64,000 nucleotides of DNA. It comes from Sipunculus nudus. Lineage: Eukaryota > Annelida > Sipuncula > Golfingiida > Sipunculidae. The position numbers and the translations under genes were made by a program. The DNA is taken from contig CM049306.1 in assembly GCA_026874595.1 (NCBI GenBank), positions 60,084,019-60,148,018 on the forward strand, in the 5' to 3' direction. Positions within the stretch are counted from its first letter, which is position 1, and each line of letters opens with the position of its first letter. Below are positions 1 to 64,000 of the stretch, piece by piece. Under the pieces are notes generated by a model. The model was not told where the DNA came from, ran no database searches, and saw nothing but the letters and a program-made list of their open reading frames with translations.

Positions 1-47
1 CTCGGCTCATCGTGATGCACTCCAGTTAGCTGGCAATCTGTTTGCAG
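1..47 (+). CDS. HTT: HTT exon 1 of window (5' end cut)
   Basis: Read from base 2, this encodes SAHRDALQLAGNLFAG, against human SAHRDAVQLAGNLLA. It ends with one base of a split codon before donor gttagt at 48. The 5' edge is cut by the window, so the acceptor is not visible. Confidence 0.9.
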
Positions 48-267
48 GTTAGTTTAATGTAACAAGATATAACATTGATAATTCTTGGTACCTCAACATT
101 TCTTGTTGTATAAATATTCACTATGTAACTGATCCTTTTGCATTCAGTTGAGGAGTCATAACTACACCATAAAGGGTATTATATTATTGTCTGAGGAGCA
201 AATAGACTGAAACACAGCCTTTTGGATTAATTAAACTCTACTTCACCCACCTGTTGGTCAGATTTTT
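48..267 (+). other. HTT intron 1, first 220 bases
   Basis: AT-rich intron sequence before the first hairpin element. I see no gene or recognisable repeat in it. Confidence 0.5.
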
Positions 268-2540
268 AGCTCAGCTGACTATAAGTCATCTGAGCTATAG
301 TCGTGGTCCATTGTCTGTCGTCCGTCCGTCTGTCCGTCGTGCCGTCCGTCCGTCCATAGATGTGGCACGTTTTGAAACCGTAAGACCTAGGAATCCAAAA
401 TTCGGCATAATATTAGATGTCCCCAAGATCTCCTACCAAGCCAAAAACTGGGTCTTTGCGACTTTGTTCCTTTGAGAAATTAAGGAAAAACCTCAATTTT
501 TTTATTAAAAACCTATTTTCACACTTCAGGAATGCCTAATATCAAAACCACTCATCTGTTTTTCCTCATATTTACCATAAATATTCCTCTATATAGTTCC
601 TATGTACATGCCAGAAATTAGGTCTGTATTGTATAATTTTAAAAAGTTATGGGCCAAAACATAATGCATTTTGTAAGAAATCAGGAAAGATATTTGAACA
701 CTTAACACAAAACATGTTAAAGCTATGGACTTTTTTTCCAGTAATATAACTTTAATTAATCAAAATTAAATTGTATACCCAAAATTAGATCAAAATCTTT
801 TAAATTTTTAAAAATATTAACAAAAATAAAAAATTGGTACCTTAAATTTTGCCCAATTTTGACCATGGCACGTTTTTTTCCTGTAAGTACTGTTGATCTG
901 AGGATTTAATCTGTTAAAATCTGAAATTTGAAAATAAAAGCTGCAAAATTAGGCTAGTTATTGAATTTTTTTGGAGGCTCTTGTTGTATTCCCTTACATT
1001 GTCAAGCAGTCCACTGTGGTCACTGTTGGTCATTCAGTGCAGCTCTGTATGCTCCCAAGGTTGTTGGCATAATGTTAGATGTCCCCAAGATCTCCTACCA
1101 AGCCAAAAACTGGGTCTTTGCGACTTTGTTCCTTTGAGAAATTAAGGAAAAACCTCAATTTTTCTATTAAAAACCTATTTTCACATTTCAGGACAGCCCA
1201 AGTACGAAACCACTCACCTGTTTTTCCTCATATTTACCATAAATATTCCTCTATATAGTTCCTGTGTACATGCCAGAAATTAGGTCTGTATTATATGATT
1301 TAAAAAAAAGTTATGGGCTCAAACATAATGCATTCTGTAAAAAATCAGGAAAGATATTTGATCACTTAACACAAAACATTTAAAAACTATGGACTTTTTT
1401 CCAGTAATATATCTTTTATTAATCAAAATTAAATTGTATACCCAAAATGAGATCAAATTCTGTTAAATTTTTAAAAATATTAGCAAAAATAAAAAAGTGG
1501 TACCTTAAATTTTGCCTAAATTTGATTATGGCACGTTTTTTTCTTATAAATACATTTGATTTAATTTTCACAGCCAGTTTACATATGGATTTAATCTGAT
1601 GAATTTTGAATTTGAAAGTATAAGCTTAAAAAATAGTCTAGCTATTGAAGTTTTTTAGAAGACTTAATGTATTTGTATTTTCTAGCATCATGACCCTACT
1701 TTTGTTTACCTGGTTATCCAAAAATTGGCATAATGTTAGATGTAATTGTAAATTTCATATTCTTCCATACATTTCCTATGTACAACCAGAATTTAGGTCA
1801 GTATTGCATAATTTGTTGAAGTTTTAGGCCCAAACATAATGCACTTTGTAAAAAATCAGGATATATATTTACTCACTTAACATAAGAATGGCTGAGACTT
1901 TTTATCAGGAATATAACATCATTTAATCAAGATTCAATTGTATACGGAAAATTAGATCTGAAATTTGCAATTTTTTTTAAGTTATTAGCATAAATATAAA
2001 ATCAGTACCTTAAATTTTGCCCAACTTTGGCCACGGCACAATTTTTTCCTGTAAGTACTGTGGATGTTATTTTCACAGCATGTACACATAAGGATTAAAT
2101 CTGTTAAAATCTGAAATTTGAAAATAAAAGCTGCAAAATTAGGCTAGTTATTGAATTTGTTTGGAGGCTCTTGTTGTATTCCCTTACATTGTCAAGCAGT
2201 CCACTGAGGTCACTCTAGGTCATTCAATGCAACTCTCTATGCTCCCGAGGCTGTTATGTAATCACATCACTCCTGGCAAGCCCTCTCTCTTGTTGAGCTT
2301 GATCAGGCTGCCAGCATAAATACCACAGGGAGCCTTTCTCTCTCCCCCCCACCCCATTCTGTTGACAGACCTGTACTCTAAACAAGATGAATCTTATAAT
2401 TTCAGCGATGAACAGTAACAACAGAGACCCCTCACTGAACCCACTGCTTCGATACACAGGACTAATATACAAGACAAAGCTGATAATTTTAATGTTAAAA
2501 AATTCTTTTTGTTGAGACTTGGACAATTTTTATTTTTTTT
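268..2540 (+). mobile_element. Hairpin-headed HINE-like element (family A), 3' end not found
   Basis: It begins with an imperfect hairpin (AGCTCAGCTGACT, ATA, then its complement with one mismatch), preceded by a T run. A CCGT-rich microsatellite head follows, then long diverged monomers marked by the phrase TTAGATGTCCCCAAGATCTC (about 415 and 1075; a third, worn copy starts near 1733). Each monomer closes with a phrase like GGCACGTTTTTTTCCTGTAA. The tail (2230-2540) includes a C-rich tract like the one in the copy at 17322. No 3' terminal palindrome is seen before the next element head at 2850, so this copy is probably truncated. It has no coding capacity. Confidence 0.65.
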
Positions 2541-2849
2541 TTAAAGAAAAAAATGTTCAGGAATTTAATCCTAATATTCATATATGGTAAAATATTAGGA
2601 CCTAATGAAAGTGCTAACTGACAAGATTTAAGAAGATATAAATACTTTGTAGCATTTCGTTCACATCTCTTTAAAGTTGGTGGGGCCTAGTTATCTAGTT
2701 TTTAAAATTAGAAATATTGGTCAAACTTTGTGGGATTAATTTTTAACTCATGTGGCCTTATATTTAACTTTTGAAAAATTAATTACCTTCACACATTATT
2801 TGTTTATGAAATGGAACTTTTATATGACACTTACCGTAAGCCCATTTTT

Positions 2850-5482
2850 AGCTCAGCTGACTATAAGTCATCTGAGCTATAGTCGTGGTCCATTGTCCGT
2901 CGTCCGTCCGTCTGTCCGTCCGTCCGTCCGTCCGTCCGTCCGTCCGTAGATGTGGCACGTTTTGAAACCGTAAGACCTAGGAATCCAAAATTGGGCATAA
3001 TGTTAGATGTCCCCAAGATCTCCTACCAAGCCGAAAACTGGGTCTTTGCAACTTCGTTCCTTTGAGAAATTAAGGAAAAACCTCAATTTTTTATTAAAAA
3101 CCTATTTTCACACTTCAGGACTGCCTAATATCAAAACCACTCATCTGTTTTTCCTCATATTTACCATAAATATTCCTCTATATAGTTCCTATGTACATGC
3201 CAGAAATAATGTCTGTATTATTTAATTTAAAAAAGTTATGGGCCCAAACATAATGCATTTTGTAAAAAATCAGGAAAGATATTTGATCACTTAACACAAA
3301 AAATCTTAAAGCTATCGACCTTTTTTCCAGTAATATAACTTTAATTAATCAAAATTAAATTGTATACCCAAAATTAGATGAAAATCTTTTAAATTTTCTA
3401 AAATATTAATAAAAATAAAAAATTGGTACCTTAAATTTTGCCCAACTTTGACCATGGCACGTTTTTTTCCTGTAAGTACTGTGGATTTAATTTTCACAGC
3501 ATGTTTTTGTTAGCATTTCAACTGTTAACACCAAAAATTTGAAACCAGTTGATCAAAAACTGTAGATTTTAATAAGTTTTCAAGCACCATGTAACATATT
3601 GTTTACATCAAGCTAGTGTTATGCAGTTTGCAAGAGCTCAGCTCCCCAGCTTTAGCTCTTAGTTCCTTAAATTCGGCATACAGTTAGATGTCTCCAAAAT
3701 CCCCTACCATGCCAAGAATTTGGTCACTAGGACTTAATACCTTTGAGATATTAATGAAAAACTTCATTTTTCCATTAAAAACCCATTGTTACACTTCAAG
3801 ACTGCCTAATATCAAAACCACTGATCTGACTTTTATCATAAATAATATACATATTTTTCATTCTCTATGCACATGCCAGAATGATGTCAGTATTGCGTAA
3901 TTGTTTTAAGTTATGGGCCCAAACATAATGCACTTTGTAAAAAATCAAGAAATATATTTACTCCCTTAACAAGGGCATTGCTGAAGCTAGAGATTTTTTT
4001 GTCAGGGATGTAACATTATTTAATCAAGATTCAATTGAATACCCAAAATTAGTTCTGAATTTTTCAAATTTTATAAGTTATTAGTATAAATATAAAATTA
4101 GTACCTTAAATTTTGCCCAACTGTGACCATGGCACGTTTGTGTCCTGTGAGCACTGTTGATATAATTTTCATATCATGCACACATTAGGATTTCAGCTTT
4201 TTAGTTTAGAAAGCTGAAAGAAATTGGCCAAAAATTGTAGCTTTTATTAATGTTTTTTATGAGACCCTGTCAGACTTTGGTTCTCTCCAGCCCCTCTTGA
4301 GTCACCTGTATGTTGACCTTGTTGACCTTTCCTCAAATTATGCACGCTTGAGGCGAGGCATACAGGAATCCAGGCAGCTTATGGCCAGCCACAGTTGATC
4401 CAGGTGTCCAACCCAACTCATCTAGTAGTTTTAACCAACAACATAACAATAAACAATAAATTAATAAATTTTTATTGGTTTTTAATAACAAATTAAAGAA
4501 AAATAGAAAAGGAATTTGTTAGTTTATAATAACAGGAAATTAACTTGCAGTTACTGATGATATAAGAATCTTGTATCGATGGGTAGAATGTCACAATATT
4601 CCAAATAACACCATGCAGTCACCTATGGCATTTTACAGTTCAATTTTAATGATAAAGAAGTAAATCATATTATTCATTACTAATCATTAGGGTCATATGA
4701 AGGAAATTAATGATAGACAAAGATGCAGTTGATAATATTAATCTAGATTCCTACTGTGTCTAGTGTGTACATTGATGTGAAATTAGTCCAAAATGAATTT
4801 TTTACAGTTATTTTTTAATATAAATAAAAGCCATAAAACCAGGTACTTATGATCATTATTTAAATGTGTGAATTTTGTATATTCTGGATTCTCAACATCA
4901 TTGGTTGGTGAAACTGAATAAATACCAGACGAATACTTTGTAATTGTATTTAAATACGAATATGATTATGTACTCCATTATAAAATTTCTTGCATAAAGA
5001 ATAGGAATTCAGTTAAAAATGAAAGTATATGAATACTCGTGCAAATACTTTGAAAATGTATTCATGAATGCATTCATGAATATATTCTTTAATATTATTT
5101 TAATAATCATATCAGTTATATTTCATTTAAAAAAATCATATGATTCTCTTATTATTTTTTATAAAAATTATATTTGGGACAATATTTGTTATTTTTTTTA
5201 ATAAATAGTTAAACTCTTATATTATATGTTCTGCTTATAAGTTATATGGCCAAGTCAAAATCTTTGTGACAATAGTACTCCATTTGTTAATAAAATAAAT
5301 GAAATCAATCCTCTTCCCTGTCTCCAAAGGTACTATCAAAATCATACATAAGCTAAACAACAACAACTCATAATACAGCTTATATTTATTACCACACAAA
5401 ACCAGCATGTGCCTCATTTCTAAATAATATTTTTTTATCATATATAACAGCTGAGCGTCGTGACCCATAGGTCCCTTGTTTC
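2850..5482 (+). mobile_element. Family A HINE-like element, probable full copy
   Basis: The same hairpin head as at 268 starts at 2850, followed by a CCGT microsatellite (about 2899-2946) and two family A monomers (to about 3650 and about 4260). AT-rich filler follows, and then a GTGACCCATAGGTCCCTTGT-type terminus at about 5456-5482. The link between the head and this terminus is inferred from the layout of the copy at 17322-19169; 4260-5440 has no other recognisable content. A second similar terminus lies at about 5692-5722. Confidence 0.5.
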
Positions 5483-6278
5483 CCTTGGTGCATCACTAAA
5501 TGGTTTCAGGCCAAAGGTTTCATTTATTACACAGTCCATATGCTTTAGCTCATGTCCATTATTCTATAATTTACAGAGTTTCATTTAAGCTGGGCCATTT
5601 TCTCTTAGCTTTTCAAATGGTAATATACAAGGAAAAATCATAAGAAACAAAAATATTTTGCAGTTACTAATATTTTCCAAAATTCAGCTTAGCGACATGA
5701 CCCATGGGTCCCTTGTTTCTACATTACGCCAATTATCATTGAACAAGTAAGCATATCAATCTTAGACAACAGTCAAATCTAGAACAGCAAAAGGTTAAAT
5801 ATATAGTTAACCTCAAAATGATGGCCACCATGGGGACCTCAGTAAACTGGTCTCATTAGTGAGGTGTTCTTCTAAGTAAGTTCATATATGAAGAACATAA
5901 AAAGAACTGGGACCTGTAAAAAGTGGATGTTGTTTTGAGGTGGTCGCTAAATTGAGGTGGTCATTAGGCGCGCATACACTGTACTTCCCGGAGTGTCAAG
6001 CAGTTCAAGTAACCAAATATCACATTGGACTAGATATCCAATATGGTATCTGAATTAAAGTAGGAACTTTCTTTGAATACAGTTATGATATGTCAAATGA
6101 TATAATTAATATAAGTTCAAATATTTTTCAAAGTTTTTCTTGTAATTTTATTCATACTTTAAAGAATAAAATTATTTAGTCCATGCCATGTCATACACTA
6201 TCAGGAGTTGACATGAGGAGATTTTTGAGAATGATGTCCAAGTCATACAACTGAAGACTTACATAAATGTTGTTTTAG
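5483..6278 (+). other. HTT intron 1, distal part
   Basis: This holds a second transposon-type terminus (CATGACCCATGGGTCCCTTG at about 5697) and, at about 5815-5988, sequence built from 'gtggtc' phrases and ending in cactgta. That stretch resembles the mariner-like MITEs elsewhere in the window. The remainder is AT-rich and unremarkable. The HTT acceptor tgttttag ends at 6278. Confidence 0.4.
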
Positions 6279-6414
6279 GGGCAGCATTCCGTTCCCTCAG
6301 ACCTGCTGAAGAAGTGAACAAAATCAACCCTAATGCTGATGACAGCCACTGGGGGTCGTTAGGTGACAGGCTGCTCGTGCCCCTGGCGGACATCCTGCTT
6401 GTGCATGTTGCAAG
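6279..6414 (+). CDS. HTT: HTT exon 2 of window
   Basis: Acceptor ttttag precedes it and donor gtctgt follows. It encodes SLGDRLLVPLADILL, against human ALGDRALVPMVEQLF. It joins in phase to exon 1 (G+GG) and ends with two bases of an Arg codon. The segment upstream of the motif (PAEEVNKINPNADDSHW) is much less conserved than its flanks. Confidence 0.93.
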
Positions 6415-7008
6415 GTCTGTCAGTGAATCTGTGATTTATAATTTGATTAGAGTTTCATACATGGTATGTAGGTTCATCTGGAGACATAACTGAAAATAAA
6501 GCCTTCCTACATTTTTGCTTTCCCTAAGTGAATATTGTTAGACATGACAGAACCAGCAAATTCAAGAAACAATACAAATTAATGTAGTTTTTGCTTGCAG
6601 AAGATAGTTATTGATGAATTTACTGCTCTGAAAATATCTCAGGTTGTAGGACTGAAAATTTTGCATGCTACAATATGAACCAGATATGAATTTGTTAATA
6701 TAAATACAGTAGAGCATCATTTATCAGCGTCTGAAACAATGAACAAAAATTTGATAAGTTTGTAAAAAAAAATCCAAGCAAATATATAGAGATTAGCAGG
6801 CATAAGTAATTCAAAATTTATTTTCTAGGACAAAGAAGCAATAATTTAAATGTATTTTATATCATACATTAAGTTGATGGATATCTTCACAAATATGTTG
6901 TTGTCATGGTATATTTTTAGTCTGTCAGTAGCTGATGATGTCAAAGTGTTTGATTAATCATGGTGAACCCTGTGAAATCAGTAATCCAAATGATCATTTC
7001 TCCAATAA
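6415..7008 (+). other. HTT intron 2, unannotated part
   Basis: AT-rich sequence. A short MITE-like stretch starts near 6707 (atacagtagagcatc, then 'tttatcagcg'). Nothing else is recognisable. Confidence 0.35.
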
Positions 7009-8796
7009 ACAAGTGGCCCATGGGCCATGACGCTTAGTTGAATTCAAGGAATGTTGAACAATGAGCAAAATGACTGCCAGAATGCAAACAAATCATGAAT
7101 TTTGTGAAAAGTCCTTTGAAAGGGGTTTCAGTAGGCTTTTGGACAGATGACAACTTCATTTGAAGGTCTCATAAATAGAAAAAAAATTGCGTAAAAATTT
7201 GAAAAAAATACAGGTAGTGCCACCAGTCTGCAGGAACTGATGAAACACTCCATGATCAATATATATCCAAAGAATCATGGCTATCAAGGCATTAGTTATT
7301 CAGATACTGGAGCTTTTGTTTGTATCAAATTTTTAATTATTCTTGGGGGTATTAATGAGCCCTATAGCTCGGAGAATATGGGTAACAGAAACCTAATTTC
7401 AGGTTTCGAAGGAGATTTTTCATTAGTCTCCCTGGATGTCAAGTAAGAAGATTTTAGGTACAGCAGTTACAGTTTGTGGCATGTGAACAGATGACCACTT
7501 CATTTGAAGGTCTCATAAATAGAGAAAAAAAGCCTAAAAAATTGAAAAAAAATACAGGTGGCGCCACCAGTTTGCAGCAACTGATGGAACACTCCATGAT
7601 CAATATGCCTGCGAAGAATCATGGAGATTAATGCATTGGTTATTCAGATACTGGAGTTTTGTATCAAATTTTTAATTATTCTAAGGGGTACTTCAGAGCC
7701 CCATAGCTCCAAGGATATGGGTAACAGAGACCTAATTTCAGGTTTTCAAGGAGATTTTTCATGGACCTCCCTGGATATTAAGTTTGAAGATTCCAGGTCC
7801 AGTGGTTATGATTTGTGCCCTGTTAACAGATGACAGTTTCATTGAGGTCTGAAAAAAAAAGAGAAAAAAATTTGTAAAAATTCGAAAAAATACAGGTGGC
7901 ACCACCAGTCTGCAGGAAATGATGGAACATCCCATGATCAATATTCATGCAAAGAATCATGGTGATCAATGCAGTGGTTATTCAGATACTTGAGCTTTTG
8001 TATCAAATTTTGCCTTATTCTGGGGGGTACTTCGGAGCCCCATAGCTCCAAGGATATGGGTAACAGAGACCTAATTTCAGGTTTTCAAGAAGATTTTTCA
8101 TGGACCTCCCCGGATATTTAGTTTGAAGATTCTAGGTCCAGTGGTTACGATTTGTGGCCTGTTAACAGATGACAGTTTAATTGAAGTTTGAAAAAAAAGA
8201 GAAAAAAATTTGAAAAAATTTGAAAAAATACAGGTGGCGCCACCAGTCTGCAGGAAGTGATGGAACATCCAATGATCAATATTTATTCAAAGAATCTTGG
8301 TGATCAATGCAGTGGTTATTCAGATACTTGAGCTTTTGTATCAGATTTTGCATTATTCTGGGGGATACTTCAGAGCCCCATAGCTCTGAGGTTTTGGGTA
8401 ACAGAGACCTAATTTTCAGTTTCCAAGAAGACTTTTCATTGGCCACTCTGCATGTCAAGAAAGAAGATTCCGAACATCTCATGGTCAATATGTATGCCAA
8501 AAAAATCATGACCATCAGTGATGTAGTTAATGAGATATTGAAGTTTTTGTATGAAATTTTTTATTATTCTGGGGGGTACTTCAGAGACCCATAGCTCGGA
8601 GAAAATAGGTAACAGAGACTTAATTTCAGGTTTCCAAGGAGATTTTTCATGGATCTCCCTGGATGTCAAGTAAGAAGATTCGTAGGTCTAGCGGTTACGA
8701 TTTGTGCCGTGTTAACGGACGGACGGACGGACGGCTGGACGGACAACGGACGAAGAGTGATCGCTATAGCTCAGATGACTTTCAGTCAGCTGAGCT
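7009..8796 (-). mobile_element. Complete hairpin-headed element, family C, minus strand
   Basis: Read on the minus strand it starts at 8796 with AGCTCAGCTGACTGAAAGTC and the matching hairpin arm. It then has a CCGT-type head and about five tandem core monomers of about 335 bp (palindromes at about 7211, 7557, 7896 and 8233). It ends at about 7009 with GCGTCATGGCCCATGGGCCA and CTTGT. Both termini are present, so this is a reference full-length copy of about 1.79 kb. No protein is encoded. By its ends it fits a Helentron-associated non-autonomous element, but that class is inferred. Confidence 0.75.
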
Positions 8797-8869
8797 TAAA
8801 ACCCTGTCTCCTGAGCTTTACGGATAAACGATGCTGTACTGTTTGTGAAGGAATATACATTGAAATCTT

Positions 8870-9033
8870 GCTAACATGACCACCTGCAGGACCAGCCAAA
8901 ATGGCCGTGTTAGCAGGCTGATTGTGTGAGCGGGAGGTTTGTATGATGATTCACTTTATTCCTGGACCAAAAAAGTGGTGGTCTTAGCCAGGTGGTCATG
9001 ATAGCAGGGTGGTTATCAGGAGAGATTCCACTG
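8870..9033. mobile_element. Mariner-like MITE remnant
   Basis: It contains repeated 'gaccacctg' and 'ggtggtc' phrases and ends in gattccactgta next to TA, as in the clearer copies at 37711 and 30729. The left terminal repeat is not clear. Confidence 0.4.
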
Positions 9034-9128
9034 TATAAAAATGCTGCTGTTTCATTGTTGTGCTTTTCTCACTTTCCTTATTCTAATTACATTTTCAGAA
9101 AGAATGCACATTTTGGTGTTATTTTCAG

Positions 9129-9340
9129 ACTATTGAATATCTGTGCCCATGTCATCGACGAGCAGACACCAGGACCCACTCAAACCAAGACAACTCTACC
9201 CTCGCTTCCAAATGCCCCCTCCCTCAGCCCCATAAAACGTAAAGCCAAATCAGGCAAGGAGGAGAGTGGGAAGGCCTTGGGATCTCCAGCCCCAGGGGCA
9301 GAAGAAAAAGACAAAACCAGTAGTAAACAAGCCCAGAAAG
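9129..9340 (+). CDS. HTT: HTT exon 3 of window (basic, low-complexity loop)
   Basis: Acceptor attttcag, donor gtaagc. It opens with NICAHVIDEQTPGP, against human NICAHVLDDVAPGP, and continues with PSLSPIKRKAK, against human PSLSPIRRKGK. The rest is Lys, Ser, Glu and Pro rich and has the look of a disordered loop between HEAT repeats. In human huntingtin the corresponding loop carries known phosphorylation sites. Reading runs on without a stop into the intron to 9489, which is not coding. Confidence 0.96.
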
Positions 9341-9961
9341 GTAAGCACATCTCTCTGTTTGGGTGTATAAGAACAGTTATAGGAAATCTCCCAGTTATAT
9401 TACTGGGCCAGCTGATCCTTAACAAAACACATTATCGTGCCACTGGTTCTATACAGAGAGGCTTACCATGTTCATTATGCGACCTTTAATCTTCAGGGTA
9501 TTAACTGTACAAATATGGAAAGCTGACTGTATTCACTAAATGTATGGTATACCATATGTTCATACTTAACTGAAAATTTATGATTCCTCTTCCATTAATA
9601 TTGATAACCCTTTTGTCACTGGTATTACTTTTACGGTTAATTGTGTTTTATTGGATTATTTCTTAAAATTAATGTCAACAGATAATCAAACCAGTAAAGG
9701 TTGAAGCATGATTTTTTTTTTATTCAAAATGAATCATTAACTTAAAGAAAGTCATATATATTTCTTAACATTTGTGTTTTATTTCTCACATGCCTTGTCT
9801 TCAGTGTACTCCACCTTGCAGATTAACATTGGGAAGAAAAGTGTATATTTAAATATGATTAGCTTAGAGATGTAACATTTAGCTATATTTTACTGTCTTG
9901 CAACTGTTATTTCCAAGTTACCTGCATATCAAATTCATAATACTGTGCATGTTTTCTTCAG
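9341..9961 (+). other. HTT intron 3
   Basis: AT-rich intron with no repeat or gene that I can recognise. Confidence 0.5.
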
Positions 9962-10068
9962 AAGCTGAGAAGGACAAAAACAAGAAGGACAGTCTGGGCC
10001 AGTTCCACACATTTCCACAGTACATCAAATTGTATGAAACGCTCAAGGGAGCTTACTCAAATTACAAG
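9962..10068 (+). CDS. HTT: HTT exon 4 of window
   Basis: Acceptor tttcttcag, donor gtctgt. It encodes FPQYIKLYETLKGAYSNYK, against human LPSYLKLHDVLKATHANYK, after a Lys/Asp-rich stretch that continues the loop of exon 3. It ends on a codon boundary. Confidence 0.96.
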
Positions 10069-10344
10069 GTCTGTATTGCTTACACAGTAAAACACACATT
10101 TATGTGCTACATCACAGATATCACCTTACCTTGCATATTCATAACAAGGATATATAGTTTATGATATAAATTTCTGTTCTTTTATCATTGGTAACTATTT
10201 ATTCACACTCTGTGTATGAATGTAAAGACTTACAAGAAGATTAATTGTTCATGAATATCTGTCTTTTCACTTATCATTTCATTATAGAAAATAACAAGAA
10301 ATTTGCATGCTAATAAATGCCATTGTAAGTTGCTCCAAAGCCGT

Positions 10345-10600
10345 GTTTATATTCATTTATTCGGCCCATATTCCCAGGTTCATATGTACATAAGTGACTG
10401 TACATTTCTGAATATTTCTGAATGATGTTCCTGAATACTGGTCATGTGCAGGACCAACTTCATAATCCAATTGATTCTTCATCGGCCCATTCTGAAAATG
10501 CCTAGAAAATCTTATGAGGTTTTGTTCATGATACTTGAGTTTTATTGAGAACAAACACACACAAGCACTGATGAAAGCATACACTCCTGGCAGAAGCAAT
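10345..10600. repeat. Interspersed repeat F, copy 1
   Basis: About 250 bp shared with 32625-32885 and 33355-33625. Common phrases are 'ggttcat.tgtac..agtgactgtaca', 'attgattcttcat' and a tail of 'acaaacacacacaa' followed by 'gaatgca'. It is non-coding and its class is unknown. Confidence 0.6.
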
Positions 10601-10843
10601 AACAAGATATATTAAAATTGCCAAAATTGTTATCTGTGTCAGCTTTTTATAACAATTGGTGATATTTCTGACTTTATGAAGTACACATAATTTTTTAAAA
10701 TTTAGATGCACAATATTTTGAATCCATGGAAAATTTAATGCACCCTATACAGATTCCTGCTGTAAGAGTTTTCTACAGGAAAAAACTTTACTCTGTATTC
10801 CAGGATAATCAAGTGATAAAATAGTTGGTCTTTCCTTCTGTAG

Positions 10844-11029
10844 ATCTCATTAGACCTAAATGCATCAGAGAAGTTTGGAGCAGTGCTGCAGACAGCCTTG
10901 CATGTGCTGTCTCAGCTGCTAGAGATTGCCAGCATGCATGAAGTGGGCAAGCATGCTGAGGAACTCCTGTGCTACCTGCAGTCAACATTCTCTGTGGAAC
11001 CGATCAATGCAGTGCTGGCAGTGCAACAG
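10844..11029 (+). CDS. HTT: HTT exon 5 of window
   Basis: Acceptor ttctgtag, donor gtgaga, exactly 62 codons. It encodes TALHVLSQLLEIASMHEVGK, against human [20 protein letters not shown], a typical HEAT helix pair. Confidence 0.97.
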
Positions 11030-11815
11030 GTGAGAGTCATATTAGTACAAGTCATCAAAACATGACTCAGTAGGGAATTATATTGAGCATGTGAGCCTAA
11101 TGCGAGTCATGATACGAGTCATACAGGGGAATGTACTGCAGTAGTCTTACATCCTGTTGCATTGATATTGTGGTAAACAGCAGATCATCTGAACATTAGG
11201 CTGAGAATGATGAATTAACGCAAAAGAATACATGTGAACTCACAACCGACACTGAAAATCGGTCTCTATGGTAACAAGTCATTTCCAGTATCTCATACCA
11301 GTTGGCTTACGGCCAGTAACCCATGCAAGCCATGCTTGTATTCATGTGGGCAGAAATTCAACAACATGGTAGGTGTTGCTAGATAGTATACTTAAAAAGG
11401 TAACAATTAGTCTGGTTTCTATCAATGACAGCATACTTTTAGGCCATAAAAAAATGATGAATATATTTGCATGCTCATGGAGCCTTACAGTGAGGTCCTT
11501 GTTGAAAGATGAAAAGGCTCTTGATACTAGTATGCTTGTTGTAGGCTCTCTGATGTTAGAGGGATGAAATTGTGCTAATTTGGTACATTGCAGTAGTTAA
11601 AACTAAGCTATAAAATATGTGGTTATAGTGATGGCCAGAAGAAAAACTCAACATAAAACTGTTCTTATCTAATTTATGTTTAATATTTGTATGGAACTGG
11701 TTTTATTCCAAAAAGCAGACTGCAATGGCTTTTAAAGTATACAGTACAGTAAATACCTCAATAGAACATGCATATAGTTTTAAGGTAATGGTTCTCAAAA
11801 CTGGACTCATTTTTT
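11030..11815 (+). other. HTT intron 5, first part
   Basis: No gene or clear repeat. There is a local repetition of 'gagtcat' near 11050-11140. Confidence 0.4.
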
Positions 11816-12408
11816 AGGCCTCAGCCCTTAGGCTGATGGGCAATTGTTGTCATTGAAGTTTTCCATCTGACCATCTGTACGTCCATCCGGCTTCCGTTAA
11901 CTTTTACCTTGTAAGCGGAATATCTCTAAAAGGATTCACTGTAGGAATTTTATTTCTTCAGTGCTGATGCATATTGACAAAATCAGAGTCAAGTTTGAAG
12001 ATTGGTAACCTTGACCTATTTTTCTACGTTTCAGAGCTAATAAAAGAAAAACACTTTGAAGCTTATTTCTCAGGAACCATTTGGTGAATTTTCACAAAAT
12101 TTACTATGATCAAAGATGGGTGACCTTGACCTACTTTTCAAGGTCACAGAGCTTAGAATAGAAAAAAAAACTTAGGTGTTTATTTCCCAGGAACCACTGG
12201 GTGGATTGTTATGAAACATGATATGCCTTGATGACCTCTAAATCCTGCATGAGATGTGTCTTACCAGACTTGCAAAAGTACTACATGACACTCCAGTTTA
12301 AATTTATAACTGAGACATGTACAGATATACATCCATGTCAGAACAAATATTTCATACTTGTTACTGTTACCACCTATAAACACTGTTCTTTTGGCTGAGG
12401 GCTTTTGT
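11816..12408 (+). mobile_element. Hairpin-ended non-autonomous element, distinct family
   Basis: After a T run it starts AGGCCTCAGCCCTTAGGCTG, an imperfect hairpin, and ends with ttggctgagggcttttgt. The end carries the inverted complement of the start (CCTCAGCC and GGCTGAGG). The core has repeated 'aggaaccatttggtga' and 'gtgaccttgacctactttt' phrases. The layout matches families A and C but with unrelated end sequences. It has no coding capacity. Confidence 0.6.
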
Positions 12409-12696
12409 CAGCTTCTGCTGATATTCTAGTCTGAATTCTGCTATGTATTTTTTATGGACTTAGCTGTAGAGGGTAAAATATCATGGTAAATATAGTCTTT
12501 CACTATAAACAGTTAAATTTGCCATCATTAAATTATCCATCTATTTTAAATGACACAATTATGAATGCATGTCAGAGTTGTTTTTTTCAGATTTTCAAAC
12601 AGATTGCATTGTCAGTCAGATAAGAATGATGTTAATCTTGTCATGTTTTAGCTTCCCATGACCATCACACCTTCAACTTTAGATTTTTTCTAACAG

Positions 12697-12917
12697 TTGC
12701 TGAAGGCCCTGTTTGGAACCAACCTTGCCAGCCAGTGGGATGCTGGTCAGTCCAGTCAGCTGAGTAAGAAGCCGGGGAAGGCCAGCAGGTTGACTGCCAG
12801 CATGAGACCAGGCTTGTACTACAGCTGTTTTACTGTACCCTACACTCACTTCACGCAGTCTCTGGCCAATGCCTCCTTCAAGACATCCACTCAGTTTGAT
12901 CAAGAGGAAACAACAAG
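12697..12917 (+). CDS. HTT: HTT exon 6 of window
   Basis: Acceptor tctaacag, donor gtgaat. It encodes [13 protein letters not shown], against human [13 protein letters not shown], and [13 protein letters not shown], against human PYTHFTQALADAS. It ends with two bases of a codon completed 21.9 kb downstream by exon 7 (AG+T). Confidence 0.98.
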
Positions 12918-12960
12918 GTGAATTGATCAGCCTCCTATTGTATCCACAGACAAAGTTGGG

Positions 12961-13910
12961 AAACTATGGTTTAAGCACGGTCATGGCGCCTAGCCGCCGC
13001 TGCATCAATTTCGTTTGGACGTGATAACTCAAAAAATATTTTAGGGATCTTTACCAAACTTGACATGTGCATAGATATTGGTGAGAGGACCTAAGCCTAT
13101 TTAAAATGGGGTCACAACTTATACTTGGAGAGTGACCTTGACCTTGAATAGGTCCATTTTAGAGGAAAAACACACAAATTCTTAAATATCTCAAGAAATC
13201 TTGAATGGAATGATCCAAAAATCAAGTTGACCGAAGAACTTGGATAGTGTTGTCATGAACCCGAAATTGGTGGTGCTACCTGTTATCCTTTTTGTGTTTT
13301 CATGCCCTTAAATACCCCCATCATTGCCACTTAACAGTACTGTGAGCATTATATAAGTCAAAAACTTATGGACAGATTTCTTTCATATTATGCATATGCA
13401 TAGACATGGGTTATGGAATGATGTACATTTAAATTAGGGTCATGACCTTTTTCTATGAGTGTTGCCTTGACCTTGAATATTGCCATATATGGTGAAAATC
13501 ACACAAAATCATAAATATCTCAATAATGGATGCATGGATTGGTCCAAAAATCAAATTGACCAAAAATCTTGGATAGTTTTGTCTTTTGCGGAAGACAGGT
13601 GGCACCACCTACCTTCCCTTTTCCATAAAATAAATAAATGACCTGTTCTCAGGAGTGATTTGCCCTATTGGCCTGGAAATGTGCATATCCATAGATCGTG
13701 GACTCCTCCATCATGTCCTCAAGACTGGTGTCGCCATCTGCAATCATTTTGGCGTGGCTTCCATCTGTACATGTGCTTTGCTTGAAACTTGCTCATATCT
13801 CCGGAGTGGTTCAAGGTATTGGTCTGACATTTGGCATGTTCATCCATCTTGGAAAGTTTTCTCGTAAACCAGACAGGTTGCGCCACCTACCTACCCATTT
13901 CCGTAAAATA
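12961..13910 (+). repeat. Degenerate palindrome-bearing minisatellite block
   Basis: Monomers carry phrases such as 'tatctcaa', 'ggtccaaaaatcaa.ttgacc' and 'cattttggcgtggcttccatc', with variants of the 12-bp palindrome at about 13602 (GGTGGCACCACC) and 13876 (GGTTGCGCCACC). It resembles the older block at 33720-34690. The ends are not defined. Confidence 0.5.
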
Positions 13911-14817
13911 AATTAATGCTCTTTTCTTAAGAGTGATTCACTGTATTGGCTCCATATTTGGTAAAAAATATTGGTTCTCAAGTTGATAGATGGAAGAAAC
14001 CATATTGGCTTGCCAAGTGTCAGTATATGCTGCTAAAGATGGGGGGGAGGGGGGAATTAATTGTCTGGGGTTACTATGGCACCTGCGGTGCCAAGAAATA
14101 TCTAGTTACTTATGCTGATAAAAGCTTGATGGATGTGATGTATTTTGCATCTTATCAGCTACACTCTGTATTAGTGATGTGTAAGTTAATTGATCATATC
14201 AATGATTGGCCCTTTTCTTTCATAATTGATTAAATTAATTGCATTTTGCATTATCAGTCACAAAGGATTACCATATATCCTTGATCAGATGCTGGGCCTT
14301 AAATAGTTGCCTGCCTTATTTAGTCGCTGGGGAAAAACAATTTCTCAGAAAAATAAACACCAGTCTTGTTCAGAGGCCGGTTTTTAGAGTGGCTTCCATG
14401 TTTGCCGCCTGATGTCTTCCCATCACTATAATTGGTGCATTTACAAGTCAAAGTGAGACGGGATTGTTGTATAAATGATGATTTGTGCTTGTGTTGATAA
14501 TATGTTTAATTCCTCTATAAATCTTTCTTTTTTAGCTCATGCATGCCTATTTCCAAATGGGACACCAAATATTCCCAATTCATCCTTTATGATTAAAGGT
14601 GATCACAGATCCTAGTAAAACACTGCTGTCAAGCTAGGTAAAAATATTACTGCTTGACACAAGCGGTTCAGTTTGGTACAGTGAGAGTCTACCTCATGGA
14701 TGGTCGAACAGAACTGTTCAAAATGTTTGGCCTTATATATCTAGTGTAGCTTGAAGACTCCTTAGGCATCAGTGTCACAGTCAGCAGTGTCTGTAGACAC
14801 CCCAGGTTAAAGTTTTT
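13911..14817 (+). other. Intron 6 stretch without recognised features
   Basis: It includes a G-rich tract (14040-14054) and otherwise AT-rich sequence. No gene is supported. Confidence 0.4.
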
Positions 14818-16220
14818 AGTTCACTCTGTGAACTTATGCCATGGCGTAGCATCCGCCGTCCACTGTCCACTGTAAACTGTCCACCGTCCACCGTCTGTTA
14901 CCAAATATCTCAACAGCCACAGCAGCTACCTTCATGAAACTTTGCAGAATTAATGATCATGGGATGGACATGCAAAAATAAGCTTTTGGTGGCGCCACCT
15001 ATGTTGACCTACTTTCTGCAGGACGGAATGGTCTTTTCCACTTCTTCCAAGATAAGTCATAAAGTATTAATATTTTGGCCTTCATATCAAAGTCAGCAGT
15101 TCCTTAGAGTAAGGGGAATAATTTGAGTATAAATTCAATCAAGTCTTTTTCAAAATGGCATCTCTACAGAACTTCAAATTCTGTTGATTGCAAAATATGA
15201 CAAATTGATGTGTTTCTATACATGATGTATTGTCTGTTACCAAATATCTGAGGAACTGTTGCAGCCTTCAGTTTCAAATTTCACAGGAATATTGATCATG
15301 TGACTGCTGAATGATTTTGACCTGCAGGTGGTGCCACCTGTTTTGACCTACTTTCTACAGGCTGTAATGGTCTCTTCTGTTTTTTCCAAGATATGTCATA
15401 AAGTATAAATACTTTGGCTTTCATGTCATAGTCAACAGTTACTAGGAGGAAGGGAAATAATAATTTTAGTATAAATTCAGTTAAGTCATTTTCAGGATGG
15501 CATATCTATGGAACTTCAAATTGTGACGATTGCAAAATTTGACAACTTGATTGTTTCCATACAGGATTTATTGTCTGTTACCAAATATCTTAGGAACTGC
15601 TGCAGCCTTCAGTTTCAAATTTCACAGGAATATTGCTCATGTGACTGCTCAATGATTTTGACCTCAAGGTGGCGCCACCTTTGTTGACCTACTTTCTGCG
15701 TTACGAAATGGTCTTTTCTACTTCTTACTAGATAAGTCACAAAGCATTAATATTTTGGCCTTCATATCATAGTCAGCAGTTCCTTAGAGGAAGGGGTATA
15801 ATTTGAGTAAAAATTTAGTCAAGTCATTCTCAAGATGGCGTCTCTACCGAACTTCAATTTTGTCGATCATAAAATTTAACAACTTGATGTGTTTCCATAC
15901 ATGATGTATTGTCTGTTACCAAATATCTTAGGAACTGCTGCAGCCTTCAGTTTCAAATTTCACAGGAATATTGATCATGTGACTGCTTAGTGATTTTGAC
16001 CTGCAGGTAGCGCTACCTGTGTTTAGCTACTTTCAGCAGGCTGTAATGGTCTTTTCCACTTTTATCCATAATATGTCATTAAGTATTTATTTCTTATAAT
16101 CTGCCAAAACAGAGTCTCCTCTGAGACTCTTGGACTGATCTTTCTGAAACATTTTTTTTAATCACCTGCCAAAATGCACAGTAATTCACAGAGTGAACAT
16201 TAGACCCCTGGGTCTCTTGT
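14818..16220 (+). mobile_element. Non-autonomous element, family D, complete
   Basis: It starts after a T run with the hairpin AGTTCACTCTGTGAACTT. The core has monomers spaced 338-341 bp by palindromes at 14988, 15327, 15668 and 16006. It ends with ACAGAGTGAAC followed by AGACCCCTGGGTCTCTTG. The start and end share the inverted sequence GTTCACTCTGT/ACAGAGTGAAC. The end structure (palindrome then CTTGT) is the same as in families A and C, although the sequence differs. It has no coding capacity. Confidence 0.7.
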
Positions 16221-16380
16221 TTTGTTAAATCTACAACTCGGCAACCGCTGACCCAATTGTTTCATATTACATATATGTATTGTAAAGGTGGTTATAAATC
16301 CCCTCCCCCATGATTTGGGGATCCAAAGGTCAAGATAACAGGCCCCCTTTTTTTCATGAACATGTCAGGTTAAAGTTTTT

Positions 16381-17321
16381 AGCTCAGCTGACTATAAGTC
16401 ATCTGAGCTATAGACATGGTCCATTGTCTGTCTTCCGTCCATCTGTCCGTCCCTCCGTCTGTAGATGTGGCACATTTTAAAACCGTAAGACCTAGGAATC
16501 CAAAATTTGGCATAATGTTAGGTGTCCCCAAGATCTCCTACCAAGCCGAAAACTGGGTCTTTGGGACTTTGGAAAAACCTCAATTTTTTATTAAAAACCT
16601 ATTTTCACACTTCAGGACTGCCTAATATCAAAATCACTCATCTGTTTTATAGTTCCTATTTACATGCCAGAAATTAGGTCTGTATTATGTAAAAAAGTTA
16701 TGGGCCCAAACATAATGCATTTTGTAAACAATCAGGCAAGAAATTTGATCACTTAACACAAAACTTGTTAAAGCTAAGCACATTTTTTCCAGTAATATTA
16801 CTTTTATTAATCAAAATTAAATTGTATACCCAAAATTAGATCAAAACCTTTTAAATTTTTTAAAATATTAGCAAAAATAAAAAATTGGTACCTTAAATTT
16901 TGCCCAACTTTGACCATGGCACGTTTTTTTCCTGTAACTGCTGTGGATTTAATTCTCAAAGCATGTTTTTGTTACCATTTCAACTGTTAACACCAAAAAT
17001 TTGAAATCGGTTGATCAAAAAATGTAGATTTTATTCAAGTTTTCAAGCACCATGTCACATATTGTTTACAACAAGCTAGTGTTATGCAGTTTGCTAGAGC
17101 TCAGCTCCCCAGCTTCAGCTCTAAGTTCCTTAAATTTGGCATACAGTTAGATGTCTCCAAAATCCCCTATCATGCCAAGGATTTGGTCACTAGGACTTAA
17201 TTCTTTCGAGATATTAATGAAAAACTTCATTTTTCCATTTAAAACCCATTGTTACACTTTAAGGCTGTCTAATATCAAAACCACTGATCTGACTTTGATC
17301 ATATATAATATACATATTTTT
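16381..17321 (+). mobile_element. Family A element, interrupted by another copy
   Basis: The head hairpin starts at 16381, followed by CCGT-rich sequence and two monomers matching those at 2850-3860. At 17321 the sequence is broken in a T run (tacatattttt) by the head of a second copy. The undisturbed paralogue at about 3852 reads tacatatttttcattctc, which marks the insertion point. The rest of this outer element is not seen after 19169. Confidence 0.65.
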
Positions 17322-19169
17322 AGCTCAGCTGACTATAAGTCATCTGAGCTATAGTCGTGGTCCTTTGTCCGTCTTCTGTCCGTCCGGCCGTTTTAAAACC
17401 TTTGGACCTACGAATCCAAAACTTTGCATACCATTAGATGTCCCCAAAATCTCCTACCATAATGAAAATTGGGTCATAAGGACTTTGTTCCTTCGAGATA
17501 TTAAGGTAAAACCTCCGTTTTCCATGAAAAAAGCCATTGTTACACTTCAAGACTGCCTAATATCAAAACCGCTGATCTGTTTTTGATCATATTTAGTATT
17601 CATATACTTCCATACATTTTCTATGAATATACCAAAAATAAGGTCAGTATTGAGTATTATTTTGAAGTTATTGGCCCAAATATAATGCAATTTTTAAAAA
17701 CTCAGGAAATATATTTACTCACCTAACATGAGAATTGCTGAAGCTGGAGACATTTTTTCAGGAATATAACTTTATTTAATCAAGATTCAATTGTTTACCC
17801 AAAATTAGATCTGAATTTTGCAAATTTGTCAAGTTATTAGCATAAATAAAAAATCAATACCTTAAATTTTGTCCAACTTTGGCAATGGCACGTTTTTTCC
17901 CTGTAAGCACCGTTGATTTAATTTTCACAACATACATACATAAGGATTTAATCTTTTAAAATCTGAAATTTCAAAGGAATTGTTTGAAAAGAGCAGCTGT
18001 TATTCAAGTTTCCATACACCATGTCAAGTGTTGTTTACATGTAGCCCACCTGGTAGTACAGCCTTCACTTGCATTATGTAACCGACCCCAGGCAGCTTGC
18101 CTTAGCTCAGCTTGGCCACTACTAGCAGGCTTCCCCTCTGCCCTGCATTCCACCCCCCCCCCCCCCTCAAGATGATGCATTAACTAGATGAATGTTATAA
18201 TTTTCTGTATTTTATTTTATTCTTGGCTATGCTACATTTTAGATTTTGTATTGTACCACCAGGGTTACAATGATTTAAGTGCACATTTAATTGTGTCCAC
18301 AAAGTGGTGTATTGCTGTGAAAGTGTTGATGTTCATCAGATAAGTAATTCCTTACTTCAGAAGGGTAAAAACTTCCCCAGGTGTGAAATTGAATATTAAT
18401 TTCCAGTAATTAAATATAGCTGAGATAGTAATTAGCACAATGATATTGTTTGTTCCTCTTTCAACCAACAGTGTGTATACTTTATTTGAAAAGATGTTTT
18501 TATTTTATCAAATTTACTGAATTTTTTATTTCATTTCAATGAATAAAATTAAGCATGTACTGAAAACTCCAGTGTGCAAAACTTGTTAATAGTGATTCAA
18601 GGAATAATCTTGTAGATGCCATGTTGTGGCATTATTTTCTTTTAAATTCAGTTTAAACATTTGTGATTTTAAAAATAATAAAATAGATGTGTATGCATAA
18701 TATGACCCAATATGAGCTACACTCTGGATATATAATGATTGCAACTTAGAATTCTAATATTTTAACTTATATTTTCAGTTTTTTTTTATTTCAAATTTAT
18801 AAAACTTGTAAATAAAAAAATGAATCAGATAAAAATTATTAATGGAAAAAGTGGATATGTTAAAAAAAATAGGCATATATATAAACTTAAATGCATTATT
18901 CTCTTGAAAGTAAAATAAAGGTATTAGTCCATTCTGTCCACTTGCCTGTCCATCTGTAAATTTTTCATATGCATCACAGTATCTCAAAACTGTTACTGTT
19001 TTCTTCATGACAGTCTTGTCAGAGTATTAGTTTGCAATCATATATTAAGAACTTTACTATAACCAAGTAGGAGGTTCCCTTTCTCTTAGCTTCTCATATG
19101 CTTATATAAATGAAAAACATAGTAAAATTTCAAACTTCAGCTGAGAGCCGTGACCCATGGGTCCCTTGT
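17322..19169 (+). mobile_element. Family A element, complete, nested
   Basis: The head hairpin starts at 17322 and is followed by a CCGT/CCGG head, one monomer, a C tract (about 18152-18168) and AT-rich filler. A tail module (18905-19140) is shared almost unchanged with 30085-30340. It ends with CCGTGACCCATGGGTCCCTT and G. About 1.85 kb. Confidence 0.7.
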
Positions 19170-20310
19170 TTGTAAGGTTCATTTCTCCATTGCTAATGAA
19201 GACATTTCAAGTTAACTTGATACACTGATGTATTGGGGATGTCCCAAAATTTGGGCCGTCTCAGGCTGTCTTGCCTTGCTGTTTGGGTGATCCAATTTCA
19301 AGGTCAGGATGATTCCAGGCACTTTAATAAAATTGGCTTGAAATCTTGACCCGCAGGATTTACAATATTGCTTGACAGGAATAAAATCATGTTCAGAAAT
19401 GACATTTTACACACCTTGGTATGTGGACATGATCACATTAGACATTCCATATTGATCACCTCTTAAAAAAGAGAGCAATGATGAATAGGCTTCTGTGATT
19501 ACTAATATTCTTTTTTGCGAATTATATTTTTGATATGCACAGCCTTGAGTATACACATTACAAAACAAAGCTTGGCAAATTAATCTTGATTAAAAGGTAT
19601 GTGAACAGATTTCTTTGTATGCTTTTTGATGCATATCATTTGGCAAACACAGCAAATGGAAACAGTGTTTACTGGTTACACTTGAGTTGTCAACTTTCCC
19701 TAAGGCCATCTTTAATCTGGGCAGTGCTGGTTCAAGAGTAGCTTTATTTGCTATTCAAAGTTTCAAGCAGGCCAGTCACATTAACCAAATTCATTCTCTG
19801 TGAGTGTTAAACCGGTCTGCATGTACTGCTTCCATGGCGGCATTTAGCCTTCTCCAACATTAGTTATCAGTTATGTCTGAAATCTGTCACTTTTAATATT
19901 CTTTTCAAGCGTGAGACCACGTCAGATATATATTTTATTATTCATTGGTTATTTTCGTTGTTTGTTTTAAGGCTAGGGTCAATACAATTGAATCTGGCTT
20001 TCATGAGTTCATGCCAAGTCGGACAGAAGGGTGCGCAGGGCAGAGCTGATCTTTAGGGTGTTCCATGAACATTCTCAGTTTGAGATTTTGCATGCACCTG
20101 GAAGCCTTGGTGCTTCTTCAAACAGGGGTTTTCCAGATTTCCTTCTTTGAATTTTGGGCAGGGTTGCAAAAAGTCTTGGTGCGGCTTCAAATAGATGTGC
20201 AGCCTAATCAAAAGAAGTTATGTTATCAATATTCCACTGACATATAATACTTGAGATGCCAGTGAGCTATATTATAAGTGGCTGTTACCTGTCTAGATGA
20301 GTCATCATAT
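19170..20310 (+). other. Intron 6 stretch without recognised features
   Basis: AT-rich and apparently single copy within this window. I see no gene, only short open frames. Confidence 0.4.
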
Positions 20311-21420
20311 TCATGAACTTGAACTTGAACTTGGAAATTTATTGACTAAGGCCTAATACAAGTAGAAACATACTTCAGAACATTCTAATATTTTACCAAC
20401 AAATATACATTTTATGCCATCAATCAAAGGGGGCTCTATCCTTAAAAAGGTATATGCCCCTTTACTAATTACAGTACATTCATTAATCAAAGCAAACAGG
20501 AAATATTGTGCAGTAAACAGAAAACATGCATGAATAATTGAATGCCGTGTTATAATGATTTAATAATTAAAAATTTTAGACATTAAATATTGTTTAACCT
20601 TTTTCTTAAATACGTAGATAGACTTGGTCTTGTCAAATACTGTTCTGTAAGTATTCCATAAATAAACACCTTTAAAACAAATAGTTCTATACATTGCTCC
20701 ATTTTTGCTTACTGATACATTGTCTGGTATTATAAACATTAGTATTTACTGAAAATAAATTATTTATAAGAGAGAATAGGAGGCCTTTGTTAAACTTATA
20801 AATGAAAAGAAGCACTCAATTAACAAAAATCTTTGGTAAATCAAGAATATTCAGTGACTGAAATAATACATCAGATTTTGCTCGATAAGATGCAAAAGTT
20901 ATTATTCTTTCAGCTCTTTATAAGTTTAATTAACATATCAAGATCATGTTTTTTTGGCAGATCCCCGAACTTCTATGCAGTAGGTAAGGTATGGATATAT
21001 AAAGCTATTATGCAATGAAACCGTGCAAGAACTGGGTAACACTATGAGCTTTACATAAAATTCCTGATCCTTTAGAGATTTTGTTAAGTAACAACATAAT
21101 CTGATCGTGGCAGTTTAATTTATCATCCCAAGTAACACCTCAAAATCTAGTTTTTGACACTTGTTGTAATGGGATTGTTAATCAATATTTTAATGTTTTC
21201 TTCTTACTAGTCTTTTTGTAGTTTTCTTAAATACCATTAAATGTGTTTTATCAATATTCAAAGATAACTTATTGACATTAACCACAAAACCAATTTATAT
21301 TGTTATTTAAATAGAATTTCAAATGTAGAATTTATCGTTGAAAGAAGGTTTATTTTTATGATAAATTCCCTTTCAGGAGCATCACAAATTTGAAACCCTT
21401 GCAAACAAATATCCCACTAC
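20311..21420 (-). pseudogene. Decayed non-LTR retrotransposon (LINE), C-terminal reverse transcriptase region
   Basis: Minus-strand reading across several frames gives LINE-type reverse transcriptase fragments in the right order: SLNIDKTHLMVFKK, then GVTWDDKLNCHDQ after a stop, NKISKGSGILCKA, NSFIYPYLTYCIEVRGSA and finally DKTKSIYVFKKKVKQYLM. The order and wording match the thumb and post-thumb region of CR1/Jockey-like elements (family recollection). Stops and frameshifts show it is dead. The 3' end, at about 20320, has a short tandem of the 6-mer TTCAAG (minus strand), a typical LINE tail. The 5' part is missing. Confidence 0.75.
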
Positions 21421-22948
21421 AGTAGTAATTAGATCATGTAGTTATTATTAATATACTCATATTTAGTGAAACAGATACTTTACTTTCTGAATGTGGGTGT
21501 ATGGAAGATTGTATACACTTAGTTGAAAATCTTTACCAGCCACATTTTCTTTCTATAATTGCATGCATTAAATGCAATAGCATGTTGAATGCATAGTACT
21601 TCATTGATAAACATTTCACTTCTTGGATAAATTGTGGATTTTAATTGCACCTGAAATATCACTTATCGTTCAGCAATTCAAACCAGATTTGTACCTTATT
21701 TAATATTTGTTTTGCAATATATAGCTTTATAATCATTGTAAAAGTAATAAAAGATGGTTTGTTTTGTTATAAATCTGCTCATGAACATATGAGCGGTTTG
21801 TATAGTATATCTTAAGTGTGGGAACATTGTTAAATATAAACATGCTTCACTTTTGACGAGAGAGGTATCATGTTACTATAATATAAATCTACTTAACCCC
21901 CTCTTGATAAGGCAGCAGCTATTGTGTTGCAAACAAACGATTGAAAAATTACGTGTTTATTACCTCCTTACTTTTATTTTGATTGTTATCAGTCAACACC
22001 CCATAAAGACTGATACACGTGTGGTATTCATGGAAGCCTGCATGTAGCTTAGGCCACACACACACAATATTATTGTTAGACTATGAAAAATTGCATAAAA
22101 AAATGAATAAAAAAATTGTGGAAGAGGGCAAATTTTTATTTTCTTTAAGACACCATTTTAAAAAAGATAAAATGTGGCCTGAGAAAAAACTTCAGACCTT
22201 GGATTGTTGCATTTTGATCAACAAAACATTTAGTCCATTTTCCCACTTTTAAGAATCATTCTGTGGATGGAGACAAGAGCAGAAATAGCAATATTACCAA
22301 GGACCAGGTCCTCAATTGCAAAAAAAATATCCAGGAAAACAAGAATAGTGAATACATGAAAAATTTTTTGTGTGGCCTCATTTATGAAAGGCACTCCTTT
22401 AATAAAAAAAAATATTGTTCAGTATTTTTATTTGTCAGTTCTCTTTTATTAAGGTGGCTTTTGTGCCCAATATGGTGGCTAATTCCAAATAAACTGTATG
22501 TATTGTTTTGATGTTTGATTATAATGATTTGCGACTGTGTCATTTTTTACTTTCTGTGTGTTTGTAACAATGTCACACCTAGTGTAATTAGGAATGGATG
22601 CAAAAATAGAATTACAGGTATATATCAAAACCAGATGGTTATTAATATGTATAACTGAATAATGATCTTGGTTTGTTTGTTATGGTACACAGTGCTGGCT
22701 GAACTCCTTTCTAATGAATAGTACTACAGTAATCCTATTGCAGGTGATTCTGTTGATGTGAACTGGTAACCTCTAATTAGAATTAGCTGTATAGAGGTTG
22801 AGTGATGATTAACTAACTCTGGCAGTTGCTATGTGATAATATGTCACAACTTGCCCAAGCAGTCAGCTTGACAACAGAGTGCTTAAAATGGAGCTCACAC
22901 TGACCTGTGGTTAATTAAGGTACACGGTTGACCAGTACTCAACAGTGT
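21421..22948 (+). other. Intron 6 region upstream of prominin
   Basis: AT-rich with no recognised transposon. This is the likely location of the regulatory sequence, and possibly a 5' untranslated exon, of the nested prominin gene. No coding exon is supported. Confidence 0.4.
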
Positions 22949-22957
22949 TATTTATAG
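22949..22957 (+). promoter_or_regulatory. Possible TATA-like box of prominin gene
   Basis: TATTTATAG lies about 45-53 bases before the ATG. If used, transcription would begin near 22980 and leave only a very short leader. An alternative reading is that gttttag ending at 22968 is an acceptor joining an upstream leader exon. Neither is proven. Confidence 0.25.
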
Positions 22958-23001
22958 TTAAGTTTTAGAGGAACCCTGCACTTGGAGTAAACTTTGAGAA
23001 C

Positions 23002-25548
23002 ATGGCTTGTCAACATATTGGTTCCAGAGATGCTGTCAACATGTTTGTGTTATCAGGAGCAGTTTTGGTGGTTTTCATGTCATCAGGTGTTCATGGTGCT
23101 GCTCCTGTTTTTTCGCCGAGTACAATAACTGACAATGGACATGTTGCAAATGAGAACAGCAGCATTACATGGGGCAGTCCACCTGCAGGATCACAATATG
23201 CTGGAGATGAATCGTATAATGACGGAGGACTGGGTCCACTGTTTAATGGTGCAAGAAATTTCATCAATATGGTCCAGCCAAACACATTTCCTACAGATAT
23301 GGTGAAAGCTCTGATATCTGGGACTTTTAACTTTGGTAGTGATTACATGCAGATTGTGATGTATGGTGTAGGTTTCGCAGTATGTTTTGCGATTGGCATC
23401 CTGTATATACTCATCACACCGCTTGTGGGCTTCATATTCTGTTGCTGCCGCTGTTGTGATAAATGTGGAGGGAAGATGACACAAAACATTAACAGCAGCT
23501 CCGGATGCAAGAGAACTGTTTTCAGCTTGACCTGCTTCATATTGACTGTGTTCATGGGTGTCGGCATGATCTGCACATACGTAACGAGTGAGCACATAAT
23601 GACTGCTGTAAGGGCAGTCAGCTCCACAACCTCCGATCAGATGGATAATGCTGAACGTTACCTGAATAACACCCTCCAGGAGATTAATTTCCTTGGTCCT
23701 CAGAGTTTTAATTTTACGAGTCAAGTCATCATGAGAGATTTGGATAATATCGGGTACCTTGTCGGGATCCCAGTCAGACGAAACTTGCTCACAAATGGTG
23801 GAGTGGACAGTGCTATTAATAGTATACTCAACATGGAATCCACCATATCCACAGTGTCTGCTAGCTTGTTCGCCGTGAACACAAGTATCAATGAGATTAA
23901 GGAAAACGCTGCCCAGCTGTCAGGTAACCTGTCTGATATACAACAGCAGATTAACATTACAATATCTGATCCAGCATGTGCTGGATGCAGTGATCAGATT
24001 GACATCACCACTTTACAGATGGATGTGAACTTTAATTCTCTGCCTGATATTTCCAGTGAAGTTAACCAAATGCAAGATGTAACAGCTAAGAATCTGACGG
24101 CCCTTGTGATCCAGGGAAAGCAGGAATTTGACGACATTCCTCAGCGAGTGCAGAATGAGACTGCTTCAACAGTGAGTGACATCAAAGGTATGATGAGTAA
24201 TTTTAACACAAAGATAGACTCCACACTCCAGTCTGTGAATGACATGCCAAAGAGTATCGTCCCAGAAATCTCCAAGTATAAGACCATGGTGACAGACTAC
24301 AGTAAGATGGCTGATGAGTATGACCAGTATAGATGGTATGGCTCCATTGGTTTAGCCAGCACCATTTTGATCATTGTAGTACTCCAGGTTTTGGGACTTT
24401 TGTTTGGATGTCTGTGTTCCAGTGCTGATACTAATCCTAAGGACAGGAACTGCTGCTCAAACTGTGGCGGACTGATGCTGATGGCAGCTACTGGTTTCAT
24501 CTTCATCTTCTCTGTGTTGCTGATGCTGCTGACATCAACTACATTCCTGGTAGGAGGAAATCTCGAAAAGCTGGTGTGTGAGCCACTGAATGACCCACAG
24601 CTGAAAGATTTATCAGAACTGCTGGATGGTCCTAACGGTTACTTCAAAGAATACATGCTGGGTAAGTTAATTTTGAAAAACCGCAGTGTACCCTTAACCA
24701 TAGCTGGTGTACTCAGTGACTGCAAGAACAATAAGGGTGCCATGGCTGCATTCAAGCTGGATAACTTGTTTGATATTCAGCAAATTGCTAATATCCATAG
24801 CCAAATCAACATCAGCAGTGAGATGGACAAGATCAATGTGGATTTGAGTTCTGTGGGCATCCTGAGTTCAGACACAGAAAACCAGTTGAGAGATTTCAGT
24901 GCTACCACAAGTATTGACTTTAATCAGTTTAACTCAGAACTTGGGAAAGGCACAACTCAGGCAAATTTGACTGCATTCGCAGAAGTTCTAGAACTGCTCG
25001 CTGCTAACAGTACATCACCAGTGAATGAAAGTCTGATAAATCATGCCAGCGACCTGAGGGATCTGGATAACGGTCTCGCTGAAACTGTGAGGACCAAGCA
25101 AGCCCAGTTACTGACCAATGTACAAAGCTTGAATAACTCAATGGTGAACATACCAGTAACTGTGAATTCTACTCTTGATAACGCCAAGAGTGTGGAAAGT
25201 TACCTTCAGCAGAATGGCACCCAACTTATAAAGGATCAAGCGACAGTCTACGGCACTCGGCTCCTGGGGATAGCCGAGTCTTACATAAACCACACCCTCG
25301 ACAAGATCGTGAACACTGCTGGTGGATGTCGGCCTTTGTATAACCTGTATAAGGCTATAACGGGGACTGTACTGTGCAAGTATTTTGTTGATACACTCAA
25401 TGGGTTCTGGTTCTCACTAGGTTGGGCTATCTTCTTCATGGTGCCTAGTTTGATTATTAATGTGAAGCTTGCCAAGTATTACCGACAAATGAAGGATTCA
25501 GTAGGAACTGTGAAGCCACCGTCTAGGAACCAAGTTAGTGCAGCCTGA
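23002..25548 (+). CDS. Prominin (CD133-like) pentaspan membrane glycoprotein, single exon, nested in HTT intron
   Basis: A complete 848-codon open frame. Prominins are cholesterol-binding glycoproteins of plasma-membrane protrusions and photoreceptor discs. The layout is diagnostic: signal peptide (about 1-33), short extracellular head, TM1 (about 116-146) followed by CCCRCCDKCGG (147-157), TM2 (about 172-193), first large loop (194-444) with many N-glycosylation sites, TM3 (about 447-470), Cys-rich link with CCSNCGG (484-490), TM4 (about 491-517), second large loop (518-800), TM5 (about 801-820) and a 28-residue tail. The length matches the family. The start context aacATGg is good, and no upstream in-frame ATG fits better. 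Vertebrate prominin genes have more than 20 coding exons, so one exon here implies retroposition or full intron loss. The frame is intact, which suggests a working gene. The paralogue is not resolved, so no symbol is given. Confidence 0.93.
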   Translation: MACQHIGSRDAVNMFVLSGAVLVVFMSSGVHGAAPVFSPSTITDNGHVANENSSITWGSPPAGSQYAGDESYNDGGLGPLFNGARNFINMVQPNTFPTDMVKALISGTFNFGSDYMQIVMYGVGFAVCFAIGILYILITPLVGFIFCCCRCCDKCGGKMTQNINSSSGCKRTVFSLTCFILTVFMGVGMICTYVTSEHIMTAVRAVSSTTSDQMDNAERYLNNTLQEINFLGPQSFNFTSQVIMRDLDNIGYLVGIPVRRNLLTNGGVDSAINSILNMESTISTVSASLFAVNTSINEIKENAAQLSGNLSDIQQQINITISDPACAGCSDQIDITTLQMDVNFNSLPDISSEVNQMQDVTAKNLTALVIQGKQEFDDIPQRVQNETASTVSDIKGMMSNFNTKIDSTLQSVNDMPKSIVPEISKYKTMVTDYSKMADEYDQYRWYGSIGLASTILIIVVLQVLGLLFGCLCSSADTNPKDRNCCSNCGGLMLMAATGFIFIFSVLLMLLTSTTFLVGGNLEKLVCEPLNDPQLKDLSELLDGPNGYFKEYMLGKLILKNRSVPLTIAGVLSDCKNNKGAMAAFKLDNLFDIQQIANIHSQINISSEMDKINVDLSSVGILSSDTENQLRDFSATTSIDFNQFNSELGKGTTQANLTAFAEVLELLAANSTSPVNESLINHASDLRDLDNGLAETVRTKQAQLLTNVQSLNNSMVNIPVTVNSTLDNAKSVESYLQQNGTQLIKDQATVYGTRLLGIAESYINHTLDKIVNTAGGCRPLYNLYKAITGTVLCKYFVDTLNGFWFSLGWAIFFMVPSLIINVKLAKYYRQMKDSVGTVKPPSRNQVSAA

Positions 25549-26560
25549 AGGAGAGAACCAAGCCAAACAAATATAAAAATCAGATTGATCTAAGAAACTT
25601 AGTGCAGCGAAAGAAATGGAAATCAGACTGATCTAAGAAACATTAAGAATAGAAAAATGTTGACATAATCTTAGGATCTAAGGCCAGTTAAAGAAAAATA
25701 TCTTAGGAGCTATATAACAAGATAAGCACCTAAGTAAGAGTGAAACAGTACTAGCTTATTTTAAGGACTTAAACTTGTTCTGTGAAATGTTGTTTCTGTT
25801 TAAACAGTTTTATTTATGGAATAATTTTAATCAGTTAAAATAAGCTTGATCTAAGGAACATATTCATATTGACCTATAGAGCAGTGTGATTCTGATCAAA
25901 GGGACACTACTTATGTTCAGTGTCACACTGTCAGTAAAATATAATAGTATTAGTATACTCTGTGGAGACCTAATTAAGAAAAAGTGGTATTTTTATTAGC
26001 AGATACAATTAACCAAACCTCATCTAAGAAACAAAGCTAGTCTGGTCCAAGGATCAGTCTTTACCTCTTGTAGGGGACTTTATTTGTAGTATGTGGTTGT
26101 ATACATAAGAGATTTAACTCTTTATCTTTCAGACTTATCATAGTCTGAAATTTTACATTTTACATGATAAATTGATTACATCGATGGAAAACCTAATTAA
26201 AATACTGTTGCCAATGTTTATTTTTTACTAGCTTCATTTATTCATGTCTGTCAGTCTGGTAAAGTCTGGTGCTTGGCAGCAGGTTGGCAATCATGGTGAG
26301 TCGTGTGGAATCCTTTATCTGAATGACCATTATACGAACAAAAACCCTGTCCCATGAGCTTTTCGGATAAACAGTGCTATACTGTATTAAAAGGGTTTCT
26401 TTTCATTTGTGGCCTTTATCATTTCTTGTTCAGAAATGAAAGAAATGGAGTGTTTGTATTTGCTCCCACATTGAATCAAGAATCTTTTTTATGAACAGAC
26501 ACTCAGTCCTGTTCTCTCTTTTCACTGAGAAATCAAAGAATGAAATTTGATATATTTGTA
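25549..26560 (+). other. Prominin 3' untranslated region and downstream intron
   Basis: AT-rich, with repeated 'aatcagattgatctaagaaac' phrases at 25580-25650 (a local duplication). No canonical AATAAA was seen close downstream. ATTAAA variants occur near 26196 and 26385. No poly(A) tract marks an obvious retroposition end. Confidence 0.4.
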
Positions 26561-28011
26561 TCCGCCAAAACAGAGTTTTGCGGATACTATGTTTTCAGCT
26601 GCACGCCGCCGCCGCGGCGTAGGTGTCCGGAGAACTCCTCTGTAACCACTGGGCAGAATTTTACGAAACCCGGGATTATGTTCGGGTCACATGTGAACTT
26701 CTGCGCCCCCATTTTGTTTTGACCTCTGACCTTTCCTCTGCGCTCTGCGTCCGTTTGTGTGTCTGTTTCCACACATAAACCCACATATCTTGGGAACTGT
26801 TTGACGGATCAGGAAAATTTTTTTGCACAAATGTAGCCCTTGGAGAGCTTTATAACATACACAAAAAATGGTGGCGCCACCGGCAACCATGTTTGCACAG
26901 TGTCCATCTGTTCGTCTGCCTTGGGTTAAAATCACTCATATCTCTGCAGTGATTTGACTTATTCACCTGAAATTCGGCATGCGTATACATCCTGGATAGT
27001 TTTTCTGATTTTATGACAGGTGGCGCCACCTCCATTCACGTTTACGCTGCAGACATCCAAGCGCATATCTTGGGAACTGTGTGACCGATTGGGCCAAAAT
27101 TTTGCATGTGTATAGATATCACATAGCTCTTTATCATACGCAAAACTGGTGGCGCCACCTGCAGCCATTTTTGCACAGCTCCCGTCTGTTTGTCTGCCAT
27201 GGGATAAAATCACTCATATCTCTGCAGTGATTTGACTAATTCACCTAAAATTCGGCATGCGTATACATCCTGGATAGCTTTTCTGATTTTATGACAGGTG
27301 GCGCCACCTACATTCATGTTTACGCTGCAGACATCCAAGCTCATATCTCGGGAACCGTTAGACCGATTGGGCAAAAATTTTGCATGTGTATAGATCTCAC
27401 ATAGCTCTTTATCATACGCAAAACTGGTGGCGCCACCTGCAGCCATTTTTGCACAGCTCCAGTCTGTTTGTCTGCCATGGGATAAAATCACTCATATCTC
27501 GGCAGTGGTTTGACATATCTGCCTAAAATTTTGCAGGTTTATACATCCCTGACAGTTCTCTTGATTTTATGACAGGTGGCGCCACCTGCATTTTAGTTTA
27601 TGCAGCAGACATCCAAGCTCATATCTTGGGAACCGTTTGACCGATTGGGCCAAAGTTTTGCATGTGTATAGTTCTCACATAGCTCTTTATTATACGTAAA
27701 ACTGGTGGCGCCACCTTCAACCATTTTTGTACAGTGTCCATCTGTTTGTCTGCCACGGGCTAAAATCACTCATAAACATAGTGGTTTGACTTATCTGCCT
27801 CAAATTTTGCATATGCATACAACTTGGATGGTTTTCTGGATATATGTGGTAGGTGGCGCAACCTACATACACCATTTGGCTGCAGACATCCATGCTAATA
27901 TGCAACACTTCACTCTGTTTCCCCTTGCCACTCAATCCATGCCTCACTTCACCCGTTCCACTCTGATTTAGGCGGATACACGTAGTCGCTTGTCGACTAC
28001 CTGTATTCTAG
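26561..28011 (+). mobile_element. Non-autonomous Helitron, copy 1
   Basis: It starts TCCGCCAAAAC directly after an A, with the hairpin partner GTTTTGCGGA. It ends in CTAG followed by T. A hairpin (GTAGTCGC, tt, GTCGACTAC) lies 11 bases before the CTAG. These are the canonical Helitron ends and A^T insertion site. The core holds dimeric tandem monomers of about 278 bp, each with two GGTGGCGCCACC palindromes (27019, 27148, 27297, 27426, 27576, 27704; spacing alternates about 129 and 149). No Rep/helicase is encoded. Length 1,451 bp. Confidence 0.85.
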
Positions 28012-29175
28012 TTGAAAATTGTTAAAGTTCTAAATAGAATTTAACATCACTATTCTATTGGAAACAAATTAAATTCTGCCTTAGATAAGGGGGGGGGGGG
28101 AAGGGGGAGAGTCAAGGGGTTATTCTGGGCATTTCTAGGGGCCTTTTTTCTGTCCCTTCCCCCTGAAAATGTTGGTTTTTTTTAGCTTGGAATTTCCTTT
28201 CTCCTGTTAAAATATAAAAGAATAATTCACCCTTTAAGTAAAAAATAATCACAGGAGATGGTAGAGTGCTTTAGAATTATCCACTTTTCTTCCAAATATA
28301 TATGCATTTTTATTTTATTTCTAATTTGGATAAATCTTGGTCTCCTTGAAATTTTGTGAAAGTTACAGACTGGCAAATAATTTCCTTTTTGACATATTCT
28401 GTAATACAACTTGTGTTCCCTGAATCAATACTCTTCAGTTGTACCAAAAGTTATGAAGAGTAAATTATTTTGTTATTTTAGTTTTTATTTAATGTACTTG
28501 TTGTTTTTACAGTTACTGTAGTTAACTTTTTTGTTACAGTTTCCATATTTTGCACCACAAGTTCATGTTTACATTTACCTCAGGACTAGCTTTTAATATA
28601 AGGACATACATTTTTATACTTATCTTAAAATCTATTAACATCCTGATGGAGATTATCCACCATGATATGGACTTTGAAATGTTGTATGTATATATTGTTA
28701 TATAATGCTCCATAACAGATAAATGTCCCTTTACTTATATTAATTAACCTTTCATTATTTTCTCTGTATTTGCCATGTATTGATAATCATGACAAGTAGA
28801 ACAAATGATGAACAATTACATCTTTGATGATTATTGCGTTAAGACCAACAACCCTTTAACAGTATTATCAGGAAACAGTAAATGGGAGATAAATACTACC
28901 CCCATAGATGCTTGGTAAACTGCAGGTTCTAATGATATATATCGTCAGTTTTAAGCCTAATGGAACAAATAAAAATAGTAAAAGTATTGCTGTGTTCTTA
29001 TATTGATCATATTCAGGTATTTTGATTTAAAAAAAATTAACTTTCTGATTATAGATATTATCTGAAAATGCCCATCATTGAACTGCATACAATACTCCAG
29101 TCTAGGGCTGGGATCTGGGGCACACCTTTAAGGTGGCATGCTATTATATATGGATATGTGGTATGTTTGCTTTTC
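28012..29175 (+). other. Intron 6 stretch without recognised features
   Basis: AT-rich, with a G tract at 28090-28100. I see no gene or clear repeat. Confidence 0.4.
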
Positions 29176-30382
29176 AGCTCAGCTGACTGTAAGTCATCTG
29201 AGCTATAGTCATGGTCCTTTTTCTGTCGTCTATCCGTCTGTTGCATGTGTATAGATCTCACATAGCTCTTTATCATACAAAAAAACTGGAGGGGCCACCT
29301 GCAGCCATTTTTGCACAACGTCCGTCTGTTTGTCTATCGTGGGATAATATCACTCATATCTCTGTAGTGGTTTGACATAACTGCCTAAGATTTTGCAGGT
29401 TTATACATCCTGGACAGCTTTCTTGTTTTATGACAGGTGGCGCCACCTACATTCTAGTTTATGCTGCTGACATCCAAGCTCATATCTCAGGAACCATTTG
29501 ACCGATTGGGCCAAAATTTTGCATGTGTTTAGATCTCACATAGCTCTTTATCATACACAAAACTGGAGGGGCCACCTGCAACATTTTTGCACAGCGTCTG
29601 TCTGGTTGTCTGCCATGGGCTAAAATCACTCATATCTCTGAAGTGGTTTAACTTATCTGCCTAAAAATTTTGCGTGTTTATACATCTTAGATAGCTTTCT
29701 CGATTTTTTTGGCAGGTGGCACCACCTTCATTTATGTTAACGCTGCAAACATTAGGCTTATATCTCAGGACTGGTTGGACATATCCCCCTGAAATTTTGA
29801 TTGTGTATAGATCTCACATAGCTCATAATCATACACAAAATTGGTGGCGCCACCTGCCACCATTTTTGCACAAGTCCTTCTGTTTGTCTGCTGTGGGATA
29901 AAATCACTCATAAACATGTAGTGGTTTGACCTTTTGCCTAAAATTTTGCATATGTATACAACTTGGACAGTTTTCTTGTTTTATGACAGGTGGCGCCACC
30001 TACATTCTAGTTTATGCTGCTGACATCCAAGCTCATATCTCAGGAACCGTTTGACCAATTGGGTTTAATATAAACTTTAAAACCCTTGAAAGTAAAATAA
30101 AGGTATTAGTCCATTCTTTCCACTTGCCTGTCCATCTGTAAATTTTTCATATGCATCACAGTATCTCAAAACATTTACTGTTTTTTTTCATGACAGTCTT
30201 GTCAGAGTATTAGTTTTGCAATCATATATTTAGAACTTTACTATAACCAAGTAGGAGGGCCCTTTTCCTCTTAGCTTCTCATATGCTTATATATATATAT
30301 ATGAAAAACATAACAATAGAATATTTTGCATTAGCAAAAATTTCAAACTTCAGCCAAGCGTGGTGACCCATGGGTCCCTTGT
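29176..30382 (+). mobile_element. Chimeric element: family A/C ends with Helitron-type core
   Basis: The left end is the family A/C hairpin (AGCTCAGCTGACTGTAAGTC at 29176) with a short CCGT-type head. From about 29240 to 30064 the core is the 129/149-bp monomer type of the Helitron at 26561. From 30085 it continues with the tail module of the element at 17322-19169 and ends GGTGACCCATGGGTCCCTTG. Both termini are thus of one superfamily and the core of another. Confidence 0.75.
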
Positions 30383-30728
30383 TCAGCTGGGTATCGGATA
30401 CATAATATTCTCCTGTACAGGATGTATTCATATGTAAGTATGTGCTATGCAGCAAGTTTCCATCGCTCACTGCAGCGATTGAAAAAGCATACACATATCA
30501 ATGGAGGGGGGATTCCTAACTTTGACATTAGTGATAGGGTATTCCTTCATATGGCAGATGACTTATTTACTCCAGCAGTCATTTATCCCTAGTTTTGTTG
30601 CATACATACCACACATATGTATACATTATAAAGGATTCACAGGCATCAGTTTTCTAGCTGCATGCATTACACATATTCATACGTAATGCAAGTATGTATA
30701 GAATGTAAGCTTTATTCTGATATATATA
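30383..30728 (+). other. Intron 6 stretch without recognised features
   Basis: Nothing recognised apart from short AT-rich runs. It ends at the TA flanking the next MITE. Confidence 0.35.
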
Positions 30729-30876
30729 CAGTGAAACCTCTGTAATAAGGTCACATGTTGGACTGGCCAAAAGTGACCTTAATTCACAGTTGGTCATATT
30801 AGAGAGGTCAGTTATAACCAATATGAATGCTTTTGGTTCACACAAAGATAGGTGGTCTCTAAGACTGGTTCCACTG
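30729..30876. mobile_element. Mariner-like MITE
   Basis: The left end CAGTGAAACC (after TA) and right end GGTTCCACTG form terminal inverted repeats with few mismatches. The interior carries 'ggtcac', 'gaggtcag' and 'gtggtctc' phrases seen in the other copies. No coding capacity; 148 bp. Confidence 0.65.
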
Positions 30877-31584
30877 GATATGATTCTGTGTATAGTGTTT
30901 GGGGTTTAAATTAATTTATGCCAACTTGGATATACCTTATCAAATCTCCAAACTAAGAGTTTAAGAAATAGGCAGTGACTGGAATAGTTATGATCTGATA
31001 GTTAAAATCACATGGGAATTAAGGCCAGTATAGGTACTGGGGATAATAGTTAGTAAACCAGCACTAAATAGACCTCCGTCTAAAATAAAATAATAAACAC
31101 AATTGCTAATTCCAGCACTGAAAATACATGTGGTAATAATCAAGAATGATAAAATCATATGTCCTCATACACCCTATTAAAGGACAAAGAACTGCTTAAT
31201 TTAGTACTGAGTGTGGCTGACCCAAAAAACAATGACTGGCAAATAAAGTAATTGATAACCTTTGAGCTAAAAGTAAAAGAATTTGCTGTGTACTCAGCTA
31301 CTATTTACTATTGTTGAGGGTTACTGAGTACACATAGTGGGTACAGTTTGTCCAACAGTGACATGAATGACCAATGAAGATCATAAGTACACATCTAGTG
31401 CTTGATGTATAAAGCAGAGGCTACATGATTACTGATAGTTAAAAAAAAAAACTCTAACCCTAAGAGGAAATTGTTGAACTGATATAAAAGCCAGCTATTC
31501 ACCTGACACCTGACTTTTCTATATAATTTATGGAAATTCAGATTTACTATGCATACCTATGTTCGAAATTTAGGTACCAGTAAT

Positions 31585-31920
31585 GCCTGTTGAAATGGTC
31601 TTGTACAGCCTCTGTGATAGCTGTATGAGATTGTTAATTTACAAGCTTTTGGTAAACACAGCAATGTTGACAAACTGAAAAACCATGTAACCCAAGGTGG
31701 TTGGTTGCATGTATGTGGAAGTTGAAAGGTCACTTGCTGCAAAATTCTGATTCATCAGACTTGCCACCAGATGTCCTGATTGAATGTGTTTGGATTATTT
31801 TGGCAGGTATCCAAAATTTAACACATGGATATAAACAAAACAAACACCTTGTGTGCAGTGGGATTGTCATTTTCTGGCCTGTTTTTATAAAAGGCTCAAT
31901 GGATTACTTTTAGTTAAAAG
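31585..31920 (+). repeat. Interspersed repeat G, copy 1
   Basis: Shared with 42225-42440 (inverted) and 45544-45890. Common phrases include 'gttgacaaactgaaaaacc', 'atgtcctgattgaatgtgtt' and 'tggattattttggcag'. Non-coding, class unknown. Confidence 0.6.
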
Positions 31921-32359
31921 ATGTTAGATATCAGAAAAAGTCCCTTTAAAAAAAAACAAACTTTTTTTAAACATGTTTTACTGAGGTGGACCTGAAGTGT
32001 ACATGCATGTGTGGTCAACCACAAACCAGGTGTAACAAAAACCTCTAAATTTCCATAAACATGTGGTACTACTTGGTCTCTCACTGCATAACTTAATGGT
32101 AGAATAACAAAAACATCTGTTTCATGTATTCCATAGGATGTCACCCTTGTAGCAGCCAATCACAACATGACCCAGTTATTCATTTATTAACAAAATCATC
32201 TACTATGTGTTTTCTTTACCTGATAAACAGAAAGATTGTGGGTCATGCCTAAAGTGGGAAACTGTTATATTATCCCTGAAATAGTCATGGAACAACCTCT
32301 ATAAAATAGTTATGATTCAGTTATAATCAAAGTACCAGAGCCAGTTGCTTCCATCTAAA

Positions 32360-32530
32360 ATTTATGTAATCTGGAAAGTCTCTTTGTTCTCTCCTTTGGT
32401 GACCAAAGGTTGGATTCCCAGCATGGCTATTAGAATGTTTTGTAATGGCCAGTCAAAGGTCAGTGGTTTTCTCTGGGTCCTCTGGTTTCCTTTATTTCTA
32501 GAAACTACCGAGTACCACCATCTGAGGCAT
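32360..32530 (+). mobile_element. tRNA-derived SINE-like repeat, copy 1
   Basis: Homologous to 37150-37335. A B-box-like GGTTGGATTCC lies at about 32408, followed by 'gtcagtggttttctctgggt' and 'cctctggtttcct'. This order (pol III box, then a tRNA-unrelated body) fits a tRNA-derived SINE. The ends are not exact. Confidence 0.5.
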
Positions 32531-32624
32531 GGAGAGTGCCATGCATTAGTTCCTGTTGCTATTTGTACAATCCATGTAAAACTGGAAAACTGTATTCTAA
32601 GGCATGCAAGCCTTCACCATGTTC

Positions 32625-32885
32625 AGTTATTCCACTTTCCCTGGTTCTTCCATGCCTTAGTGACTGTACATTTGTGAATATTCCTTGAGGCTGTCCCTGA
32701 ATCCAGATCATATTCCAGGTCCACACCAAAATCTAATCAATTCTTCATTGGCCCATTACCAAAATGCCCTTAAAATTTCATTTGATTCTGTTTATGATTG
32801 CACTAGTTTCGTTGGGAACAAACTCACTAACACAAACACATACATGAACAGGGATGAATGCAAACCCTAAAGTTTATATGAGAAA
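32625..32885 (+). repeat. Interspersed repeat F, copy 2
   Basis: Matches copy 1 at 10345, including 'gtgactgtacatttgtgaat', 'caattcttcattggcccatt' and the 'cacaaacaca..gaatgca' tail. Confidence 0.6.
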
Positions 32886-33354
32886 AACCCTTTACCCCTG
32901 CCCAGGAGGTTATGGTTTTTTATAACATTTTCAAGGCATATTGATTTAATCCATCTGTGTGAGTGTTGTGTGGACAATGGATATGATTAAGATTTTGTTG
33001 CAGCAACAAGGTGTAGCACAAACACAAATGCTTCATGAAGCATGTGTGATATAATTTTCACATGGAATGTATATCTTCTGTTTATTGCTCATCTCTATGT
33101 GTCACCCTCAAATCTGATGCCTTTTTAAAATATTTAAGGTGAATTTATCTGCATTTAAAAATTAAAAAAATATTTGGGTGTGAAAGGAATATGATGCTTG
33201 TGTGTATTAAACTTGTCTATCCTCATTATAACTTACAGGCACAGCCAAAACAGTGAACTTGTGTAACTTCATTCAAGAAGTTTCAGATACATAGCTAAAA
33301 GTAAAAAAAATGACTTGAATTAGAAATCTGCATTTTAATGAATACAGTTAATCC

Positions 33355-33625
33355 TCCGCCATTTACCTATATGGCTAATATTCCCAGGTTCATTTGTGCA
33401 TTAGTGACTGTACATTTGTAAATATTCTTTGATATTATTTGATATTCTTTGATTCTTCCATGATCAGGATCATGTGCTGTATTCACACCAAAATTTAATT
33501 GATTATTCATTGGCACCTTCCTGAAATGCCCTAGAAATTTCATGAGATTCCATTTATAATTGCATGAGTTATGCTGTAAACAATCACACAAACAAAAACA
33601 GTGAATGAATGCATAACCTCCTCAC
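33355..33625 (+). repeat. Interspersed repeat F, copy 3
   Basis: Matches copies 1 and 2: 'attcccaggttcatttgtgc', 'agtgactgtacatttg' and the tail 'aatcacacaaacaaaaacag' with 'gaatgcataacctcc'. It sits directly before the older minisatellite block. Confidence 0.65.
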
Positions 33626-33719
33626 TGAGGGAAAAATACTTTTTTAACAATCAAGATAAGCAGTTGAAACTTTGTACTTGCCTTGTTGAATATAGAGGGT
33701 TCCTGGTAACCCTTGTATG

Positions 33720-34690
33720 CCCATCCGTTGGTTGTTTGGTTGGAACATTTCATGTTAAAGAATCACATCTCAGGAGTGGTTCAATGTATTGAGCTGAAAT
33801 TTTGCATGTTTATAGATCTTAGATCTTCCCATCTCATACTTGAGACTGGTGGTGCCATCTACAATGATTTTTGCTTGGCGTCCATCCATGTGTTTGCCAT
33901 ACATTTGTCTTAGTGATTGGTGCAACGAATTGGGCTGAAATTTTGCATGTCCATAGATCTGGGATACCTCCATCTCATACTCAATGCCGGGTGCCTTCTG
34001 CACGTTTTTGCATGGTATCCATCCGTGTTTGCTATATGTGAAAATTGCTCATATCTCAGGAGTTGTTCAATGTATTGGTCTGAAATGTGGCATGGCCATC
34101 CATCTTGGAGAGTTTTCTCATAGACCAGACAGGTAATGCCACCTACCTACCTGTATGTCGTAGAATACATTAATGTCCTTTTCTCAGGAGTGATTTGCTG
34201 TATTTGCCTGAAATTGTGCATATCCATAGATCTTTGATACCTCTGTCTTGTATTCAAGACTGGTGGTACCATCTGCAATCGTTTTTGTGTGGCGTCCATC
34301 CACTGTTTGCTTTGTTTAAAAATTGCTCATATCTCAGGAGTGGATGGATGTATCAGCCTGAAATTTTGGCATGTGTAAACCTCTAGGATAGCTTTGTCCT
34401 AGACCAGGTAGGTGGCGACACCTGCTGTTCTGTTTTTACACAATACATTGATGCACTTTTTCTCAGTAGTTGATTGGTGTCTTGGTCTGAAATCTTGCAT
34501 GGTGTATCCATCTGTAGATCTGTTTTTGATGAAAATTGCACATATATAAGGTGTTTAATGTGCATCACTGATGCCACAAATTTGGAGTCATGTCCTGTCA
34601 GGAACATTCCAATGCCTTACTTTACCCATGCCTCTGTGATATGGCAGATACATGTGGCCACTTGTCAGCTACCAGTATTCTTGTTATTTC
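33720..34690 (+). repeat. Old Helitron-like minisatellite block
   Basis: Diverged monomers have the phrase 'gctcatatctcaggagtgg', and worn palindromes occur at about 33850, 34265 and 34410. The right end (ggcagatacatgtggccact at 34643, then 'agtattcttgtta') is a decayed version of the Helitron 3' end at 63503. No left end is found. Confidence 0.5.
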
Positions 34691-34830
34691 AAACATTTAG
34701 ACTGACAATTGTGATAATGGTATTGCAGAATCATAAGACATGTAGTGCTGAGATCCCAACTTATTATTCATCACAATTGTTGTTGAATAAAGGTAATGTT
34801 TGACATTAACAGAACATTCTTGTTTTCCAG

Positions 34831-34906
34831 TGTGATTGGATGGTTAAAGAAAAGAGCAGAAAAGAAAATTCCAGCTATTTTGAAACCTGGCAGTAAGACT
34901 GATAAG
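34831..34906 (+). CDS. HTT: HTT exon 7 of window
   Basis: Acceptor tgttttccag, donor gttagt. It encodes VIGWLKKRAEKK and ends GSKTDK. It corresponds to human SGWFDVLQKV through NRADK. Similarity is weak, but phase, length and position fit exactly between exons 6 and 8. Confidence 0.88.
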
Positions 34907-35175
34907 GTTAGTACAATAATGTTAATAAAATATACTTTAAATCATTGTTATAATGCGAGTTATACCTTTTTAAGACATAAGAGTCAATCTCGGAGACTGT
35001 TTAGGTTTCATAAATTTTCGCCCAATATCATGGCTGACTGTGAGATTTCTTTTTCAAATTAAATATCTCACATCAGTTATTATTTGCAACTACAAAATAC
35101 AAACATGGAGTTAGGGTCAGGCACCTTCAGTAAGACAGTTCAATAAAGGATTCATATTCATAATATATTATTGTA

Positions 35176-36921
35176 TCCGCCAAAACAGAGTTTTGCGGAT
35201 ACTATGTTTTCAGCTGGACGCCGCCGCCGCCGCTGCCCGTAGGTGTCCGGAGAACTCCTCCGTAACCGCTGGGCGGAATTTTACGAAACCCGGGATTATG
35301 TTCGGGTCACATGTGAACTGCTGCGCCCCGATTTTGTTTTGACCTCTGACCTTTCCTCTGCGCTCTGCATCCGTTTGTGCATCTGTTTCCACACATAAAC
35401 CCACATATCTCGGGAACCGTTTGACCGATCAGGAAAATTTTTTTACACAAATGTAGCCCTTGGAGAGCTTTATAACACACACAAAAAATGGTGGCGCCAC
35501 CTGCAACCATGTTTGCACAGTGTCCATCTGTTCGTCTGCCTTGGGTTAAAATCACTCATTTCTCTGCAGTGACTAGACTAATTCACCTGAAATTCGGCAT
35601 GCTTTAACATCCTGGATAGCTTTTCTGATTTTATGACAGGTGGCGCCACCTACATTCACGTTTATGCTGCAGACATCCAAGCTAATATCTCGGGAACCGT
35701 TTGACCGATCAGAAAAAAATTTTTTTGCACAGATGTAGCCCTTGGAGAGCTTTATAACATACACAAAAAATTGTGGCGCCACCTGCAACCATGTTTGCTC
35801 AGTGTCCATCTGTTCGTCTGCCTTGGGTTAAAATCACTCATATCTCTGCATTGACTTGACTAATTCACTTGAAATTGGGCATGCGTACACATCCTGGATA
35901 GCTTTTCTGATTTTATGACAGGTGGCACCACCTACATTCACGTTTACGCTGCAGACATCCAAGCTCATATCTCGGGAACCGTTTGACCAATCAGGAAAAT
36001 TTTTTGGCACAAATGTAGCCCTTGGAGAGCTTTATAACATACACAAAAAATGGTGGCACCACCTGCAACCATGTTTGCACAGTGTCCATCTGTTCATCTG
36101 CCTTGGGTTAAAATCACTCATATCTCTGCAGTGACTTGACTAATTTTCCTGAAATTCGGCATGCGTACACATCCTGGATAGCTTTTCTGATTTTATGACA
36201 GGTGGCGCCACCTACATTCACGTTTACGCTGCAGACATCTAAGCTCATATCTCAGGAACCGTTTGACCGATCAGGAAAATTTTTTTGCACAAATGTAGCC
36301 CTTGGAGAGCTTTATAACATACACACAAAATGGTGGCGCCACCTGCAACCATGTTTGCACAGTGTCCATCTGTTCGTCTGCCTTGGGTTAAAATCACTCA
36401 TATCTCTGCAGTGACTTGACTAATTCACCTGAAATTTGGCATGCGTAAACATCCTGGATAGCTTTTCTGATTTTATGACAGGTGGCGCCACCTACATTCA
36501 TGTTTACACTGCAGACATCCAAGCTCATATCGCGGGAACCGTTTGACCGATTGGGCCAAAATTTTGCATGTGTACAGATCTCACATGGCTCTTCATCATA
36601 CGCAAAACTGGTGGCGCCACCTGCAGCCATTTTTGCTCAGCGTCCATCTGTTTGTCTGCCACGGGCTAAAATCACTCATATACATGTAGTGGTTTGACTT
36701 ATCTGCCTTAAATTTTGCATATGTATACAACTTGGACGGCTTTCTGGATTTTGTGGTATTGGGGGCAACCTACATACACAATTTGGCTGAAGACATCCAT
36801 GCTAATATGCAACACTCAATTTTCCCTTGCCACTCAATCCATGCCTCACTTCACCCGTTCCACTCTGATTTAGGCGGATAGCCGGATACACGTAGTCACT
36901 TGTCGACTACCCGTATTCTAG
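35176..36921 (+). mobile_element. Non-autonomous Helitron, copy 2
   Basis: Same ends as copy 1: A|TCCGCC at 35176 and CTAG|T at 36921, with the subterminal hairpin GTAGTCACTTGTCGACTAC. It has more core monomers than copy 1, with palindromes at about 35492, 35639, 35921, 36051, 36201, 36330, 36481 and 36610. The 35-36.5 kb monomers are very alike, suggesting recent local amplification. 1,746 bp. Confidence 0.85.
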
Positions 36922-37149
36922 TTATAAATTGATATATATGTATATTTTTAATTATATGGAAATGCACTAACATGTATTTTCAGTTTTACTGTTTACAAAG
37001 TTTATAAACAACACTACACTGGTTACACAGATATGCTGTTTAAAAAATTAAAATGCCTATCAGAGAAAAAATAAATTAATAATGATGTGACAAATGGTTA
37101 TTTGCTGAAAAGTAAAACTTATTAAGTTCGACAACATGCCGAGTGTGGC

Positions 37150-37335
37150 CTTGATAGTCAAGTGTGGAAGCTCTCAACACTTAGCTCTCTCCTCTGGTGA
37201 CCTGGTTTTGATCTCTGGCATGCATGGCTATGAGAGAAGTTTGTAGATGCCTTTCAAAGGCTTGTGGTTTTCTCCAGGACCTCTGGTTTCCTCCACCTCT
37301 AGAAACCACCAATTACCACCATCTCAGCCATCTTA
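37150..37335 (+). mobile_element. tRNA-derived SINE-like repeat, copy 2
   Basis: An A-box-like tagtcaagtgtgg (37155) and B-box-like ggttttgatctc (37206) are followed by the same body as copy 1 ('ggcttgtggttttctccagg', 'cctctggtttcct'). Confidence 0.5.
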
Positions 37336-37454
37336 ACATCATCTCTCATAAAGTGCTGCAGTTAGTTATAATAACAATTGTACAATCAATTTGAAATAAA
37401 TAAGTTTATATTATATGCTATCTTTTACCAAAGATGCATTATAACTTATTTCAG

Positions 37455-37672
37455 AACTCTATAGCCGCCTACATCCGGCTGTTTGAGCCCCTGGTTATCA
37501 AGGCGCTGAAGCAGTACACAGTAACCAGCTCTCTGGAGCTGCAGCAGCAGGTGCTGAACCTGCTGACTCAGCTGGTACAGCTACGAGTCAACTACTGTCT
37601 CCTAGACTCAGACCAGATCTTCATTGGCTTCGTTATAAAACAGTTTGAGTACATTGAGGATGGACAGATAAG
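37455..37672 (+). CDS. HTT: HTT exon 8 of window
   Basis: Acceptor tatttcag, donor gtaagg. It encodes [16 protein letters not shown] and [15 protein letters not shown], both identical to human. This is the most conserved exon of the window. Confidence 0.99.
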
Positions 37673-37710
37673 GTAAGGGAGATATCCTCTTTAATATATA
37701 TTAGAATATA

Positions 37711-37886
37711 CAGTGGAACCTGGCTTTCTGACCACCCTGCAATTGCGACCACCCCGCAGTTACTCCCAATTTTCTTGGTCCTGAATATATGCTCCAATTA
37801 ACTTAGAATTTCATAAATACTACCACCCCCAAATCAGGACCACTTTGGTCAGTCCCCAAGGTGGTCATAATTGTGGGGTTCTACTG
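37711..37886. mobile_element. Mariner-like MITE, complete
   Basis: Flanked by TA on both sides, with left end CAGTGGAACCTGG and right end GGGGTTCTACTG as terminal inverted repeats. 176 bp, no coding capacity. Confidence 0.75.
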
Positions 37887-38264
37887 TATAACTTGTGGAT
37901 CATTCTAAAATTTTTTGTTGCCATTTATCTAGGACAACTTCACCCAATGAACAAGACCTGTGATGCCACTTATAATTCTCTTGATTTTTACACAGTTTTA
38001 ATTGTACATAAGAAAAATAATTGTAGATAAAAAATTAATGACAACTTGACAGATATATAAAAGAGGATAGAAAGAGTTTTTCTGACTGATGCATATAGTT
38101 GAGGATTAAGCATGTATTTGAAATCTGAAATATCTTACTTGCATACATATTAGAAGATATCCATATGTAAACTGATAATGTTTGGAATGGGCAAAATTTG
38201 TTATGATATATTCACAGTTTATTACAGTATAATATAGAAAAGGGATTATTTTCATCAGTTGTAA

Positions 38265-38397
38265 CACCTGAGGAAGGGGGCTGAGCACCCGAAAGCTTGT
38301 GTACAAGAACCCACACACAGCTAGTCTTTTTCAAAAGGTGTCAACCATTTACATTACTTTTGTAAGTAACAGACTAGCACGGCATTTCAAAACTTTA
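38265..38397 (+). mobile_element. 133-bp retroposon flanked by 12-bp target duplications
   Basis: The 12-mer CATCAGTTGTAA occurs at 38253-38264 and 38398-38409, exactly bracketing this segment. The insert opens CACCTGAGGAAGGGGGCTGA, has CCCGAAAGCTTGTG, and closes with CAGACTAGCACGGC plus an A-rich end. I recall closely similar phrases in widely distributed interspersed repeats of reptiles and other animals, but cannot confirm the family. SINE or Penelope-type retroposition both fit. Confidence 0.65.
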
Positions 38398-38520
38398 CAT
38401 CAGTTGTAAAGGTGATACATACATCAAACTTTTTGTTTTGAAGGTTTCTTTCACACTTTATAAACAGTTATCATGATTTAAATGTCCAGTACTTAACAAG
38501 TCTTTATTTGTGCATTTCAG

Positions 38521-38669
38521 GAATTCTGATACATTGGTTCCTCACATCTTTAACTTCCTGGTTTTATTATCATATGAAAAATACCACTCCAAGAGTATAA
38601 TTGGTATGAATCGAGTTATACAGCTATGTGACGGCATTATGGCCAGTGGGCAGCAACCAACTACACATG
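38521..38669 (+). CDS. HTT: HTT exon 9 of window
   Basis: Acceptor gcatttcag, donor gtgggt. It encodes [15 protein letters not shown], against human VLLSYERYHSKQIIG, and [11 protein letters not shown], identical to human. It ends one base into an Ala codon. Confidence 0.98.
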
Positions 38670-38755
38670 GTGGGTTACCTGCAGATTTAACAATTTATCA
38701 TTATACAGTTTCTGTGTCTAGCCCTTTTTATTATATCCCTGTCATATGTCAGGAA

Positions 38756-39271
38756 TATTATGGTATACCCACCTTCTGTCTGTCCATCTGTCCATCCATT
38801 AACTTTAGTGTCGCTGTGATAACTAACTGGAGCTTTGATGGATTTTCACAAAACTCACCTTAACTACTTACCAACAGATCATCTCATACAAGTTCGATTA
38901 TGGGCAACATCCACACATATTTAATAAGGTCAAAGGTCACTAGGCTTCTTTGTGGTGTCGCCACAATAACTTGTGAAGAATATGAAGGATTTTTGATTAA
39001 ACTCATCGGAAATGTTAATCAATAAAATTTCTCACCTAATTTGATTTCCAGCAAAATCCATGCATGTTTAGTGAGGTCAGAGGTTACCGCACTTTGGAGG
39101 CACCTTGATGACTTACCAAAAATCCTATGGATTTTCATGAAACTCAATATACATATTTACCAATAGAGTTTCTCACCTGAAATACCTTCTCACCAAATTC
39201 ATGCATATTTAATGAGGTCAGAGATCACCAGATACACGACAGGTGTATTATGCACGATTATGGTGCTCTTG
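38756..39271 (+). mobile_element. Hairpin-type non-autonomous element, another family
   Basis: A head rich in 'tgtctgtccatctgtccatcc', a core with three 'aatgaggtcagagatcacc'-type monomers and an end of 'atgcacgattatggtgctct' plus TGT follow the layout of the other hairpin elements. The boundaries are approximate. Confidence 0.45.
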
Positions 39272-39539
39272 TAATGATATGGAAAGCAAACAATAAATTA
39301 TTGTTTTGTATTAACTATATTGAATATAGTCCATCCCACCATAGTTTTTTTTGGTGAAAATTATCACAAAGTGAATGAATTAATTTTATTTAATATCAGA
39401 GAAAACAGTTTTTGTCACAGCATATTGACTGAAATGACATAGTCAAGGATACTTTTTGACAGGCGATAATTGGAGTACTGAGTACAATGAATTGTCAGCT
39501 GAAAGATGCCATCCTGTGTAGTCAATTCATGAGGAAGCT

Positions 39540-39842
39540 CCTGTAAAGTTATAAAGTATACATTTAATAAGTTTGAATAAAATGTTCCATTATCTATTGC
39601 CTATGAATCCGATATATGTACATACAGTTGTACCTGAAATTGGGTCCCTGCTACTTCATTCCTTTGAAATATTAATGAAAAATCTCCATTTTCCATTAAA
39701 AAACCTATGGTTACATTTCAAGACTTGCCTACCATCAAAACCACTGCTGTTGTTTTGTTCATATTTGGCATATCAATTCCTCAATATATTCTCTATGTAC
39801 ATGCCAGAAATTAGGTCAGTATTGCAATATTGACACCATTAT
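39540..39842 (+). repeat. Family A monomer fragment
   Basis: A worn copy of the family A core ('gaaatattaatgaaaaatct', 'atatcaattcctcaata', 'gtacatgccagaaattaggtc'). No head or terminus is present. Confidence 0.55.
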
Positions 39843-39878
39843 AAACAGTTAAACTATATGTTGTACTGTATGTTGCAG

Positions 39879-40009
39879 CTATCCCTGCCCTACAGCCCAT
39901 TGTACATGACCTGTTTGTACTGCGAGGTTCCAGTAAAGCTGAGAAGGAGCTTGACACGCAGAGAGAGGTGGTTGTGTCCATGCTGCTCAGGCTGGTCCAG
40001 TACTACCAG
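39879..40009 (+). CDS. HTT: HTT exon 10 of window
   Basis: Acceptor tgttgcag, donor gtaatc. It encodes [16 protein letters not shown], identical to human, then [13 protein letters not shown], against human [13 protein letters not shown]. Confidence 0.99.
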
Positions 40010-40526
40010 GTAATCCAGCGCTGACAGATAAAGTTTTTATTATAATTAAAAATATCTTGCAACTTTTCATTAAAGGTCTCAGACAGCTTCTAATTTTAGT
40101 CACTGAAAGAACTCAGCCCACAACATAGCATGGATCTGCATACAGATCAGTATGGCTGTCTAGAGAATAGCAGAGAATAAACTTTTGATATATCAATAAA
40201 ATCAAATAAAATGTAAATATTATTATTCCCTTTGGGAAAAAAAGGTTACAAGCACAATTTATCAATAGCAATTATTTACTTTCTTTAGCCATTGTTTGAC
40301 AGAAAATGATAAAGTGATACGGTTATGGTGTGTACTGTTTTCACATCATGTCTTCTTAGACGACTTGTTTATTCTGTTTAAAGCTTATGCTTATTTTAAT
40401 TATTGCAGATTATTTCATTTTAATCCTATCCCGTGTTTAGTTATTATTGATTTCATTTAAATTCTTACACTCTTTATATTTATGCTCAGCTGTTAATGTT
40501 ATTGTTTCTTTAACAAATTTTCAAAA
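40010..40526 (+). other. HTT intron 10, unique part
   Basis: AT-rich intron without a recognised element, up to the start of the acceptor array. Confidence 0.4.
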
Positions 40527-40913
40527 GCTGGACATGTTCATTTGTGGTGCCTGGCTATACATTCCAGGTGCTGGACATGTTCATTTGTGGTGCCTGGTTT
40601 ATACATAACAGGTGCTTGACATGTTCATTTGTGGTGCCTGGTTTATACATTTCAGGTGTTGGACATGTTCATTGTGGTGCCTGGTTTATACATTACAGGT
40701 GCTGGACATGTTCATAGTGGTGTCTAGTTTATACATTACAGGTGCTGGATATGTTCATCGTGGTGCCTGATTTATACATTACAGGTGCTGGACATGTTCA
40801 TTGTGGTGCCTGGTTTATACATTACAGGTGCTGGATATGTTCATCGTGGTGCCTGATTTATACATTACAGGTGCTGGACATGTTCATTGTGGTGCCTGGT
40901 TTATACATTACAG
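40527..40913 (+). repeat. Tandem array of nine decoy acceptors of HTT exon 11
   Basis: Nine direct copies (43-44 bp) of a unit made of the last 19 intron bases (cctggtttatacattacag) and the first 24 exon bases (the codons for VLDMFIVV). Copies begin at about 40527, 40568, 40612, 40656, 40699, 40742, 40785, 40828 and 40871. Copies 6 and 8 are identical, as are 7 and 9, showing a later 86-bp duplication. Most copies keep the AG and the pyrimidine-poor tract of the true site. Because 43 is not a multiple of three, use of copies 5-9 would shift the frame or hit TGA/TAG soon after. Confidence 0.95.
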
Positions 40914-41030
40914 GTGCTGGACATGTTCATAGTGGTACTGCACCAGAGTCACAAGGAGAGTGAAGAGAAGTGGAAGAGACTGTCCAGACAGGTGGTGGAC
41001 ACAGTCCTGCCAAAACTGGCAGCCCAGCAG
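40914..41030 (+). CDS. HTT: HTT exon 11 of window
   Basis: The true exon follows the ninth decoy acceptor. It encodes [15 protein letters not shown], against human VLEMFILVLQQCHKE, and [20 protein letters not shown], against human [20 protein letters not shown]. Exactly 39 codons; donor gtcagt. Confidence 0.98.
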
Positions 41031-41557
41031 GTCAGTTTATATCCTTGCCAGTATATAGTAGGGCGGCAGACCCATTATATTTCCCAGTTATTTCCAACTT
41101 CAGTTTTATTCCTATAATTAGAGTTAATCGAAAAGGATTTCTATGTTTCCAGTTCATTGGTTAAAAGATTCAGTCCTTTTTCTTCCTGCTGTAAGTAACC
41201 ATTTGTAAGGACACTGTCTACATAGACTTTATGCTGCTTTACCATCCTTCATGTTATCGTCAGAAGTCATGAACAACATTGTCCACTGTGTATAATATTC
41301 TAATACATTATTTGACAAATCTGGTATATAATACTTAATTGTAAAATGGTACCTTTTTGTAAACCAGTAGAAACAAAGTTCAATTTTCATGAAATATGTA
41401 AAGTCACTTGCTATATATATTGATAGCAAATGTGAAATAGCAATGTGGTATTCTTAAGTAAAAACAATATTGTTTTAGTGAATTTAGCTATTGTTAAGAG
41501 TGACTAAATTACTTTTGATGAAAGTGATATATCAGTTGAAATGTTTTTCCTTTGTAG
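41031..41557 (+). other. HTT intron 11
   Basis: AT-rich; no feature recognised. Confidence 0.45.
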
Positions 41558-41680
41558 CTGAACCTTGAAGGTCAGGTGGCCCTGGATGTCCTTCACCGCC
41601 TGTTTGAGTCTGTAGCACCAAGCGTGTTCCGCCCAGTGGACCTGGTCCTTAAAACACTTATGGCACCCCCTGCTAACTTG
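41558..41680 (+). CDS. HTT: HTT exon 12 of window
   Basis: Acceptor cctttgtag, donor gtatgt. It encodes VLHRLFESVAPSVFRPVDL, against human VLNTLFEILAPSSLRPVDM. 41 codons. Confidence 0.97.
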
Positions 41681-42577
41681 GTATGTATAGACATTTACTT
41701 ATATACAACTCTATATATCATAACCTAAACTTTATTTTTTTCTACAGGTTCAAAATATTTCCTTTCATTTTGTTGATTATTATATCTTTCTTTGTGATAA
41801 TTATCATAATTATTCCCTTACTAATTGGCTTGTAAAATAGTCAAAATAGATTAAACTTATGTTAATAATATTATTTTGGATGATGCTTTTAATATTTATT
41901 TTGATTGAGAGTAAATACAGACTGATTTATTTAACTGAATACTTTACATGGTAGTAAATTTTATTTATTCATGGGATGAAGCTTGATGGGCTTGAGATTT
42001 TTAACATGGAAGTATAAAATTGAAATATTAAACACCTTTAATTTCTTGCTGTGCTTCTGTAAATTGATTTATACCAAACAAACAAAAATTATTTTTGTAT
42101 GAGCCTATTCCAATATCTGAAGTCTGTTAACTAAACATAATCTTTTGAACCTTTTATCAAAATATGCCTGAAAATGTTGATCCCACCACACATAGGCTGT
42201 TTGTTTGATTAATATCCAAGTGTTTATAACATGTTGGGTCCTACCATAATAATCCAAAAACATTCAACAAGGACATCTGGAATTAAGTAAGAACGAGAGA
42301 TTTGAGGCAGGCATTTTGCAACTGGTGACTTTTCAACTACGTTACATATGTTACCAACTACCTTAGGTTGCATAGTTTTCCATTTGTCAACATTGCTGTG
42401 TTTACTAACAGCTTGTAAAAAAAAGCTCATACATCCCTCACAAAGGGGTTATAATACTTTTCTCAACAGAAATTACCCACAGTTTATATACATGTCTGCA
42501 GAGTAAGTAAAAAATCACATAAATTCTACAGGAGAGGTAGGTGAGTGGCTGGCTTTAAAGATTATGTCTGTTAACAC
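41681..42577 (+). other. HTT intron 12, first part
   Basis: AT-rich. It holds an inverted copy of repeat G at 42225-42440 and nothing else recognised. Confidence 0.4.
42225..42440 (-). repeat. Interspersed repeat G, copy 2
   Basis: The complement reads 'gatgtccttgttgaatgttt' and 'tggattattatggtagg', matching the copies at 31585 and 45544. Confidence 0.55.
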
Positions 42578-42665
42578 CATTTTATATGAACATAAACATA
42601 TCTGGTTTTACAGGGTAGTACCAAGGCCATGGAGTAGTAGTTGTGTGTTGTCCTTGTGTTAAGAT
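42578..42665 (+). repeat. Duplicated acceptor (one decoy) of HTT exon 13
   Basis: An 88-bp unit repeated directly at 42666. It contains the intron tail (catttta...tttacag) and about 45 exon bases. The decoy acceptor ends at 42613. The decoy reads GSTKAME and then TAG, TAG, so it could not give full-length protein. Most differences from the true copy are G-to-A or C-to-T changes. Confidence 0.93.
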
Positions 42666-42701
42666 CATTTTATATAAATTTAAACATGTCTGTGTTTACA
42701 G

Positions 42702-42934
42702 GGTAGTGCCAGGGCCATGGAGCAGTGGTTGTGTGTAGTCCTTGTCGTGCTGCGGGTCCTCATCTCCCAGTCCAAGGAGGAAACTGTGTTGTCACGGTTA
42801 CAAGAGCTAGGTCTCCATGTCACTGTCATGGCAGACACTGCTGCCCGTCACCGTGGAGACATCACAGGACCAGAGAAAGAAAGCAGGCAGCATAATGAAG
42901 ATGAGCTGGCCATTCCAGAACAGGTTCTTGCAAG
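42702..42934 (+). CDS. HTT: HTT exon 13 of window
   Basis: Acceptor gtttacag, donor gtaaat. It encodes [20 protein letters not shown], against human [20 protein letters not shown], followed by a charged, poorly conserved stretch. It ends with two bases of an Arg codon. Confidence 0.97.
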
Positions 42935-44198
42935 GTAAATTCTTTTAACATTCACCTTTTTTTTTTACCTATAAAGTGTAGCAATATGCTGAATATGGGA
43001 GTCAGCTATATATTCAGATTTGTAAAATTTGTGCAGAAAATTATAACCTACTTGTGTATATTTCTTTTGATATGGGGATGTTTTGCATGTCATGTAACCT
43101 ACAGCTATATTCATTCCAGTAGTAGTGTAGTATAGTCTGTTCCACAGTGGGGTGCCCATTGAAATTCTGAAATATTTTCATAAATTGAAAGATCATTTAT
43201 TAAAAGTAAGTTGCATTGAAGGAATGAGGAATAGGCCCTATTAACTAGAATGAAAACAAAATCATATTGATCAGTATGTTTAAGTAATTTTGTTGCATCA
43301 GTTTTTGAAAAAAAAAAATGTTTGACAACATCTTAACTTGGTTGATGAAGGTCAAGATCACTGGTCACATAATCAAACACCTGCATTTAAAAGCTGTTGA
43401 TTGCTTGATTGGTGTCAGAAATATTCTGAAAGTCTTTCAGAGCTTGGCTGGCAACCCTTGAGAGACACCATGTCACATGGTCACAAGATTCAGAACCAGA
43501 CGGTCACCAATACAAATGTTGGATTTTATTGTGAAGTTTTACATTTCTTATTAGGCCATTGGTCCCTCATCAGCTTTAGTGTCAAATTGTGTCACAATAT
43601 TAACGTCAAGAGAACTATCATCAAATTGTAATAGGCACCTACTGTTGGAACAGATTATAGACAAGTAAGCATCTTTCTCTCTTGGGAGACAGTGGTAGAT
43701 CCATGGGTGTTCAGTTGAGCCTATGAGCAGCCTAAGACATGACACAGGAGCTCCACCAATGCATGGCACACTGCAGTGATTTTCATATGCATATTTGTAA
43801 AGAGATTTTTGAGTTAGGGCAAAGCTCTTTGTAACTCTATTCTGTTATAGATACATGAAAAATATAGAACATTATTTATTCTAACCATTTGTATCTTTTT
43901 ATTGTAAATTTAGATATGATGAGTTTTACACAGGATACTTTTCACTCACAATATCAATATGTTAATATTGCATGTGGTATTATGTATGCATGGATTAATT
44001 TAAACATGCAAAAATTTTGTTTGAAAGTGCTATTACTTCTCATGCTTTCATCCTGAAATTTCAATCTGACCAATAGTTCATGATAAATTTTCCTGTTTGC
44101 ATAATACTTCCTGTTTTCTTTAAATACTCCTTGTCCTTAATGACACAACTGATTATCTTCTAGTTTTCTTACTACCTGTGGTTTGGTCTTGTTTTCAG
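42935..44198 (+). other. HTT intron 13
   Basis: 1.26 kb, AT-rich. I recognise no gene or repeat in it. Confidence 0.45.
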
Positions 44199-44341
44199 AT
44201 TTCTCCTACAGGTGGTGGGAGTTGTAGCTACAGAAGTTCAGCGACAAGTAACTAACCTCTCCACACCAGAGGGTTCCTACTACTTCTTGAGTCAGGAACT
44301 GTCCCATTTCTTCTTGTATGTCATGCACATGTTTCAGTCAG
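44199..44341 (+). CDS. HTT: HTT exon 14 of window
   Basis: Acceptor gttttcag, donor gtgagg. With the split codon it reads RFLLQVVGVVATEVQRQV, against human RFLLQLVGILLEDIVTKQL, and later QELSHFFLYVMHMFQSG, against human QELGTLLMCLIHIFKSG. Confidence 0.96.
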
Positions 44342-44857
44342 GTGAGGCCCTGTTTCTGTCTGCAGTGCAGAAAAACATTATAAAATATGTTGGCCAAAGA
44401 CATTCACAGCTACTTTTATACTTCATCAACAATGAACAGCTTCAAGAATGATGAAAAATTTAACTTTTGCTCAAAAAGAAAAATAAAGCTTTCATTTTTT
44501 ATAATAACATAGTACTTAAATTTATGTAGCTTTACTTCAAAATGGAATTCCAATAAATGAGGATATTATCCAAAATTCAAGGAACATTGATTTTATATAA
44601 TATACATTACAGAGTATTTTAATCATCATTGATATTATTTTTATTGTAAATTTCTATTCTTCCAAAGTTCTGTTTTAAGTGTGTAATGTTTTCGGCATGG
44701 ATATGTCTTTATTCTGTTATTTATGTGTTTAAACTCTGTGACCATTGAAACCATCCTAGAGCTGGGAAGTAAAAGAATAACCTAACATGTAACATCCTCA
44801 ATTTAACCATTGACATTTAATATTAAAATATAAAATTAAAATATTTTATATTTGCAG
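44342..44857 (+). other. HTT intron 14
   Basis: AT-rich; nothing recognised. Confidence 0.45.
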
Positions 44858-45086
44858 GGCTGTTCCGCAGAGTAGCAGTAGCTTGTATGGGACTTATAAG
44901 AAAAGAGACACCTTCAGAATATTACAGCATGGATCGTATCAACCAAGCATTCCAGGATATCGCCACACACCACCCAACTCTGACTTTACAGTGGTGTAAT
45001 ATCCTGATCCTGCTCAACTATGAGAACAAAGCATGGTGGAGCGAGATCCTACAGACCCAGAGGAAATATGTCCATGCCAACACAGA
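44858..45086 (+). CDS. HTT: HTT exon 15 of window
   Basis: Acceptor atttgcag, donor gtgagt. It encodes THHPTLTLQWCNILILLNY, against human TTHPALVLLWCQILLLVNH. The last 19 bases and the donor are the first unit of a tandem array. Confidence 0.97.
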
Positions 45087-45537
45087 GTGAGTCTGAACTG
45101 TAAAGATAATAAAATGTCCACACCAACACAGAGTGAATCTTAAATAAAAAGATAAGAAAATTTCCACACCAACAAAGGGTGAGTCTGAAATAAATAGATA
45201 AAAAAATGTCCACATCAACACAGAGTGAGTCTAAACTGTAAAGATAATAAAATATCCACACTAACTTATAGTTAGTCTGAAATATAAAGATAATAAAATA
45301 TCCACGCTAACTTTTAGTGAATCTGAAATATAAAGATAATAACATGTCAACACTAACACAGAGTGAGTCTGAATTATTAAGATAATAAAATGTCCATGCT
45401 AATACATAGTGATACTTAAATATGAAGATAATTAATTGTCCATGCTCACACAGAGTGAGTCTGAAATATAAAGATAATAAAATGTCCACGCTAACACAAA
45501 GTGAGTCTGAAATTTAACGATAATAAAATGTCTATCT
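45068..45537 (+). repeat. Tandem array of donor sites of HTT exon 15
   Basis: About ten direct copies (unit about 46 bp) plus a partial one. The first is the true exon end and donor. Each unit has the last 19 exon bases (atgtccatgccaacacaga) and 27 intron bases starting gtgagtctga. A GTGAGT donor persists in at least five decoys, and others have GTTAGT, GTGAAT or GTGATA. Extending the exon past the true donor reads GAG TGA, so every downstream decoy would add an immediate stop. Confidence 0.95.
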
Positions 45538-45543
45538 AGGTAA

Positions 45544-45890
45544 TTCATTTTCAGAAAAGTTCTTATAACAGCTCTGAGTACTGTTAATAAACATGGTACA
45601 TGCACCATTATTGACAAACAGAAAAACCTTGTAAACTAAAGTGGTTAATTTGCATATGTACATATGGTTAAAGGTTTGCAGTTGCAAAACGCCCTTTGCA
45701 AAACTCTGGTCTGTCTGACTTTGTGCCATATGTCCTTGTTGAATATGTTTGGATTATTTTGGCAGATCCCCATGTGTTATAGACAAGTGGATGTCGACAT
45801 AATAAACAATCTATGTACGATCAGATCAGTGTTTTCTAGTCTATGTTTTATCAGATGCTCAAGCGATTATCTTTAGTTAATAGATGTGGT
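45544..45890 (+). repeat. Interspersed repeat G, copy 3
   Basis: Follows the donor array. It shares 'attgacaaacagaaaaacct', 'tgtccttgttgaatatgttt' and 'tggattattttggcag' with copy 1. Confidence 0.6.
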
Positions 45891-46107
45891 AGTGTGGTAG
45901 GAATTGGTTGTATTTAGCTCTGAACAGAACCATTGTAATATAACATAAATAGAATGTCCGTGCTTGCCTCTGTTGAGTTCTGGACATGACGATCTTTTAT
46001 CAGTAACTTTACTTTGCATAACCCCTGAGGAATGCAACAAGTAACTATGCCTTGGTTATTGTGTTAGCGAAACATGGTTGTAAATATTTCTAAATCTTAT
46101 GCTTCAG

Positions 46108-46207
46108 ATCTGAGAGAATGAATGGCAACATTCCTACTGACTATGAGAAGTGTTGTAACCTTGAGATTGTACGACGTGGAGGGCTTGTTCTGTTCTGTGA
46201 CTATGTG
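46108..46207 (+). CDS. HTT: HTT exon 16 of window
   Basis: Acceptor tgcttcag, donor gtaggg. It encodes EIVRRGGLVLFCDYV, against human EIVRRGALILFCDYV. The preceding acidic loop of the human protein (MSGEEEDSD) is shortened and different here. Confidence 0.97.
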
Positions 46208-46988
46208 GTAGGGGTACACTTGATCTTGTAATAGTATTTACCAGTGATAGGAACCAGTTGTCAAATCAATATAGATGACAGAAACAAATAAAACAATCAA
46301 TGATCCATTATTAATAGATTATTTTATCTACCTTCTAGCACCATATCGGCCCTCTGACATTACAACCAGATTACTGGCTGTACGAATGCCTTTACATCTT
46401 GTTCTGTGGAATGCATCATAAGGCCCCATGAGGATGCAAATATTTTCTTAATTTTTGACAAAGCCTCATGGTCCACTGGTAGACTGTCAATTGACATTGT
46501 TTACACTTTTTTGTTACACAAGGTTAAGTTTTAATGTTGTCCAATACTTTGTGTTTTGTCTTTCTTATATTTCTGAGAGGATTAAAATATTATTTCTGGA
46601 TAATATTACTTCTTTGCTTGTATATACATAATTGTTTGTACTCAGTTATTATCTCATGATACAATACCTTATACAAAACAGATATAGGATAGTGAACATA
46701 CAAACTATGGACACAATAAGTATACAACTAGGTAGGTTGATGCTTCTGACTAATGATGTTTTGTTTTACATGTCATATATGGTACTGAGAGAAATTTCTG
46801 GAGTTCAGTCTTTTATTTCAGTTGATTATTAATATGAAAATAGCAGAGTTTGTCTATCAGCATGTAAAGTGTCCTTGAATATATGTTGTGGTATGGGTGA
46901 AGTTAAATCTCAAGTGCCCAACATTATGCTTTTACCTTACCCTCTTTATAGTAATGCCTGTGTTTCAACATGTATTCCTTCTTTTAAG
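46208..46988 (+). other. HTT intron 16
   Basis: AT-rich; nothing recognised. It ends in the acceptor cttcttttaag. Confidence 0.45.
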
Positions 46989-47092
46989 TGTGAAAATTTA
47001 ACGGATGCTGAGCACATGACTTGGGTAATCATCAACCACGTGAGTGACCTCATCTCCCTCTGTCATGAACCTCCTGTTCAGGACTTCATCAG
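46989..47092 (+). CDS. HTT: HTT exon 17 of window
   Basis: Acceptor ttcttttaag (AAG rather than CAG), donor gtaaaa. It encodes [18 protein letters not shown], against human [18 protein letters not shown]. Confidence 0.98.
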
Positions 47093-47641
47093 GTAAAATA
47101 CTTCGCTTGTTACTATTCCGATGTAAAGAACTGATGATTATCATGGTGCCACTGTGTAATTCTGATTGGTCATGCTGTATCATCATTGGGAGCATTGGTT
47201 ATTGTTATCTTAACATTATGAAAATTAGTTTGTTACCTTGTTATCATGGAAATTGATGTTCCCTCACAATTTGATAATTCCAAGTGCACAATATTTTAGT
47301 TTTCAAATTTTTATGCACTGCATATATGTTACATTATATTTATTTTCTTATTAATATGACATGCTTTCCTGTACAATTAATACATGTACAGCGGAAATTG
47401 TCTGAAAGACCACCTATCTATTATGACCACCATTCAGTGGACCAAAAGCATCCCCATTGATTTTTACTGACCTGTCTAACAAGACCACCTATGAATTTAG
47501 GCCATGTTTGGCCAGTCTAACAAGTGGTCTCATAACACAGGTTTCACTGTATATCCTTTTTCTGTTTAGTGCATATAGAGTAGAAGTATCAGTGTAGCCA
47601 GTGCTGTATGTTTAATGATTGTACATGTACATCTTTTTCAG
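47093..47641 (+). other. HTT intron 17
   Basis: Contains the MITE at 47389-47549. Otherwise unremarkable. Confidence 0.45.
47389..47549. mobile_element. Mariner-like MITE
   Basis: Flanked by TA. The left end is CAGCGGAAATTG (worn) and the right end CAGGTTTCACTG. The interior has 'gaccacc' and 'gtggtc' phrases as in the copies at 30729 and 37711. Confidence 0.6.
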
Positions 47642-47717
47642 TGCCATACACAGAAACCCAGCGGCAAGTGGACTGTTTATCCAAGCGATCCATGCACGCT
47701 GTGAAAATGTCACCGAG
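47642..47717 (+). CDS. HTT: HTT exon 18 of window
   Basis: Acceptor tctttttcag, donor gttagc. With the split codon it encodes [20 protein letters not shown], against human [20 protein letters not shown]. Confidence 0.98.
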
Positions 47718-48595
47718 GTTAGCTGCACTAACTATTTCTGTTTAACAGATGTTCAGATTATTTATTTACTTAATTGAAGCCCATATCTTGTTCTGTCATC
47801 CAGTGTTACAGTTCTTATCATTTTAGACACAAAGATTTCTCACATTAAGTAAACAACTAACACTCAGTAAAGTAAGTTATTAATTTAGATAAACTGAAAT
47901 TATGTTGGAAATCACAGTCAATGATTCATATATGCAAAACCTGTGTTTGAAAAGGTCAAATGGGACAGGTCATGCCTCATGCTGTACTTGCTCCTAGAAT
48001 TTAAAAATAAGACATATTCACTGGCATCATGCTTTGTGTAACAAGAATTAGAATATGTGTAATCACCAGGGGATGTGAGATGACATCTTGTGTAATAAGC
48101 ATAGTTGATCTCTCCAGGTGGAACCACTGTTTTTCAAATGTTTATCTGGGAAGTATCTGTCTGGCAGTCCCTACAATGGAGAGCAGAAGGAGTAAAAAAT
48201 GCTCTCTCAAAATGGAATTAGAAACATTGGCATTAGAAAATCTTTAAAAGCTAACTATAGTTAGCATGAAGTTCATCCTGTTATATATAACAGGCAAATC
48301 CAAATGGATCTCCTGTAATACTGGATGCAAAAAGATGTCTTGTCAAGTAGGTAACCTGCTCAGTGTTTAGAAGAATTACTTTAAAATGAAAGTTATATTA
48401 TATTAATCTAAAGCAGATTTAATTAAAAGCATAAGCTTTCAAGTGAGTGATGCACATCAATATGAAGTAATGATTTTTGGTGCTAAATTCACATTTAGTG
48501 TAAGAACTGCCTCAAAAAAAGAAAATTAAAGGAACTTATTGTGTAAGTTGAGCTTTAAAAAGGATAATCTTTACAGCCTTTTAATGTTTGAACAG
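47718..48595 (+). other. HTT intron 18
   Basis: AT-rich; no element recognised. A possible alternative acceptor (tttacag at 48570-48576) lies 20 bases before the true one. Confidence 0.4.
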
Positions 48596-48772
48596 CCTCG
48601 TCTAGTGAAGAAGACCCTGCAGTGCTTGGAGGCGATACACCTTACACAGAGTGGGGCGCTGCTGACCCTGCTGATTGATAAGTTCCTCAACACGCATCAT
48701 GTGGCAGTAGCCAGGATGTGTGACACCACGGCCTGTAGACGAGTTGAGATGCTGCTGGCCGAGAGTGTAGAG
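48596..48772 (+). CDS. HTT: HTT exon 19 of window
   Basis: Acceptor tttgaacag, donor gtcagt, 59 codons. It encodes [20 protein letters not shown], against human [20 protein letters not shown], and ACRRVEMLLAES, against human ACRRVEMLLAAN. Confidence 0.98.
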
Positions 48773-49551
48773 GTCAGTAATTGCATTGTTCAACTTAAAC
48801 TGAAAAATAACCAAAGACTGGTATTAAATTGATTGTATATGTGCATACTTTTGATTATTTGCTTTTATTAATGATTTTTTTATCAAACAAAGCAGAGTAA
48901 TATTGAGCATTTAATCAAATGAGCTGCTTTTCTCGTATATTTGTAAACTCTTCATACACAGTGGTTATACACTGCATTCGTTCCAGATCTCCTTCTGTTA
49001 AACCGCTGCTGTGTTTAGCAAGTTTTTCAGGGTTGCAACACCAGGGCTTTCGTAGGGGCCAAGTATCCGACCAACAAGTGCGGGGTGTCGCGGGTTTTAA
49101 ACTTGGAGTTGGATGCACAATGTGATAGCATGCTCTGAGTGGTGTGATTACAAATTTTGGCCCTGTGCCTGCCCTGGTGGTGAAACCCGGAGGATCTTGC
49201 TATACAAAGCAGAACGACTGCAGTGTATAAGCGCTGCATGAGGGGTGTAGTATATTTGTCACTGGACATTTTCCAGAATATTGTCAATAGAAAATAAATG
49301 AATAAAGAGGGTGACAATACTAATCTAAACAAGCTGTACTATTTCCCCTGGCCCCTCTAAAAATTAGTCTATGTTCATATGCTTTAATAAATGCGATGCT
49401 GAAGGCTGGTCTTTGGTGCCAGTGTACACGGTCAGATGGAAGAAATGCCTGGTAACTATCACAAATGGCACATCAGGATGTGGAGGTGTGAGATTCAACA
49501 GTTTTTGAATATATGTCATTTTATTTTAATTTTATAATTTATGGTACACAG
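48773..49551 (+). other. HTT intron 19
   Basis: A stretch at 49012-49250 is GC-richer than its surroundings and may be an unidentified repeat. No gene is supported. Confidence 0.35.
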
Positions 49552-49628
49552 GACAGCAGTTCACAGCTCCCCTTGGAGGACCTGGAGAAACTACTTGAAT
49601 TCATGAAAAGTGCAGCTCTGGACAAAAG
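49552..49628 (+). CDS. HTT: HTT exon 20 of window
   Basis: Acceptor ggtacacag, donor gtagat. It encodes LPLEDLEKLLEFM, against human LPMEELNRIQEYL. It ends with two bases of an Arg codon. Confidence 0.94.
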
Positions 49629-49870
49629 GTAGATAAATATATTTTTCAAAAAAGTTATTTACAATTACTTAACATCTAATGCTTCATTCACATTTTCAAT
49701 TAGAATTTAATAGGTTTCTTAAGGGAAGCCAAGTTTAACATAGGTAATCAATAATAAAATTAGTCTCATGCAAACAAATAATGATACATTTATTTCAGCA
49801 CAGGTTTTAGTCACATTTGATGTTATATGATGAATATGTAATATATTGTGATATTTACTGTATTCTGTAG

Positions 49871-50006
49871 ACATGCCAGACTGGTGGCCCTGCTGAACAA
49901 ACTACATGGAGCTATGAGCCCCCTCAGTCACCCTATCCTCTCTCCAGTCCTGTCTCATCCACTGGCTACATCACCTCTAGGAGCTGAAGCCATCACAGTG
50001 GATAAG
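49871..50006 (+). CDS. HTT: HTT exon 21 of window
   Basis: Acceptor ttctgtag, donor gtcagg. It encodes ARLVALLNKL, against human QRLYSLLDRF. A Ser/Pro-rich stretch (SPLSHPILSPVLSHP) follows, the counterpart of the human SLSPSPPVSSHP loop. Confidence 0.95.
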
Positions 50007-50435
50007 GTCAGGGGCCATGTCAAATATACACCACTCCCATAATGGTAGCTGCCTTTGCGTTTTCTGGGCCTAGTAGTGTGTTTTGGATACCTTGTGTGTC
50101 AGGACAGTAAAGTGCATTTTGAAATAAATTTCTTTTGATAGTTTTCTGGGAATTTTATATATAAGTTCAGACTGAACAATCCATGGCAGTTGAAATCTAT
50201 TTCTGAGGACAGGTTTACGTATTTCTATCTGCCTGGGTAATACAAAGAACTGGAGCAAGTATACAGAATTAAAATATCACTTCTTAACTTAAACAATCAT
50301 CAAACTGCATATAATGTGTGCATACAATCAGGCATAAAAGTATAAAACACATATACCAAGGCTGATATCTGAGCTGCACTCTTAGAAAGACAAAAGATGG
50401 CGCTTTAAGTCAGCAAATTAATTTCTGTTAACTCT

Positions 50436-50460
50436 TGGTATGTATCCATTGTTAAGGACC
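50436..50460 (+). repeat. Worn duplicate of the start of HTT exon 22
   Basis: Twenty-five bases match the true exon from its second codon with three differences, 76 bp upstream. The decoy still reads WYVSIVKD, because all three differences are synonymous, but the AG acceptor is lost (ttaac) and a TAG follows shortly after. Confidence 0.75.
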
Positions 50461-50508
50461 TAAGGACCTTTGTTTAGCATTCTACAGGGTAGTGTTTTCA
50501 TATTTTAG

Positions 50509-50628
50509 GACTGGTATGTTTCCATCGTGAAGGACCAGTGTTACACGGGGTCATCGTCACCCAGAGAGTCAGCCCAGCTCCTGCAGCAGCTAGACTACTC
50601 AAGCATGCTAACCATTTTCATGACAAAG
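50509..50628 (+). CDS. HTT: HTT exon 22 of window
   Basis: Acceptor tattttag, donor gtaaca, 40 codons. It encodes DWYVSIVKDQCYTGS, against human DWYVHLVKSQCWTRS. Confidence 0.96.
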
Positions 50629-51505
50629 GTAACAAATAGTCATTATGGCAACAAGCATCCCAGAGTTACACCTTTATCAACAAGTCACCACAAGATTCTT
50701 GTATCATTGTTATTTCAGTATATAAGTATTTGTGGTTGTGTGCATTTATGTTGGTCATACCGATGTCTTAATTTTTCGCTCAGCGGACTGAAAGTCAACT
50801 GAGGTAAAGGAATTGCAATATGTCCATCGTTCATCCAGACGTTTGTTAGCAGTGCACAAATCATAACAGCTGGACCTAGAAATTTCTAATTGAACATCCG
50901 GGGAGGATAATGAAAATTTTCCTTTGAAACCTGAAATTAAGTCAGTGTGACCTATATTTTATAGACTTTTACAAGAAAAGGCCTGAAGGGGCCTGCTTTG
51001 TGTGAGGGGGGTTCATAGGATTGTAGTTAATTAACACTAATTACTCTGCACAGGAACAAAAAGAGTGATTATATGTGTAACATTTTATAATTTTTGTTTG
51101 TATCACAAGAAAAAATTTGGTATTTCATTTGAATACAAATATTTTGCAAACATGATGAAAGTTTGTGAATATAGTTGCTAAACAATGGTCTTAAAACTGT
51201 AAAATGTGCATGTAACATGCGCATATAAGCAACCCAAGTTACTGGAACAAATATTTTGTAACTGTTTTCCTGGTTATCTTCGAAATTCTCACATGGTATA
51301 AGTCTGTAGTGGTCTAAAGCTTGGATCTAAATATATGATCGCCTCTTTAGTGGTTATGTTATGTCATGTTTATAAAGCCATGGTAGTTTATAAAGATAAA
51401 TGATGTCTGAAAATGTGTACATAACTGTTTATTCTTACATATTAAAATTTATTCTTTGCAGAGCAGATATTGATATTCCTGTACATTGTAATTTATCTAT
51501 TTTAG
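50629..51505 (+). other. HTT intron 22 with a worn family C head
   Basis: At about 50778-51000 lies a decayed hairpin head (gctcagcggactgaaagtca) followed by family C phrases ('gtgcacaaatcataacagct', 'ggacctagaa'). The rest is AT-rich and unrecognised. Confidence 0.5.
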
Positions 51506-51724
51506 GAATTCAACTTGGCAATTTTAGAGGACTGCATAGCATTAGGGGTCGAGAAGACACTGAAGTCAGTACGAAGAGCTAAGGGGGAGAGCGTTTCCTC
51601 AGCAGACAGCTACACACCGGACACTCCGCCAGAACGCAGACTAGATCCGCTACTAAGAGCGGCTCAGCTGACCCTGCTAAGACACATCAACAGTATCGTT
51701 AACATGCTTCCTGTACCCCATCAG
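51506..51724 (+). CDS. HTT: HTT exon 23 of window
   Basis: Acceptor tattttag, donor gtcagt, 73 codons. It encodes EFNLAILEDCIALG, against human EFNLSLLAPCLSLG. A linker with SYTPDTPPERR in the middle replaces the human sequence. It ends PVPHQ, against human PAVHH. Confidence 0.96.
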
Positions 51725-51800
51725 GTCAGTGCCAGAAGCATCTTTCCTCATATTATTCATTTTGCAGCATAATCTCACAGATTGTTAATCATAGTATTTG

Positions 51801-52091
51801 ATATATTTACAGCTGATGAACTTCAGTCAGATTGTGACTCCCAATGATATATTTACAGCCGATAACTTTAGTCAGATTGTGACTCCCCTGTAATATATTT
51901 ACAGATGATGAACTTCTGCCAGATTCTGACCCCCTGTGATGTATTTACAGATGATAAACTTCAGTCAGATTGTGACTCCCCTATAATATATTTACAGATG
52001 ATGATCTTCAGTCAGATTGCAACTTCCCGGTGATATATTTTCAGATGATAAACTTCAGTCAGATTGTGACTCCCTTGTGATATATTTACAG
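51801..52091 (+). repeat. Tandem array of six decoy acceptors of HTT exon 24
   Basis: Six direct copies (46-47 bp) of a unit with the intron tail (tgatatatttacag) and about 30 exon bases (codons MMNFSQIVTP). The decoy exon starts are 51813, 51859, 51905, 51951, 51998 and 52045; the true one is 52092. All six keep the AG. Read from each decoy, translation meets a stop (TGA or TAA) within the array. Confidence 0.95.
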
Positions 52092-52307
52092 ATGATGAAC
52101 TTTAGTCAGATTGTGACTCCCTCTGAAGAGCAATACCGAGACAAGATGGAGGACATGTTCACGGACCCTTCTTGGTTTACATCAGTGTTTCACTTATCAG
52201 CTGCCCTGCTGCGCCACCTGGTGTGCTTGCCGGTACTACCAGTCAGTAACAACATTCCAAAGGACACTGGGAAGGATGTGTGTCGGTTTATGTTGCTCAC
52301 ATTAGAA
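52092..52307 (+). CDS. HTT: HTT exon 24 of window
   Basis: True acceptor atatatttacag, donor gtaagt, 72 codons. It encodes YRDKMEDMF, against human YWSKLNDLF, and CRFMLLTLE, against human VKFVVATLE. The first ten codons are shared with the upstream array. Confidence 0.95.
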
Positions 52308-52977
52308 GTAAGTCAATCAGGAGCTCAAAATAGAAATGAATCTGACATGAAGACGACACCAACTAAATAGTAAAAGACTTTGCTTGTAAATAGCACTATT
52401 TCATAAATGAATTTGACACCTACATAATTGAAGCAGTATTGCATTGTGCATCAAGCTCCAAAATTTAAATATGCAACACCCACTCTGGTTCATTTGATTA
52501 TACATTGGTCCTGGCACAGGGCCAAGAATCAGACCAGCGAGAGTAGCTTTAACTTGTTTAAAATTGCCTGAGGAGCGTAGAAGTCATCCATTTACTTATT
52601 TTGTTTGAATTGGTCAAGGCTTTCATCAGCAGATGTTAAGGTTAAAAATTTTTCTTTTTTGTTCCTTCACAAATGTATTAGGTGTTATTATAGCAGGTAC
52701 CATAAATGCAGCCTAATACTTTATTAATTCACATGTTACTCTCCCCCCCCCCCCCCAGCCTTTGAATTCCAAAATTTCCATAAGAACACATGCTTTAAAT
52801 TCAGCCATTGATTTATAAGTAGAATTTATTCAGACACCAAGTTAAATAAATTTTCATTTTGTATTACTCCTCTCATGCTTTTATATTCAAACTTTCTTCT
52901 GCTTCCCATACAGGAGAAATATTAGTTGGTACTGAAGTACTGGAGCAGGTTGTCTGATGCTGATATAACTTTTCTAG
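52308..52977 (+). other. HTT intron 24
   Basis: It contains a C tract at 52743-52758. Bases 52926-52977 are open in another frame but lie before the true acceptor. No element is recognised. Confidence 0.4.
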
Positions 52978-53155
52978 ATAGTGTTCTGGCTGCTGCAGCA
53001 GGAGCAGCTTCCCTCCTCCAGTCAGATGCAGACAGCGCTGGAATGCTGCTCGGTGGTCCTGCAGCATCCCGACCTGATAGCAGTGATGATCCAGCGGGAA
53101 CAGACAACGTGGGTCTGCTCAGCCATCAGGACCATTCACCAGCTACTCACATCAA
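52978..53155 (+). CDS. HTT: HTT exon 25 of window
   Basis: Acceptor acttttctag, donor gttagt. It encodes FWLLQQEQLPSSSQMQTALE, against human [20 protein letters not shown], then VCSAIRTIHQLLTS, against human ACSLIYCVHFILEA. The longest open frame across this region (52926-53165) is a different frame and is not the HTT reading. Confidence 0.94.
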
Positions 53156-53213
53156 GTTAGTATAAGTACAGAGAATATGGTCGATTTCGGCCATCGGCAC
53201 CGGCCTAAAATTG

Positions 53214-53488
53214 ACCATACCGGCCACCAGCGCTGACCAGGCAACCATTTTGGCCGCAACCCTGACGATGCCAGTGCTGGGCCCTGACTCTGGTCAGTCA
53301 ACCATATCGGCTGCGACTTGGGCGGCAGGGCACCATTACGGCCGCCAGTAATTAGGTAGCCCGAAATGGTGCCCCGCCGCCCAAGTCGCAGCCGATATGG
53401 TTGACTGACCAGAGTCAGGGCCCAGCACTGGCATCGTCGGGGTTGCGGCCAAAATGGTTGCCTGGTCAGCGCTGGTGGCCGGTATGGT
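53214..53488. repeat. Large GC-rich inverted repeat (foldback)
   Basis: Two 124-bp arms (53214-53337 and 53365-53488) are reverse complements with about two mismatches, around a 27-bp loop. The composition (GGCC-rich) is unlike the surrounding AT-rich intron. It starts 58 bases after the exon 25 donor. It could be a palindromic MITE or a foldback insertion. The open frame on its minus strand is a by-product. Confidence 0.92.
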
Positions 53489-53702
53489 TGAATTGAGGCT
53501 GGCAGCCGATATCTTCGGCAGCTGAAATAAACCTATACCCGTACAGACAGGGATCAACATTTGCAAATGCCTGACTGCCCAGGGCAAATGACAAAGGCTT
53601 TCAGGCAGGTGAAAACCTATTGTTGCCTTCCTGACAGGGCAGGCAGAGGGTCCAACTAATCCTCTGATATTAAAGAAGAATGGTTTATCCACATGACTGG
53701 TT

Positions 53703-56700
53703 AGCTCAGCTGACTATAAGTCATCTGAGCTATAGTCGTGGTCCATTGTCCGTCGTCCGTCCGTCTGTCCGTCTGTCCGTCCGTCCGTCCGTCCGTCCGT
53801 AGATGTGGCACGTTTTGAAACTGTAAGACCTAGGAATCCAAAATTCAGCACAATGTTAGATGTCCCCAAGATCTACCAAGCCGAAAACTGGGTCTTTGCG
53901 ACTTCGTTCCTTTGAGAAATTAAGAAAAAACCTCAATTTTTTATTAAAATCCTATTTTCACACTTCAGGACTGCCTAATATCAAAACCACTCATCTGTTT
54001 TTCCTCATATTTACCATAAATATTCCTCTATATAGTTCCTATGTACATGCCAGAAATGAAGTCTGTAAAGTATAAATTCTTTAAGTAATGGGCCCAAACA
54101 TAATGGACTTTGTAAAAAAGCAGGAAAAATAATAACTCACTTAACATGAAAAATTTTGAAACTAGAGTCTATTTTCTCAAGTATATAACTATGTTTAATT
54201 AAGATTCAATTGTTTACCTAAAATTAGATCTGAATTTTGTAAATTTTTTAAGTTATTAGCATAAAAAAAAATCAGTACCTTAAATTTTGCCCAACTTTGA
54301 CCATGGCACGTTTTTTAGCTCAGCTGACTGTAAGTCATCTGAGCTATAGGGATCACCTTTTGTCCGTCCGGCCGTCCGGGCGTCTGTCCGTTAACAGGGC
54401 ACAAATCGTAACCGCTAGAACTGGAATCTTCTTACTTGACATCCTGGGAGGTCCATGAAAAATCTCCTTGGAAACCAGAAATTAGGTCTCTGTTACCCAT
54501 ATCCTTCGAGCTATGGGGCCCCAAAGTACCCCCCAGAAAAGTCCAAAATTTCATACAAAAACTTCAATATCTCATTAACTACTTGACTGATGGTCATGAT
54601 TTTTGGCATACATATTGATCATGAGAGGTTCCATCAGTTCCTGAAGACTGGTGGCGCCACCTGTATTTTTCGATTTTTTACTAATTTTTTTCTCTATTTT
54701 TGAGACCTTTAAAAATGTGAACATCTGTTAACAAGGCACAAATCGTAACGACTGGACTTAGAATCTTCATTCTCAACACACTGAGAGACCTATGAAAAGT
54801 CTCCATGGAAACCAGAAATTAGGTCTCTGTTACCCATATCCTTCCAGCTATGGGGCCCCAAACTACCCCCCAGAAAAGTAAAAAATTTCATACAAAAACT
54901 TCAATATCTCATTAAATACTTGACTGATGGTCATGATTTTTGGCATACATATTGATCATGAGATGTTCCATCACTTCCTGCAGACTGGTGGCGCCACCTG
55001 TATCCAATTTTTACAAATTTTTTTCTCTATTTTTGAGACCTTTAAGGATGCTGTCATCTGTTAGCATGGCATAAATCATAATGACTGGACCTAGAATCTT
55101 CATTTTCAACACACTGAGAGACCTATGAAAAGTCTCCATGGAAACCAGAAATTAGGTCTCTGTTACCCATATTCTTCGAGCTATGGCGCCCTAAAGTACC
55201 CCCAAGAAAAGTCCAAAATTTCATACAAAAACTTAATATCTCATTAACTACTTGACTGATGGTCATGATTTGTGGCATAACTATTGATCATGAGATGTGT
55301 CATCTGTTCCTGCAGACTGGTGGCGCCACCTGTATCGTTCGATTTTTTACGATTTTTTCCTCTATTTTTGAGACCTGTAAGGATGCTGTCATCTGTTAGC
55401 ATGGCACAAATCGTAACAACTGGACCTAGAATCTTCATTCTCGACACACTAGAAGACCTATGAAAAGTCTCCATGGAAACCAGAAAATAGGTCTCTGTTA
55501 CCCATATCCTTTGAGCTATGGGGCCCCAAAGTAGCCCCCCAGAGTAGTCAAAAATTTCATACAAAAACTTCAATATCTCAATAACTACATCACTGATGGT
55601 CATGATTTTTGGCATACATATTGATTATGAGATGTTCCATCAGTTTCTGCAGACTGGTTGCCACCTATATTGTTTGATTTTTTTACGATTTCTTCCTCTA
55701 TTTTTGAGACCTTTAAGGATGCTGTCATCTGTTAGCATGGCACAAATTGTAACGACTGGACCTAGAATCTTCATTCTCGACACACTGAGAGACCTATGAA
55801 AAGTCTCCATGGAAACCAGAAATTAGGTCTCTGTTACCCATATCCTTCCAGCTATGAGTCCCCAAAGTACCCCCCAGAGTAGTCAAAAATTTCATACAAA
55901 AACTTCAATATCTCAATAACTACTTCACTGATGGTCATGATTTGTGGCATAACTATTGATCAAGAGGTGTTCCATCACTTCCTGCAGACTGGTGGCACAA
56001 CCTGTATTTGTTCGGGTTTTTTTTTTACGAATGTTTTATCTATTTTTGAGACCTTTAAAGATATGAACATCTGTTAACAGGGCTCAAATCATAAAAACTG
56101 GACCTAGAATCTTCATTCTTGACACACAGGGAGACCCATGAAAATTCTCCATGGAAACCTTAAATTAGGTCTCTGTTACCCATATTCTTTAGGCTGTATG
56201 GCTCCAAAATACCCCCCAGAATAATGGAAAATTTGATAGGGTGCGCCACCTCTATTTTTTTCAAATTTTTACGAATTTTTTTTCTCTTTTTTCGAGACCT
56301 TTGAAGATGTGGCCATCTGTTAACAGGGCACAAATCGTAACGACTACACCTAGAATCTTCTCTCTTGACATGCAGGGAGGCCCATAAAAAGTCTCTTTGG
56401 AAACCTGAAATTAGGTCTCTGTTACCCATAACCTTTGAGCTATGGGGCTCCGAAGTACCCCCCAGAATAATGGAAAATTTGATACAAAAGCTCAAGTATC
56501 AGAACAACTATTGCAGTGATCACCATGATTCTTTGCATGGATATTGATCATGGAATGTGTCATCAGTTTCTGCAGTATGGTGGCGCCACCTGTATTTTTT
56601 TTATTTTTACGAATTTTTTTCTCTATTTTTGAGACCTCATAAGATTCGGTCATCTGTTAACATGGCACAAATCGTAACAACTGGACCTAGAATCTTCTCT

Positions 56701-59469
56701 CTTGACATGCTGAGAGGCCCATGAAAAGTCTCCTTAAAAACTTGAAATTAGGTCTCTGTTACCCATAACCTCTGAGCTATGGGGCTCCGAAGTACCCCCC
56801 AGAATAATGGAAAATTTGATACAAAAGCTCAAGTATCTAAACAACTATTGCAGTGATCACCATGATTCTTTGCATGGATATTGATCATGGAATGTGTCAT
56901 CAGTTTCTGCAGTATGGTGGCGCCACCTGTATTTTTTTTATTTTTACGAATTTTTTTCTCTATTTTTGAGACCTCATAAGATTCGGTCATCTGTTAACAT
57001 GGCACAAATCGTAACAACTGGACCTAGAATCTTCTCTCTTGACATGCTGAGAGGCCCATGAAAAGTCTCCTTAAAAACTTGAAATTAGGTCTCTGTTACC
57101 CATAACCTCTGAGCTATGGGGCTCCGAAGTACCCCCCAGAATAATGGAAAATTTGATACAAACGCTCAAGTATCTGAACAATTATTATATTGATCACCAT
57201 GATTCTTTGCATGGATATTGATCATGAAATGTTTCATAAGTTTCTGCATTCTGGTGGAGCCACCTGTAATTTTTTTATTTTTTAAAGTTTTTTTCTCTAT
57301 TTTTGAAACCTTTTAAGATTTGGTCATCTGTTAACAGGGCACAAATCATATCAACTGGGCCTAGAATCTTCTGTCATGACATGCAAGGACGGTCATAAAA
57401 AGTCTATATGGAAACCTGATACAAGGTCTCTGTTACCCATAACCTTTCAGCTATGAGGCTCGGAAGTTCCTCCCAGAATAATGCAAAAATTGATACAATA
57501 ACTAATGCATTGATCACCATGATTGTCCACATTTGTATTGATAATGCCTTGTTTCATCAGTTTCTGTAGACTGGTGGTACCACCTGTATTTTGATTTTTT
57601 AAGAATTTTTTTTTTGATTTTTGAGACCTTTAAACATTTGGTCATCTGTTAACAGGCCACAAATCATAATGACTTGACCTAGAATCTTCTTTCTTAACAT
57701 GCAGGGAGGTCCATGAAACATCTTGGAAACCTGAAATTAGGTCTCTGTTACCCATATCCTTCATGCTCTGGGGCTCCGAAGTACTCCCCAGAATAAAGAT
57801 TTGGTTATCTGTTAACAGAGCACAAATTATAATGACTTGACCTGGAATCTCCTTTCTTGATATGCTGGGAGGCCCCTGAAAAGTCTCCTTGTGCACCTGA
57901 AATTACATCTCTGTTACCCATATCCTTCATCCTATGCGGCTTTGAAACACCACCCAGAATAAACATTTGGTCATCTGTTAACAGGGCACAAATCATAATA
58001 ACTGGACCTAGAATTTTATTTTTTGACATGCTGGGAGACCCCTGAAAAGTCATCTTGTAAACCTTGAAAATAGGTGTTTGTTACCCATATCCTTCATGCT
58101 ACAGAGCTCCATAGTACCCCAATGAATATTGGATGATTTTATACAAAAGGTCAAGTTTGGAAAAAGTATTTCATTCAAATTTGACATTCAGATGATAAAA
58201 TTACTTTTGTCAATGTCTTCCTGGTCAGCTGAGCGTCATGACCCCTGGGTCACTTGTTTCCTGTAAGCACCATTGATTTAACTTTCACAGCATGTAAACA
58301 TAAATATTTAGTTTCTCTAAATCTGAAATTTGAAAATAAAAGCTTGAAAATTAAGCTAGTTATTGATTTTTTTTTCTGTAGTCACTTGCTTTGATTACAG
58401 ATGCAGGGTCCCACCACTCCAGGTCACTGGAAGTCAGCTATGCCAGGGTTTCTGATTTGTTACAGTCACTGGGGGAGATCCCCTGCTGTGACAGGTGTAC
58501 AGTTATTCTCATATCACCACCCCAATCCCCCCCCCCCCCCCCCCCCCCCGCAAACCCAACCCACCAAGTGAAAAAATAATTCAAGGTGTAATCCAGAAGA
58601 TGCAATGTTGTGTAATGTAGCATTTTTAAAGAAATCAATTTTCTTTTAAATGATTTTAACAAAAATAATTGAACCCATCAGTATGCTTAAATTATTATAA
58701 AATATGAAGCACATAATGGATAAATAAAGACACAATTAAAAATTGTGAAATCTAAATCAAGTATTATTTTTAGATATTTATTGTTTTGCAGATTTAAAAG
58801 ATATATTTTTGTGGTAAAAAATAAATAAACATTTGTATGCATGATGTGGTGTTATCTGACAAGATTGAGATTTATGATGATGCAATTGAGAATTATGAAT
58901 CAACTTTTTATATTCAGATATATATGTTAAATTGGAAATGTATAGAAATATAAACTTAAATTAGAAAATAATTGATGTGATAAAAAAATCAGGATTTAAT
59001 ACAAACATTTGTTCATTATTTTTCTGCCTCAGCAGAATTTGAGATCAGGCTTTGTTTGCCCTATTTATGCTGTTAATTAGCTATATTTCAACTGTATACA
59101 TTTCATAAAAAAATACATATATATTTAATAATAATATATTATACAAAAAAATAGATTCAATTGAACAAATGTGTAAACTACTGAAATGTCAACAGTAAAT
59201 CAAAAAACCAATTAATGATCATGGTAATAGTACAGATCATTTGTTCACAAACTGCTCACATGCTTTAGTTTCAACATTAGGAAACACATGGTCAGGTCAC
59301 AAAATATTTTTTGCAACAATTTCTTGCTCATCAATACAAACCAATCATATAAACCAACCATGGCCTTTATTACCTCTTCCTCTTACACTTTATCTCCATT
59401 TGATATTATTTTAGATTTTTACCTTCAAGGTTAACGTCAGCTGAGCACAGTGACCCATAGGTCCCTTGT
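53703..59469 (+). mobile_element. Family A element split by a nested insertion
   Basis: Head hairpin at 53703, CCGT head and one monomer to the T run at 54311. After the 3.9-kb insert (54317-58257) the same monomer resumes with 'tttcctgtaagcaccattga' and continues to a C tract (58508-58529), AT-rich filler and the terminus CAGTGACCCATAGGTCCCTT plus G at 59469. Confidence 0.75.
54317..58257 (+). mobile_element. Family C element, complete, nested in family A
   Basis: It starts AGCTCAGCTGACTGTAAGTC in a T run. The core holds about ten monomers of about 335 bp (palindromes at 54650, 54987, 55319, 56580, 56918 and variants). It ends GTCATGACCCCTGGGTCACT plus TG. The flanks join to the family A phrase 'gcacgttttttt|cctgtaag', found uninterrupted at 3471, so both ends are exact to within the T run. 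Two monomers (about 56580 and 56918) are nearly identical, showing recent duplication. No protein is encoded. Confidence 0.85.
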
Positions 59470-60667
59470 TTTTCTTCTGTTACTAGAATTCGCCTGATAG
59501 CATTTTCATTTATTGTCATAGTAACCAATACATTCACTTGAAAATTATTTTCCAGTTATAACTGTGAAAATCATTCTCTCCACATATTTATCAGTATTCT
59601 ATAAATAGATTGGACTCCAAATATTACTCAGTAGGAGCAAGTTTAGACAATTAAATGTTTAAGTGACAGAATTTGGGTTTGTGACAAACATGTTTGGGCA
59701 GGTGAATTAGATCCACCAGCTGCCCTACTTGACAGGTAAGAAATATAGTCAGTGTCTAATCCTGACAGATAGTCAGATTTATAAACATCTTATAAATTTG
59801 GATATATTTTATTGTTTGATAGTTTTAGTTTTTGCAGTATTTATCAGGGGGAAATGTATATATTGTCTGTCATTCATGTCTTTCACCAGCACCTTTATTA
59901 AATATGTTAATTTTTTGTGGCCACAATCCATTTATGGACTCTATCATGAAAAATTTGTATTTTAGTCCCAAATTCATTCACCACCACTCACATTAAAAAA
60001 GAGTATAGTATTTGTAATCCCATCTCTCTTCACAATAAAATTCTCAATTTATGAATTAGAATGTTTTCAATTGACTCTTAAAACTGAGAGTACCTGGGAC
60101 ATATAAATTAAGCATACTGGGAGACTATTCCACATTTTTGGGCCTTTTATGTTAAGGCACCATTCTAAACAAAGGTTGATTTTGTGAAAGGAACATTCAA
60201 TAGATATTGGTCAGCAGACCTCAGTGCTCTACATGGAATGTATTGTAAGAGTTCCTGAAGATACTAGTGTGTGAGCCTATAGACCCATTGACGTTCCGGA
60301 GTAGGAACTTTGTTCACTTGTTCAACTGGCAACCAGTGAAGAGAGAACAGAACTTGTTTGATGTGTTCAGATTTTGATTTTCCTGTGAGAATTCTAGCAG
60401 TCACAATCTGAATATGTTGCAAGGGATTCAGTTAAACAGATATTGCACCCCATATATGCGAGTTGCATTTGAAAAATTTGCTGTCCCAGCTTCATCCACT
60501 AGATTTCTCGTTATCTGTGTGTCTTATTTTAGTCCCATCACCATTTATAAGGCAATTCACATACATAAGGTAGTCCTTGTGCTATTCATCATCATACAGT
60601 AAGTATAATATAAATTGTTCTGGATACTTCCCCAACGTTGTACATAACATTTAATCTCTCTTTCCAG
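59470..60667 (+). other. HTT intron 25, distal part
   Basis: AT-rich. 60060-60420 looks like a mid-repetitive sequence but I cannot name it. No gene is supported. Confidence 0.35.
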
Positions 60668-60748
60668 TGGTTGTGTTGCCTGGTGAAAGGCTGGTGACAT
60701 TACCTCACCAAGATGGCCAGGATGACATGCCAGAAACTGGCTTTGATG
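60668..60748 (+). CDS. HTT: HTT exon 26 of window
   Basis: Acceptor ctttccag, donor gtgagc. The split codon A+TG opens MVVLPGERLVTLP, against human VAVQPGEQLLSP. It ends one base into an Asp codon. Confidence 0.93.
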
Positions 60749-60992
60749 GTGAGCTCAAATTTATATCAGTTCTTCAAGATGTAAGTGTCACACTGTATTT
60801 TAAAACTGTATGCCGTAATATCTTATGCATATTTGCTTACGCAACTGAAGGGGATGGTCTGTTTCTCTCACAGAACGAAGCAGAACTGACCAAATAGACA
60901 AAAAATTATCCAATGATGTATAATTAACACATTGCTTCAAATCAAATTTAAGTGTATTGTATGAGCAGTGATCTGTATTATTATCGGTTTTT

Positions 60993-63733
60993 AGCTCAGC
61001 TGACTGAAAGTCATCTGAGCTATAGCGATCACTCTTTGTCCGTCGTCCGTCTGTCTGTCTGTCCGTCTGTCCGTCCGTTAACCAGGCACAAATCGTAACC
61101 GCTGGACCTAGAACCTTGTAACTTGGGATTCTGAGAGGTCCATAAAAAATCTTCTTGGAAACCAGAAATTAGGTCTCTGTTACCCATATCCTTCGAGCTA
61201 TGTGGCCCCAAAGTACCCCCCAGAAAAGTAAAAAATTTCATACAAAAACTTCAATATCTCATTAACTACTTGACTGTTGGTCATGATTTTTGGCATACAT
61301 ATTGATCATGAGATGTTACATCACTTCCTGCAGACTGGTGGCGCCACCTGTATTTTTCGATTTTTTACGAATTTTTTTCTCTATTTTTGAGACCTTTAAA
61401 AATGTGAACATCTGTTAACAAGGCACAAATCATAAAGACTGGACTTAGAATCTTAATTCTTGACACACTGAGAGGTCCATGAAAAATCTCCTTGGAAACC
61501 AGAAATTAGGTCTCTGTTACCCATATCCTTCGAGCTATGGGGCCCCAAAGTACCCCCCAGAATAGTAAAAAATTTCATACAAAAACTTCAATATTTCAAT
61601 AACTACATCACTGATGGTCTTCATTTTTGGCATACATATTGATCATGAGATGTTCGATCAGTTCCTGCAGACTGGTGGCGCCATCTGTACTGTTTGATTT
61701 TTTACGATTTTTTCCTCTATTTTTGAGACCTTTGAGGATGCTGTCATCTGTTAGCGTGGCACAAATCGTAACGACTGGACCTAGAATCTTCATTTTCGAC
61801 ACACTGAGAGACCTATGAAAAGTCTCCATGGAAACCAGAAATTAGGTCTCTGTTACCCATATCCTTCGAGCTATGGGGCCCAAAATAACCCCCCCCCCCC
61901 GCCAGAATAATGGAAAATTTGATACAAAAACTGCAGTATTTCAATAACTACAACACTGATGGTCATGATTTTCGGCATACATATTGATCATGAGCTGTTC
62001 CATCAGTTTCTGCAGACTGGGTGTGCCACCTCTATTTTTTTTCAAATTTTTACAAATTTTTTTCTTTTTTTTGAGACCTTTAAAGATGTGGTTAACTGTC
62101 AACAGGGTACAAATCGCAACAACTGGACCTAGAATCTTCATTCTTGTCATGCAAGGAGGCCCATGAAAGGTGCCTGTGGAAACTTGAAATTAGGTCTCTG
62201 TTATCCATATCCTTCAAGCTATAGGACTCCGAAGTATCCCTCAGAATAATGGACAATTTGATACAAAAACTGAAGTATCTGAACAACTAATGCAGAGATC
62301 ACCATGATTTTTTGCATGGATATTGACCATTAAGTCTTTTTATTAGTTTCTGCAGACTGGTGGAGCCACCTGTATTTTTTTATCCGCCAAAACAAAGTTT
62401 TGCGGATACTATGTTTTTGACCGAGTTCCTCCACCGCGGCGGCGTTCGTTTCCAGAGAGCTCCTCGAAGACTAATGGACCGATTTTTCCCAAACTTACAC
62501 CTATTATCGGGTCACATGTGAACTGGTGCCTAACCAATTTGCGTTGACCTCTGACCTTTCCTCTCTATCCAGTGTCCATTTGTGGGTCTGTTTCCACACA
62601 TAAACCCTCATATCTCGGGAACCGTTTGACCGATCAGGAAATAAAATTGATACAAATGTAGCCCTTGGATTGCTTTATAACATACACAAAAAATGGTGGC
62701 GCCACCTGTAACCATGTTTGCACAGTGTCCATCTGTTCATCTGCCTTTGGTTAAAATCACTCATATCTCTGCAGTGAATTGACTAATTCACCTGAAATTC
62801 GTCATGCGTATACATCCAGGATAGCTTTCTTGATTTTATGACAGGTGGCGCCACCTACGTTCACGTTCACGCTGATGACATCCAAGCTTATATCTTGGGA
62901 ACCGTTTGACCGATCAGGAAATAAAATTTATACAAATGTAGCCCTTTGATAGCTCTGTAACATACACAAAAAATGGTGGCGCCACCTGTAACAATGTTTG
63001 CACAGCGTCTGTCTGTTAGTCTGCCGTGGCCTAAAATCACTCATTTCTCTGTAGTGGTTCAACATAACTGCCTAAAATTTTGCAGGTTTATACATCGTGG
63101 ACAGCTTTCTTGATTTTATGACAGGTGGCGGCACCTACAATCTAGTTAACGCTGCACACATCCAAGCTCATATCTCAGGAACCATTTGACCGATTTGGCC
63201 AAAATTGTGCATGTGTTTAGATCTCACATAGGTCTTTATCATACACAAAACTGGAGGGGTTACATGCAAAGATTTTTGCACAGTGTTTGTCTGTTTGTCT
63301 GCCATGGGCAAAAATCGCTCATATACATGTAGTGGTTTGACTTTTCTGCCTAAAATTTTGCAGGTGTATACAACTTGGACAGCTTTCTGGATTTGTGGTA
63401 GGTGGCACAACCTACATACACATTTAGGCTGCAGACATCCATGCTAATATGCAACATACCTCACTCTATTTCCCCTTGCCACTCAATCCATGCCTCACTA
63501 TCCGATTTTGGCAGATACATGTAGTCACTTGTCGGTTACCCGTATTCTAGTTTTAAAAGTTTACACATTTTTCTCTATTTTTGAGATATATAAATACAGA
63601 CTAAATCTTGGCCTGTTGGTTAATCTGTTTGATGCTTCAGTTGAATGGGTATATACTACCATTCTAATGATAAAATTTCCTTTTGCGAATCTCTTCCCAG
63701 TCAGCTGAGCGTCATGACCCATGGGTCACTTGT
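60993..63733 (+). mobile_element. Family C element, complete, carrying a nested Helitron
   Basis: Head AGCTCAGCTGACTGAAAGTC at 60993 and a CCGT/CTGT head, with core monomers of about 340 bp (palindromes or variants at 61337, 61677, 62022 and 62361). The Helitron at 62383-63550 interrupts the last monomer, after which the core phrase 'ttttctctatttttgaga' resumes. It ends GTCATGACCCATGGGTCACT plus TGT. Confidence 0.8.
62383..63550 (+). mobile_element. Non-autonomous Helitron, copy 3, nested
   Basis: Ends A|TCCGCCAAAAC at 62383 and CTAG|T at 63550. The host monomer without insertion (for example at about 56590) reads through an A|T at the same place, so the empty site is visible. The core has the same palindrome monomers as the copies at 26561 and 35176, more diverged. 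1,168 bp. Confidence 0.85.
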
Positions 63734-63805
63734 ATAATCTTTAAAGTCATCTACTTGTTTTGATTATACATAATACTTTAATTCATAATCATAATTTTTT
63801 TTCAG

Positions 63806-63940
63806 ACATGCACTGTGCTATTCGAGCATGTGACCATATCTCAGAGCTGGTCCACTGTCTGCATACTCACCTCAGCCCGCAAAGTCTCTCCTCAGCAATC
63901 CCACAATGCCTTGCTGCCCCATTACGCAATGCAATTATAG
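63806..63940 (+). CDS. HTT: HTT exon 27 of window
   Basis: Acceptor ttttttcag, donor gttagt. It encodes ACDHISELVHCLHT, against human ACEMVAEMVESLQS, and APLRNAII, against human PLLRNIII. It ends one base into a codon, and the gene continues beyond the window. Confidence 0.94.
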   Translation, partial: TCTVLFEHVTISQSWSTVCILTSARKVSPQQSHNALLPHYAMQL

Positions 63941-64000
63941 GTTAGTATCAAGTAAAATATATGTAATTTCATATAGTTTGTTGCAATAGTTGTTTCATCA

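Follow-up and report, generated by a model that had tools for sequence, protein, structure and literature searches.

Splice junctions of HTT are tandemly copied into adjacent introns

The window, a stretch of 64,000 nucleotides of the Sipunculus nudus genome, contains a series of HTT exons that we placed by homology to huntingtin PDB chains, matches to the Pfam Htt families, and an exon caller. Curation of the caller and homology results over 94 kb, comprising the window and its flanks, gave 42 exons, a few of which (e.g., the one at 73296) are weakly supported by homology. Junction-spanning copies were found at 4 of the 84 exon ends, three of them acceptors and one a donor; this count excludes two near misses, the arrays at -9478 and 83777 (window-relative), which start ~18 bp beyond, or end ~20 bp short of, the called exon end. 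All features described here lie on the + strand, the arrays were delineated with TRF, and the four exons bearing them were supported by both huntingtin homology (PDB chains) and the exon caller.

The first array (40527–40936) consists of 9.5 copies of a 43-bp unit, 23 bases of which are exonic, and spans the acceptor of the exon at 40914–41030. Counted in register, it contains nine upstream copies of the junction, eight of which have AG; the outermost, at 40525, is partial and lacks it. The exon-proximal acceptor appears to be the authentic one: in chain 9pmw six residues separate the flanking aligned stretches, the same number as the DNA codes at this place, indicating that no residues have been added, with the earlier of the two stretches being a weak match (i-E 0.094). 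An 88-bp direct duplication (two copies; 42569–42745) spans the acceptor of the exon at 42702–42934 and supplies one extra in-register junction copy with its AG intact. At the donor of the exon at 44858–45086, 10.1 copies of a 46-bp unit (45068–45532) include nine downstream in-register copies, all with GT, and at the acceptor of the exon at 52092–52307, 6.9 copies of a 47-bp unit (51799–52121) include six upstream in-register copies, all with AG. The donor array appears private to its locus: a whole-genome search with a 301-base query, made of the end of exon 44858–45086 and the first copies, returned this array as the sole locus among the matches listed, the match counts being lower bounds and this being the one array queried. 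A unit present at many loci, as in a dispersed satellite or transposon, was likewise not seen for this array among the matches listed.

A preliminary description of this locus had named five copied junctions. Four of these are confirmed, and in-register counting reproduced its tallies of nine, one, nine, and six extra copies. The fifth, at what it called exon 22 (50509–50628, placed by the Pfam Htt families and the exon caller), proved to be a fragment of the exon interior: sequence comparison identified a 25-bp partial copy of exon bases 4–28 at 50436–50460, with 22/25 bases the same and with both junction and AG absent. This copy scores 17.5, the next best among the other HTT acceptors tested scoring 10.5, and 8.7% of 400 random intron points (arrays and satellites included) score at least as high.

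Junction-spanning arrays recur across unlinked genes

We examined 26 further 10-kb loci encoding dynein heavy chains, ITPR/RYR, FAT-domain, and BEACH proteins, which were chosen by family matches with repeats ignored. These represent 26 of the 33 match clusters from four family searches (dynein 19/19, ITPR/RYR-type 2/5, FAT 1/1, BEACH 4/8) and contain 380 called exon ends and 30 non-simple minisatellites. Exon calls with a coding score <4 or a length <40 bp were removed before counting, as were simple repeats (four islands in the circular-shift run described below) and islands <20 bp; some of the called exons are false ones in ORFs that derive from repeats, and these inflate the expected number.

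Of the 30 arrays, 14 touched an exon end, compared with 1.66 expected (P = 6e-11), including 10/22 in the 19 dynein loci and 4/8 in the other seven. When only better-scoring exons were considered in the seven non-dynein loci, 2/8 arrays touched compared with 0.18 expected (P = 0.011). An array was classed as strictly spanning if its exonic and intronic parts each measured at least 10 bp; 10/30 arrays (three at acceptors, seven at donors) qualified compared with 1.31 expected under even seeding (P = 1.8e-7), and with 36 larger-period islands included in the denominator the result was 10/66 compared with 3.31 expected (P = 0.0015). With junction space taken as up to 60 bp per exon end, seed density was 0.66 per kb in junction space and 0.074 per kb in introns, making seeds approximately nine times as dense at junctions as within introns. 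Apart from the HTT contig, eight contigs carry touching arrays, and the genes with boundary arrays belong to several unrelated families. The same array structure in other gene loci means that the phenomenon is not specific to HTT, contrary to the initial view of a one-gene feature, while the accompanying suggestion of a process rather than chance is borne out by the founder count in this independent sample.

Several assignments bear on these counts. The donor at 2160 in L011 and the arrays in L013, L017, and L026 touch exon ends and fall outside the strict class, the first having been set aside by eye; the array at 9222 in L007, ~10 bp beyond an exon end, was excluded as a near miss, and the one at 5369 in L020, added by hand after homology, stands outside the counts. 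Larger-period islands touching called exons in L016 and L028 rest on apparent satellite ORFs, as judged by eye. Exon peptides matched the Pfam family of their own gene in 13 of the 14 cases checked, with those from L010, L020, and L028 falling slightly below the curated cut-off; the peptide of the exon at 5900–6018 in L025 gave no Pfam match to its gene's family. The exon caller misplaced two array-bearing exon ends, in L010 (by 14 bp, within the array; shifted by hand from 1501 to 1487, partly on the basis of dynein sequence) and in L020 (moved outside the array), which is a caution for gene-prediction pipelines.

Origin and fate of the copies

We consider it probable that these arrays are neutral, junction-anchored minisatellites that began as duplications across a junction, masked by splicing; of the options raised in the preliminary description, simple minisatellite growth seeded at boundaries fits best. 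A short tandem duplication (units here are ~23–110 bp) would by chance span an exon end, and if the exon-proximal splice site stays in use, the extra copy would become silent intron sequence, which slippage or unequal exchange could multiply on the intron side and which would then drift without clear constraint. We infer this duplication mechanism from the arrays themselves; protein homology at the junctions (PDB chains, Pfam) fits use of the exon-proximal site, and the decoys are presumably mostly ignored by the spliceosome. The denser seeding at junctions than within introns may reflect a greater liability of exonic DNA to small duplications, which would persist only at exon edges since splicing masks those that occur there.

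An alternative that we regard as doubtful is that mutagenesis coupled to splicing or transcription, through R-loops, polymerase pausing, or nicks, duplicates splice sites specifically. Both acceptors and donors are affected and the hot point is the exon end itself, which favors this reading; in these data, however, it is indistinguishable from a general exon bias. Moreover, the 16 intron-only arrays showed no enrichment of splice-like motifs, suggesting that the boundary matters rather than the motif and leaving splice motifs as seeds unsupported. Base composition as the sole cause is likewise unsupported, with GC content at 36% in intron-only arrays, 34% in introns, 50% in exons, and 40% in boundary arrays.

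It is unlikely that the arrays are functional decoys that selection keeps to tune splicing or to feed nonsense-mediated decay, although part of the evidence leans that way. Among 137 copies, the splice site has been lost in 28, and use of the remainder is predicted to cause a frameshift in 75 and an in-frame stop in 34, such that all 109 copies with an intact site would be unproductive if used and none (0/62 donor, 0/75 acceptor) would yield an open in-frame isoform. AG is retained in 71/75 acceptor copies, above neutral expectation, and a decoy outscores the authentic site in 8/15 arrays under site models trained on HTT exons, so that site strength does not explain the silence of the copies. 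On the other hand, GT is present in 38/62 donor copies, below neutral expectation, one array (L028) accounting for 16 of the 24 losses. Across both classes AG or GT is retained in 109/137 copies (79.6%) compared with the 82% predicted by per-base identity, and the splice dinucleotide is overall no better conserved than the other positions of its unit (Wilcoxon P = 0.31, 15 arrays); the spread of affected genes over several unrelated families also speaks against a regulatory role. Copy decay overall looks near-neutral and without clear constraint, and the contrast between acceptor and donor retention may indicate some selection on the copies.

We regard it as quite improbable that ordinary intronic minisatellites met exon ends by chance and were spotted post hoc in one gene. 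Plain repeat coverage is consistent with this, with 3.5% at junctions compared with 3.8–5.0% at 100–500 bp into introns (26 loci). The preliminary description had held that its reading would fail if direct repeats overlapped exon ends no more often than random intron positions, which, taken literally as position coverage, is what these values show. Coverage is nevertheless the wrong measure because the arrays grow on the intron side only, and an exon end enters an array only if the first duplication spanned the junction. When the first 20 loci were circularly shifted as a control, the result was also compatible with chance (10/22 observed compared with 7.2 expected, P = 0.11); this control allows pseudo-exons inside long arrays, which is impossible for real exons, yet as a test of position alone it is the stricter one. 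Against chance stands the strict-spanning excess in loci picked blind to repeats; the exon-proximal copies are conserved coding sequence, and the first duplication must therefore have crossed the junction. An assembly artefact is highly improbable: tandem arrays are classic misassembly sites, and the draft version of one amphioxus array of this type was reported to be apparently misassembled (PMC3087553), but the copies diverge from their own consensus at ~10% of positions, the repeat units differ between loci, and touching arrays occur on the eight further contigs.

Comparison with known systems

Although the preliminary description knew of no gene with serial decoy junctions, minisatellites spanning exon–intron boundaries have been published as lancelet "mirages", described for Adh3, troponin C, the globins BflGb6 and BflGb9, and PGBD5 (PMC3087553, PMC3902484). 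According to these reports, tandem copies with units of tens of bp to ~160 bp cross the 5′ or 3′ exon–intron boundary, AG or GT is kept in many but not all copies, and regular splicing is reportedly undisturbed. The arrays described here share several of these features: the unit crosses the boundary in 4/4 HTT arrays and in the strict-spanning class elsewhere, both 5′ and 3′ exon boundaries are affected, and many but not all copies keep AG or GT. The lancelet cases are single-gene reports that include RT-PCR and length-difference data for some, whereas ours come from a protostome, were counted against a background rate across 26 loci, and are described from the sequence of one assembly. Mirage-type minisatellites are thus a known kind, here extended from lancelets to a protostome. 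As a separate observation on the genome, FMRFGKR-coding sites occur six times within 350 bp on C14, with one stray match elsewhere; this cluster is indicative of a protostome and, taken by itself, most suggestive of a mollusc. Searches for the hemocyanin and GFP families, run with no positive control, gave no match.

A similar case is the minisatellite of human IFI6 (6-16), in which donor copies are arrayed at a splice donor and provide multiple donor sites (Turri 1995, cited in PMC4526556). There, two of the downstream units reportedly serve as donors and give rise to different isoforms (PMC4526556), in contrast to the absence of predicted productive isoforms from the copies examined here. 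Short tandem duplications or repeats with splice motifs or boundaries are also the starting point where introns are gained through AG/GT segments duplicated in tandem (PMC2891723, PMC4974935) and where human tandem repeats at exon–intron boundaries are described as forming new introns (PMC2812944); in those cases a new intron is proposed, whereas here silent copies are added at the ends of existing introns. Intronic minisatellites are also described in earthworm metallothionein, in a text that does not link them to exon ends (PMC12783039).

What had been single-gene curiosities in lancelets recurs in several genes of an unrelated animal, where the excess of junction seeds can be measured. One may tentatively postulate, as a possibility short of even odds, a lineage with an ongoing duplication process aimed at exons or exon edges, in which ~3% of exon ends bear serial junction copies. 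If this were true, thousands of arrays could exist genome-wide (extrapolating from 10–14 of the 380 ends called in genes that are long and conserved), they would be a standing supply of decoy sites for splicing, of unproductive transcripts, and of material from which introns could change, and the process would be common to lancelets and this animal across the protostome–deuterostome divide. The arrays also offer natural replicates for studying how the spliceosome selects the authentic site when as many as 25 similar copies are present, the largest set noted (L022), and whether duplications at boundaries contribute to the gain of introns.

Junction arrays in the huntingtin gene

The window covers part of the huntingtin gene (HTT); in the source assembly (1.43 Gb, 153 contigs), exons in the window and its flanks are matched by PDB huntingtin chains, the matches running from about residue 653 to about 2970 in human protein numbering. 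Using tandem-repeat finding together with junction register, we identified arrays of extra in-register copies at acceptors 40914 (nine, the outermost partial), 42702 (one) and 52092 (six), and at the donor after 45086 (nine). The preliminary description had listed five copied junctions; these three acceptors and one donor stand, with the same copy counts in a junction-register recount, and exon 22 drops out, its copy comprising exon bases 4-28 only. In 94 kb made up of the window, 10 kb before it and 20 kb after, 42 HTT exons were curated, and 4 of their 84 ends carry junction copies.

The exon part of every unit sits in conserved coding sequence, which makes the exon the source and the intronic copies its derivatives. 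At acceptor 40914, six residues of PDB chain 9pmw fall between the flanking aligned stretches (the one before the junction being a weak match), which is the number coded from the exon-proximal AG.

Two further features of this region were observed. An unbroken 859-aa open frame at 22969-25545 (+) matches prominin over nearly its full length (Pfam Prominin, E 2.8e-186); this prominin gene, apparently intronless, is nested within a large intron of HTT and shares its strand. Between 7557 and 63135 there are 43 occurrences of the 12-bp palindrome GGTGGCGCCACC with at most one mismatch, versus 0.04 expected, mostly within 278-341 bp satellite arrays between HTT exons.

Arrays at other genes

Twenty-six additional 10-kb loci, representing 26 of 33 match clusters, were picked on protein-family matches alone and excised blind to repeats (19 dynein heavy-chain, 2 ITPR/RYR-type, 1 FAT-domain (TOR-like) and 4 BEACH). 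Exon calls came from a codon and splice-site model that had the 42 HTT exons as its training set, and we considered non-simple tandem arrays of period 20-130 at a fixed threshold. Fourteen of the 30 arrays touch one of the 380 called exon ends, so the structure is not peculiar to one gene as initially described. Ten arrays span the junction strictly, with at least 10 exon and at least 10 intron bases (loci L005, L006, L010, L011 (two), L012, L022, L025 (two) and L028). An additional array, at acceptor 5369 of L020, emerged once the exon was corrected by homology and is outside all counts. Among 14 peptides from exons of the touching arrays and L020, with L011 donor 2160 and acceptor 2004 belonging to one exon, 13 matched a Pfam family of their own gene, three of them slightly below the curated cut-off.

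In L011 (gene-sense coordinates 1008-2675), one dynein exon has an acceptor array of 17 copies of a 56-bp unit and a second, distinct array starting at about its donor. At L010 1435-1920, AG/GT pairs occur within a 55-bp donor array, where the exon caller placed 23-bp pseudo-exons; such an array is a possible start for new micro-exons. Elsewhere, one gene on contig C6 matches a single part of the dynein AAA_6 profile four times (C6:39308505, 39310358, 39312189 and 39316227), three of the matches being spaced about 1.85 kb apart; these look like repeated exon copies, perhaps mutually exclusive exons or a tandem duplication.

State of the copies

Seventeen arrays were inspected (4 in HTT and 13 elsewhere, L011 donor 2160 omitted), and 15 yielded a total of 137 in-register copies. 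The splice dinucleotide is intact in 109 of these, close to the 82% predicted from per-base identity of the remaining unit. AG is retained in 71 of 75 acceptor copies and GT in 38 of 62 donor copies, a single array accounting for 16 of the 24 donor losses. At least one intronic copy outscores the authentic site in 8 of the 15 arrays. Judged from sequence, none of the 137 copies would splice productively: the site is gone in 28, use of 75 is predicted to shift the frame and use of 34 to run into a stop, and none would leave the frame open.

Chance or excess at junctions

The preliminary description attributed the arrays to a process rather than chance, and the outcome depends on what is counted. 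Coverage revealed no excess at junctions in the 26 loci, as arrays occupy 3.5% of the sequence lying no more than 8 bp from an exon end, and 3.8-5.0% of that lying 100-500 bp inside introns; for the first 20 loci, a circular-shift test likewise gave P 0.11. Growth inflates intron coverage, however, and we therefore counted founding duplications instead; because later growth adds on the intron side, an exon end inside an array implies that the founder spanned that end. On this count there is an excess. Taking junction space as up to 60 bp per end, an assumption under which the expected number would be higher had founders been longer, we found 10 strict cases versus 1.31 expected (P 1.8e-7), or versus 3.31 when 36 larger-period islands are also taken as intron founders (P 0.0015). 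The seven non-dynein loci alone, with stricter exon calls, gave 2 of 8 arrays (P 0.011). Junction space holds 0.66 founders per kb, versus 0.074 per kb in introns.

Origin and published parallels

The simplest account of the arrays is neutral minisatellite growth from junction duplications hidden by splicing: a short duplication would span an exon-intron junction, splicing would conceal the extra copy, and the hidden copy could then expand as a neutral minisatellite. The splice motif itself is seemingly not the seed, since 16 intron-only arrays have no excess of splice-like motifs. The observed pattern would be left by a general duplication bias of exonic DNA, with interior events purged by selection, and equally by a mutational process coupled to splice sites.

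The junction arrays are genuine and recurrent, and belong to a known, little-studied kind. In lancelets, minisatellites with units spanning the exon-intron boundary are called mirages (PMC3087553), Adh3 being among the genes concerned, and a further report places them at PGBD5 and troponin C as well (PMC3902484). Human IFI6 is a single-gene parallel in which donor copies are reported as used (PMC4526556); human tandem repeats at exon-intron boundaries are described elsewhere as potentially giving new introns (PMC2812944). The available portion of the amphioxus huntingtin gene paper mentions tandem repeats in scaffolds, without a stated tie to exon ends (PMC2206037). The literature searched, with most subscription journals outside it, listed no genome-wide survey of junction-copy arrays and no report of them beyond lancelets and human. 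The seed excess and its distribution over distant animal groups are worth pursuing.

In the wider genome, a family search run without positive controls recovered neither hemocyanin nor GFP families. On contig C14, six FMRFGKR-coding sites lie within 350 bp (C14:34780723-34781072), with one stray match elsewhere; this cluster is likely an FMRFamide precursor gene, a protostome gene that is typically molluscan.
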